Part shown: in pieces, positions 1 through 39,874 of the stretch
Position numbering within the stretch: the stretch's first letter is position 1
Layout: each line of letters begins with the position of its first letter
Source: a virus
Length of the DNA stretch: 39,874 nucleotides
Strand: one strand, 5' to 3'
Virus record (IMG/VR): IMGVR_UViG_3300025099_000051
Span: 1-39,874 of that record
Position numbers and translations under genes: made by a program
Notes under the pieces: generated by a model
Seen by the model: only the letters and a program-made list of their open reading frames with translations
Databases searched by the model: none
Told to the model about the DNA's origin: nothing

Positions 1-132
1 GGACCATGTCGCAGCGAAATCATCATCAAGCGCCGCCATGCGTTCTGTCATGTGTCTATTCATAATCCCTCCCGAGGGGTTTTCTATCTGGTTAACATTG
101 ACAACTAATAGGAAGAATACCGGAAACTCGGG
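1..132. repeat. Left copy of terminal direct repeat
   Basis: The first 132 bases recur as the last 132 bases (39743-39874). The copies differ at one position: C at 127 against G at 39869. The repeat holds the 5' end of the leftward gene that starts at 39805 (copy at 63) and its GGGAGGGA ribosome-binding site, so the sequence joins end to end as a circle. It may be an assembly overlap of a circular or circularly permuted genome, or a short physical terminal repeat. The single mismatch argues mildly for sequence variation or an end error. Confidence 0.93.
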
Positions 133-421
133 AACCTGTCACGGTTTAATTGCCATCGGGTCTAATAAAGATATAACCGCCGGACAGCTCGACAATTGCG
201 GGCGCTGTGGGCGTTTGGCTGTATAGGCAAAAAGCCTGGTGATTGCCTGGGCGCGGCGTCAATCGAGCCTATTTTTACCGGCCTTTTTTTAAGCTTATTT
301 TTTTATAAATTTTTTAACGTGTTTTCGATCGGCCAAAATGCGGCCATATTTGGGCCTGTCACTTGCACAGAATCGAACGGCGCGGGTGTCAGCTCGTGCA
401 TTGTTTCGAGAATCGCCCAAA

Positions 422-441
422 AACCGGCGGCAACCGGCGGC
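422..441. repeat. 10-bp tandem repeat
   Basis: AACCGGCGGC occurs twice head to tail (422-431 and 432-441), followed by a partial AACTGG. It lies in the non-coding region upstream of the terminase genes. Such short iterated sites can be protein-binding sites at packaging or replication origins; the function here is unknown. Confidence 0.8.
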
Positions 442-499
442 AACTGGTGAAAGATATAAGCGGCTGCAGGGGCGTTATCGGCTGCCGGTGTTGGCGCTT

Positions 500-530
500 G
501 GGTGTCTGCTGTCTGTGCTGGGTGTCTGCT
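500..530. repeat. 11-bp direct repeat, 20-bp period
   Basis: GGGTGTCTGCT occurs at 500-510 and again at 520-530, separated by 9 bases that partly continue the motif. It lies about 60 bases after the AACCGGCGGC tandem repeat, so two unrelated repeats cluster in the non-coding region before the small terminase gene. Confidence 0.75.
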
Positions 531-911
531 ATTGATGTCCCTCTAACGCACACACACGCCCGCCAAACTTTCCCAGCTCGGACAACAACGACAGGGGCAG
601 CAACCGAACAAGCCGCCGCCCGTCGCCAGCTGGGGCGCATTGGTCCCACAATCGGCCCCAACAAAAACAACCGGCGCAATTCGCTGGGGATACAGGGCAC
701 AGCAGCGCATTGAGACAGCGCCGCCCGCGCCAATGGGGGGGCATAGGGGCAGGGCCGGACCCCACCCCACCCCAAGCGCCAAACAATTAAATCAACAATA
801 TCCTCCACGCAAACCGGAGGGGAAAATAGAACCTCTATAAGCAATACCTAATAAACGGTAGACATCCCACGGTCACACACGGGGGTTCTCTATTACTAGG
901 ACCATCTTTAT

Positions 912-928
912 GACAACTAAAATGTGTC
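912..928 (+). promoter_or_regulatory. Repressor operator-like site upstream of late genes
   Basis: GACAACTAAAATGTGTC matches the 17-bp operators at the repressor/PR region almost exactly. It lies 92 bases before the small terminase gene. A weak candidate promoter overlaps it: ATGACA at 910-915, 16-bp spacer, TATTGA at 932-937. The site suggests that the repressor also silences the late operon directly. The binding inference rests on similarity to the PR operator set. Confidence 0.6.
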
Positions 929-1019
929 CTGTATTGAAAAATAACGACACCCTAGAGGTTACCATTCCTAAACCATTAACGTTCCACCACGGGCGTTACA
1001 GAGCCTCTCAGAGGTACAT

Positions 1020-1412
1020 ATGATTAATACAGAGAAGCAAGCCAAATTTGTCGAATACTACGTTTTGACGGGTAATGCGACAAAGGCATACAAGATGGCT
1101 GGATATTCGCCGAAAGCTGCGGATGTCAACGGGCCAAATTTGAGAAAAAAACTTGCCGTAGAGATAGAAGAGGAGACTCGGAAGAGGGTGCAGGGTCTTG
1201 CCCCTATGGCGGTGGGATTTTTGGAGGAGTTGGCAAAAAACGCCCAATCAGAACAGGTCAGGCTAAAGGCGGTGATGGATATTCTGGATCGTTCTGGTTA
1301 CAAGCCTACCGACAAGGTAGAGCAGACCGTCACTTATGACGATAAGACCACGGACGAGTTAAAAGCAGAGCTGGCTAATTTGATGGGTTTTGAGGAACCA
1401 ATCCTCCAGTGA
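1020..1412 (+). CDS. terS: Terminase small subunit
   Basis: A protein of 130 residues, normal for a phage small terminase. The N-terminus (residues 5-30: KQAKFVEYY, TGNATKAY, AGYS) has the helix-turn-helix pattern of Terminase_2-type small subunits, which recognise the packaging site and load the large subunit. The remainder is helical with a charged C-terminal part. An AGAGG ribosome-binding site precedes the ATG by about 6 bases. It is the first gene of the long + strand late operon and its stop overlaps the next start (GTGA). The family call comes from the N-terminal motif and the position one gene before the large terminase. Confidence 0.85.
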   Translation: MINTEKQAKFVEYYVLTGNATKAYKMAGYSPKAADVNGPNLRKKLAVEIEEETRKRVQGLAPMAVGFLEELAKNAQSEQVRLKAVMDILDRSGYKPTDKVEQTVTYDDKTTDELKAELANLMGFEEPILQ

Positions 1413-2197
1413 ATCCACTCTACGGTAAACCAATGGTCCAAGAGCCTTTTTGGCTGCGCCGTGCCAAGGGCCAAACAAACTCTCCCGTCGTTAATCAGAT
1501 GTGGCATCCAGATAAAGATACAGGCCAGATGCAAACTGTTTACTCAGGGACGCATCCGATGGGTCTTTTGCCCAATGCAAAACAGCCTTACCAGTCAAAA
1601 GCAATGTTGTACCCGACAATTCGCTGGAGATCCCCTGGGCTTGAAAAGTTACCGAACGACCGTGCTATCCAAGAGGCAATGGAAATGGAAGATTACATGG
1701 TGTTCCCAAATATGTGGGATGCAACAGAGTATTCAAAATCACTAAGCGCCAGTATTGAGCGGGAAGTTAGCCTTAATGATCAAATTTTGGGGAAAGTGTC
1801 GGAACGCCTCGGCATAAACGCATCTCGTTTGAACGACTTTGCTAATGTCGTAAGCGGCGTGGAAAGCAGCTACGGGAAAAACCTTCGTAATCCCGAATCG
1901 TCGGCCAAAGGCATCTACCAATTGACCGATGACACCTTTGTCACCGCAAAAAACAGGCTAAAAAATATAACGGGGAGCATTCCCCAAAGAATAAAAGACG
2001 CAGAATCTATTCTCGACTTATCTCCTGATGACCAAAAAGCACTCTTTTTTGCTCACCTGACGGAAGATAAAGGCAGTGACGCAGAAATTCGATCGTATTT
2101 GGAAGGGGGGTCTGGGAGAGACTTGTATGTGAAGCATCATTACAAGGGAGATCCTGACTTGAACACAAATAAAAGATTGGATGACTTCTTCGGCTAG
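1409..2197 (+). CDS. Lytic transglycosylase-like (SLT-fold) protein
   Basis: A 262-residue protein with a GTG start that overlaps the small terminase stop by 4 bases. Residues about 140-230 look like a soluble lytic transglycosylase/goose-lysozyme fold: VVSGVESSYG with likely catalytic Glu152, then GIYQLT at 168-173, the usual G-[IL]-[FYW]-Q sequence. Residues 1-110 are unlike the lysozyme fold, rich in aromatic residues and Pro, and I do not recognise them. Its likely role is local peptidoglycan cleavage during DNA entry, as a virion protein, or packaging-linked structure. Its place between terS and terL is unusual. The domain call is good; the role is inference. Confidence 0.7.
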   Translation: MNPLYGKPMVQEPFWLRRAKGQTNSPVVNQMWHPDKDTGQMQTVYSGTHPMGLLPNAKQPYQSKAMLYPTIRWRSPGLEKLPNDRAIQEAMEMEDYMVFPNMWDATEYSKSLSASIEREVSLNDQILGKVSERLGINASRLNDFANVVSGVESSYGKNLRNPESSAKGIYQLTDDTFVTAKNRLKNITGSIPQRIKDAESILDLSPDDQKALFFAHLTEDKGSDAEIRSYLEGGSGRDLYVKHHYKGDPDLNTNKRLDDFFG

Positions 2198-3635
2198 TCT
2201 TGTCCAAGCTGTAGAGCTTGCGAAGATTATAAAAAATCGGGAACGGTTCGAGCGTCTTTATGCTTACGACCCTTACCCTTATCAGCAGAGGTTTCACGAA
2301 ACAGGTAGCCAAGCCAACCAGCGGTTGCTTATGGCGGCTAACCGAATCGGCAAGTCCTACTGCGGGGCTATGGAGATGGCCTACCACCTAACAGGAATAT
2401 ATCCGGATTGGTGGAAAGGGCGTGTCTTCCATAAACCCATTACAGCTTGGGCGGGTGGTGTTTCTAACGAAACTACGAGAGACATTGTCCAAGCAGAATT
2501 ACTAGGCTCTCCTGACGATCCCGAAGCTTTTGGCACTGGCTCGATACCAAGATCCTGCATTGTTAAGAGTGAGAGAAAGCCAGGGGTTCCAAATGCAAAA
2601 TCCGTTGTCCTTGTTAAACACAAATCTGGTCTGAACTCGTCTTTATTCTTTAAAGCCTATGAAATGGGCGTGGATAAATGGCAGGGTCGATCTGTGGACT
2701 GCGTTTGGCTTGACGAGGAACCTAGCAGGGAACTTTATTCACAGGCAGTTACACGAACGCTGGATAGAAGGGGCATGGTGTATATGACCTTCACGCCTGA
2801 GAACGGAATGACTGAAACGGTTGCAAGTTTTATGAACAACCTACAAGTAGGTCAATCCTTGGATAACGCCACTTGGGATGATGCGTCTGAAAAAATTACG
2901 ACCTTAAGTGGGGCAAAAGGTCATCTAGATGAGCAAATTATGGCTCAGATTTTGTCTGCATACTCCCCTCACGAAAGAGAAATGCGGAAACACGGCAGAC
3001 CATCTATCGGTAGTGGGCTAGTTTTTCCGGTAAATGAGTCTGAATTAGTTGTAGAACCTTTCCCGTTGCCAGAAGAATGGCCTCGTATTGCTGCAATAGA
3101 TTTTGGTTGGGATCATCCCACAGCTGTTGTTTGGGTAGCGTGGGATAGAGAAGAGGATCGCGTTTATGTATACGACACCTATCGACAAAGCAAAGCCCCG
3201 CCACACGTTCATGCAGCAACCATCAAAACAAGAGGGCCGTGGAACATCGTCTGGCCGCACGATGGTCACCGAAAAGATTCGATGGGCAACCCAGGTCTTG
3301 CGGAACAGTATCGGACTTTAGGCTGCAATCTACTTCCGTTTCATTTTGAAAATCCTCCAGCACTCGGGGAAAAGAAAGGCGGTAATTCTGTAGAAGTTGG
3401 GATCATGGAAATGTTGCACAGAATGGAAAAAGACCAGTTCAAAGTATTTGCAACACAAAGTGATTGGTGGGAAGAATTTAGGATGTATCACAGAAAAGAA
3501 GGAAAGATTGTCGCGCTTAGAGATGATCTTATGTCGGCAACACGATATGCCGTAATGTCACTCCGGTTCTCAACAGAGGGAAAAAATCCAGTTTGGGATA
3601 GGGAACTTAAATATCCGCAATTGGGAATAGTATGA
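2181..3635 (+). CDS. terL: Terminase large subunit
   Basis: A 484-residue packaging motor. The N-terminal ATPase has a Walker A-like motif AANRIGKS (52-59), a Walker B motif VDCVWLDEE (172-180, with catalytic Glu179) and a coupling motif YMTFTP (201-206). The C-terminal RNase H-like nuclease shows AIDFGWDHPTA (Asp307), WPHDGHRKDS (Asp361) and RDDLMSATRYA (Asp448/449), the three acidic clusters expected for headful or cos cleavage. It translocates DNA into the procapsid through the portal at 4843. The start overlaps the previous gene by 17 bases, and the stop overlaps the next start by ATGA. Confidence 0.95.
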   Translation: MTSSASLVQAVELAKIIKNRERFERLYAYDPYPYQQRFHETGSQANQRLLMAANRIGKSYCGAMEMAYHLTGIYPDWWKGRVFHKPITAWAGGVSNETTRDIVQAELLGSPDDPEAFGTGSIPRSCIVKSERKPGVPNAKSVVLVKHKSGLNSSLFFKAYEMGVDKWQGRSVDCVWLDEEPSRELYSQAVTRTLDRRGMVYMTFTPENGMTETVASFMNNLQVGQSLDNATWDDASEKITTLSGAKGHLDEQIMAQILSAYSPHEREMRKHGRPSIGSGLVFPVNESELVVEPFPLPEEWPRIAAIDFGWDHPTAVVWVAWDREEDRVYVYDTYRQSKAPPHVHAATIKTRGPWNIVWPHDGHRKDSMGNPGLAEQYRTLGCNLLPFHFENPPALGEKKGGNSVEVGIMEMLHRMEKDQFKVFATQSDWWEEFRMYHRKEGKIVALRDDLMSATRYAVMSLRFSTEGKNPVWDRELKYPQLGIV

Positions 3636-4828
3636 ACGCAGGAAGAATTTTAGAAGACGAAGATTTTTATACGGGGATGCTCGCGCAATCCCTGATGCCC
3701 GAAGGCGGCTCTGAATATATTGCTAATGTAAGTGGTTGGCCGCGCCCCATACGGGGACTGTTATCGGGTAATAGTGGTGGAAATCCTCCTCCTCCAAATA
3801 TGGGAGGTCAGCAGCCGCCCCCGCCTTCTCCCGAACCAAGTACGCCGCCACCAGAGGCAACGCCAGAGACACCGGAGCCAGCTGCTCCCCGAGCGCATTA
3901 CAAAGCTCGCGTTTATCCTTACGGAAATCCCTTGTTGGTTGAGATGGGTCAGGCAAGGGTTGGCCCGTATTCATATAAAAATCTGGATGACGGGACAACT
4001 GTTCAAGGCGTTGGGGAAAATACGATAAACAGTTCAAGAAATCCTTTTCAGAATCTAATCGGTAACTACGAAGATACAACTAACTATATCGATCGGTGGC
4101 AAGGATTAACAAATCAACAATTTTTAGAAAATTCTTTAGCCGCCAGCGTCATTCCTTTTGGTAGCGGAACGACCGCTGATGAGTTAGCTGCTTTCGGATT
4201 TAGCGGCACTGGTGCTGACGATTTTGTGGCGGGCAACTACGGCGTTGTTAATCCGTTTGCAGGGTTACTAGTTGGAAGTGATAGTGAATATATTACCCAG
4301 CCTGGCGAATATGCTAACAATCCCGATATGTATAACATTATAACAAACGCCGGTTATGTGCCTAATTATGAAACTGGGTATGAAGCCGAGAAATGGGACC
4401 CTGACACTGGCACACAAGTAAGAGGAACACAGTTTTTTGATCAAGGAGAACTTGTTCCAGAAGGGTATGGATTTATTCCCGAAAAATCACTTTACACTAA
4501 TAACGTAATGAACAGTTCGAACGCGCCACAACTTTATGTATACCCAGATGGCAGCGCAGAACTTGTAAGTCCAGATGAAATAGCTGCTAAAAGTTTATTG
4601 GATGTGCATTACGCGCCCGCAACTTTAGCTTCTTATCAACAGCCAGATTTCTTTGACACTATGGCGTCAAAAAATCCAGGCGTTGCGCCAGAAGATAACT
4701 GGGCAGATCTAGACGCTGACAAGGCAAGACTGTTGAAGTATTACACGCAATATTTTCCCACTGGAACACAATCTGGTGCAGCAACATCAGAAACGGTAGC
4801 GCCAACAACCTTTGGCTTGCTTCCCTGA
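3632..4828 (+). CDS. Unknown late protein with Pro-rich segment
   Basis: A 398-residue protein that I do not recognise. Residues 51-86 form a Pro/Gly/Gln/Glu-rich linker, PPPP runs included. The rest is acidic, rich in Asn, Tyr, Gly and Asp, and lacks Cys and membrane segments. It overlaps terL by ATGA and ends 14 bases before the portal gene, so it is co-expressed with the packaging and head genes. Its size and linker suggest a virion or head-assembly protein, but no motif supports a specific function. Confidence 0.7.
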   Translation: MNAGRILEDEDFYTGMLAQSLMPEGGSEYIANVSGWPRPIRGLLSGNSGGNPPPPNMGGQQPPPPSPEPSTPPPEATPETPEPAAPRAHYKARVYPYGNPLLVEMGQARVGPYSYKNLDDGTTVQGVGENTINSSRNPFQNLIGNYEDTTNYIDRWQGLTNQQFLENSLAASVIPFGSGTTADELAAFGFSGTGADDFVAGNYGVVNPFAGLLVGSDSEYITQPGEYANNPDMYNIITNAGYVPNYETGYEAEKWDPDTGTQVRGTQFFDQGELVPEGYGFIPEKSLYTNNVMNSSNAPQLYVYPDGSAELVSPDEIAAKSLLDVHYAPATLASYQQPDFFDTMASKNPGVAPEDNWADLDADKARLLKYYTQYFPTGTQSGAATSETVAPTTFGLLP

Positions 4829-4842
4829 GAATGGATTTATAA

Positions 4843-6741
4843 ATGGATGAATTAAAAGCAAGAATAGATGCAGAGATCACTCAGTCTCTTGGTTACGACG
4901 ATGAGCTGTCTGATCAACGCAGACTTGCGATGGAGTATTACTACGGGCTGCCTTTTGGTAACGAGATAGAAGGTCGATCGCAGATTGTTGATAGCAGTGT
5001 TGCTGATACCATCGAATGGATAAAACCTTCGCTCATGCGAGTGTTTGCGTCTGGCGACAAGATTGTACAGTTTCATCCTACAGGGCCAGAAGATGTTCCA
5101 GCAGCTGAACAAGCTTCTGACTACATTAACCATATTTTTACAAAAGATAATCCTGGGTTTGAAATTATGTATTCGTGGTTTACGGATGCATTGTTGCAAA
5201 AAAACGGGATTGTAAAGTGCTGGTGGGATGAGACTGACGAAAATGATCGCGAAACATATAGTGATTTAACTGACCTTGAGTTGGAGGCGCTTATTGCTCC
5301 GGACTCGGTCGAGGTAATTGAACACACCGCAAATACCGAAGGTTTAGAGGTTACTCACGATATCGTGATCACCCGAGTGGTGACTACTGGGCGAGTTAAA
5401 ATTGAAAATGTACCTCCAGAAGAGTTTTTAATTTCTCGCGAAGCGAAATCTATTGAGGATGCTAGATTCGTTTGCCATCGATCTAAGAAGACAATTTCAG
5501 AGCTTCGTGAAATGGGCTTTGATTTCGATGAAGACGAGATTGGTGGCGACAACCATGAACTTACATCTGAAAGTTCTGCGCGATACGAGTTTGATAACTC
5601 CAGTAATTTAGGGCGGGAAAGTACAGAAAAAGCACTAAGGGAAATCTGGGTTTACGAAAGTTACCTAAAGTCTGATCAGGACGGTGACGGCATTGCTGAA
5701 CTTATTCGTGTGGTTACAGCTGGCAACCTTATCTTGGACCAAGAGCCAGTAGATCGTAAACCTTTTGCAACTTTGACCCCAATAAAGATTCCGCATAAGT
5801 TTTTTGGTTTGTCTATGGCAGATTTGACAATGGATCTTCAGCTTATGAAGAGTACATTGCAACGATCATTACTCGACAATATGTATATGCAAAATCATGG
5901 TCGTTTTGCAGTGATGGAAGGTCAGGTAAATCTGGATGACCTTCTAACTAGCAGACCAGGGGGAATTGTACGGACAAAAACCCCAAATGCGGTCACACCA
6001 CTACCAACACCTCCACTCCAGCCTTATGTGTTTGAAACACTCAAATACTTAGATGGCATACGGGAAGAACGGTCTGGAATGACCAAGTATTCTCAGGGCC
6101 TTAACGAAGGTGCGTTAACTAGCCATACGACGGCAGCTGCTGTCAGCCAGACAATGACTGCGGCTCAACAACGTGTCGAATTGATTGCTCGCTGTTTTGC
6201 TGAAACCGGCGTAAAAGATCTAATGCAAATGATTTATGAATTGGTTCAAAAAAATCAGGACAAAGAACGAATCATTATGCTTCGCAACCAGTTTGTTCCT
6301 GTTCGACCGGATATGTGGCGGGAAAAAATGGACTGCACTGTTTCAGTTGGTCTGGGTCATGGTAATCGTGACCAACATCTACGGCATCTTACGACCCTAA
6401 TGCAGCTGGCTTCTCAAGCAATGAGCGGCGGGTTGTCTTTGATGAACGAGCAAAATCTTTACAACATGGCCTCAGAGTTAATTAAAAACATGGGCTTTAA
6501 GGATGTCGATTCGTTTATTACTGATCCCAGAATGGCTTCTCAAGAGCCTTCGGCAAGGGAGCAAATGGCGCAAGCTGAAATGAGCTTAAAGAAAGGCGAG
6601 CTAGATATAAAAGTCGCCGAAACTCAGATCAAACAACAGAAATTACAGTTAGAAGCGCAAAAGTTGCAATCGGATAACTCAATGAAAATTGCTGAACTTC
6701 AATTAGAAGCGGAGCAAGGTAGACCCGTAGGAATCGGATAA
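4843..6741 (+). CDS. Portal (head-tail connector) protein
   Basis: A 632-residue protein of the size and order expected for a podovirus portal: large terminase, one gene, portal, scaffold, capsid. The N-terminus (about 25-75: LAMEYYYG, SQIVDSSVADTIEWIKPSLM) and the middle (KIPHKFFGLSMADLTMDLQLMKSTL, described here only in part) match portals of SU10-capsid-type podophages as I remember them. Residues from about 560 form a Gln/Lys/Glu-rich coiled coil, fitting a C-terminal helical barrel. It forms the dodecameric DNA channel at the unique capsid vertex. Confidence 0.88.
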   Translation: MDELKARIDAEITQSLGYDDELSDQRRLAMEYYYGLPFGNEIEGRSQIVDSSVADTIEWIKPSLMRVFASGDKIVQFHPTGPEDVPAAEQASDYINHIFTKDNPGFEIMYSWFTDALLQKNGIVKCWWDETDENDRETYSDLTDLELEALIAPDSVEVIEHTANTEGLEVTHDIVITRVVTTGRVKIENVPPEEFLISREAKSIEDARFVCHRSKKTISELREMGFDFDEDEIGGDNHELTSESSARYEFDNSSNLGRESTEKALREIWVYESYLKSDQDGDGIAELIRVVTAGNLILDQEPVDRKPFATLTPIKIPHKFFGLSMADLTMDLQLMKSTLQRSLLDNMYMQNHGRFAVMEGQVNLDDLLTSRPGGIVRTKTPNAVTPLPTPPLQPYVFETLKYLDGIREERSGMTKYSQGLNEGALTSHTTAAAVSQTMTAAQQRVELIARCFAETGVKDLMQMIYELVQKNQDKERIIMLRNQFVPVRPDMWREKMDCTVSVGLGHGNRDQHLRHLTTLMQLASQAMSGGLSLMNEQNLYNMASELIKNMGFKDVDSFITDPRMASQEPSAREQMAQAEMSLKKGELDIKVAETQIKQQKLQLEAQKLQSDNSMKIAELQLEAEQGRPVGIG

Positions 6742-6743
6742 CT

Positions 6744-6992
6744 ATGAATGAAGAGCAGCGAGCAGAAAACGCAAGCCGAATCTTAAACGACCCTATGGTT
6801 GCGGAAGCGTTTGAACTTTTGCGAAAAGAATTCCTGATTGGATGGGAAAATTCATCCACTCACGATGCGGAAACAAGGGAAACCTTGTGGTTGGGATTGA
6901 AAATCCTTTCACGGCTTCAAAGTCATTTTGAGTCCATTATCAGTACCGGACAATTGGCAAAAGCACAAAGAGATTCAAATATCCTGTTTTAG
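6744..6992 (+). CDS. Small acidic helical late protein
   Basis: An 82-residue protein starting 2 bases after the portal stop. It is predicted helical (ILNDPMVAEAFELLRKEF, then TLWLGLKILSRLQSHFESI) with no membrane segment. Small proteins of this kind commonly sit between portal and scaffold in podophages of this layout, but their role is not known to me. Two tandem hairpins, the second an intrinsic terminator, follow its stop. Confidence 0.7.
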   Translation: MNEEQRAENASRILNDPMVAEAFELLRKEFLIGWENSSTHDAETRETLWLGLKILSRLQSHFESIISTGQLAKAQRDSNILF

Positions 6993-7000
6993 AAAACCTA

Positions 7001-7041
7001 CCTACAAGGATGTAGGGGGAGGGCTATATGCCCTCTTTTTT
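7001..7041 (+). terminator. Tandem hairpins with intrinsic terminator before scaffold gene
   Basis: CCTACA-AGGA-TGTAGG (7001-7016) is followed at once by GAGGGC-TATAT-GCCCTC (7019-7035) and six T residues (7036-7041). The second hairpin is a textbook rho-independent terminator in the middle of the late operon, so readthrough here could set the ratio of packaging to capsid transcripts, or require antitermination. The scaffold start lies 15 bases downstream. Confidence 0.85.
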
Positions 7042-7055
7042 CATGGAGCTAAATT

Positions 7056-8042
7056 GTGGACACTCAAGAAGAACCCACAGGCACAATTGCGGAAGCGCAA
7101 AAAGCCTTTCTTTCACTTATGGACTCTGAGGACAATGCGTCTGAAGAAGCAACCGAAGTCGAGGAGGCTGAACCTTCAGAAGCGGAAATCGCGTTTGAAG
7201 CGGAAGATGAATCTGACGTTGAGAGCGAACAGCTCGAAGCTGAAGAGGAGTCTGATGGTGAACTTGTCGAAGACGAGGACGCAGAATTCTTATTCGAGAT
7301 AGATGGAAAAGAATTAACTGCTGACGAAGTCAGGAAAGGCTATTTACGGCAGCAAGATTACACCAAAAAAACGCAGTCTCTTGCAGAACAACGAAAGGAG
7401 ATTGAGAGTGTTACTCAGAAGTATCAAGCTCAACTCCAACAGATTCAAGCCGAGAGACAACAGTACATTCAGCACTTAGATGCGCTTACCCAAAATCAAG
7501 AAACTAATAAGTTTGAGAATATTGATTGGGATAGGTTAAGAATGGAAGACCCCCTTGAATTCGTTACTAAGAGACAGGAGTTGCAAGAGCAGAAGGAAAA
7601 AGCTATTGAACTCCAAGATCGTCAAAAACAAGTTCAAGCTCGTATGGCGGCAGATGAAAGTGAAAAGTGGGCCAAGGTAGTCGAGATTGAGAAAGAAAAA
7701 CTCATTTCTGCGTTACCGGAATGGGGACAAGAAGATTCCCAGAGGCAACTAGCAACAGAACTCCGAAGCTACGCGCAAGATCTTGGTTATGTTGAACGCG
7801 AAATTGATTCTCTTATTGATCATCGTTCTTTTTTGGTTTTACACAAGGCCATGATGTATGACCGATTACAGGGCGCTAATCCGAAGGCTAAAAAGCTAAA
7901 AGGCAAGCCGAAGGTGATCAGAGCGGGTAAAGGAAGTTCCAGATCTCAAGAGCAAAGGAATGTACTCAAAAACAAACGTAACCAACTTAAAAACACTGGT
8001 CACATTCGTGATGCAGCGAAAGTTTTTGAGGATTTTATTTAA
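7056..8042 (+). CDS. Scaffolding protein
   Basis: A 328-residue, strongly acidic N-terminal half (runs of Glu/Asp in residues 10-90) followed by long Gln/Glu/Lys-rich coiled coil (about 110-220) and a basic C-terminal end (about 275-320). This is the typical shape of scaffolds, whose basic end binds the capsid protein. The start is GTG, preceded by GGAG at the usual distance and placed just after a terminator. The gene lies directly before the major capsid gene. It would direct procapsid assembly and leave before packaging. Confidence 0.85.
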   Translation: MDTQEEPTGTIAEAQKAFLSLMDSEDNASEEATEVEEAEPSEAEIAFEAEDESDVESEQLEAEEESDGELVEDEDAEFLFEIDGKELTADEVRKGYLRQQDYTKKTQSLAEQRKEIESVTQKYQAQLQQIQAERQQYIQHLDALTQNQETNKFENIDWDRLRMEDPLEFVTKRQELQEQKEKAIELQDRQKQVQARMAADESEKWAKVVEIEKEKLISALPEWGQEDSQRQLATELRSYAQDLGYVEREIDSLIDHRSFLVLHKAMMYDRLQGANPKAKKLKGKPKVIRAGKGSSRSQEQRNVLKNKRNQLKNTGHIRDAAKVFEDFI

Positions 8043-8053
8043 GGAGTTAAATA

Positions 8054-9025
8054 ATGGCTGTTCCTTCAGGTACTAGACAAGTACATGGCGCAATCGGTGT
8101 GCGCGAGGACCTGGCAAATGTCATCTATGATATTTCGCCTACCACTACTCCATTTCTGACAGGGTGCGGACGCGAATCTGCTGATAACGTCCTGTTTGAG
8201 TGGCAAACTGATGTTCTCGCGGCTGCGGCTGCAAACCGTCACATTGAAGGTGACGATAGCACAGCAAGTGCTGTTACTGAAACTGTTCGTCTGCAAAACT
8301 ACACGCAGATCTCAAAAGAGACTGTGTCGGTTAGTGGCACGGCAGATTCGGTAGACTTTGCTGGCAAATCACGCAATGAGATGGCCTATCATATGGCCCG
8401 TTCTGCTCAGACTCTCAAGCGCGATATGGAGAAGATGTTGATGGACAACGTTGCGAAGAGTGCTGGTTCTGCCAGTGCTGCTCGTCAGACTGCTGGTCTT
8501 GGGTCTTGGGTTGCCAGCAACTATCACACTCTTGGAACCGGTTCTACAGCTGGAGCTGCAAGTGCTGGCACTGGTACGAACGCGGCGACGGCTGCAACGA
8601 CAAAAAACGCTATCACGGAAGCCGGTATGAAAACGGTTATTCGAGAGTGTTTTGACAATGGTGGTGAACCCGACACGATTATGGTTGGTGCCTTTAACAA
8701 ACAGGCAATCTCTGACCTTACTCAGTCAGTTTCATCGCTTCAAACCAACGCTGACAAAGTAGCGCCAGCACACGTTGTTGCTGCTATTGATGTTTATGTT
8801 TCTGATTTTGGAACGCTCAAAGTGATCCCAAATCGATTCCAGCGCCCAGAAGATGCTTGGTTCTTAGATATGAACTACTGGAACATTGCTTATTTGCGTG
8901 ACTTCCGCACGGAAGATCTTGCAAAAACGGGCGATAGCCAGAAAAAGCATATGCTGGTTGAGTATGGTCTGATGTCGAAAAACGAGAAAGCTTCCGGCTT
9001 CCTCGCGGACCTTACCACTTCTTAA
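8054..9025 (+). CDS. Major capsid protein (SU10/DUF5309-type HK97 fold)
   Basis: A 323-residue protein whose N-terminus (AIGVREDLANVIYDISPTTT, PFLTGCG) matches the DUF5309/SU10-type major capsid family, an HK97-fold lineage. It has a Ser/Ala/Thr-rich central stretch (about 145-185). It follows the scaffold by 11 bases with an AAGGAG ribosome-binding site, and two consecutive intrinsic terminators follow it, as is common after the most highly expressed structural gene. It forms the icosahedral shell. Confidence 0.92.
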   Translation: MAVPSGTRQVHGAIGVREDLANVIYDISPTTTPFLTGCGRESADNVLFEWQTDVLAAAAANRHIEGDDSTASAVTETVRLQNYTQISKETVSVSGTADSVDFAGKSRNEMAYHMARSAQTLKRDMEKMLMDNVAKSAGSASAARQTAGLGSWVASNYHTLGTGSTAGAASAGTGTNAATAATTKNAITEAGMKTVIRECFDNGGEPDTIMVGAFNKQAISDLTQSVSSLQTNADKVAPAHVVAAIDVYVSDFGTLKVIPNRFQRPEDAWFLDMNYWNIAYLRDFRTEDLAKTGDSQKKHMLVEYGLMSKNEKASGFLADLTTS

Positions 9026-9046
9026 TCTAAGAAGTAATTTAAGAGA

Positions 9047-9074
9047 GGGGGCCTTTTGGCCCCCTTTTCTTTTT
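9047..9074 (+). terminator. Strong intrinsic terminator after capsid gene
   Basis: GGGGGCC (9047-9053), TTTT loop, GGCCCCC (9058-9064), then TTTTCTTTTT. A 7-bp all G/C stem with a T tract is a strong rho-independent terminator. It comes 22 bases after the capsid stop and is followed by a second terminator. Confidence 0.93.
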
Positions 9075-9076
9075 AT

Positions 9077-9097
9077 GCCCCTCACGGGGCTTTTTTT
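9077..9097 (+). terminator. Second intrinsic terminator, abutting a start codon
   Basis: GCCCC (9077-9081), TCAC loop, GGGGC (9086-9090), then seven T (9091-9097). The ATG of the next small gene begins at 9098, immediately after the T tract, so its only ribosome-binding-like sequence (GGGG) is inside the terminator stem. Confidence 0.88.
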
Positions 9098-9256
9098 ATG
9101 GCTAAGAAAAAACAAAAAAAAGAAAAAGATATTTTCAAGTTTCTTGAAAAACAATTTGAAGAAATGGAACAGGAAAGGCTTGAGAAAAAGCAGTGGGCAA
9201 ATCCTGGGCCATCAAATATAGGCGGCAAAAAGAGGTACTGGACGAATGGCGGATAG
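9098..9256 (+). CDS. Small Lys-rich protein translated from a terminator
   Basis: A 52-residue protein that begins MAKKKQKKEKDIFKFLEKQF and continues Glu/Lys-rich and helical. The ATG lies directly after the T tract of a terminator, and GGGG of the stem is the only ribosome-binding candidate, 8 bases upstream. The gene overlaps the next one by 11 bases. Charged helical composition and coupling suggest a real gene. It would be made only from readthrough transcripts, and stem opening may limit translation. Function unknown. Confidence 0.6.
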   Translation: MAKKKQKKEKDIFKFLEKQFEEMEQERLEKKQWANPGPSNIGGKKRYWTNGG

Positions 9257-9572
9257 AAAACCACTTGAGCGTATATCGGACGTATCGACCGATTGGATAG
9301 ATGAGCCAGACGGCACGGTAACAATCGAGACATATCAAGATGCTGAACAAATATTGGAAGACAACAAGCGCCGTTATAACGCGCATGGAGACTCCCGCAC
9401 ATTTGGAAAGCTTAATTCAGACGGTTTTCACAAAGCTGCCTCAATTCCGGTAACGGTATGGGAGCAATGGGTAAAAGAAGATCCTGAAATTGCGAAAAAT
9501 CCCAAATTACTTTTCAAGAAACTTAATGATCCTGAGTTTCGTTATTTTAAAACAACCCCTGTAAGGCTTTAA
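9246..9572 (+). CDS. Unknown head/neck-region protein
   Basis: A 108-residue soluble protein with no signal or membrane segment. Its C-terminal half (IPVTVWEQWVKEDPEIAKNP) is helical and resembles small conserved podophage proteins located between capsid and adaptor genes. The position suggests a head-completion or virion role; no motif proves it. It overlaps the upstream small gene by 11 bases and is followed after 2 bases by the next start. Confidence 0.7.
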   Translation: MADRKPLERISDVSTDWIDEPDGTVTIETYQDAEQILEDNKRRYNAHGDSRTFGKLNSDGFHKAASIPVTVWEQWVKEDPEIAKNPKLLFKKLNDPEFRYFKTTPVRL

Positions 9573-9574
9573 TC

Positions 9575-9886
9575 ATGTATAGACGCGACGATTCTGGTGC
9601 ATATAACAAATGGGATGTACAAAGCGCTGTCACAGTAGGCGCTTCTGCTTCCGCAACTAATGTGTCCAACGCAAAAATAATTGGCGTTCACACTGATGGT
9701 GAAATTTATTTCAATTTTGCCACTGGTTCGACTCCATCTGTTAGTTCTGCTAACGACTTAAAACTTTCTTCTGGGCTTACTTTTTTAAATGTGCCTCGAA
9801 GTATGTCGGTCACTGACCCCGCTGTGTATTTACACGCTCAAAGAGTTGGCTCTTCAGATATAACAATGAGGGTTGTATTTCTCTAA
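9575..9886 (+). CDS. Small beta-rich virion-like protein
   Basis: A 103-residue protein dominated by Val/Thr/Ser beta-strand patterns (VQSAVTVGASASATNVSNAK, IIGVHTDGEIYFNF), with no Cys and no membrane segment. It could be a capsid decoration or neck protein, judged from position and composition only. Its stop overlaps the adaptor start (TAATG). Confidence 0.65.
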   Translation: MYRRDDSGAYNKWDVQSAVTVGASASATNVSNAKIIGVHTDGEIYFNFATGSTPSVSSANDLKLSSGLTFLNVPRSMSVTDPAVYLHAQRVGSSDITMRVVFL

Positions 9887-10512
9887 TGGCAATAAATTCT
9901 TATGCCAATCTAAAGACTGCTTTAGCAAACTGGCTTGATCGAAGCGATTTGACAAGCCGCCTTGATGAATTTATTGAGCTTGCGGAAGCTCGTATTGCTG
10001 ATGATCTACGCATACGGGCAATGGAGACAACTGTTACACAGGCGCTCACTGGAGGCACTCGCAGTTACGCATTGCCAACAGGATATTTACAAGCGCGGAA
10101 TTTTCAAATTAATACAGATCCCATTACTGCTCTTGAGTACATAACTCCAGAAATGATGGATCGCATTTGGGCGGGCAGCACAAGCGGTAGGCCAAGCACT
10201 TATACGATTTTGGGTGATAACTATATCTTGGGTCCATCACCAGATTCAGCAGACACGCTTGAGATTACTTACTACAAAGAATTTACCGCGCTTAGTGGCT
10301 CTGCAACAACTAATTGGTTAATTTTAAATCGACCGAACATTTATTTGTACGCTTGCTTGTTAGAAGCTAGTCCTTTTTTAGGTAGCCCAGAAGAAGCACA
10401 GGTTTGGGCAACTTTTTACCAAGAGGCGATAGACCGAATACAAAATGCTGACTCAAGAGATAGATTTTCTGGATCAGCTCTGACAGTTAAAACAACGGCA
10501 GGGAACCCGTAA
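9886..10512 (+). CDS. Head-tail adaptor (P22 gp4-like)
   Basis: A 208-residue protein whose N-terminus (ANLKTALANWLDRSDLTSRL, then LAEARIADDLRIRAMET) is the hallmark of the podophage adaptor family that binds beneath the portal, as in P22 gp4-like proteins. The central part is beta-rich and includes RSYALPTGYLQARNF. It would seal the portal and connect to the tail hub. It is coupled to both neighbours by TAATG overlaps. Confidence 0.8.
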   Translation: MAINSYANLKTALANWLDRSDLTSRLDEFIELAEARIADDLRIRAMETTVTQALTGGTRSYALPTGYLQARNFQINTDPITALEYITPEMMDRIWAGSTSGRPSTYTILGDNYILGPSPDSADTLEITYYKEFTALSGSATTNWLILNRPNIYLYACLLEASPFLGSPEEAQVWATFYQEAIDRIQNADSRDRFSGSALTVKTTAGNP

Positions 10513-10871
10513 TGCTAAGTAATTTTATTATTTCAAAAGGAAGTTTTGTCGTAAAGACAAACCCAACTGGATCTGGCGCTTTACCCGCTGGTACAACATC
10601 GCAGCGCGATAGCTCGCCACAGTCTGGTTACATTCGTTACAACAGCACAGATGGATCGTTTGAGGGATACGACGGATCAGCCTGGGGCGCAATTGGAGGT
10701 GGAGGCGCATCAGGCGGGAACGGGGAAGCTGCAATCTTTGAGAATGATGTCACTCTCGATGAAAACTACACCATGACCGTAAACATGAACGGTGTTTCTG
10801 CCGGACCAATCACAATTGCTTCTGGAACCACAATTACCGTTGGCGCAACCAACACGTGGGTGATCGTATGA
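10512..10871 (+). CDS. Tail fibre-like tip protein
   Basis: A 119-residue protein with SGYIRYNSTDGSFEGYDGSA, a motif I associate with trimeric fibre modules and tail-collar regions, then a Gly-rich linker (about 61-72), then an Asn/Thr beta-rich end. It starts the array of fibre genes and shares an ATGA overlap with the next one. Likely a short fibre or fibre-base component. Confidence 0.65.
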   Translation: MLSNFIISKGSFVVKTNPTGSGALPAGTTSQRDSSPQSGYIRYNSTDGSFEGYDGSAWGAIGGGGASGGNGEAAIFENDVTLDENYTMTVNMNGVSAGPITIASGTTITVGATNTWVIV

Positions 10872-11617
10872 GCACTATAAACGTAAACGCAATCGACAAA
10901 GAGTCTGGCTCAACACTTACGTTGGGTGGGTCGGGTACGCAAGTCACCCTTCATGCTTCAGCAACTTCATCTGGCTTCTCAAGCGGATTTAATTCAATAC
11001 AAGTTTTCACCTCATCAGGAACTTGGACAAAACCAAGCGGAATTACGAAAGTCAAAGTCCATGTCATTGGTGGAGGTGCGGGAGGCGGTGGTGGACGCAC
11101 TTCGTACAACTACTCCGGCGGTGGCGGGGGAGCGGGTGGAAACCTAATCAAAGTTTTAGATGTCAGTTCGATTTCTTCGGCAACAATTACTGTTGGTGCG
11201 GGATCAGTGGGAGGACTTGTCAACGCTGACGCTTCCGATGGCGGGACATCAACATGGGCAGACGGCACAAACACGCTCACTGCGAATGGCGGTGTCGGAG
11301 GATTGCAAGGCGGCAACAATAACGGAAGTTTTGGAGGCACAGCAACAGGCGGTGACATTAACGCTCAAGGCGGTGCGGGTTCAACGTGGGTAAAAAACCC
11401 AAGTTCGTCCCAAACTGGATGGCAAGCGGGTATTGGTGGGTTGAGCGGGTCTGGATTCGGGGGAACTGGCGCGACAAACCACGACACTGCGACTGGCGGT
11501 CGAAACAACGCTACGGGCTATGGGCATGGAGGGTCTGGTGGACCAGTTCAAACAGGCGTGAACGCTTCTGGCGGTAACGGTGCGGGTGGCTTAATTTGGG
11601 TAGAGGAATTTAAATGA
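10868..11617 (+). CDS. Glycine-rich receptor-binding fibre
   Basis: A 249-residue protein. Residues 1-20 (STINVNAIDKESGSTLTLG) resemble an N-terminal anchor shared in part with the fibres at 11886 and 12769. Residues about 60-110 and 135-245 are Gly-rich, with VHVIGGGAGGGGG-type loops that in known adhesins pack as polyglycine-II sandwiches and bind receptors. The ATG at 10868 overlaps the previous stop (ATGA), which supports it over an upstream GTG. The next gene, also ATGA-coupled, is a likely assembly partner. Confidence 0.75.
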   Translation: MSTINVNAIDKESGSTLTLGGSGTQVTLHASATSSGFSSGFNSIQVFTSSGTWTKPSGITKVKVHVIGGGAGGGGGRTSYNYSGGGGGAGGNLIKVLDVSSISSATITVGAGSVGGLVNADASDGGTSTWADGTNTLTANGGVGGLQGGNNNGSFGGTATGGDINAQGGAGSTWVKNPSSSQTGWQAGIGGLSGSGFGGTGATNHDTATGGRNNATGYGHGGSGGPVQTGVNASGGNGAGGLIWVEEFK

Positions 11618-11889
11618 AATACGCAATAGTGAATTCAGGAATTGTTGACAACATTGTTGAATGGGATGGCGTTTCTGAATTCAACGTGGACGGCGTTCTT
11701 GTCGAAGCAGATGCCAACGCATGGATCGGCGGTGTTTACGCTGACGGCGCATTTGTTGCACGACCACCATCACCAGAACCAGAACTAACACCAGAACAAA
11801 TACAAGCAGAAGCCGACAAAGCATCCGGTATAGCCAAACTTCAAGCACTGGGATTGACTGACGCAGAAATCGAGGCATTAAAATCATGA
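11614..11889 (+). CDS. Tail fibre assembly-like partner protein
   Basis: A 91-residue protein: beta-rich N-terminus (MKYAIVNSGIVDNIVEWDG), a central Pro/Glu linker (PPSPEPELTPEQ) and a C-terminal helix (IAKLQALGLTDAEIEALKS). This shape is common in small proteins encoded right after phage fibres, which act as assembly chaperones or stay on the tip. ATGA overlaps join it to the fibres on both sides. Confidence 0.65.
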   Translation: MKYAIVNSGIVDNIVEWDGVSEFNVDGVLVEADANAWIGGVYADGAFVARPPSPEPELTPEQIQAEADKASGIAKLQALGLTDAEIEALKS

Positions 11890-12488
11890 GCAGTGAAATT
11901 AAAGCAAACAAGATAAGCCCTGCTACAGGTACGGCTATTACATTAGGTGATTCAGGAGATACGTTTACAGTGCCATCAGGTGTGACACTGACAAACAATG
12001 GGACTGCTTCGGGCTTTGGAAAAGTGTTGCAAGTTGTTCATGCGGCTAAATCAGACACATCGTCAACAAATAGCGGTACAGCAGTAACTACAGGGCTAGA
12101 GGCTTCAATTACTCCTTCTGCTACGTCAAGCAAAGTGTTGGTAAATGTATCCTTTGCTTATCAAAGTCAAGCAGATGTTAATACTGTGTTTCAACTTTAC
12201 AGAGATAGCACAGCAATTCATTTGTCTGATGCCGCAGGGAATCGACTTAGAACATCAGTAGGAACAAGGTATCAGGGTAATAATAATGATGATATGTATA
12301 ACGGCTCTATTAATGCGCTAGATTCACCCTCATCTACTTCATCAATAACCTATAAGTTAATGTTTTTTAGAGGATATACAGGAAATAGTAATTATGTTTA
12401 TTTAAATTATTCCCCGAATGATGCCAATAATAACAGTGCAACTAAAAGGTCAATTTCTTCGATAACACTTATGGAGATAGGCGCATGA
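11886..12488 (+). CDS. Tail fibre-like protein, paralogous anchor
   Basis: A 200-residue protein. Its start (SSEIKANKISPATGTAITLG) resembles the anchor of the 10868 fibre, while the remainder, Ser/Thr/Asn-rich and beta-stranded, differs. It begins with an ATGA overlap and ends with another. It looks like an alternative tip carried on the same anchor. Confidence 0.7.
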   Translation: MSSEIKANKISPATGTAITLGDSGDTFTVPSGVTLTNNGTASGFGKVLQVVHAAKSDTSSTNSGTAVTTGLEASITPSATSSKVLVNVSFAYQSQADVNTVFQLYRDSTAIHLSDAAGNRLRTSVGTRYQGNNNDDMYNGSINALDSPSSTSSITYKLMFFRGYTGNSNYVYLNYSPNDANNNSATKRSISSITLMEIGA

Positions 12489-12772
12489 ACCATCAAGCAA
12501 TCTATAACCTATATTCTAATGTGGTTCGTATTGATGACTCTACAGGATGCTTTGACGCTAACGGAAATCCAGTTGCGATTAACCAGTCAAGATATGACGT
12601 AGAAGTTTTAAGAATGCAAGCCGAATACGATTCTCAGGCATACGCAAGAGCAAGAGCCGAAGCATACCCATCTTGGCAAGAACAAATGGACATGATGTAT
12701 CACGACCAAACAGAAGGCTCACGCACTTGGTTAGATGCTATTGAAGCCGTTAAGGAGGCGCATCCTAAATGA
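12485..12772 (+). CDS. Small fibre-partner protein (XkdW/DUF4376-like end)
   Basis: A 95-residue protein. The C-terminal part (YPSWQEQMDMMYHDQTEGSR, then TWLDAIEAVKEAHPK) matches the pattern of small proteins found beside tail fibres in many phages and resembles XkdW-type ends. The N-terminus includes a predicted beta hairpin. It is coupled to both flanking fibre genes by ATGA, suggesting a chaperone or tip-partner role. Confidence 0.65.
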   Translation: MNHQAIYNLYSNVVRIDDSTGCFDANGNPVAINQSRYDVEVLRMQAEYDSQAYARARAEAYPSWQEQMDMMYHDQTEGSRTWLDAIEAVKEAHPK

Positions 12773-13152
12773 GTAATTTAAAAGTTGATGCTATGGAATC
12801 AAGGACGGCAGGTGGTACTGTTGCTGTTTCTGCGACTTCAGGAAACATTACAACGCTTACGTCTTCTGCAAGTATTACTATTGATTTTTCGGATAGCAAT
12901 AACTTTAAGGTTACGTTAGGGCATAACGCTACATTTAATAATCCGTCAAATATTACAGCAGGGCAAACAGGTTCTATCTTTATTACGCAAGACGGTACTG
13001 GTTCACGAACTGGATCTTGGGGTTCTTACTGGGACTTTATAGGAGGCACTGCGCCTACGCTAACCACGACTGCGGCAGGAGTAGATCGTATTGATTACGT
13101 TGTTCTTGACAGCACTAACATTCAAGCAGTGGCAACCTTAAATTATTCATGA
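12769..13152 (+). CDS. Short tail fibre-like protein
   Basis: A 127-residue protein. The N-terminal MSNLKVDAMESRTAGGTVAV echoes the anchors of the 10868 and 11886 proteins. The C-terminal part (NFKVTLGHNATFNNPSNITA, then GSIFITQDGTGSRTGSWGS, then YVVLDSTNIQAV) is a common phage fibre tip module. It may be a short fibre or baseplate-like tip. ATGA overlaps on both sides. Confidence 0.7.
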   Translation: MSNLKVDAMESRTAGGTVAVSATSGNITTLTSSASITIDFSDSNNFKVTLGHNATFNNPSNITAGQTGSIFITQDGTGSRTGSWGSYWDFIGGTAPTLTTTAAGVDRIDYVVLDSTNIQAVATLNYS

Positions 13153-15521
13153 GCGGATTAACCGGTAACAACATACTTGGAGGTTCTTCTGGTCAATCTA
13201 CTGGCTACGACATAGACCAGTCGTTGCGGTTTGATGATGGTGATTCTGCTTACCTTAGTAGAACAGCCGGAACAGCAACCTCTAACGACATTGGAACTTT
13301 GTCTTTCTGGACAAAGCGCGGTAATCTTGGCGGCGGCAATGCTTTTTTCAGCAACCACAGCGATGCCAGCAATAGAACTTATGTTGGTTTTGATGCTGAT
13401 AAAATTCAGATGTATGGAAAAATATCTGGCTCAACAAATGTAGAACTCGTAACGACTCAAGTTTTCCGCGATCCTTCCGCTTGGTATCATGTTGTTATTG
13501 CGGTTGATGTTACTCAATCTACTGACTCAAACAGAGTAAAGATTTATGTAAATGGAAGTCAGGTCACAGATTTTTCCACATCAACTTATCCTGCTCAAAA
13601 TACAGACCTTCCTTTATTTTCTAAAACAAACCATCAGGTTGGCGCATTTTTCTCTTCGTCTGTTGGAGATTACTACGATGGATATTTTGCAGAGTATCAA
13701 TATATAGATGGTCAGCAACTTACGCCTGCATCCTTTGCCGAAACCAACGAAGATACTAACCAATGGATTCCTATTGAGTACACCGGAAGTTACGGCACTA
13801 ACGGCTTCTACTTAAAGTTCCAAGACTCATCTGCATTAGGCGATGACTCTAGCGGTAATACCAACGACTTTACTGTAACCAATCTAACAGCAACCGATCA
13901 GGTACTTGATAGTCCGACGAATAACTTTGCTACGTTAAATCCTTTGGATGCCTTGGGAAACAATAATACTTTTTCTGAAGGCAACCTTAAATGTGTGGTC
14001 GCCGCTCAAAATACAAACGAAGAAACGCGTTCAACAATAGGAGTTTCTTCTGGAAAATGGTATTGGGAGTTTTATCTTGTAAGTACAACTACCACAGCAG
14101 GTTATTTTAAAGTTGGTTTAAAGTCTCCAGATGGATCAAACTATTGGAATGTAAGAGGATCAGATGGAGAACTTGACCATGATGGATCAACTGGATCAAG
14201 TTCTGTAAGTTACACAACAGCCAACATTGTTAATGTTGCTGTTGATATGGATTCTGGCAAATGGTGGGTTGGAACAAATGGAACATGGGTTGGCGATCCA
14301 TCAGCAGGAAGTGGAGAATTGCATTCTGGTATATCTGGAACAGTATTGCCTTATATTTTAAATGCAGGTAGCGGTGGAACACATACTATTGTTTCAAATT
14401 TTGGTCAAGACAGTTCCTTTGCAGGTAACAAAACAGCACAAGGAAACGGCGGTGTAGGAGAAGACTTCTATTACACGCCACCTACAGGATACAAAGCGTT
14501 AAACACTAACAACTTTGATGACCCTGCTATTGCTTTACCTACAAATCATTTTGACACAACTCTTGTAAGTGGTAATGGCTCTAACAGATCAATAACAGGA
14601 TTAAATTTCCAACCTGATTTTCTTTGGGGCAAGTCTAGAACAAACACACTTAACCATTATCTAACTGATTCTGTTCGTGGCGCAAATGGTCAGGTGTATT
14701 CTGACGCTGCATCATCGGAAGGTACTGAGACTGTAATTTACACAGCGTTCAACTCTGACGGGTTTTCGCTTGGTACAGGCGATATGAATTCATCAGGACA
14801 AAACTACGCTCATTGGGGTTGGAAAGCGGGAGGCACAGCATCTTCTAACACTGACGGCGCAATAACAAGTTCAGTAAGTGCTAATCCTACGGCAGGTTTT
14901 TCGATTGTGTCTTATACAGGTTCAGGAACAAATAATACTACTGTTGGTCATGGCCTATCACAAACACCCACTTTGTGGATTTTGAAAAACAGAAGTTCAA
15001 ACGCTACAAACTGGGAAACATTTACTTCAGTTATAGATGGTAGTGTTGACTTTCTTAGACTTGATACTACTGACGCAAAAGCAGACTCTGGCAGAACGGC
15101 TCCAACTTCTAGCGTATTTTATGTTGGCAGCGGTGCGAATCAGGGAGCAAACGGCGATAACTACATTGCCTACTGTTTCCATTCAGTAGAAGGCTACAGC
15201 AAGGTAGGTATTTACACAGGGAATGGGTCGGCAGATGGACCCTTTATCTATACTGGTTTTAAGCCTTCTTTTATTCTTTGGAAATCTACAACTGCGACAG
15301 AAAACTGGCAAATACAAGATAATAAAATAAATCCATACAACGTGGTTGATGGAAAGATTTTTGCTAACCTTAATTCGGCTGAATACACTGGCTCTGAAGT
15401 TGATTTTGTGTCAAACGGATTTAAATTAAGACATTCTGGCGGTGGAGGTAATGGTTCTTCAGAAACATTAGTGTATTTAGCCTTTGCCGAATCACCATTC
15501 AAATACTCTAACGCGAGGTAA
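13149..15521 (+). CDS. Large fibre with LamG-like and SPRY-like domains
   Basis: A 790-residue protein, the largest fibre here. Residues about 25-215 look like a concanavalin/LamG-type lectin domain (SLRFDDGDSAYLSR, LSFWTKRG). Residues about 275-410 look like a SPRY domain (SGKWYWEFYL, YFKVGLKSPDG, VAVDMDSGKWWVGTNGTW). The C-terminal 380 residues form further beta-rich repeats typical of phage SPRY fibres. It probably binds cell-surface glycans or proteins. It is the last of the coupled fibre genes. Confidence 0.8.
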   Translation: MSGLTGNNILGGSSGQSTGYDIDQSLRFDDGDSAYLSRTAGTATSNDIGTLSFWTKRGNLGGGNAFFSNHSDASNRTYVGFDADKIQMYGKISGSTNVELVTTQVFRDPSAWYHVVIAVDVTQSTDSNRVKIYVNGSQVTDFSTSTYPAQNTDLPLFSKTNHQVGAFFSSSVGDYYDGYFAEYQYIDGQQLTPASFAETNEDTNQWIPIEYTGSYGTNGFYLKFQDSSALGDDSSGNTNDFTVTNLTATDQVLDSPTNNFATLNPLDALGNNNTFSEGNLKCVVAAQNTNEETRSTIGVSSGKWYWEFYLVSTTTTAGYFKVGLKSPDGSNYWNVRGSDGELDHDGSTGSSSVSYTTANIVNVAVDMDSGKWWVGTNGTWVGDPSAGSGELHSGISGTVLPYILNAGSGGTHTIVSNFGQDSSFAGNKTAQGNGGVGEDFYYTPPTGYKALNTNNFDDPAIALPTNHFDTTLVSGNGSNRSITGLNFQPDFLWGKSRTNTLNHYLTDSVRGANGQVYSDAASSEGTETVIYTAFNSDGFSLGTGDMNSSGQNYAHWGWKAGGTASSNTDGAITSSVSANPTAGFSIVSYTGSGTNNTTVGHGLSQTPTLWILKNRSSNATNWETFTSVIDGSVDFLRLDTTDAKADSGRTAPTSSVFYVGSGANQGANGDNYIAYCFHSVEGYSKVGIYTGNGSADGPFIYTGFKPSFILWKSTTATENWQIQDNKINPYNVVDGKIFANLNSAEYTGSEVDFVSNGFKLRHSGGGGNGSSETLVYLAFAESPFKYSNAR

Positions 15522-15523
15522 TT

Positions 15524-16114
15524 ATGTGGTATAGCGAAACAATAGGAACAATTAAGACGCCTCGCGCTTTAACTGTCGATGGCATACAGCATCCTGCTAA
15601 TATATTTACAGCATGGAGCAAAGCGGAACTAGCAGGAATAGGTTTTTATCCTGCTCGTGTTGAGTCTGTAGACAGCAGATATTATGACACTGGTTCAGAA
15701 ACATACAAGTTAGTTGATGGAGAGTATGTGATCTCTTACGCGACTACTGAAAAAGATGTTGAACTCTTAAAAGAAGACCTTATTAAAAAGGTTCAGGCAA
15801 ACACAGGTGCGTTGCTTGCTCCTTCTGACTGGAGAGTTATTAGGTCTATCGACAGTGAAAATGCTATTTCTTCTGATTGGATTACATACCGTAATGAAGT
15901 ACGCGCTCACGGTAACAGCCTTGAGTCAGGCATTGAAGCGTTTGCTTCTGTAGATGCTGTTCGTAACTTTCAAAACCATGAAGTTCAAGAAGAACGAAGA
16001 ATTGAAAATTCTGATGAAACTGAAACAATTAATCGTACAGTAGATAAAACATATTGGGGATGGCCTGAATCACCTGATGCGGAGGCTGATCCATATCATG
16101 TGCGATACCTATGA
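15524..16114 (+). CDS. Fibre-partner protein (DUF4376-like)
   Basis: A 196-residue protein starting 2 bases after the large fibre. The middle (LLKEDLIKKVQANTGALLAP, then SDWRVIRS) and helical segment (WITYRNEVRAHGNSLESGIE) resemble DUF4376-type proteins that follow phage fibres. The C-terminal part is acidic. Likely a chaperone or accessory to the 790-residue fibre. Its stop overlaps an ATG that opens a 20-residue mini-ORF (16111). Confidence 0.65.
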   Translation: MWYSETIGTIKTPRALTVDGIQHPANIFTAWSKAELAGIGFYPARVESVDSRYYDTGSETYKLVDGEYVISYATTEKDVELLKEDLIKKVQANTGALLAPSDWRVIRSIDSENAISSDWITYRNEVRAHGNSLESGIEAFASVDAVRNFQNHEVQEERRIENSDETETINRTVDKTYWGWPESPDAEADPYHVRYL

Positions 16115-16173
16115 AAATTAAAGCCCTCGCGCTAACAGCCGCCTTGATGGGCGGTTTTTTTATGTCTATTTGA
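16111..16173 (+). CDS. 20-residue signal-peptide-like mini-ORF
   Basis: ATG at 16111 overlaps the upstream stop (ATGA) and runs 20 codons to TGA at 16171-16173, one base before the next start at 16175. The product begins MKIKALALTAAL and ends MGGFFMSI. It is closely similar to the signal peptide of the protein at 23989 (ILIAALVGGFFMSAQAQ). The segment encoding AALMGGFF also forms a terminator (16139-16161). Either a translated bridge peptide that couples genes, a remnant of a duplicated signal-peptide gene, or an accidental effect of the repeated hairpin. Confidence 0.5.
   Translation: MKIKALALTAALMGGFFMSI
16139..16161 (+). terminator. Intrinsic terminator inside a mini-ORF
   Basis: CCGCC (16139-16143), TTGATG loop, GGCGG (16150-16154), then seven T (16155-16161). 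The same hairpin type recurs at 24020-24042, also within a signal-peptide-coding segment. Because it lies in translated sequence, ribosomes could prevent its folding. Confidence 0.8.
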
Positions 16174-16174
16174 T

Positions 16175-17695
16175 ATGGCTTTAATTAATATTGATAATGT
16201 CGGTGAGCTGGGAATTATTAAAGATATACCTTCATACCAACTTCCACAAAATGCGTGGTCCGATGGAAACAATGTTAGAACACAAAATTTTGCAATTAAA
16301 AAAATTGGCGGTTATGACGAGATTATTGCTTCTTGCCCAATAACTCCTTATTTTGTTTACGGCTTAGAAAGCGGGGCTAACTACTTCTGGATTGCTGCTG
16401 GACTTACGAGCGTCTACGTTCACAACGGATCTTCTTGGACAGATATTACAAGAACAAGCGGTGCTTATTCCGCTACCGCAGCCAAAAATTGGACAGCTTG
16501 TGTTGTGGGGGGTGTCTTAATTCTTGATAACGGGGTAGATGATCCACAGGAGTGGCCTCTTACCTCCGGTGCTGCCTCTGCCTCCACAAAGCTTCAAGAT
16601 CTTTCTAACTGGCCCGCCTCTACAGAGTGTGAGGTGATGCGTACATTCAAAACTTTTTTGATTGCGTTGGATGTCACTAAATCGTCAGTAAATTATTCCC
16701 GACTGGTTAAATGGAGTCACGAATCTGCAATTCAAACCGTTCCAACTTCATGGAATGAAGCAGATGGAACTAAATCAGCTGGTGAATACGAATTGGCACA
16801 ATCGCCAGGACGGGTTCTTGACGGACTTGCCGTTGGAGACAACTTCTTTATCTTAAAAGATGATAGTTGTTATCTAATGTCTTATGTTGGAACGCCGTTT
16901 ATATTCGCATTCGATATTGTTTCCTCGACTATTGGCGGCCTTTCTAAAAACTGTGCGGCTGAGTATGAAGGTGGGGTTTTCTTTATGGGAAATTCTGACC
17001 TGTATACGACAGACGGCAATAGCTTGAAGCCGTTACTGCCAAACCGATTGAGAAGATATCTGACAGATAATTTGTCTGGTACTAACTTTGCTCGCTCTGT
17101 TGTAGTTCCTGACTACACACGAAAGGAAATGTTAGCTTGTTTTCCAACCACTTCGTCTACCTACTGCGACAAAGCAATCATTTGGAATTGGGAAACAAAT
17201 ACTTTCTCGTTGCGAGATTTACCAAACATTTCTCACGCTGCTTATGGCGTAAAAGCGATTGCATCAGATTACGATAGTAATTTACTCAATGTTGTTTTTG
17301 TCGATCCTACTGCTGGAAAGATTTATCGAGACAATTACGGTAACACGAAAGATGGAACCAATATGACATCTTTTATTTCTAGGGAAGGTTGGATGATGAA
17401 CAGTCAGGGCGCACCTGACACTCATGCAATAAAACAGCTGCGAGCGATCTACCCAAAATTAACTTGCACAGGAAGTGTAAATTTCTATGTATCAGCAACA
17501 ATGGATGCTGATGATGCAATCTCATGGGGGTCTGCAATACCTTTTAATCCGGACACACAGTCTAAGATTTCTTGTCGCGCTACGGGTCGGTATCTAGGCG
17601 TAAAGATTGAAAGTACAGGAGATGTTGATTGGAAGCTTGACGGCCTTCAGTTAGACATCATTAATAAGGGGAGTAGAGGAGGTCAAAGCTACTAA
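16175..17695 (+). CDS. Tail hub/nozzle-like beta-propeller protein
   Basis: A 506-residue protein rich in beta-strand repeats: PQNAWSDGNNVRTQNFAIKK, IGGYDEI, YFWIAAGLTSVYVHN, then CVVGGVLILDNGVDDPQEWP. This pattern fits podophage tail hub or nozzle proteins with a beta-propeller body that extend the adaptor. I see no enzymatic motif. It is preceded by the coupled mini-ORF and overlaps the next start by TAATG. Confidence 0.65.
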   Translation: MALINIDNVGELGIIKDIPSYQLPQNAWSDGNNVRTQNFAIKKIGGYDEIIASCPITPYFVYGLESGANYFWIAAGLTSVYVHNGSSWTDITRTSGAYSATAAKNWTACVVGGVLILDNGVDDPQEWPLTSGAASASTKLQDLSNWPASTECEVMRTFKTFLIALDVTKSSVNYSRLVKWSHESAIQTVPTSWNEADGTKSAGEYELAQSPGRVLDGLAVGDNFFILKDDSCYLMSYVGTPFIFAFDIVSSTIGGLSKNCAAEYEGGVFFMGNSDLYTTDGNSLKPLLPNRLRRYLTDNLSGTNFARSVVVPDYTRKEMLACFPTTSSTYCDKAIIWNWETNTFSLRDLPNISHAAYGVKAIASDYDSNLLNVVFVDPTAGKIYRDNYGNTKDGTNMTSFISREGWMMNSQGAPDTHAIKQLRAIYPKLTCTGSVNFYVSATMDADDAISWGSAIPFNPDTQSKISCRATGRYLGVKIESTGDVDWKLDGLQLDIINKGSRGGQSY

Positions 17696-17985
17696 TGTCA
17701 ATGAATGAAGACAAAACTCAACGTTCCATAGTCCGGTACGTTCCCAATCCCCCTCCACGCGGCGATGTTGATCCGCAGCAGCTGGCTCAGTATGTTTATC
17801 AAGAGCTGAAAAGAGTATCTAACGTAATTGATAACGTGAGCAAAACCCGAAAAGAAGTTCTCTACGAGTATCCAGAAAAGCCGAGAGAGGGAGATGTCAT
17901 TTACGCTGATGGCGTTAATTTAGATCCTACTGGACTTGGGTTTTCGGGCTTGTTTGTCTATAACTCGACAGGTCAGTGGTCTTGA
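17695..17985 (+). CDS. Small tail-region protein
   Basis: A 96-residue protein with a Pro-rich N-terminus (RYVPNPPPRGDVDPQQLAQY) and a helical segment (LAQYVYQELKRVSNVIDNVS). It resembles small structural proteins lying between hub and internal virion genes in podophages. Coupled to the hub gene by TAATG and to the acetyltransferase gene by TTGA. Confidence 0.6.
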   Translation: MSMNEDKTQRSIVRYVPNPPPRGDVDPQQLAQYVYQELKRVSNVIDNVSKTRKEVLYEYPEKPREGDVIYADGVNLDPTGLGFSGLFVYNSTGQWS

Positions 17986-18431
17986 TACGGCCAATGCAAA
18001 CGGGAGATGCAGACAGACTTCTAAGCCTCGGTAGAGAAATGCACTCCACTAGTGCTTACTCTTTTGTTCCACTTAATGAAGAAAAGGTTTTATCAACCAT
18101 TGCTCGCTGCATGAAAAATGGATTTGCATGGGTTGGTGAGAAAGATAACGTTGTTGTTGCTGGGATGATAGGAGAGGTAACGGATTACTGGTTTTCTAAT
18201 GAACGCATGGCAATGGAATACGCTTTATTCGCCACACGCGGATGTCGAAATACAAGACTTCCTTTTCGATTATTAAAAAGATACATACAGTGGGCAAAAA
18301 AACAGAAGGTGCGGGAAATCATGTTGGGAGCGAGTAGAGGATTCGATGAATCGGATTCAGACAAATACGGCAAAGTTTTAGAAAGAATGGGATTCTACGA
18401 CGCCGGAACTTTTTACAAAATGAGGATTTAA
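17982..18431 (+). CDS. GNAT-family N-acetyltransferase-like protein
   Basis: A 149-residue protein with the start and layout of GNAT acetyltransferases: MIRPMQTGDADRLLSLGREM, central strands (GFAWVGEKDNVVVAGMIGEV), an acetyl-CoA-loop-like segment (FATRGCRNTRLPFRLLKRY) and the terminal strand pair. TTG at 17982 overlaps the previous stop (TTGA) and gives the typical beginning; GTG at 17976 is an alternative. It would transfer an acetyl group to an unknown substrate. Its location in the virion operon suggests host takeover or virion-protein modification. Confidence 0.7.
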   Translation: MIRPMQTGDADRLLSLGREMHSTSAYSFVPLNEEKVLSTIARCMKNGFAWVGEKDNVVVAGMIGEVTDYWFSNERMAMEYALFATRGCRNTRLPFRLLKRYIQWAKKQKVREIMLGASRGFDESDSDKYGKVLERMGFYDAGTFYKMRI

Positions 18432-18433
18432 AT

Positions 18434-19177
18434 ATGTGCCCTGGCGGTGGAAACGTAACTCGAACAGAACCTTGGGAAGAACAGAAACCATATCTTACAA
18501 AAGGATTTGAAAAAGCTGGTGAGCTATTCGAAGGTGGAATGCCCTCCTACTATAGCGGCGATACCGTTGCTGACTTCTCAAGTGCGGGAACGGCAGCTCA
18601 ATCTGGAATTCAAAATTATGTAACTGGTCCCAGAGCGCTAAGTCAGCAAACAGCCGCAGAAAGTTCGCTAAAGAATATGTTATCGGGCGATGTAAACGCG
18701 GCTAAGTTTGATCCAGTTATGGACGCAATGACGCGCTCGGTAATGGGTAAATTAACGTCGGATATGTTGCCACAGGTTCAAGAAAACATTACCACTTACA
18801 TACCAGGGGGTGGCAGTCGGGGTGATATCGTAACGGCGAATACGACAACTTCTGCAATCCAAAAACTTGCAGACGAAGTTTCAAAAAACCGTTATTCAGC
18901 TTATCAGGATGCCCAACAACTGCAAGCTCAAGGTGGACAACTTTATCCATCGATTATGGGTGCGCCTATACAAGCTTACGGAAGTCTTGGAGATGTAGGC
19001 GAGCAGCAAAGGCAGCTTTCGCAAGCCGAAATTGATGCTTCGATGGATCAGTACGAGTACGACTCAATGTCAAACAGATATAACCTACAAGATTACATGG
19101 CAAATATTTCTGGCGAATATGGCGGTACGACCCGCGCTCCGTCATTAATACAGAGTCTAATCGGGGGGATAATTTAA
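18434..19177 (+). CDS. Internal virion/tail-associated protein
   Basis: A 247-residue protein beginning MCPGGGNVTRTEPWEEQKPY, with helical Gln/Ala-rich regions (for example YSAYQDAQQLQAQGGQLYPS). It resembles conserved podophage proteins that precede internal virion proteins. It may be a DNA-ejection or tail-plug protein; this rests on position and a remembered family similarity. It is coupled to the next gene by TAATG. Confidence 0.6.
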   Translation: MCPGGGNVTRTEPWEEQKPYLTKGFEKAGELFEGGMPSYYSGDTVADFSSAGTAAQSGIQNYVTGPRALSQQTAAESSLKNMLSGDVNAAKFDPVMDAMTRSVMGKLTSDMLPQVQENITTYIPGGGSRGDIVTANTTTSAIQKLADEVSKNRYSAYQDAQQLQAQGGQLYPSIMGAPIQAYGSLGDVGEQQRQLSQAEIDASMDQYEYDSMSNRYNLQDYMANISGEYGGTTRAPSLIQSLIGGII

Positions 19178-19767
19178 TGAGTTGGGCACAAGCCGCAATG
19201 ATGTTGGCAAATTACGCAAAGTCGCAAAATGATAAAAACAGTCGGCCAGTAAAAACGGGGCAACCATTTGAACCGTTAAATTATAACTTTAAGCTGTTTC
19301 CTGATCAGGGCAGTCTTTTGGCGCTAAAGCCAATTGAATATCAAACTGGTCCCAACGGGGAATATATCCCCATCTCTCAGTTGGCTCCTTTAGACGCCGG
19401 AAAACAAGAACCCGCATCGAACGCAATGGATATGGATTATCAAGGGAATCGAACCGGAGGCGACAACCCACAGCAAAAAAACGCTGGTCCGGTTGATAGC
19501 TCGGTAGATGCCATTGAGATTTTGACAGGAGACCAGAGCCAAAATAACACTCCGCAACGATTGCCAAAAACGCCAGAAGAAATGGCGCACGAAATAGAGT
19601 TAGAAAAGATGCAAAGTGCAGCTGCGATGCAAAGGCAAGCTTTATCATCGGGCGCAAGCTTTTTAGGTGGGTTTTTAAGACCGCCCTCGGCGGTAACAGT
19701 TGGCGGCTACCGTCCTAATCCAAACGTACCGATGTATCGTAGAAGAATGAGAGGGCTGATGAGTTGA
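19177..19767 (+). CDS. Unknown internal virion-region protein
   Basis: A 196-residue protein, probably partly disordered in the middle (Asn/Gln/Pro/Ser-rich, about 70-130), then helical (EEMAHEIELEKMQSAAAMQR), ending in a basic stretch (YRRRMRG). No recognised domain. Its place between likely DNA-ejection proteins suggests an internal virion component. The next gene starts by a TTGA overlap. Confidence 0.6.
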   Translation: MSWAQAAMMLANYAKSQNDKNSRPVKTGQPFEPLNYNFKLFPDQGSLLALKPIEYQTGPNGEYIPISQLAPLDAGKQEPASNAMDMDYQGNRTGGDNPQQKNAGPVDSSVDAIEILTGDQSQNNTPQRLPKTPEEMAHEIELEKMQSAAAMQRQALSSGASFLGGFLRPPSAVTVGGYRPNPNVPMYRRRMRGLMS

Positions 19768-21209
19768 AATACGGATTAATCGCTGATCCGGCTAACTTTA
19801 GGATAGCTCCTGAAGCTTATATTGACCGGCAAGAACGTGCGCCAGTTCAAGAGACTCGCGCTCAAACGTTTAGAGAAAAAGGACTAGGAGGTCTGGACCC
19901 AAATCTAAAGCTATATGCCGACCAAGCAAATGCGATTTATCAAAAGAATATGCAGCTTTATTCTCCGTTTGGGACTAAGGCAAGTGGTTTTTTAAATGCG
20001 GACAAAATGCAAGCCACGAAATATCAAGCCGCCTACGATGACGCGGTGACTAAAGCATTACAAAACCAAGCTCGTTCTGGTATGAAGGATGTTACAAGCT
20101 ATCAGGATGCGTTATCTGTTTTTGGCGACGTAAACGTTGAAGATTGGAAAACATATATTGAGCCAGAACTTGCGCGTATGAATATTACAGCGCCAAGCGG
20201 TGGGGATAATAGGCCAGATGCTTACAAATTTGTACCTATTGAAGGTGGTGAATCAAGGCGTGGTTATTCCAAGATAGAAGGTGGTGTGCCGGTTTACTAT
20301 TTTGAAAACGGAGAACCAGTGCCACGCCAAGGGTATCGGGTCGCATCTTTGACGGAAGCTCCAAAATCAGGCAGCAGCAGTAGTGTTACAAATGTGCCAA
20401 CTGACTTTGAAAATCTAGAATATTTAAGAGGATTAAAAAAGCAGCTTGACAGTACACCTAAAGACGATCCTCGATACCAATCTTTAAAAGATCAGTACGA
20501 TCAAACTCAGCAAGCGTATACAAACACGCTGTGGGAAGGCGCTCAAGGCTCGCGGGAAGATTGGGCTTCATCAATTGGAAACTATGGGTACAACGTCAGT
20601 TTGATGGATCGAATGTTTGAACAACTATCCAATCCTAACGTTACCACTGGAGCAATTGCAGGGACGGCTAATCTGTTTGAAAATGTAGCTGACCAAGCCC
20701 AGCAAGCAGTGGCTGCCGGAAAAGCTTATATTGGCAAAAAGATTCCCGAGAATGAAGTTTCTGCTGAACAGCTACGCGACCACACATATACATTTGGTGA
20801 TTTAGAAAATCCGGCAAACGTATCGGGTGCATTTAAAGCTAACATAACTGATCTTGCTTACGCATTAGCAAGACTGGCTGAAAAAGGTGGCGGGCGATTA
20901 TCTGATTCGGATGTGCAAAAACAGATTGACCGCATTGCACCAGGGGGTTCTTACAGTAAATCTAACATCGCAGCAGCTTTACTTGACATCGATATATCTT
21001 TGCGCCGGAGAATCATACAAAAACAAAAGGGGTTGTTGGCAGGTGGGTATCCTGTCGGGGATTGGCAGGGCGCAAGACCAGTTTTACAGAAGAAATCTAC
21101 AACCCATGAAGGTAAGCAATACAATTACCTTGGCTATGAGTTACCAGAGAAAGATGAAAACGGAGACAAAAAATTTCATGTAGTGATGCACTGGCAAAAG
21201 GGTGAATAA
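19764..21209 (+). CDS. Internal virion-like protein
   Basis: A 481-residue soluble protein, mostly helical with Gln-rich stretches, starting with TTG in a TTGA overlap. It includes segments such as FENLEYLRGLKKQLDSTPKD and AGTANLFENVADQAQQAVAA. I see no enzymatic motif or membrane segment. Size and location between two other internal virion candidates fit a DNA-ejection protein. Its stop overlaps the next start (TAATGA). Confidence 0.6.
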   Translation: MKYGLIADPANFRIAPEAYIDRQERAPVQETRAQTFREKGLGGLDPNLKLYADQANAIYQKNMQLYSPFGTKASGFLNADKMQATKYQAAYDDAVTKALQNQARSGMKDVTSYQDALSVFGDVNVEDWKTYIEPELARMNITAPSGGDNRPDAYKFVPIEGGESRRGYSKIEGGVPVYYFENGEPVPRQGYRVASLTEAPKSGSSSSVTNVPTDFENLEYLRGLKKQLDSTPKDDPRYQSLKDQYDQTQQAYTNTLWEGAQGSREDWASSIGNYGYNVSLMDRMFEQLSNPNVTTGAIAGTANLFENVADQAQQAVAAGKAYIGKKIPENEVSAEQLRDHTYTFGDLENPANVSGAFKANITDLAYALARLAEKGGGRLSDSDVQKQIDRIAPGGSYSKSNIAAALLDIDISLRRRIIQKQKGLLAGGYPVGDWQGARPVLQKKSTTHEGKQYNYLGYELPEKDENGDKKFHVVMHWQKGE

Positions 21210-23992
21210 TGAATCAAGAAGAAATTTCTGCTTTTCCAACAATTATTACTGAAAGTTCATCAAGCTCACCATCAACCTCATCTCCTTTCCCATCTGTAAT
21301 CTCAGAATCTGATAACGTTCAACCCTTCGCAGAGGCAGTTCGTAACGCATCAGGGACGGTCGTTGCGGAGGAAAGTGCCCCCGTAACTGATATCGAAAAA
21401 GACAAGCCTTGGTACAACGATATTTATGGGAGTGTTGAAAAAACATTTTTGGCGGGCTTCAATGAGCAAGTAGCAGATATGCTGCAAACGCCAATCTCAG
21501 CGGGGCTAGAGCTTTACCAAATGGGATTTGGCGGCAACGTTAATCCAAATCTGCCCAACTATGATCCTGATGACCATGTCGTAGGCGCTCGGGCAGTGAA
21601 AGACTTGTTTGAGGCAGTTGGCGTTAACGTCACACCGCCAGAAGGATCGTTAGGGGCAAGAGTCGGTGAAGAAGTCGCATTAGGGATGACAGGTTATGGC
21701 ATTGTGGGTCAAGCTGCAAAAGGAACTAAATATACTTTTGGCGTTTTGGAACCCCTTTTAACAACAGTCAGACAAGCGCCAACAAAAGCATTGTTAGCGG
21801 ATCTTGGTATTTCAGTCCCCGCCGGAATCGGTGGTTATTACGGAAATGAAATAGGTGGTCCAACTGGTGAATCGATGGGTGTTTTAGCCGGTGCTTTTGC
21901 GCCAGTCGCACTAGCGAGTAAAGCCTCTCAGGCAATCGCAACGCCTGTAAGAAGCCTCTATAAAGGAGCTAAAAACGCAAAAACTGCTCTAGGGATGGGT
22001 TCAGCCGGTAAGGAGAATAGGGCAAGGGAGATGTTGCTCGACAATATGTCTACCGACTCAAGACTGCAATTGAGGTCGGGCAATATGGATGCCCCCGAAA
22101 CTGGCACTTACACCACCGCTGAAATACTTAATGATCCTGATCTTTTAGCCGCCCAAGCAGTGGTTGCGGGTCGATCGCCGGACGCTCAAGCAAGACTTAA
22201 CCAAACCAATGCAGAAACAACGCGCCAATTAAGTGATGATCTTGCGGGTCTAAATCCAGGCGAAGTGGGACCGACAAATTTCATAAAACAAAAAATAGCG
22301 AGCGCATCTGCGTCGGTACAAGCAAGATTAGAGTCAGCAGCTGCCAAAGCTCAAGCTCGGATCGATAAGCTCAATGTAAATAGCTCTATTGATGTTGTCT
22401 CAAAAATTGCACGAGAAGAGTTTGAAACGGTTTACAGCGCAGCGCGAGCCGGTGAGAAAGAGGTTTGGGCAAAGGTTGGGGATGGCAACTTTGAAACCGA
22501 CTCAATTATTACGCGGGCGCAAGACATAATTGATGAAACGCCCAGATTGTCTGGAGAGGGCGGTACTGCTGATGTTCCGCTGTCAATTCGCGAAATTGCT
22601 GGGCAAGATGAAGTTGTAGATCCATCGACCGGAGATGTCGTTGTTGAGGCCGTGCCTAGCATCTTAAACACAACCGAAAAATCTAGCGAAGTTCAAGCAC
22701 TGGTATCAAGGCTTGGGGAAGACTTTAGAGAAGCAAGAGCAGCCGGAAAACTTAATCGTGCGAGACAAATAGGTCAGCTTCGAGACTCTATCTTACAGAC
22801 TATCATGCCAACAACCGGCGCGTCAGACGCTTTAACGGCTGCGCGAGCCTACTCAAGACGGCTTAATGAAGTTTTCTATCATGGACCACTTGGTCAACTG
22901 TTAGGAAAAAACGCAAAGGGCGGTCTTACGGTCAATCCAGAGCTGACGCTAGAACGATTACTGGGCCAAGGCACAAAAGGAAAGATTGGTGCTTCAAGCT
23001 TGCGAGAGGCTGCGAATGAGTATGGCGGTATTGAGAAAGTCGATAACCTTATCCAAGAGCATTTAAAGGCAAAGTTTGCAAGTGCAGTTTTGCGCGGCGG
23101 GCAGTTTAATGCAGCAAGTGCAAATACATTTGTTGCGAACAATAATTCTTTGGACTTATACCCAGAGCTTCGCAATCAGATGTTAGATGCCGCAAGCGCA
23201 CAGCGCCTCGCGCAGTCTATCAGCAAGCCAAGATTGGCTTTGATTAAAAGGATAGAAAATCAATCTTTAGCGTATAAGTTTTTGGAAGAGCGAGAGCCAC
23301 AAGCGGCGATCGATTCAATCTTAAAATCAAAAAACCCGACAAAAGATATTACAAGCCTTGTTTCGCTGGCTAAAAAAGATCCGACCGGTAACACCATGAA
23401 GGGCATCCAATCTGCACTTTACGAAATATTGGTTGATCGATTTGGCACTAATGAACTTGGTGAATTTGTTTTGACGCCAAATAAAATGAATCAGTTTTTG
23501 ACAAACAAAACTAATAAATTTTTGTTGAAATCCGTGTTTGGGGATGACTCGATAAAATTGTTATCTGAAGTTACCAGGGGCGCATCTTTTAAACAAAGAT
23601 CCAGAACGGCGTCTGGGCAGATGCGAATGGGAAGTCAGGATACATTACAAAAGATCCAATCAGCTGGCGGCACGTTTGGTGCCCTTATTGGCGGTAATCT
23701 GTCTAAGATGGGGAGCAGCTATACCGGCAAAGGCTTAATGATGGCGGGAATCGGTCGTAGATTCGTCCAGAATTTCGTTAAAAGAATTGCTGAAGGTAAT
23801 AAAGAAGACGTTATGGTCATTCTGGAACGGGCGCTATATGACCCTGCATTCGCCAAAGAGTTGATCAAACCGATTCGTTCCGCTGACACCGCTAAAGGTG
23901 AAATGGCGCTGCGTAAATTCGCTGCGGTAAACGAGGCATTGGGAGAGTTCCCCGAATCGTCATTTGTGCTATCTGAAGAGCTTATGCCATGA
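21209..23992 (+). CDS. Large internal virion protein
   Basis: A 927-residue protein, the longest here. A Ser/Pro-rich head (about 1-45) precedes an Ala/Gly-rich section with weakly hydrophobic segments (about 150-260), then long helical/coiled-coil regions (about 350-460, for example VQARLESAAAKAQARIDKLN) and further helices up to the end. It matches the size and composition of podophage ejection proteins that form a trans-envelope conduit. No lysozyme motif is seen in it; the transglycosylase candidate is at 1409. Confidence 0.7.
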   Translation: MNQEEISAFPTIITESSSSSPSTSSPFPSVISESDNVQPFAEAVRNASGTVVAEESAPVTDIEKDKPWYNDIYGSVEKTFLAGFNEQVADMLQTPISAGLELYQMGFGGNVNPNLPNYDPDDHVVGARAVKDLFEAVGVNVTPPEGSLGARVGEEVALGMTGYGIVGQAAKGTKYTFGVLEPLLTTVRQAPTKALLADLGISVPAGIGGYYGNEIGGPTGESMGVLAGAFAPVALASKASQAIATPVRSLYKGAKNAKTALGMGSAGKENRAREMLLDNMSTDSRLQLRSGNMDAPETGTYTTAEILNDPDLLAAQAVVAGRSPDAQARLNQTNAETTRQLSDDLAGLNPGEVGPTNFIKQKIASASASVQARLESAAAKAQARIDKLNVNSSIDVVSKIAREEFETVYSAARAGEKEVWAKVGDGNFETDSIITRAQDIIDETPRLSGEGGTADVPLSIREIAGQDEVVDPSTGDVVVEAVPSILNTTEKSSEVQALVSRLGEDFREARAAGKLNRARQIGQLRDSILQTIMPTTGASDALTAARAYSRRLNEVFYHGPLGQLLGKNAKGGLTVNPELTLERLLGQGTKGKIGASSLREAANEYGGIEKVDNLIQEHLKAKFASAVLRGGQFNAASANTFVANNNSLDLYPELRNQMLDAASAQRLAQSISKPRLALIKRIENQSLAYKFLEEREPQAAIDSILKSKNPTKDITSLVSLAKKDPTGNTMKGIQSALYEILVDRFGTNELGEFVLTPNKMNQFLTNKTNKFLLKSVFGDDSIKLLSEVTRGASFKQRSRTASGQMRMGSQDTLQKIQSAGGTFGALIGGNLSKMGSSYTGKGLMMAGIGRRFVQNFVKRIAEGNKEDVMVILERALYDPAFAKELIKPIRSADTAKGEMALRKFAAVNEALGEFPESSFVLSEELMP

Positions 23993-24372
23993 AAAAGACA
24001 ATTAGAAAAATACTAATAGCCGCCCTAGTGGGCGGTTTTTTTATGTCTGCACAAGCGCAACAACCGATGCCCGACGATATGTATGAGTTTGCAGCTCCAA
24101 TGACATTCATGTGTGTCGATTCTTTTGTGCGAATGATGGAGATTCTTGAAAAGAATCATCAAGAAATACCGATAGTAATGTCGCATTTATCACCATCGAT
24201 GAGCATGATTCTTTTTGTCAATCATGACTCGACCACAAGCACCGTTGTCGTAACCAGACGAACCAAAGAAAAAGAACAAGCTTGCATTGTGTTCGGAGGC
24301 GCGTCAGATGGAACGTCTTTTAGTCTCAACCCAAATCCGGTGTTTCCAGTTGAAACAGGTTTTAAAGGATGA
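23989..24372 (+). CDS. Secreted protein whose signal peptide encodes a terminator
   Basis: A 127-residue protein with a clear signal peptide: basic MKKTIRK, hydrophobic ILIAALVGGFFM, cleavage after SAQAQ or nearby. The mature part has Met-rich segments (MYEFAAPMTFMCVDSF) and two Cys, and ends near PVFPVETGFKG. The codons for AALVGGFF form a terminator (24020-24042). It starts the lysis-like membrane-protein cluster with an ATGA overlap. The exact role is unknown; periplasmic location is well supported. Confidence 0.75.
   Translation: MKKTIRKILIAALVGGFFMSAQAQQPMPDDMYEFAAPMTFMCVDSFVRMMEILEKNHQEIPIVMSHLSPSMSMILFVNHDSTTSTVVVTRRTKEKEQACIVFGGASDGTSFSLNPNPVFPVETGFKG
24020..24042 (+). terminator. 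Intrinsic terminator within a signal-peptide coding sequence
   Basis: CCGCCC (24020-24025), TAGT, GGGCGG (24030-24035), then seven T (24036-24042). It is in frame within the gene at 23989 and translates as Ala-Leu-Val-Gly-Gly-Phe-Phe. It resembles the hairpin at 16139-16161 and could act as an attenuator of the downstream lysis-like genes when translation is slow. Confidence 0.8.
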
Positions 24373-24575
24373 CAGACATATCCGAAAAAGAAATCGGGCG
24401 GTTGATCGAGAAGGTTGAGTCCACCGAAAGAATGATGCATGAGATGACAACGCGCATGACAAACCTTGAAGCTCAGTTGCATACGCAACGTGGCCTGGGA
24501 ATTGGATTGTTGATTGCGATTACGACAATCACAGCGTCAGGTGCTTCTTTGATCACTCGTTGGCTTAACGGCTGA
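24369..24575 (+). CDS. XhlA/holin-like membrane protein
   Basis: A 68-residue protein with an N-terminal amphipathic coiled coil (about 5-40: IGRLIEKVESTERMMHEMTT and on) and one C-terminal membrane helix (43-63). This topology is typical of XhlA-type hemolysin/holin-associated proteins. With its membrane-protein neighbours it could belong to the lysis cassette. Holin function is inference. ATGA-type overlap at the start, TGATGA at the end. Confidence 0.65.
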   Translation: MTDISEKEIGRLIEKVESTERMMHEMTTRMTNLEAQLHTQRGLGIGLLIAITTITASGASLITRWLNG

Positions 24576-25015
24576 TGACAGACCAAGCGCCAGTTCAAAT
24601 TTCCGATAAGACGAGCGTCGGCCTACCCCTTCGCAATCTCATTGGACTAGCGTCCGCAGTTGCTGTTGGAACGTGGGCGTGGTTTGGAACGATGGAAAGA
24701 TTAAACCAGCATGACATGAGACTGACGCTGATGAAGGCGGTTGTCGATGCAAACTCGGAATGGTCACAACAATTGCAACGCGGAGAGATCAGCACGGCGT
24801 CATCTCAGGAAATGTTTTTGTTGCTTGAACACACCGCGCAACAACTGGATGCGTTGGAAAAATCAATTACTGAAGGCAATGCCGTTTCAACAAATAAACA
24901 GCAAGAACTTACGCTTAATTTTTTATCTAATCGGGTCGATTCTCTTGAGGGGAAACTTGAAGTATTGAGAGACAAATACGCGGAGATGAAGGCTAATGGA
25001 AATGGAGTTCACTGA
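24575..25015 (+). CDS. Inner-membrane coiled-coil protein (i-spanin-like)
   Basis: A 146-residue protein with an N-terminal membrane segment (about 20-38: RNLIGLASAVAVGTWAWF) followed by periplasmic helical coiled coil (about 75-135). One N-terminal membrane helix plus a periplasmic coiled coil in about 150 residues is Rz/i-spanin architecture. The basis is topology and context only. It is coupled at both ends (TGATGA, TGATGG). Confidence 0.6.
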   Translation: MTDQAPVQISDKTSVGLPLRNLIGLASAVAVGTWAWFGTMERLNQHDMRLTLMKAVVDANSEWSQQLQRGEISTASSQEMFLLLEHTAQQLDALEKSITEGNAVSTNKQQELTLNFLSNRVDSLEGKLEVLRDKYAEMKANGNGVH

Positions 25016-25263
25016 TGGAAACACTTTTTGTTTTGCTCCTTTACATCAATGGCGAAATCAAAGAACACATGGCGTTTTGGGAAGACCCAGTAACAAGCGA
25101 ATGGGTTGAGATGGGGATGTCTGGATGTCTCGCAATGAAAAGAACTTTAAAGAGGCAGGGTTGGCATGACACCAAAGGGGGTCGATACGCCTGTGAAAAA
25201 CGAGTCGTAGAAACAAGAATTAATTGGGAAGAAAAAAAGGTAATTGCCAAAATAATTCAATAA
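25015..25263 (+). CDS. Small late protein with hydrophobic N-terminus
   Basis: An 82-residue protein with a hydrophobic start (METLFVLLLYING) that may be a signal or short membrane anchor, then a soluble part with two Cys (GCLAMKRTLKRQGW, RYACEKRV) and a Lys-rich end. The pattern resembles small conserved marine-phage proteins of unknown function as I remember them. It sits within the membrane-protein cluster. Confidence 0.6.
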   Translation: METLFVLLLYINGEIKEHMAFWEDPVTSEWVEMGMSGCLAMKRTLKRQGWHDTKGGRYACEKRVVETRINWEEKKVIAKIIQ

Positions 25264-25282
25264 AACTTAACTGGATAAAAAA

Positions 25283-25435
25283 ATGCCTCAAGGAAAAGGA
25301 ACTTACGGAAACCAAGTGGGTAGACCGTCAAGCAAGAAAAAAAATAAATCATTCAAACCATGCAATCAGTGTCAAAACCCGTCGATATGTCAACAGATGG
25401 GTGGATGCTTAATTGAGAAAATGAGGAATAAATAA
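25283..25435 (+). CDS. Small Cys-cluster protein, MPQGKGTYG family
   Basis: A 50-residue protein, MPQGKGTYGNQVGRPSSKKK, then a Cys-rich end CNQCQNPSICQQMGGC. Proteins starting MPQGKGTYG with a basic linker and a terminal CxxC-type cluster are, in my memory, widespread in marine phages; their role is not known. GGA lies 8 bases upstream of the ATG. The stop and the next ATG overlap by one base (TAATG). The Cys pattern suggests a metal site. Confidence 0.75.
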   Translation: MPQGKGTYGNQVGRPSSKKKNKSFKPCNQCQNPSICQQMGGCLIEKMRNK

Positions 25436-25563
25436 TGTGGGACAACTTAAAACAGACTTGGAACCGACTCGACACAAAAGTAAAAATAATAATCGTTCTG
25501 ATCGCGGGCTTCGCTTTTATGTCCGCAATCTGGGGATCGCCCTCGCCATCAGTACCTGTCTAA
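25435..25563 (+). CDS. 42-residue single-pass membrane protein
   Basis: ATG at 25435, overlapping the previous TAA (TAATG), opens 42 codons: MWDNLKQTWNRLDTKVK, then a membrane segment (about 17-33, IIIVLIAGFAFMSAIWG), then a short Ser/Pro tail. GAGGA lies 7-8 bases upstream. A second frame starting GTG at 25437 encodes the lipoprotein below, so one ribosome-binding site may serve two frames. It could be a small holin-like or lysis-regulating protein; this is inference. Confidence 0.65.
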   Translation: MWDNLKQTWNRLDTKVKIIIVLIAGFAFMSAIWGSPSPSVPV

Positions 25564-25889
25564 TCTCTTGCACAACTCTGAAGGAAGCAGCGGTAGTGTC
25601 AACGGGAGCAGCAACCGGTGCCGTTGTTGGGACTGTGATCAGTGGGGGTGCAGCTGCACCGATACTGGGAGCCACGACGGGTGCATTTGTAGTCGATGCA
25701 GCGACGGGACTCATAACAAGCAGTGGAAAGACTCAGACTATTATCAAGGCACCTGACAACGTGTTTACGTTAGCCCATAAGATTACAGAATTGGCGGGTT
25801 GGTCCTTAATTCTTATTTTTGTCTTGCCAATGGTCTTTGGCTGGATTTTCCCGAGTCCATTCGAGACTAAAAAAAGGAAACGTCGTTAG
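25437..25889 (+). CDS. Lipoprotein with C-terminal membrane helix (u-spanin-like)
   Basis: A 150-residue frame. A lipobox LISC at 42-45 follows a hydrophobic stretch (31-41), so Cys45 would be lipidated. A Gly/Ala-rich zipper (52-90) precedes a C-terminal membrane helix (about 119-138) and a basic tail KKRKRR. This is unimolecular-spanin topology: outer-membrane lipid anchor plus inner-membrane helix, similar in outline to phage T1 gp11 (131 residues). The only upstream starts are GTG at 25437 and TTG at 25458, giving an odd long n-region that overlaps the 42-residue gene; start or frameshift remain open. Confidence 0.6.
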   Translation: MGQLKTDLEPTRHKSKNNNRSDRGLRFYVRNLGIALAISTCLISCTTLKEAAVVSTGAATGAVVGTVISGGAAAPILGATTGAFVVDAATGLITSSGKTQTIIKAPDNVFTLAHKITELAGWSLILIFVLPMVFGWIFPSPFETKKRKRR

Positions 25890-25896
25890 GAGCTTA

Positions 25897-26874
25897 TTGC
25901 TTGCACTAAGCTTTTGCATTCCCATCGCAGCAGCAGACATCTATGGCTCAAGAGCCAGTTTCTTATTGATGGACTCTGTCGGCATGAGCCTGTCTTATTT
26001 GTCCGATAATGTTGATGATAACTGGCGTCGGCGTATGGAAAATGCGCTTCTTGCCAATGGCGATACCCACATCTATGTTTACACTCAAAACGAGGGTGAC
26101 GATCTCGGTAACGTGTCTCCAAAACCCGATTGGGAAGCGCGACTTGATCGCTTAAACAACATCGGGCTTCGACCCATGCTTTGGCTGATGGCAGATGACT
26201 CGCCGTCACTTGCCGGAAGACCGCTTTCGGTCCATATGGCACACAACGCCGAAATGGTACGCCGCTTCGATGACAAGGTAGATGCTTACATCATCGGCCT
26301 TGAGTCTGACGAATACTGGGACGCGGCTTCCGTCACGGCGATGGTTAATCACCTTAAACCGCTGACCGACAAACCTGTTGGTGTTCACCTGACCCCAGGG
26401 ATCAAGCCCGCTCACTATGCGGCTGCTGAAGTCATTTTTTTGCAGACCGGCTTTAATCTTAATGAGGCTGAGTTTCGCCAAAGAGTTGCCGAGGCACTTG
26501 CCTTGGGACTTCCCGTAATCGTTGCGGAATACGATCTGCAATCAAGTTCAAACCTCAGTCGAAGATATGGAGACATCGCTTGCGAAATGGGAGCCATCGG
26601 TACAGGAAACGGACGGTCAGTGACGAAATGCGGACAGCGAGAGCAAGCCGCGAAGAAGAAGCCTTGGTATCAGGAATACGAAACGGAGATCGTAGTTGTT
26701 GGTATCGCGATGGCAAGCGCCTACGTTGTATACCGTTGGGATATTCCGCTGACGATCAGCGCAACCGAGAGCAACTATCAGATTGGTTTGACCGAGACTT
26801 TTGAGTCCTCATCGGTCGGCATTGCCTATCGCGATGACGGAGCGGTGATTGCAAGTTACCAGTTTTCTTTTTGA
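25897..26874 (+). CDS. Secreted TIM-barrel protein, candidate glycosidase
   Basis: About 325 residues. The region reads as a TIM barrel: HIYVYTQNEGDD, LRPMLWLMADD, VDAYIIGLESDEYWD, KPVGVHLTPG, EVIFLQTGF, LPVIVAEYDL. The two Glu at strand ends (in GLESDEYW and VAEYDL) match the acid pair at strands 4 and 7 of GH-A-type glycosidases. A hydrophobic start (LLALSFCIPIAAA) suggests secretion, and a membrane-like stretch (EIVVVGIAMASAYVVYRW) precedes a small beta tail. TTG 25897 has AGGAG 4 bases upstream; ATG 25819 gives a longer form. Candidate endolysin or glycan hydrolase; inference. Confidence 0.6.
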   Translation: MLALSFCIPIAAADIYGSRASFLLMDSVGMSLSYLSDNVDDNWRRRMENALLANGDTHIYVYTQNEGDDLGNVSPKPDWEARLDRLNNIGLRPMLWLMADDSPSLAGRPLSVHMAHNAEMVRRFDDKVDAYIIGLESDEYWDAASVTAMVNHLKPLTDKPVGVHLTPGIKPAHYAAAEVIFLQTGFNLNEAEFRQRVAEALALGLPVIVAEYDLQSSSNLSRRYGDIACEMGAIGTGNGRSVTKCGQREQAAKKKPWYQEYETEIVVVGIAMASAYVVYRWDIPLTISATESNYQIGLTETFESSSVGIAYRDDGAVIASYQFSF

Positions 26875-26882
26875 AGGTACGG

Positions 26883-26888
26883 TATAAT
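26883..26888 (+). promoter_or_regulatory. Candidate -10 box before metallophosphoesterase
   Basis: A perfect TATAAT at 26883-26888, 29 bases before the gene at 26918, in the only sizeable gap (43 bases) of this part of the late operon. No good -35 is visible at 16-18 bp (CAGTTT is the best at 17), so activity is uncertain. Confidence 0.4.
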
Positions 26889-26917
26889 TACCAAAGCCAA
26901 CTAATAAAGGACTTTTT

Positions 26918-27616
26918 ATGGCGCGGGTACTGGTAATCGGGGACACGCATTGTCCCGTAATGCATAAAGGCTATGTTTCATTTTTACAGGAAATGGCAGA
27001 TTGTTGGTCGGTCGATCAGATTGTTCATATTGGCGACATGGTTGATTGGGCTTCAATCAGCTACCACCCAAAAGCACCGAGTTTAAAAAATTCAGAAGCC
27101 GAATACTGTAAAGCCGCAAAACAGGTGCAGACGATTTACAGCGCTTTTCCGGAAGCCACTTGGCTGATTGGAAATCACGATGCGCTGACCGAGCGTCAGC
27201 TCTTTGATGCCGGATTGCCTTTTGATGTTTTAAAAGACTATCAAGAAATGTGGGGGGTGCCGACTTGGAAAATCATCCCCAGATTCGGTCAGCTGATTAT
27301 CGACGGGGTGATTTATATGCATGGCGATCGCGGCAAAGGCGGTCGCTTCCCCGCACTGGCTAACGCTGAAGCGGAGTTTCAAAGCGTTGTCCAAGGTCAT
27401 GCACATTCCGCTGCTGGCGTGGGCTACGGCGCGAACAGCAACCTTCGTTACTTTGGCCTACAGGTCGGATGCGGCGTGGACTATACCGCAGCAGCAATGG
27501 CCTACGGTCACAAATATCCGAGAAAACCCATCCTCGGATGCGGCATTGTATTAGATGGGACAACAGCCATATTTGAGCCGATGGATCTTGGAAACAAATA
27601 CGGCGTCTTAAAGTAG
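26918..27616 (+). CDS. Calcineurin-like metallophosphoesterase
   Basis: A 232-residue protein with all metallophosphoesterase motifs: GDTH (Asp9, His11), HIGDMVD (Asp41), GNHDA (Asn87, His88), a metal His in YMHGD (His136) and QGHAH (His162, His164). The active site should bind two metal ions and hydrolyse a phosphomono- or diester; the substrate is unknown. It lies at the end of the late region behind a candidate -10 box, so it may be separately expressed. Such enzymes occur widely in phages with unclear roles, possibly nucleotide or nucleic-acid turnover. Confidence 0.9.
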   Translation: MARVLVIGDTHCPVMHKGYVSFLQEMADCWSVDQIVHIGDMVDWASISYHPKAPSLKNSEAEYCKAAKQVQTIYSAFPEATWLIGNHDALTERQLFDAGLPFDVLKDYQEMWGVPTWKIIPRFGQLIIDGVIYMHGDRGKGGRFPALANAEAEFQSVVQGHAHSAAGVGYGANSNLRYFGLQVGCGVDYTAAAMAYGHKYPRKPILGCGIVLDGTTAIFEPMDLGNKYGVLK

Positions 27617-27707
27617 GGCGATCCCTATGCAGCTATATAAACCAGACAGATTTGAAGAAAACCCCGAACTCAGGACAACCTTTTGTCCGATCTCATTAGG
27701 AAGAACT

Positions 27708-27887
27708 ATGCACACATCTTATCGAATTCCCGACTTTCAAAATCAGATCTTATCTGGAAAAAATAAGCGGGATCGAATTAAGGTGTTAGCTGAGTTTGCT
27801 ATTCAAAATGGTATTTGTTCCGACAATCCGGAAGTGTGGCATTTGATCCAGCGAGACTTCATTGAACCCGCCACCGACAAGCAATGA
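27708..27887 (+). CDS. Small protein of unknown function
   Basis: A 59-residue protein beginning MHTSYRIPDFQNQILSGKNK with a helical KVLAEFAIQNGI segment. AGGAAG lies about 4-5 bases before ATG 27708. An upstream ATG at 27627 would add 27 residues but has a poor ribosome-binding site. It overlaps the next gene by ATGA. Not recognised. Confidence 0.55.
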   Translation: MHTSYRIPDFQNQILSGKNKRDRIKVLAEFAIQNGICSDNPEVWHLIQRDFIEPATDKQ

Positions 27888-28138
27888 TTTTTGCTCAAGT
27901 GACTTGGATCGATACCGTCGATTCTTCCGGCTGGGATAAACCGGAAGATGTTGAGGTTATGACGGTCGAGCAATGGGGCTTTATCGTAAGCGAGGATCAC
28001 CTTCAATTAAAGCTTGCTGACACTTGGTCAGACGGAGAATTTTTTGGCGTGACGGCTATCCCCAAGGGATGTATCCGGAAAATTCACCACGTTGTCGCCG
28101 TAAATGATCCTTCGCAGCTCCCCGTCCCACCAGAGTAG
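27884..28138 (+). CDS. Small protein overlapping the integrase tail-to-tail
   Basis: An 84-residue protein with alternating strand and helix segments (AQVTWIDTVDSSGW, LKLADTWSDGEFFG, VTAIPKGCIRKIHHVV), no recognised domain. The last 111 bases are antisense to the 3' end of the integrase gene. The ATGA overlap with the preceding gene and normal composition support expression. Confidence 0.55.
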   Translation: MIFAQVTWIDTVDSSGWDKPEDVEVMTVEQWGFIVSEDHLQLKLADTWSDGEFFGVTAIPKGCIRKIHHVVAVNDPSQLPVPPE

Positions 28139-29335
28139 GGCCTCTTGTTTTTCGGCATCGTACTGGTACTGGTTGTAGACCTTGCTAATCGCATCCTGTG
28201 CGTGGTTCAAAAGTAACGCGCCTACATAAGGCATCGTCCTCGCAAATTCTTTTTCAACGCGAGTCCGTAAGGTGCGACGGCAGTCGTATAGCCTCAGATC
28301 CTCAATCCCAAGCGTATCCACTGCGCGTTTAAATTCTTCACTCATTCTCTTTTCGTCAAACGATTGACCCTTGAACGTTCTGCTTTCAAAGATTAATCCT
28401 TTCTTTTTAGATACCACCTCTTTCAGGCTCGGCGTCATAAACACGCGAAAGTCGCGTTTACTCTTTTTACGGGTCTTGATCCGTGCCAGGGGCACCGTCC
28501 ACCAGCCGTCTTTAATCTCATCTAAATGCATCCCAACAATCTCAGGCCGCCGACAGCCGCTCAATAACACCATCTTCGCCGCATCACCATAAGGCCCTTC
28601 AAGCTCATGCCACACCGCTCTGATCTCACGATCGCTAAGTGTCCGTGTTCGGGTGGGCTTTTCGTTATGCACGGGATCATCACTCGTCTGGGGATGTAAA
28701 TGCGAGGCGACCGAGTACTTCAAGAATCCGGTCATCACGCACCAGTTGAACAGTCTGGAAAGCGCCCGTTTGGTGTTGCCCGCTGCGGAGGGTGTTTTGG
28801 CTGCGTGGATACTGGCAATGATCTCGGTCAAATCAAAATAGGTCACCTCTTCGATAGGCAAATGCCATATCTTGGACGGCTCAATATGACATTTCAAAAC
28901 AGACCGATAACCTTGGAAGGTTTTTTTCGCGACGGTAAATTCAACATCAGCCAAAAACGCATCTGCGGCTCTTGCCACTGTGACAACCGAAGCGCGGGCC
29001 AGCTCCTCCTTTCGGTCTTGCTCTTTGGCTTGTTCAGCTAAAAGCCAAGGGTCTATCCCTGTGGCGACATCGCCCCTGACTTTAAAATACCTCTTTTGAA
29101 TTTGCGCTTGCGTCATGTCCGGAAAGCGTCCGATGCGAAGTTTACGAGGGCGACCGTTAAACTGATACTTAAAGACGATCGACATCGTTCCACTGACACT
29201 GACGCGGGCGTATAATCCCCTGTCGATCTTGATTTCATAACGGTCTTGTTTGGGCTTGATGTCTTTTAGGTTTTTCATAGCGGGGGCCAGTTTGGGGCTA
29301 GTTTTATTTTTACCTTGTTTTTTATAAATTGACAT
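28028..29335 (-). CDS. int: Tyrosine recombinase integrase (P4-type)
   Basis: A 435-residue integrase with an N-terminal arm-binding/DUF4102-like region (about 25-95), a core-binding domain (about 120-215) and a catalytic domain. Arg262 lies in SGCRRPEIVGM, the second box reads LYDCRRTLRTR (Arg353), LNHA has His378, and the nucleophile is probably Tyr387 (KVYNQYQYDAEKQEAL). The usual His of HxxR is Tyr350. A later start (29278) would fit the family length. Its 5' end faces the tRNA-derived att site. It would integrate the phage at a tRNA-Thr(CGT) gene. Confidence 0.92.
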   Translation of the reverse strand: MSIYKKQGKNKTSPKLAPAMKNLKDIKPKQDRYEIKIDRGLYARVSVSGTMSIVFKYQFNGRPRKLRIGRFPDMTQAQIQKRYFKVRGDVATGIDPWLLAEQAKEQDRKEELARASVVTVARAADAFLADVEFTVAKKTFQGYRSVLKCHIEPSKIWHLPIEEVTYFDLTEIIASIHAAKTPSAAGNTKRALSRLFNWCVMTGFLKYSVASHLHPQTSDDPVHNEKPTRTRTLSDREIRAVWHELEGPYGDAAKMVLLSGCRRPEIVGMHLDEIKDGWWTVPLARIKTRKKSKRDFRVFMTPSLKEVVSKKKGLIFESRTFKGQSFDEKRMSEEFKRAVDTLGIEDLRLYDCRRTLRTRVEKEFARTMPYVGALLLNHAQDAISKVYNQYQYDAEKQEALLWWDGELRRIIYGDNVVNFPDTSLGDSRHAKKFSV

Positions 29336-29355
29336 TGTATGGAATCAGGTGACAC

Positions 29356-29448
29356 CAAGTTGTCAAAATTTAATGCGAAGGTTCTTGTTGTTTTACAATT
29401 ACAATACGGCCAATATTACGCAATTAAACCCTTTAAAACAAGTTGTCA
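29356..29448. repeat. Two 10-bp direct repeats upstream of integrase
   Basis: CAAGTTGTCA occurs at 29356-29365 and 29439-29448, 83 bp apart, one beside the integrase start and one touching the tRNA-like att sequence. Such direct repeats flanking att are candidate arm-type integrase sites. The first also pairs with upstream GACAC (GACACCAAGTTGTC, 29351-29364), which resembles a shortened repressor operator. Role undetermined. Confidence 0.5.
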
Positions 29449-29488
29449 GCCGGTGTAGCTCAGTTGGTAGAGCAGCGCATTCGTAATG
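29449..29488 (+). other. attP: attP-like site: 5' half of tRNA-Thr(CGT)
   Basis: Forty bases equal the 5' half of a bacterial tRNA-Thr(CGT): acceptor GCCGGTG, D arm TAGCTCAGTTGGTAGAGC, anticodon stem GCGCA and loop TTCGTAA, up to about position 40. It matches E. coli thrW except for two acceptor-arm changes. After TAATG the sequence departs, with no T arm or 3' end. The location directly upstream of the integrase makes this the crossover region. Unusually, the phage carries the 5' half, so the rebuilt host gene would need a promoter from phage DNA. Confidence 0.85.
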
Positions 29489-29553
29489 GGGTTGCACCCC
29501 TATATGAATCAACCACTTACAACAGTGGGGCAAAACTGGGGCTGGTTATAGGA

Positions 29554-29581
29554 CAAAAAAAATCCCGCCACAAAGGGCGGG
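29554..29581 (-). terminator. Terminator of leftward early operon
   Basis: CCCGCC/GGCGGG stem (29564-29569 and 29576-29581), with eight T on the - strand (29555-29562). It lies 16 bases after the excisionase-like gene and stops leftward transcripts before they enter attP and the integrase. Confidence 0.88.
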
Positions 29582-29596
29582 CAATGAGAAGGAGGA

Positions 29597-29812
29597 TTAC
29601 CGATTTTCGCCTCGGTCAGGCGTTTGTAAGTTCTCTACCCATCGTTCAAGGTCCCGCAGCCGCCATGCTGATTTCCCTCCGACCCTGACCATCTGTGGAA
29701 AATCAGGCTCAGTTTTTACAAACCGAAGTGCGCTGGAGCGAGAGATACCGATGACCTCTTTAACGTTCACAGGAAAGACCAGGAGGGGCCTAGAAGGGTA
29801 AGTCGGTATCAT
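29597..29812 (-). CDS. AlpA-like excisionase/DNA-binding protein
   Basis: About 71 residues from MIPTYPSRPLL. The core LLVFPVNVKEVIGISRSSAL, RFVKTEPDFPQMVRVGGK and SAWRLRDLERWVENL is the AlpA/MerR-type winged helix-turn-helix pattern, frequent in phage excisionases. The chosen ATG (29812) overlaps the 3' end of the SSB gene. It sits at the end of the leftward operon, next to attP and integrase, so control of excision is the likely role. Confidence 0.8.
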   Translation of the reverse strand: MIPTYPSRPLLVFPVNVKEVIGISRSSALRFVKTEPDFPQMVRVGGKSAWRLRDLERWVENLQTPDRGENR

Positions 29813-30263
29813 CTTGGTCTTTCTTATCAAAGTCTGCTGACGAGTCGGAGAATGATCCTGATCGCACTTTCTGAACAGCATTCAGATAGCACGATGTGCC
29901 GCTGTTCGATCCCTTGGACCACGGCTGGATTACTATCTTTGCCCGACAAATATCACCACGATGAATCTCAGCTGGAGAGATCGATTTTTTGTCGTTATCA
30001 AGGCAATGAACATCGAATCCGGACTTCGCCTTGCAAATCACTTTTCCACGGTCAAAGTCGCCTTTACCGTTTTTCAAAGGGTAGTGTGTTCCTTCATGCA
30101 CTTCATCAATCGCTGCCTTCAGCTGTTTGTGACCTTCAGATCCTTCATCGAACTTCATGGTCAAACTAAATTTACCCGTGCTGGTCCCGTCGAAAACTTC
30201 GTGCGAAGTTAGGTAAGGGAAAGCAGCTTCAAATTCTTCAGTCACATATTCAACTTTTTGCAT
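29790..30263 (-). CDS. Single-stranded DNA-binding protein (DUF2815-like)
   Basis: A 157-residue protein of the phage ssDNA-binding DUF2815/gp2.5-like type, with a beta-rich OB-fold-sized body and an acidic C-terminal tail DQDDTDLPF, the SSB-type peptide that recruits partners. AGGAGA precedes the ATG. It overlaps the exonuclease gene by 14 bases, so the two act together in recombination-dependent replication. Family from memory; the tail is direct evidence. Confidence 0.82.
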   Translation of the reverse strand: MQKVEYVTEEFEAAFPYLTSHEVFDGTSTGKFSLTMKFDEGSEGHKQLKAAIDEVHEGTHYPLKNGKGDFDRGKVICKAKSGFDVHCLDNDKKSISPAEIHRGDICRAKIVIQPWSKGSNSGTSCYLNAVQKVRSGSFSDSSADFDKKDQDDTDLPF

Positions 30264-31077
30264 TTTTACGAATCTCCTTTATTTGGGTTTTAAGTTCCTG
30301 TGCGATTTCCCGCTGGAAGTGATCAAGTTCATTCATCGACCGGCAGAAACGTCGCCACTTGTCGGTAAACCTAAAGTTAATTATTTCGAGTTTGTCGCCT
30401 TCTATTTTTGGCAATCTAAAGATATAAATAAATGTCACCTTCTCGCCTTGGCATTGTTCGTAGGCGTTAGCATATAAAGCGACTTGAGCAACCATTTCTT
30501 CTGTAAAAACTTTTGAAGTTTTAAAATCCCCGACACAAATTACGCCGTTGAGCTTAAACACAACATCTAACGTCCCCGTGTATTCGTTCTTGGTTTTTGG
30601 ATCACGGAAATAAATAACTTCCTCGGACCCCAAGTAAGTCGGTTCGGCTTCTTGCTCCCAATCCAAGAAAGATTGGTAAGCAGCGTGTGCGCCCCGATGA
30701 AAGGGTGCCTCCGGTGGTTCGTCATCATCACGCATCCGAGATTCGATCAGCTTTTCCAACGCGGTGTGGACCAGGGTCCCAATTTCTTTAGCTTCGGATG
30801 AGATAGCCCAGTGGCTATTTGAAATACTCTTAATGATTTTTTCTAAAGTCAGTTCATTTAACTGGGCATCTCCTGACATAATCTTTTTTAAGATCTCTTC
30901 TGCACGTTTACCAGCGCAGCGGCCAGCCCAATTAGCGGCAATTCCAAACGAGGGACTCGCGAATCTTTGGGCAATCTTTGTACCGCCTGATAATTGTTTT
31001 CCGTCCAGCCAGTAACGGTGCTTGTCATCAAGATCGATTTCAATTTCTCCCTCCTTTCGTTTAATTTTGTGAAGCAA
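30250..31077 (-). CDS. RecB-like PD-(D/E)XK exonuclease
   Basis: A 275-residue nuclease with the complete RecB/Cas4-like motif set: His104 (GTLVHTALE), Glu152/153 (SEEVIY), Asp171 (YTGTLDVV), Asp184 and Lys186 (VGDFKTS) and Gln198 with Tyr202 (QVALYANAY). It likely degrades DNA ends to give single strands for the neighbouring SSB and recombination. The start is TTG with GGAGG about 7 bases upstream. No annealing protein (RecT/Erf/Bet) is recognisable nearby. Confidence 0.87.
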   Translation of the reverse strand: MLHKIKRKEGEIEIDLDDKHRYWLDGKQLSGGTKIAQRFASPSFGIAANWAGRCAGKRAEEILKKIMSGDAQLNELTLEKIIKSISNSHWAISSEAKEIGTLVHTALEKLIESRMRDDDEPPEAPFHRGAHAAYQSFLDWEQEAEPTYLGSEEVIYFRDPKTKNEYTGTLDVVFKLNGVICVGDFKTSKVFTEEMVAQVALYANAYEQCQGEKVTFIYIFRLPKIEGDKLEIINFRFTDKWRRFCRSMNELDHFQREIAQELKTQIKEIRKNAKS

Positions 31078-31276
31078 AGTAAGCCCTCCGGACCTCTCTC
31101 GGGTCGATATGCCGTCTTCTCGCTACATCACTGACCGCTTGAATTCGCAATTTGTTTTCTTTTTGTCGCATCACCTCAAACATGGCATCAGATATTTCGT
31201 CCATCTTTATCGTTTCGCGGCTTAGTTCGAAAAAGCGCTCGTCAACTTCGCGGGCGATTTGATCTTCAACACTCAT
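31061..31276 (-). CDS. Small helical early protein
   Basis: A 71-residue protein starting MSVEDQIAREVDERFFELSR, highly charged and helical, ending AVSDVARRRHIDPREVRRAY, which looks like a short DNA-binding helix-turn-helix. GGAGG lies about 9 bases before ATG 31276. It overlaps its neighbours at both ends. Function unknown. Confidence 0.65.
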   Translation of the reverse strand: MSVEDQIAREVDERFFELSRETIKMDEISDAMFEVMRQKENKLRIQAVSDVARRRHIDPREVRRAYFASQN

Positions 31277-31622
31277 GTAATAGCGCCTCCAATTGGGCGA
31301 TGAAATCGCTTGCGTCCATTCTTGACAGATCTGAAGTGGGCTGGGGGATCTCGGTTTTTGTTCCATTTATGACAACCTCTTTTGTTCCTAGTAAGTTCAC
31401 TTTTGCGTACTCTTTAATTTCTCCAACGGTGTGTCCGGTTTTACGAGCGATCTCACGAAACAAAACGTGCATTTGATCGTTCTGAGGATTAGATCGGCGT
31501 TTTGGCCTAATCCATGCTTCCCACTTGCCAAGTTTTAGGCCACGATCAATCTCGACATTGATCCGGTCGATCGTTGATGGTGTGATATCGATCCTTAACT
31601 GACCGTGATAACGCTCTCGCAT
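31266..31622 (-). CDS. ninB: NinB/Orf-like recombination protein
   Basis: A 118-residue protein. KLGKWEAWIRPKRRSNPQND, then QMHVLFREIARKTGHTVGEI, KEYAKVNLLGTKEV match NinB/lambda Orf-type proteins, which mediate exchange of SSB-coated DNA by recombinases. ATG at 31622 has GGAG about 8 bases upstream; a longer start would add 12 residues. It is part of the leftward recombination operon with exonuclease and SSB. Confidence 0.78.
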   Translation of the reverse strand: MRERYHGQLRIDITPSTIDRINVEIDRGLKLGKWEAWIRPKRRSNPQNDQMHVLFREIARKTGHTVGEIKEYAKVNLLGTKEVVINGTKTEIPQPTSDLSRMDASDFIAQLEALLHEC

Positions 31623-31924
31623 CTCAAATACTCCAGATAAGCTAACGTCGCCATACAATGCTGGAAACGAACAAAATCGTTCTCAAGCTTTCGTGTCCTT
31701 CGGTCAGCTTCATCGTGGCAAGAAGAGCAAGCTGGCGCTCCCCAAAACGTCGGCTTTCTACCCATTCCAGCCCCAAGCCTTTGGCTACGGAAATGGGCAA
31801 AGACAACTGTGTCTGGGTTTCCATTGCAGACATCGGGAAGCGCCAACCAGCATCTTTGATCTCTTGCTGATTGAGTGACTCGCTTAATTAGCTTGTCGCT
31901 TACTGGGACTCGTAGAGCGACCAT
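31595..31924 (-). CDS. DUF1364/YbcO-like nuclease
   Basis: About 109 residues. The central region RCWLALPDVCNGNPDTVVFA, HFRSQ and later GAPACSSCHDEADRRTR is the DUF1364 (YbcO) pattern, a small His-Cys metal-binding nuclease family found in lambdoid recombination regions. ATG 31924 is preceded by AGGA at a long distance; TTG 31954 is an alternative. It overlaps NinB-like downstream and the wHTH gene upstream. Likely a structure-specific nuclease in recombination. Confidence 0.78.
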   Translation of the reverse strand: MVALRVPVSDKLIKRVTQSARDQRCWLALPDVCNGNPDTVVFAHFRSQRLGAGMGRKPTFWGAPACSSCHDEADRRTRKLENDFVRFQHCMATLAYLEYLRCESVITVS

Positions 31925-32187
31925 TCGGTTGACATCCTGTCGGTGACTAGGCAAGCGCGTTTTCCACCGTTTCTGCGGACCACGCCAGCCTCTTCAAGTT
32001 CGGGCATCCTTTTGCTTGCAAAATAGCGTTCCTGTTTGCAAAAAACGTCCAGTTCGCGGGCGGTCATCGGCTTGGATGCTTGCAGAAGGGCTTGGACAAT
32101 CATCAGCTGCTGCTTAGAGTGTGCTTTCGAGTTATAGAGGATTTCAGCTGCTAATCTCGACGTAATTGGATCTGTTTTTCGATACAT
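31900..32187 (-). CDS. Winged-helix DNA-binding early protein
   Basis: A 95-residue protein. QQLMIVQALLQASKPMTARE, LDVFCKQERYFASKRMPELE, EAGVVRRNGGKRA fits a winged helix with a recognition helix and wing. It is the first gene of the leftward operon, so a regulatory or replication/recombination-targeting role is likely. The candidate PL promoter and operator lie 31-59 bases upstream. Confidence 0.7.
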   Translation of the reverse strand: MYRKTDPITSRLAAEILYNSKAHSKQQLMIVQALLQASKPMTARELDVFCKQERYFASKRMPELEEAGVVRRNGGKRACLVTDRMSTEWSLYESQ

Positions 32188-32217
32188 TTCTCGTTTCCAT
32201 GTAAACCGGAAAGATCT

Positions 32218-32246
32218 AATGTAACCTAAAACGTGTCTTTAAACAA
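32218..32246 (-). promoter_or_regulatory. Candidate leftward early promoter PL with operator
   Basis: On the - strand: TTGTTT (32246-32241), 17-bp spacer, TACATT (32223-32218). The spacer contains the operator-like GTAACCTAAAACGTGTC (32221-32237 on the + strand), which matches the PR operators in its right half. It would control the recombination/excision operon. Box matches are moderate; the operator agreement adds weight. Confidence 0.55.
32221..32237 (+). promoter_or_regulatory. Operator-like site at PL
   Basis: GTAACCTAAAACGTGTC shares the last nine bases (AAAACGTGTC with the PR set) and parts of the left half. It overlaps the spacer and -10 of the leftward promoter, where bound repressor would block leftward early transcription. 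Confidence 0.6.
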
Positions 32247-32284
32247 GTGCGTGTTTATTAGTTTTCCGGAATAGCCCAATAATC

Positions 32285-32313
32285 TTGACTTATTAAAAAA
32301 AATTCTGTAATTT
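32285..32313 (+). promoter_or_regulatory. Candidate promoter for 32391-33394 genes
   Basis: TTGACT (32285-32290), 17-bp spacer, TAATTT (32308-32313), 77 bases before the gene at 32391. The -35 is good, the -10 is weak. It is the only reasonable promoter seen before the two + strand genes that lie between the divergent early operons. Confidence 0.45.
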
Positions 32314-32390
32314 CTGGAAAGTTACTAAACAGTTGCCATCTTCCAAGAAGAAAATGTCAATTTAAAAGCTACAGAGGCAGAACAATAAGA

Positions 32391-32870
32391 ATGAAACTTA
32401 CAAAGAATCCGCTCGGGGAAGAAATACCCGAAGTTTGGTTAGCCAACGAAGCCAACAGTCCCGAAGGGAAATGGGCAGCGAATCTTCGCCCCGCTCCACT
32501 GGGTCGAGGCATCACAAACACGACCGCCATCGGACGAGCGACGGACGTTGACATCCGCACCGGATGGGTGGGTCATCTGACCACCCGCGAAATGAAAGAT
32601 CGATGGTCGCGGCATAAATCAGTCATTCCCGCCAATCACATGGACAACCACAAAAATGGCACTTCTTGCGCCCCCTACGAGGCAATACGTTGGGGCGCGT
32701 TGTGGGTCAGCAGACACACTAAAGGTTGGACCCCACTGGCCTATCTAGGACATGAGTGGCTCGGAATCAATCGAAAAATCCCGCCGTACCATTTCCAAGA
32801 CGTTCCAATTTTCGGAGCGCCCCAAGTTTACCTTTCCAAATTGTTTCGCCCCGTCAAACATTTTCTTTAA
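32391..32870 (+). CDS. Unknown protein in the switch region
   Basis: A 159-residue protein that I do not recognise. It has several Trp (for example WVGHLTTREMKDRWSRHKS, then IRWGALWVSRHTKGWTPLAY) and a basic middle, but no membrane segment or signal. It is separately promoted between PL and the PAS gene, so it could be expressed during lysogeny. A regulatory or superinfection role would be inference. Confidence 0.65.
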   Translation: MKLTKNPLGEEIPEVWLANEANSPEGKWAANLRPAPLGRGITNTTAIGRATDVDIRTGWVGHLTTREMKDRWSRHKSVIPANHMDNHKNGTSCAPYEAIRWGALWVSRHTKGWTPLAYLGHEWLGINRKIPPYHFQDVPIFGAPQVYLSKLFRPVKHFL

Positions 32871-32929
32871 AAGGCTCTCTTGATGAGCTACCAAATTACA
32901 GATAATGTTATTTTGACGAGGCAGAAACT

Positions 32930-33394
32930 ATGGAACAAATTTTAGATAAGATCGGCAAATCTCAACAGCTCGATAAAGTAGCGGTTGTAATCTGGGGCGG
33001 CCAATCTTTTAACACAATTTTAGAAGTTACAGAATCGTTCGCCGATATGCTCGATATGAGCCGCGAACAGTTAGTTGGCGCTCCCGTAACTGATATTACG
33101 CCGAAAATTTATGCAGATGACTCTGCCTGGGCAGGGGATCAGTTAAAAAATACCGATGGTCCTTTTTGTTTTTACAAATGCTATGAAAATATGAATGGGG
33201 ACCATGTGCCAGTTAAGTTAACTGCGCTGAAGGTTGTTGGACAGACTGAGGAAAAATTTATTACCGTGGTCGAAGTGATCGATCGGCTGCCTTTTCCAGA
33301 AATTGGTCAGCAGCCGTATCAAAAACGCGGTCGAAATGTTGTACCGTTTGCTTGTTCAATGACTAAACCGAAAGAACGTCAAGAAAGTCAGTAA
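32930..33394 (+). CDS. Single PAS-domain protein
   Basis: A 154-residue protein with one PAS sensory domain (about 20-125): VAVVIWGGQSFNTILEVTES, FADMLDMSREQLVGAPVTDI, and the terminal strands FCFYKCYENMNGDHVPVKLT, ITVVEVID. No output domain is present; a basic C-terminal tail of about 30 residues follows. PAS domains bind ligands, heme or flavin, or mediate partner contact. GAGG sits about 8 bases before the ATG. The gene is convergent with, and overlaps by 32 bases, the repressor gene, so it may modulate repressor activity; this is inference. Confidence 0.82.
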   Translation: MEQILDKIGKSQQLDKVAVVIWGGQSFNTILEVTESFADMLDMSREQLVGAPVTDITPKIYADDSAWAGDQLKNTDGPFCFYKCYENMNGDHVPVKLTALKVVGQTEEKFITVVEVIDRLPFPEIGQQPYQKRGRNVVPFACSMTKPKERQESQ

Positions 33395-33749
33395 CTTTCT
33401 GACCGTTGCCATTGCTGTAAACGCTGGCAACAATTTGACCAAACTGAGCGTCGGATAATTTAATCCGGCGCTTGGCGGCCTCTACTTTAATTTCGGTTAT
33501 CACTTTCGCCAGACGTTGTTTATCAATCTCCGCACCTTGCTGCTCGTAGCGCAACTTTGCAGGGTGAATTCCGAGCGCTTTGGCTGACGCTTCTATTTGT
33601 TGATCCGGCATTTTTTGCGTCAACGAGAACCAACGATACACTTGTTGGCGTGACACCCCAAGCTCCCGCGCAAAAGCGGCGGGGGTTAACCCCTGATCTT
33701 TACAAAGATCTTTTATTCGATTAATTGCATCCTCATGCATCTTGCTCAT
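33363..33749 (-). CDS. Phage repressor (HTH_3, Cro/CI-like)
   Basis: About 128 residues from MSKMHEDAINRIKDLCKDQG. Helix-turn-helix: LTPAAFARELGVSRQQVYRW. The C-terminal half is helical with no LexA/CI-type Ser-Lys protease, so RecA-dependent self-cleavage is not expected. ATG 33749 has GGAA about 6 bases upstream; ATG 33761 is an alternative without such a site. It transcribes away from three operators and would repress PR, PL and perhaps the late region. Confidence 0.8.
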   Translation of the reverse strand: MSKMHEDAINRIKDLCKDQGLTPAAFARELGVSRQQVYRWFSLTQKMPDQQIEASAKALGIHPAKLRYEQQGAEIDKQRLAKVITEIKVEAAKRRIKLSDAQFGQIVASVYSNGNGQKVTDFLDVLSV

Positions 33750-33825
33750 TTTGCGTTCCATAGTTGATTTATTTAATTATTTAGAATCTGAACAAGAGTG
33801 CAGTTTATCCGGATTTCCGGTAAAA

Positions 33826-33842
33826 GACAACTAACGGTTGTC
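33826..33842. promoter_or_regulatory. Operator 1 at PR
   Basis: GACAACTAACGGTTGTC is a perfect inverted repeat with a 5-base centre. It overlaps the -35 of PR (33838-33843) and lies upstream of the repressor, so it may also control repressor autoregulation. Confidence 0.75.
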
Positions 33843-33866
33843 ATTCCCGACGCGACACGTTATAGT
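33838..33866 (+). promoter_or_regulatory. Rightward early promoter PR
   Basis: TTGTCA (33838-33843), 17-bp spacer, TATAGT (33861-33866), each one mismatch from consensus. Operators overlap the -35, the -10 and the expected start. It would drive the leader, replication-like gene, small early genes and Q-like antiterminator. Confidence 0.75.
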
Positions 33867-33870
33867 TGAA
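33854..33870 (-). promoter_or_regulatory. Operator 2 at PR
   Basis: Read on the - strand: TTCAACTATAACGTGTC, matching the operator consensus in 13 or more positions. It spans the -10 of PR. Confidence 0.7.
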
Positions 33871-33873
33871 TAA

Positions 33874-33890
33874 GACAACCAAAACGTGTC
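33874..33890 (+). promoter_or_regulatory. Operator 3 at PR
   Basis: GACAACCAAAACGTGTC, nearly equal to the site upstream of the terminase genes. It begins about one base after the expected PR start. Confidence 0.72.
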
Positions 33891-34178
33891 TCCTCCCTGC
33901 ACGGTTGTCTATTGTCCCCCTTCGGGGGGGCATTTTTGGGGGTGTCAGGAACACAAAGTGGGGTGGAACACCGAATTGCCCAGACCCTTGATTCCAGAAG
34001 CTCGGAAAAGCCCTGCGCTGACCAACCGCCCGTCAACAGGCACCGTGCCAATTTTTGATTATGCACTACCCGAAAGGGTATCTGGCTTTGCCAGAGGGGC
34101 ACGACCCAAAAGGTCGTGAAGTCCGAACCGGTAAGTCCCTATGGGCACGGGGTAGGGGCGGTTTTATGGAGAAAAATT
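33891..34178 (+). ncRNA. Hairpin-rich PR leader RNA
   Basis: About 290 bases without a credible gene. Hairpins: CCCCC-TTCG-GGGGG (33916-33929) with T-rich 3' side; GGCA-CCG-TGCC (34039-34049) followed by ATTTTTG; TACCC-GAAA-GGGTA (34067-34080); TCTGGC-TTT-GCCAGA (34081-34095); CACGACC-CAAAA-GGTCGTG (34100-34118). The last three are stacked almost without gaps. This may be an attenuator/antitermination leader, for example like HK022 put RNA, or a small structured RNA. Confidence 0.6.
33915..33937 (+). terminator. Terminator-like hairpin early in PR leader
   Basis: CCCCC, TTCG, GGGGG (33916-33929) then GCATTTTTGGG. The T run is interrupted from the stem by a few bases, so strength is uncertain. 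It lies about 45 bases after the expected PR start. Confidence 0.5.
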
Positions 34179-34724
34179 ATGGGAGTAGCTGGAAAAAGCT
34201 CAGATGAGCTACTGAAATCTCTTCCGGATTGGAAGAAGACTGACTTTATCGACTTTTGGAAAGTGGGCTGGCGACCAGGGAGCAAGCAGCAAGCGGTCGT
34301 TGCTTGGGACCGAGCCATAAAGGATCGGGAGCGCTCACTCGAAGTGCTGGCGGCTGCGAAACGTTACAAGAAACTTTGTGAGAAAAACGACACGCCTCTG
34401 ACAATGGCCGCGACATGGCTTAACCAAGCACGTTGGGAAACGGTCCCAGCGGTTAAGGAGAAGGAGGAGCGGGTTGGTCAGGCTTGCAGCTGCGGAGCTG
34501 AAGCGAAACATCCCACAGGTGAGTGTGATCCCTGTTATGCCGACAAATATTCCGAGCAGCTTTTCCAAGGGGAGTTTTATCCCTACAAAATTTTGCTTGC
34601 AAAACAACTAAAAGACATGGGGCTAACCTTTCTAGATGGAGAAACACGATCCGATTTTTCCCAGCGGTGCCGAGAGGAATTTAATCGCCGACAACGAGGT
34701 TCTGTTCTCCTCAAAAAGAGCTAA
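34179..34724 (+). CDS. Replication-protein-like early protein
   Basis: A 181-residue protein. WKKTDFIDFWKVGWRPGSKQ, AVVAWDRAIKDRERS, LAAAKRYKKLCEKND, TPLTMAATWLNQARWET is the module usually at the C-terminus of phage replication initiators (FxxFW...K...A..AW...A...Y, then TWLNQxRW). Here there is no N-terminal HTH, and a zinc-ribbon-like CSCGAEAKHPTGECDPC (about 125-141) follows. GGAG lies about 8 bases before ATG 34179. Probably helps start replication with host enzymes. Confidence 0.6.
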   Translation: MGVAGKSSDELLKSLPDWKKTDFIDFWKVGWRPGSKQQAVVAWDRAIKDRERSLEVLAAAKRYKKLCEKNDTPLTMAATWLNQARWETVPAVKEKEERVGQACSCGAEAKHPTGECDPCYADKYSEQLFQGEFYPYKILLAKQLKDMGLTFLDGETRSDFSQRCREEFNRRQRGSVLLKKS

Positions 34725-34842
34725 ATGGGAATGGTGCAAAGAACATGGGTTTGGCGATTTCATTTTGGAAATGACCAAGAGATTTGGTAAGCCGGAATCC
34801 ATAACGTGTTATCGCCGACCGCAAGAAGCCTCAAAAAACTAA
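34636..34842 (+). CDS. Small early protein, overlapping
   Basis: A 68-residue frame that overlaps the preceding gene by 89 bases and the next by 37. It contains KRAKWEWCKEHGFGDFILEM, a helical segment. Start weakly supported, no good ribosome-binding site; a later start may be correct. Reported with caution. Confidence 0.45.
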   Translation: MEKHDPIFPSGAERNLIADNEVLFSSKRAKWEWCKEHGFGDFILEMTKRFGKPESITCYRRPQEASKN

Positions 34843-35117
34843 GGGATGAAGGCTGGAATCCGTGGGTGGTTGAAGTTTTTAACCATTTCACCAAAACACG
34901 CCGTGACCTTTGGAACATCGGCGACATCATCGCCTATAAAGATCAAGAAATTATGCTGGTCCAAGCGACTTCAGCTTCGAATATCTCAGCGCGGGTAAAA
35001 AAGATCGAAAACAGCGAATTTATTGACGGAATTCGGGACGCGGGCTTTTTGGTCGAAGTATGGGGCTGGAAAAAGGTCAAAAACCGTTGGGAAGTCCGCG
35101 TGGTAGACGTTTCTTGA
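34806..35117 (+). CDS. Small PD-(D/E)XK-like early protein
   Basis: A 103-residue protein with a GTG start: ARSLKKLRDEGWNPWVVEVF, NHFTKTRRDLWNIGDIIAYK, DQEIMLVQATSASNISARV. The D...GDI...Q-x-T core is reminiscent of reduced PD-(D/E)XK nuclease/resolvase-like folds in phages (cf. small VRR-type proteins). Catalytic competence is uncertain. Stop overlaps next start by TTGA. Confidence 0.6.
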   Translation: MLSPTARSLKKLRDEGWNPWVVEVFNHFTKTRRDLWNIGDIIAYKDQEIMLVQATSASNISARVKKIENSEFIDGIRDAGFLVEVWGWKKVKNRWEVRVVDVS

Positions 35118-35356
35118 GTCTCAAATGGCCTACTGGTTACGAAGACGCGGTCTTAGGGGTCGCATCTCGCCTAAATGATGAATTTGTGGTGCTTGATTTT
35201 GAAAAATCTATCGAAATCACTATGAATCTTTGCGATTGCGATCGAGAAGGGGCGATCGATTACTTTTATTTCAACGTTATTGGAAGCATGAGTGGGGAAG
35301 CCTATCTTGTAAACGCTACGATCGAGGAAATTAATGAAAGTGCAGAAAAAGACTGA
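35114..35356 (+). CDS. Small early protein, TTG start
   Basis: About 80 residues: MSLKWPTGYEDAVLGVASRL, NDEFVVLDFEKSIEITM and an acidic C-terminus. TTG at 35114 overlaps the upstream TGA (TTGA). No recognised domain. Confidence 0.6.
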   Translation: MSLKWPTGYEDAVLGVASRLNDEFVVLDFEKSIEITMNLCDCDREGAIDYFYFNVIGSMSGEAYLVNATIEEINESAEKD

Positions 35357-35552
35357 AGTTGAGCGGCAAATTGTGTTTCAGACAGTTAACGGGGTTGAGG
35401 TCCACCTCCCTATCAAATCAATAGCAGCAATTAAGACGCACAGGACCTCTCCCGCCGAGATCGAAACAACGGGCGGGGACGTTTACGACATTACAGACGC
35501 TGTTGCAGAGCGTGTGATGGATCAGTGTTTTAACGTGAAGGAAAACGGTTAG
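35334..35552 (+). CDS. Small early protein
   Basis: A 72-residue beta-rich protein: EVERQIVFQTVNGVEVHLPI, KSIAAIKTHRTSPAEIETTG. AGGA lies about 6 bases before the ATG; it overlaps the previous gene by 23 bases. Not recognised. Confidence 0.65.
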   Translation: MKVQKKTEVERQIVFQTVNGVEVHLPIKSIAAIKTHRTSPAEIETTGGDVYDITDAVAERVMDQCFNVKENG

Positions 35553-35554
35553 TT

Positions 35555-36079
35555 TTGGAACTTCTAAAACTGCTTTCGCCCAGCTCGCCAAAGCTAGAGA
35601 GAGGTTTTGGCGCTCCAGAAACAACTTGGGAAGATGTCGCGGGAGCGATGGCAAAAATCAGCCCCCTGGCAAGCTTATACGCGAGGGTAATTTACCTTCG
35701 CGACCATGCGCGGGAGGACGAACTCGCACAAGCGATCCTGTTAGTCGCTTTGGAGGCTGGCTGGCCGGAAAATGATGGCGACATTTGGCGAAAGGATCGT
35801 CTTTACCAGCTGATTTATCTCGCTCTGGAGGAAGAACGCGACGATCGTTCACGTTGCGGGCAATGTTTGGGCGTTGGTCGGATTGGCATCTATCAATGTG
35901 AGAAGTGCGGGGGAGCGGGATTACGAAAACCCACGCTCGCATCTCGGGCGAGAGCGCTTAACATTTCGCCGAAAGCGTTTAAGAAAAGCTGGTCCCGACG
36001 TTACGATGACATTATTTTGCCAATCGTTTCTTATTTGGCGATGGAAGTTTTTTTGATTAAATCAAAGATCGGAAAATAA
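35555..36079 (+). CDS. Q-like late antiterminator
   Basis: A 174-residue protein with a zinc motif CGQCLGVGRIGIYQCEKCGG (about 101-120) of the type seen in phage antitermination Q proteins (C-x2-C-G-x-G ... C-x2-C-x-G), a helical body, and a C-terminal DNA-binding-like region (RARALNISPKAFKKSWSRRY). The start is TTG 35555, 2 bases after the previous stop. A candidate promoter and terminator follow directly, as at lambda Q/pR'/tR', supporting late control. Confidence 0.75.
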   Translation: MELLKLLSPSSPKLERGFGAPETTWEDVAGAMAKISPLASLYARVIYLRDHAREDELAQAILLVALEAGWPENDGDIWRKDRLYQLIYLALEEERDDRSRCGQCLGVGRIGIYQCEKCGGAGLRKPTLASRARALNISPKAFKKSWSRRYDDIILPIVSYLAMEVFLIKSKIGK

Positions 36080-36097
36080 CAAGGGTCACGGTTTTTG

Positions 36098-36106
36098 TGG
36101 TATATT
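36098..36106 (+). promoter_or_regulatory. Candidate late promoter (extended -10)
   Basis: TGGTATATT is an extended -10 (TGn-TATATT). The expected start near 36113 lies about 20 bases upstream of a terminator, as at lambdoid late promoters that Q opens. No good -35 is visible. The arrangement is more convincing than the boxes. Confidence 0.5.
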
Positions 36107-36131
36107 AGTTATAGTAGGAAAAGTTTTATCG

Positions 36132-36160
36132 AGTCGGCTTCGGGCCGACTTTTTTATTTT
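36132..36160 (+). terminator. tR'-like terminator after Q
   Basis: AGTCGGC (36132-36138), TTCGG, GCCGACT (36144-36150), then TTTTT-A-TTTT. A strong intrinsic terminator, 53 bases after the Q-like gene and close to the candidate late promoter start. Confidence 0.88.
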
Positions 36161-36384
36161 TGGGACGCCATTACTTAGACGGTCTAACGGGCGAATATAC
36201 AGAATTAGAAGACCTCGACCCCGATTTTGCGAATCACCTCGGCTATGTGAGCGCGGCTGCGAGAACGATATCCGACGCCGAATGGTCAGGGGCGCAAGAT
36301 CCGGCATGGATTGAGCGGGAGAAGCTGGATAAGCGTTTGGGCAATTTTGTTATCCCAAAAAAAACCCCGCCGAAGCGGGGCTAA
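36160..36384 (+). CDS. Possible small protein downstream of tR'-like terminator
   Basis: A 74-residue frame opening with TTG in the T tract, no ribosome-binding site. Its translation (TELEDLDPDFANHLGYVSAA, ARTISDAEWSGAQDPAWIER) has protein-like composition, but the last codons span the leftward terminator. Could be a gene fragment or a weakly expressed late protein. Confidence 0.35.
   Translation: MGRHYLDGLTGEYTELEDLDPDFANHLGYVSAAARTISDAEWSGAQDPAWIEREKLDKRLGNFVIPKKTPPKRG
36357..36380 (-). terminator. Terminator of leftward cargo operon
   Basis: GC-rich stem CCCCGC (36365-36370), CGAA, GCGGGG (36375-36380), followed on the - strand by eight T (36364-36357). It ends the - strand gene cluster 28 bases after its last gene. 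Confidence 0.9.
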
Positions 36385-36407
36385 TGGAATTAAAATCGGG
36401 CGATATG

Positions 36408-36650
36408 TCATAACTGATTGCCCTCGTCGATTGTGATCAGTTCTTTATCTCGGTCGCTTCCAACTTTTACCATTTCAGCACGGGAATCCCAAGCGTCTTT
36501 GCAAATATTGCCCCCCCCGCAAGATGCCTCATAATCTGGGTCGGGATAAAATTCCCATTGTTGTTTTTTAATACTGAACAAAGCATCACCTTTAACATAA
36601 ATATTAGTGCTTCCGCATTTGGAGCACCGCAGATTGTATTTGTCTTTCAT
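36408..36650 (-). CDS. Zinc-ribbon protein
   Basis: An 80-residue protein from MKDKYNLRCSKCGSTNIYVK. Cys pairs CSKCG and a later GGGNICKD suggest a zinc ribbon. The start overlaps the upstream gene (ATGA, 36647-36650). Function unknown. Confidence 0.7.
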   Translation of the reverse strand: MKDKYNLRCSKCGSTNIYVKGDALFSIKKQQWEFYPDPDYEASCGGGNICKDAWDSRAEMVKVGSDRDKELITIDEGNQL

Positions 36651-36841
36651 TTTGGGTGTCCTGATTCGTCTAATTCGTAAACGTTGTCGATAATCCAGCT
36701 GCCGCTGTGTTGGTCCGGCTCTGTAAAGTAACCACCGTCCGTTTCTTTTGCGATGATCCACGCATCTTCGATATTTTCAGCCTCAATATCGCATTCCAGG
36801 AACGTGCCCATCGTCACATAAACTCTATATTGTTTTTTCAT
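36647..36841 (-). CDS. Small beta-alpha-beta protein
   Basis: A 64-residue protein, MKKQYRVYVTMGTFLECDIE, AENIEDAWIIAKETDGGYFT: strand-helix-strand pattern similar to small phage/plasmid proteins of unknown function. ATGA overlaps at both ends. Confidence 0.65.
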   Translation of the reverse strand: MKKQYRVYVTMGTFLECDIEAENIEDAWIIAKETDGGYFTEPDQHSGSWIIDNVYELDESGHPK

Positions 36842-37224
36842 TTTTTTACCTTTGTTTGGAAATCGAAAATTGAATCGGGCGCGACCATATGTTTACCGGC
36901 ATCGCGCCGAAACTGTTTCCGGCTTGTGTAAATTTTTGGGGTCCCGAGGACCGCGAACCCGACTAGGGTCGCGGACCCTTTGCCCGTTCGAACGATTCCA
37001 ACCCGCCGCCCGACATACGGGCGCAATGAATCTGTGCTTCGGGTTTCGATCGTTTTTTTGCCGGACAAAATCAGGTCTGTGAAATTTTGCGTGGCGTCGT
37101 TTATGTTGACGCCAACTAGACCAGTTGAAATCCGGCGCGAGACAATTCCGCGTGTCAATATTTCGCGGGGCGGCACCCGCTCGACATCGCCGAGCGGATA
37201 GCCAAATTTGACGGGAGTTTTCAA
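36838..37224 (-). CDS. ASCH-like domain protein
   Basis: About 128 residues from TTG 37224 (TTGA overlap with the upstream stop, GGAGGAA about 6 bases before). VGVNINDATQNFTDLILSGK, KTIETRSTDSLRPYVGRRVG matches the start of ASCH domains (LILxGxKTxExR), which bind RNA or nucleotides. The rest (GKGSATLVGFAVLGTP) is consistent. Role unknown; candidate RNA-binding regulator. Confidence 0.65.
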   Translation of the reverse strand: MKTPVKFGYPLGDVERVPPREILTRGIVSRRISTGLVGVNINDATQNFTDLILSGKKTIETRSTDSLRPYVGRRVGIVRTGKGSATLVGFAVLGTPKIYTSRKQFRRDAGKHMVAPDSIFDFQTKVKK

Positions 37225-37511
37225 TAATCTTCCTCCCCCCAATACTCGCCCGCGTCGTAAAACCCGCCCTCGCTGCCGTAATAACCCGCTGGCGCATGGG
37301 GCGACACTTCGTCGGCTGGGCAAAATGAAGCGTAAACTTCGGCATTGGGAAAAGCTTTCTCAGCTTCGCCCTTGGTTTCAAAATCATCTATCCAGCGTTT
37401 CTGTTCGGTGCCGCTTAGAACGCTGCCAGAGCCTTTCAGATACCACTGGTAGACGTTCCACACGCCGTGGCGCGGCTCAATACTCATGTGCAAATTTTTG
37501 TCTTCTGACAT
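37221..37511 (-). CDS. Acidic hypothetical protein
   Basis: A 96-residue protein, aromatic and acidic at the C-terminus (GSEGGFYDAGEYWGEED). Segment YQWYLKGSGSVLSGTEQKRW looks folded. Not recognised. It couples to the ASCH-like gene by TTGA. Confidence 0.6.
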   Translation of the reverse strand: MSEDKNLHMSIEPRHGVWNVYQWYLKGSGSVLSGTEQKRWIDDFETKGEAEKAFPNAEVYASFCPADEVSPHAPAGYYGSEGGFYDAGEYWGEEDY

Positions 37512-37527
37512 TTTTTGTCCTCTATCG

Positions 37528-37785
37528 TTATGGTGTTCCCCAGCGGAACACCTCGTTTTTTGTTAAGCATTCCGAGCAGACTCGATATGCTCCGTCCGCA
37601 AATTCCAGCAGCCCGCAATCTTCGGGCACGATGTCCTCATCGAGCGAAATGGTGAGGTTGCAGCGGTCGCACTCAACCGACATACAGTCGGCACAGGCCC
37701 AGCCATCACCGTGGCCGATTCGGTTGACAAAGCGGCCAGAGCCGAACGCGGTTGAATTTCCGCAGTGAACGCACGGATCAATCAT
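37528..37785 (-). CDS. Double zinc-finger-like protein
   Basis: An 85-residue protein with four Cys pairs: CVHCG (5-8), CADC (31-34), CDRC (39-42), CSEC (about 70-73). The spacing suggests one or two zinc ribbons. Overlaps upstream gene by 8 bases. Function unknown. Confidence 0.7.
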   Translation of the reverse strand: MIDPCVHCGNSTAFGSGRFVNRIGHGDGWACADCMSVECDRCNLTISLDEDIVPEDCGLLEFADGAYRVCSECLTKNEVFRWGTP

Positions 37786-37960
37786 TGGCGGCCTCCGCTT
37801 CGATTCTTTTCAAATCGCTTAAGGGCGGCGTTAATTTCCCGCTGAAGGCGTAAGCCTTGAATTGGCGGCACTCCGCGAGACAGGTGCGCCGATAAGCGCA
37901 TTTATCGCACGGCGGCTCGCCGACTTGATACATCGTGTTTCGGGTGGGGCGCAGGCTCAT
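37778..37960 (-). CDS. Small Cys-cluster protein
   Basis: A 60-residue protein with CDKCAYRRTCLAECRQF (about 18-34), probably metal binding. ATGA overlap with the upstream gene. Resembles small zinc proteins in phage and plasmid operons. Function unknown. Confidence 0.65.
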   Translation of the reverse strand: MSLRPTRNTMYQVGEPPCDKCAYRRTCLAECRQFKAYAFSGKLTPPLSDLKRIEAEAAND

Positions 37961-38157
37961 TTTTCAAGCCCTCCGAGACTTTTATAAGTGATTTGATCCG
38001 GTCGCAAGCTTTGGGCGTGTTCGGTCGCCGCCAGTAGGCCGGTGTCGTTTCCCTTCGCGCCGAAATAGACCTCCGCGAGCGAGCCATCGTGGACGAAAAC
38101 AAAGTGAACGTTCACGAAGGGTGAGCGCAGGGTTTTTATTTGAACTTGGTTTTTCAA
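37957..38157 (-). CDS. Small hypothetical protein
   Basis: A 66-residue protein: SPFVNVHFVFVHDGSLAEVY strands, then TGLLAATEHAQSLRPDQITY helix. No Cys. ATGA overlaps at both ends. Not recognised. Confidence 0.6.
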   Translation of the reverse strand: MKNQVQIKTLRSPFVNVHFVFVHDGSLAEVYFGAKGNDTGLLAATEHAQSLRPDQITYKSLGGLEK

Positions 38158-38405
38158 TGGGTCACCCCCGTTTCGACTGAGTCCAAAATTAGGTAAACCG
38201 CGTCGAGCATCTCGCGAGCAATCGCTGGGCTTTTGCAGAGAATCGCGGCAACGGTTAGCAGATCAAAAACGGCGTTTTTTTCCTCGCGGTTGAACTCTTC
38301 GACAACGTCCAAAATTTTGGTGAGCGCATCGCCCTGACACTCGCGCGAATTGATCAACGCTAAATAATCATCAATGAAAGGGTTTTTTTGTTTTCTTGTT
38401 TGCAT
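38154..38405 (-). CDS. Helical hypothetical protein
   Basis: An 83-residue all-helical protein (GDALTKILDVVEEFNREEKN, AVFDLLTVAAILCKSPAI). No recognised domain. ATGA overlap with the next gene; 35-base gap upstream. Confidence 0.6.
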   Translation of the reverse strand: MQTRKQKNPFIDDYLALINSRECQGDALTKILDVVEEFNREEKNAVFDLLTVAAILCKSPAIAREMLDAVYLILDSVETGVTH

Positions 38406-38440
38406 GGTTTTTCCTGTTGTGCCCGCATCGCGGGCGTTGG

Positions 38441-38644
38441 TTAAGCTTGAAAAATAAAATAGCGATGACGCCCGCCGCAGCGCACCAGAAAGCGCCCGTC
38501 CGCGAGCCGATACAACCGGAACGCCTCGGGAAGGTCGGCAAGCTTTCGGCCTTGCAGCTTGAAAAATTCCGCGCCATTGCTGGCGCTTTGAATTTCACGC
38601 ATTCTCAAAGCGTCATCGAAAAATAAAACGGGCGTCGCAATCAT
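38441..38644 (-). CDS. Small hypothetical protein
   Basis: A 67-residue protein: MIATPVLFFDDALRMREIQS, FKLQGRKLADLPEAFRLY, RLADGRFLVRC. ATGA overlap with the DUF7227-like gene. Not recognised. Confidence 0.55.
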   Translation of the reverse strand: MIATPVLFFDDALRMREIQSASNGAEFFKLQGRKLADLPEAFRLYRLADGRFLVRCGGRHRYFIFQA

Positions 38645-39345
38645 GCCGCCGCCCCGAGTCGCGCATCGATCCGCTTTTTACCGCCGCCATGAGCACGGAA
38701 TCCAATCAGATAATCGCGGTCGTGGTCGGCACATAATCCGCAGCTCGAACAGGTCACGCGGTCGCTGGTTTGGGCTGGACAGATAACAACCTTTCGCCCT
38801 TTGGGCGTGTGACTAACTTTCGGCGTGTCACTGGACACTACAACGGCGACAGCTAAACCGGTTGCGGCTTTTTTGTCGGCGTCCGTCAAATTGTCCGCGC
38901 TTAGATTGATAGGAAGGCCCGCAGCTTTTGCGGCTTTCAAGATGCGCACATTGGCCGCCGTTGGCCGGTAATGCGTGAACGAGATCACCCGCAAATGCTT
39001 GAACGCTCGCGCCTTCTCCAGAATCGCGGCTTTGTCGATAAGCTCGGGATTGTTCGCGGTGGGCCATTCATCGCCCGCGACTTTGTCCCGAATCAGTGAG
39101 CCACGCGGCAAGCGCTTTACCTGTCGATAAACCTCGGCGAGCTGCTGCCCACGTTCGCCCGCGTCGAGCTTCGCCCAATTTAAGCGGGTATAAAATCCGC
39201 TTTTGGCGTAGCAGTCGGAATCAATAAGCGGACACGACGGCGGGCAAGTAAAAGACGGGTAACTGGTGCACGCCATCGGCCCGAGCTTGGCATTCATCGA
39301 CACTCGGACGAATTGCGCTATAAGCTTCTCAGCTGGGGCGCTCAT
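38641..39345 (-). CDS. GP88/DUF7227-like Cys-cluster protein
   Basis: A 234-residue protein, the largest in the cluster. MNAKLGPMACTSYPSFTCPP, SCPLIDSDCYAKSG carries a conserved Cys signature of phage GP88/DUF7227-type proteins. A second cluster (CPAQTSDRVTCSSCGLC) follows about 150 residues later; the middle is alpha/beta (RVISFTHYRPTAANVRILKA). Two Cys clusters suggest a metal or iron-sulphur site, perhaps in a radical-SAM-like or barrel fold; this is inference. ATGA overlaps at both ends. Confidence 0.7.
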   Translation of the reverse strand: MSAPAEKLIAQFVRVSMNAKLGPMACTSYPSFTCPPSCPLIDSDCYAKSGFYTRLNWAKLDAGERGQQLAEVYRQVKRLPRGSLIRDKVAGDEWPTANNPELIDKAAILEKARAFKHLRVISFTHYRPTAANVRILKAAKAAGLPINLSADNLTDADKKAATGLAVAVVVSSDTPKVSHTPKGRKVVICPAQTSDRVTCSSCGLCADHDRDYLIGFRAHGGGKKRIDARLGAAA

Positions 39346-39593
39346 ATGCCATCACCGCCCGCAATAACCAAACGGGCAAAAGCTTTCACGGCGTCAGCTG
39401 CGACGGGATCCGAGTTATTGATTAAGCGCTGCAAGTCGTCGAAAACTTTTCGACACATTACGCACTCGCGCCACGTTGTCGGATGCTTAAACCCATCGGG
39501 CCACGGGCTGCAATAATTTTCGACGTAATCGAAACCGTAGGCGGCATTCTCTAAATCGGTGCCGCAATATAGGCAAGCTTTCGGGGCGCTCAT
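39342..39593 (-). CDS. Zinc-ribbon-like protein
   Basis: An 83-residue protein from MSAPKACLYCGTDLENAAYG. CLYCG near the start and CVMC further on suggest a zinc ribbon. ATG 39593 is chosen because it gives the ATGA overlap with the upstream gene. Function unknown. Confidence 0.68.
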   Translation of the reverse strand: MSAPKACLYCGTDLENAAYGFDYVENYCSPWPDGFKHPTTWRECVMCRKVFDDLQRLINNSDPVAADAVKAFARLVIAGGDGI

Positions 39594-39805
39594 AAAAACC
39601 ACCCCAGAATTAAAACGGCGAACACGCCGCCGGTTATGGCAACGGCTGCCGGTAGCGCTTCCGCAATTTCAAACCGGATGCGCCGCCGATTCTGTCGCGC
39701 TTGCTGGCGCTCAACTTCGCGCCGATGATTGGCGAGCAGCTCGGACCATGTCGCAGCGAAATCATCATCAAGCGCCGCCATGCGTTCTGTCATGTGTCTA
39801 TTCAT
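39590..39805 (-). CDS. Small membrane protein, first gene of cargo operon
   Basis: A 71-residue protein with an N-terminal charged helix (about 10-45) and one C-terminal membrane segment (about 50-70: LPAAVAITGGVFAVLILGWF). GGGAGGGA precedes the ATG. The start lies inside the terminal repeat, so positions 63-1 duplicate the first 21 codons. A tail-anchored membrane protein of unknown function. Confidence 0.7.
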   Translation of the reverse strand: MNRHMTERMAALDDDFAATWSELLANHRREVERQQARQNRRRIRFEIAEALPAAVAITGGVFAVLILGWFL

Positions 39806-39874
39806 AATCCCTCCCGAGGGGTTTTCTATCTGGTTAACATTGACAACTAATAGGAAGAATACCGGAAAGTCGGG
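39743..39874. repeat. Right copy of terminal direct repeat
   Basis: Repeats 1-132 with one mismatch at 39869. The half operator GACAACTAA (39842-39850, equal to 100-108) lies upstream of the leftward cargo operon. See the left copy. Confidence 0.93.

Follow-up and report, generated by a model that had tools for sequence, protein, structure and literature searches.

Does a lone PAS-domain protein, encoded tail-to-tail against the repressor gene of a phage, act on that repressor and so on the switch between lysogeny and lysis? The locus that raises this question lies in a 39,874-bp virus record, IMGVR_UViG_3300025099_000051, which is known from metagenomes only and was analysed over its whole length (the window). 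A preliminary description of this DNA had reported a PAS gene convergent with a repressor gene (32930-33761), and both open reading frames are found there, PAS at 32930-33394 (+) and the repressor at 33363-33761 (-), with 3' ends that overlap by 32 bp (33363-33394). It had also proposed that the phage uses the PAS protein to tune lysogeny, which is plausible from the sequence. Here, we describe a computational analysis of the two genes and their surroundings, and weigh this role against other explanations for their arrangement.

The phage and its predicted lysogeny switch

The window encodes podovirus-type genes for head and portal, the portal being about 40-44% identical to those of Pseudomonas podophages. 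Integrase and excisionase genes are both present, and recombination genes point left, with genes for replication-like and Q-like antitermination proteins pointing right, as in lambdoid left and right operons. This combination of integrase, excisionase and paired operons indicates that the source of the window is a temperate, podovirus-like phage. A 103-aa nuclease-like protein (34806-35117), for which a PHROG search gave no match, is 47-54% identical to proteins of Xanthomonas, Stenotrophomonas and Methylophilales phages, which hints at a gammaproteobacterial or betaproteobacterial host. The locus was compared with that of one relative, the 14-kb IMG/VR contig IMGVR_UViG_3300030419_005652 (labels L002/L007). 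Gene order in this relative passes from the right end of the window (39874) into its left end (1), and because the two ends are joined in this way the record probably represents a circularly permuted genome that is nearly complete; an exact terminal repeat is absent from the ends.

The repressor gene encodes a protein of 132 aa from its first ATG or 128 aa from its second (33749), the latter corresponding to the start point of the relative's repressor. Residues 16-69 match HTH_3 (Pfam, E 3e-7), the protein matches phage-regulator PHROG entries, and its structure model (pLDDT 77) is all-helical, with the helix-turn-helix (HTH) followed by three further C-terminal helices. An HTH_3-type HTH encoded in the immunity region of a temperate phage places the protein among phage repressors of the Cro/CI type. 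A C-terminal S24/LexA-like peptidase was looked for by Pfam and gave no match, so the protein is not of the autoproteolytic LexA/CI type, and the preliminary account of a repressor of about 128 residues with an HTH and no CI/LexA peptidase is borne out.

A rightward promoter, pR, is predicted at 33838-33866 (+; TTGTCA-17-TATAGT), and the relative has a pR in the matching place (TTGACA-17-TAGAGT). Dyads resembling AGACAAC-N5-GTTGTCT occur at two sites of pR, its -35 and its start, where we annotate two putative repressor operators: AGACAACTAACGGTTGTCA (33825-33843), which covers the -35, and AGACAACCAAAACGTGTCT (33873-33891), at the start. The second of these contains the 11-mer AAAACGTGTCT, which recurs only as a putative left operator (32228-32238) in the spacer of a predicted leftward promoter, pL (-; TTGTTT-17-TACATT, read by eye). 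These two occurrences in the whole window compare with 0.01 expected, and the motif is taken as a putative operator common to both lytic promoters. Its presence at both promoters makes it very probable that the small HTH protein is the repressor of this phage.

About 40 nt past the predicted pR start lies a strong terminator-like hairpin (33913-33932), also present in the relative, which would either halt pR transcripts unless these are antiterminated or terminate transcripts arriving from the PAS gene and its upstream neighbour, gene X. A sub-threshold match to anti-hemB RNA (E 0.006) overlaps this hairpin. The best-conserved DNA near the immunity region is the leader 3' of pR (33958-34050), which has long exact runs in common with the relative, such as GGGGTGGAACACCG and ATTGCCCAGACCCTTGAT. 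It holds no gene-like open reading frame and no Rfam family above threshold, and the minimum folding energy of the pR leader is not unusual relative to shuffled sequences; the leader is possibly a cis-acting or small RNA. In the relative (L002:5221-5653, reverse strand) two small lipoprotein-like open reading frames, absent from the window, are located between the leader and the replication-like gene, and may encode superinfection-exclusion lipoproteins. Between pR and the replication-like gene of the window (33872-34116), no convincing Cro-like open reading frame was found, which is unusual for a lambdoid layout and leaves room for another repressor antagonist.

The PAS-domain protein

The PAS gene, whose ATG is preceded by a ribosome-binding-like GAGG, encodes a protein of 154 aa. 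Its match to Pfam PAS_9 (PF13426; E 2.7e-4) scores 21.6 bits and is sub-threshold against the gathering cut-off of 27 bits, and for the relative's homologue Pfam gives no PAS match. The earlier reading of the gene product as a lone PAS domain is nevertheless backed by three further comparisons. In tblastn searches of plasmids its best matches fall inside PAS domains from sensor kinases of Rhizobium, and Pfam recognises one of these as PAS_9. Alignment of the two phage PAS proteins to sensor-kinase PAS domains with hhalign gave 96.7% (E 4e-10), as compared with 0.1% for two other phage protein pairs used as controls and only 27% when the relative's protein was used alone; because the template was chosen following the tblastn match, this result is support rather than an independent discovery. 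In Foldseek, the top 50 PDB matches are all PAS/LOV-type or proteins with such domains (best E 1.4e-3, obtained with a poor query model, pLDDT 49). The structure prediction suggested in the preliminary description thus yielded fold matches of the expected type, for an AlphaFold model whose confidence is low, too low for docking. Neither the PAS protein nor the PAS pair, used as query, matched a PDB sequence. Homology to genuine PAS domains, evident from tblastn and hhalign, spans about residues 29-115 in both sequence and fold, and the agreement of profile-profile, tblastn and fold comparison supports assignment of the protein to the PAS domain kind.

Compared with the sensor-kinase domains that it resembles over this span, the phage protein is divergent, lacks a kinase or other output domain, and carries a C-terminal extension with the motif LPFPExGxQPYxK, conserved in both homologues. 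No HTH or other DNA-binding match was obtained in Pfam or PHROG. The basic tail attributed to the protein proved weak and is not conserved, the net charge over the last 38 residues being +3 in the window and 0 in the relative. Small PAS proteins, labelled by domain only, exist in other uncultured phages.

Two candidate identities were rejected. Cysteine or histidine residues that align between the two homologues are absent; since neither a flavin-binding Cys nor a haem-ligating His is conserved, a LOV photoreceptor and a FixL-type haem PAS are both unlikely. Nor is the gene a chance open reading frame, as a 37%-identical homologue occupies the same place and orientation in the second phage and its codon positions show a constrained pattern.

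Arrangement, conservation and divergence of the locus

Gene X (32391-32870, +) lies 5' of the PAS gene in the same orientation and encodes a 159-aa protein of unknown family, for which database searches gave no match. It was considered as unrelated filler, a reading rejected on the basis of blastp (28% identity over 98 residues to a fast-evolving gene of the relative). Because gene X is also common to both phages, the unit comprises X and PAS, converging on the repressor gene. A tentative promoter for X-PAS, divergent from pL, was read from the sequence at 32285-32313 (+); its -10 is weak and the promoter scan of the window did not detect it, and a TTGAC box is found at its place in both phages (TTGACA in the relative).

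The relative's repressor is 50% identical to that of the window, its PAS protein 37% and its gene X 28%, and its PAS and repressor genes are likewise convergent, with a 14-bp overlap. The search for the pair in other phages that the preliminary description called for was thus positive but thin: across IMG/VR, INPHARED phages, GTDB contigs and plasmids, this relative was the only further instance, and a comparison of the PAS protein with 50,697 phage records gave no match. The contig scans rely on short near-exact peptide matches, so that distant pairs may escape them. Phages that have only the neighbouring nuclease-like gene in common with the window either differ in gene content, with no PAS-repressor pair among their listed genes, or are represented by contigs that stop before this region. 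The immunity-region gene pair is real and conserved, with conservation seen in one relative.

Such convergence could act mainly in cis, if X-PAS transcription running antisense through the repressor gene lowered repressor by collision or antisense RNA and the PAS protein had a separate or minor job. The 3' ends overlap in both phages, and in the window the genes have no strong terminator between them, rightward transcription meeting its first one past the repressor gene, at 33913-33932. Weak terminator-like hairpins are present within both genes, however, and overlapping convergent gene ends are common in compact genomes. We regard this explanation as improbable, and it leaves unaccounted for both the conserved C-terminal motif and the constraint on the PAS protein that divergence between the two phages suggests. 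Synonymous sites are near or at saturation, and divergence is accordingly given as dN alone rather than as ratios: 0.99 for X, 0.57 for PAS and 0.42 for the repressor. Among the neighbours, only the adjacent first gene of the left operon diverges as fast (0.52), and five others, comprising flanking recombination, replication and antitermination genes, range from 0.15 to 0.29. Third codon positions are close to random and the first and second better kept, the values at positions 1, 2 and 3 of the PAS gene being 0.55, 0.63 and 0.38. From high dN together with this codon-position pattern, X, PAS and the repressor gene appear to form a fast-diverging yet constrained immunity region; they behave as genes under protein-level constraint that diverge faster than most of their neighbours, like immunity genes.

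The same observations bear on a second explanation, in which X and PAS are lysogenic-conversion genes, expressed by the prophage from their own promoter and acting on host signalling or on superinfecting phages, with the repressor gene merely a neighbour. Accessory genes often sit beside the repressor, as do rexAB of lambda, and X-PAS has its own orientation and, tentatively, its own promoter, which in the window lacks the motif found at pL and pR. Furthermore, the PAS protein finds its nearest cellular matches among sensor kinases, and titration of such kinases by a lone PAS domain is conceivable. Conversion genes, however, are usually gained and lost, whereas both phages retain the X-PAS operon at this position, and its rate of divergence is close to that of the repressor gene, a point that is weak with two phages. 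Lysogenic conversion is a reading that we consider rather unlikely, if well short of negligible.

A proposed role for the PAS protein

Over lysogenic conversion and a mainly cis effect we tentatively favour a role in trans for the PAS protein on the lysogeny switch, to which we give somewhat less than an even chance. We envisage that the small HTH repressor, lacking self-cleavage, silences the prophage by occupying operators at both pL and pR, and that the two-gene operon X-PAS is transcribed divergently from pL and toward the repressor gene. The PAS fold and the C-terminal LPFPExGxQPYxK segment would bind the repressor, or another regulator acting on it, and this binding would alter the firmness of lysogeny, possibly upon binding of a small molecule. 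Convergent transcription through the repressor gene could add an effect in cis. The expression, binding, sensing and effect of the PAS protein are all steps that we infer. The proposal draws on position, co-conservation and divergence rate in two phages: the order and orientation of X, PAS and repressor are kept although the repressor has drifted to 50% identity and PAS to 37%, all three genes evolve fast with constrained codon positions, and AAAACGTGTCT is confined to pL and pR. Against it, the pair is found in two phages only, LOV or haem chemistry would lack a conserved Cys or His, the promoter assigned to X-PAS is tentative, and the slot beside a phage repressor also houses unrelated lysogenic-conversion genes.

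Known systems lend this role in trans some precedent. It is common for a repressor that cannot be cleaved to be inactivated by a partner protein, as in the Gifsy phages, where small repressors of the GfoR/GtgR type are inactivated by trans-acting, LexA-controlled antirepressors; such repressors are common and their prophages remain SOS-inducible (PMC3121763). Like these, the repressor of the window is small and has no inactivation by self-cleavage, so that another protein would be needed for induction; the Gifsy antirepressor genes sit outside the immunity region, whereas the PAS gene adjoins the repressor gene. The preliminary description had reasoned that without a peptidase SOS cleavage was not the obvious route to induction. 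The absence of the peptidase stands, but the inference drawn from it was overstated, since Gifsy phages achieve SOS induction through antirepressors (PMC3121763). No exact E. coli-type LexA box (CTGT-N8-ACAG) occurs in the window; this consensus is that of E. coli and may not be the host's.

There are also phage sensor modules that bypass SOS in acting on CI (PMC10432266, PMC12802170). The nearest functional precedent is VqmA of vibriophage VP882, which contains a PAS domain, serves as receptor for the host autoinducer DPO and turns on the antirepressor gene qtip (PMC12802170), whose product sequesters CI (PMC12802170, PMC8284805). As proposed here, a phage PAS-containing protein is thereby tied to the lysis-lysogeny switch, and VqmA acts without DNA damage. 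Phage PAS sensing of host state is thus less novel than the preliminary description held, although in VqmA the PAS domain is fused to a C-terminal DNA-binding HTH (PMC12802170). The PAS protein of the window has no DNA-binding domain and is not of the VqmA type; also unlike VP882, its gene converges with that of the repressor, which lacks a peptidase. In the TF-smORF modules of linear plasmid-like phages, sensors and small proteins inactivate CI independently of SOS (PMC10432266). Unlike the PAS protein, the sensors in question belong to transcription factor families such as LuxR and XRE and turn on small antirepressor genes, and the word PAS is absent from the main text of that paper (PMC10432266). 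We found no description of a solitary PAS protein encoded next to the repressor of a phage in the open-access literature, subscription papers lying mostly outside the search.

In its strongest form, a special case, the trans role would make the PAS protein an antirepressor that responds to ligand, redox or light. By direct binding to the neighbouring repressor, which is non-cleavable, it would induce the prophage in accordance with a host metabolite or state that it senses, so that sensor and antirepressor would be combined in a one-component switch with neither an SOS step nor a fused DNA-binding domain. The supported PAS fold, the conserved pair and a repressor without self-cleavage agree with this form, as does the precedent for phage PAS sensing of host state (PMC12802170). 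No ligand or cofactor signature, however, is conserved between the two homologues, and the sequences give no support to sensing of light or haem by a domain of the known LOV or FixL type. Many PAS domains, moreover, serve protein contacts only. We judge direct sensing of this kind to have a low probability.

How a prophage without a self-cleaving repressor leaves its host is an open question of mechanism for most phages. If the PAS protein does act in trans, the locus would represent a new variant of phage lysogeny control, by a route other than SOS cleavage or a quorum-receptor transcription factor. The conserved PAS-repressor pair is a small, concrete and testable candidate for how a phage might sense the state of its host directly.
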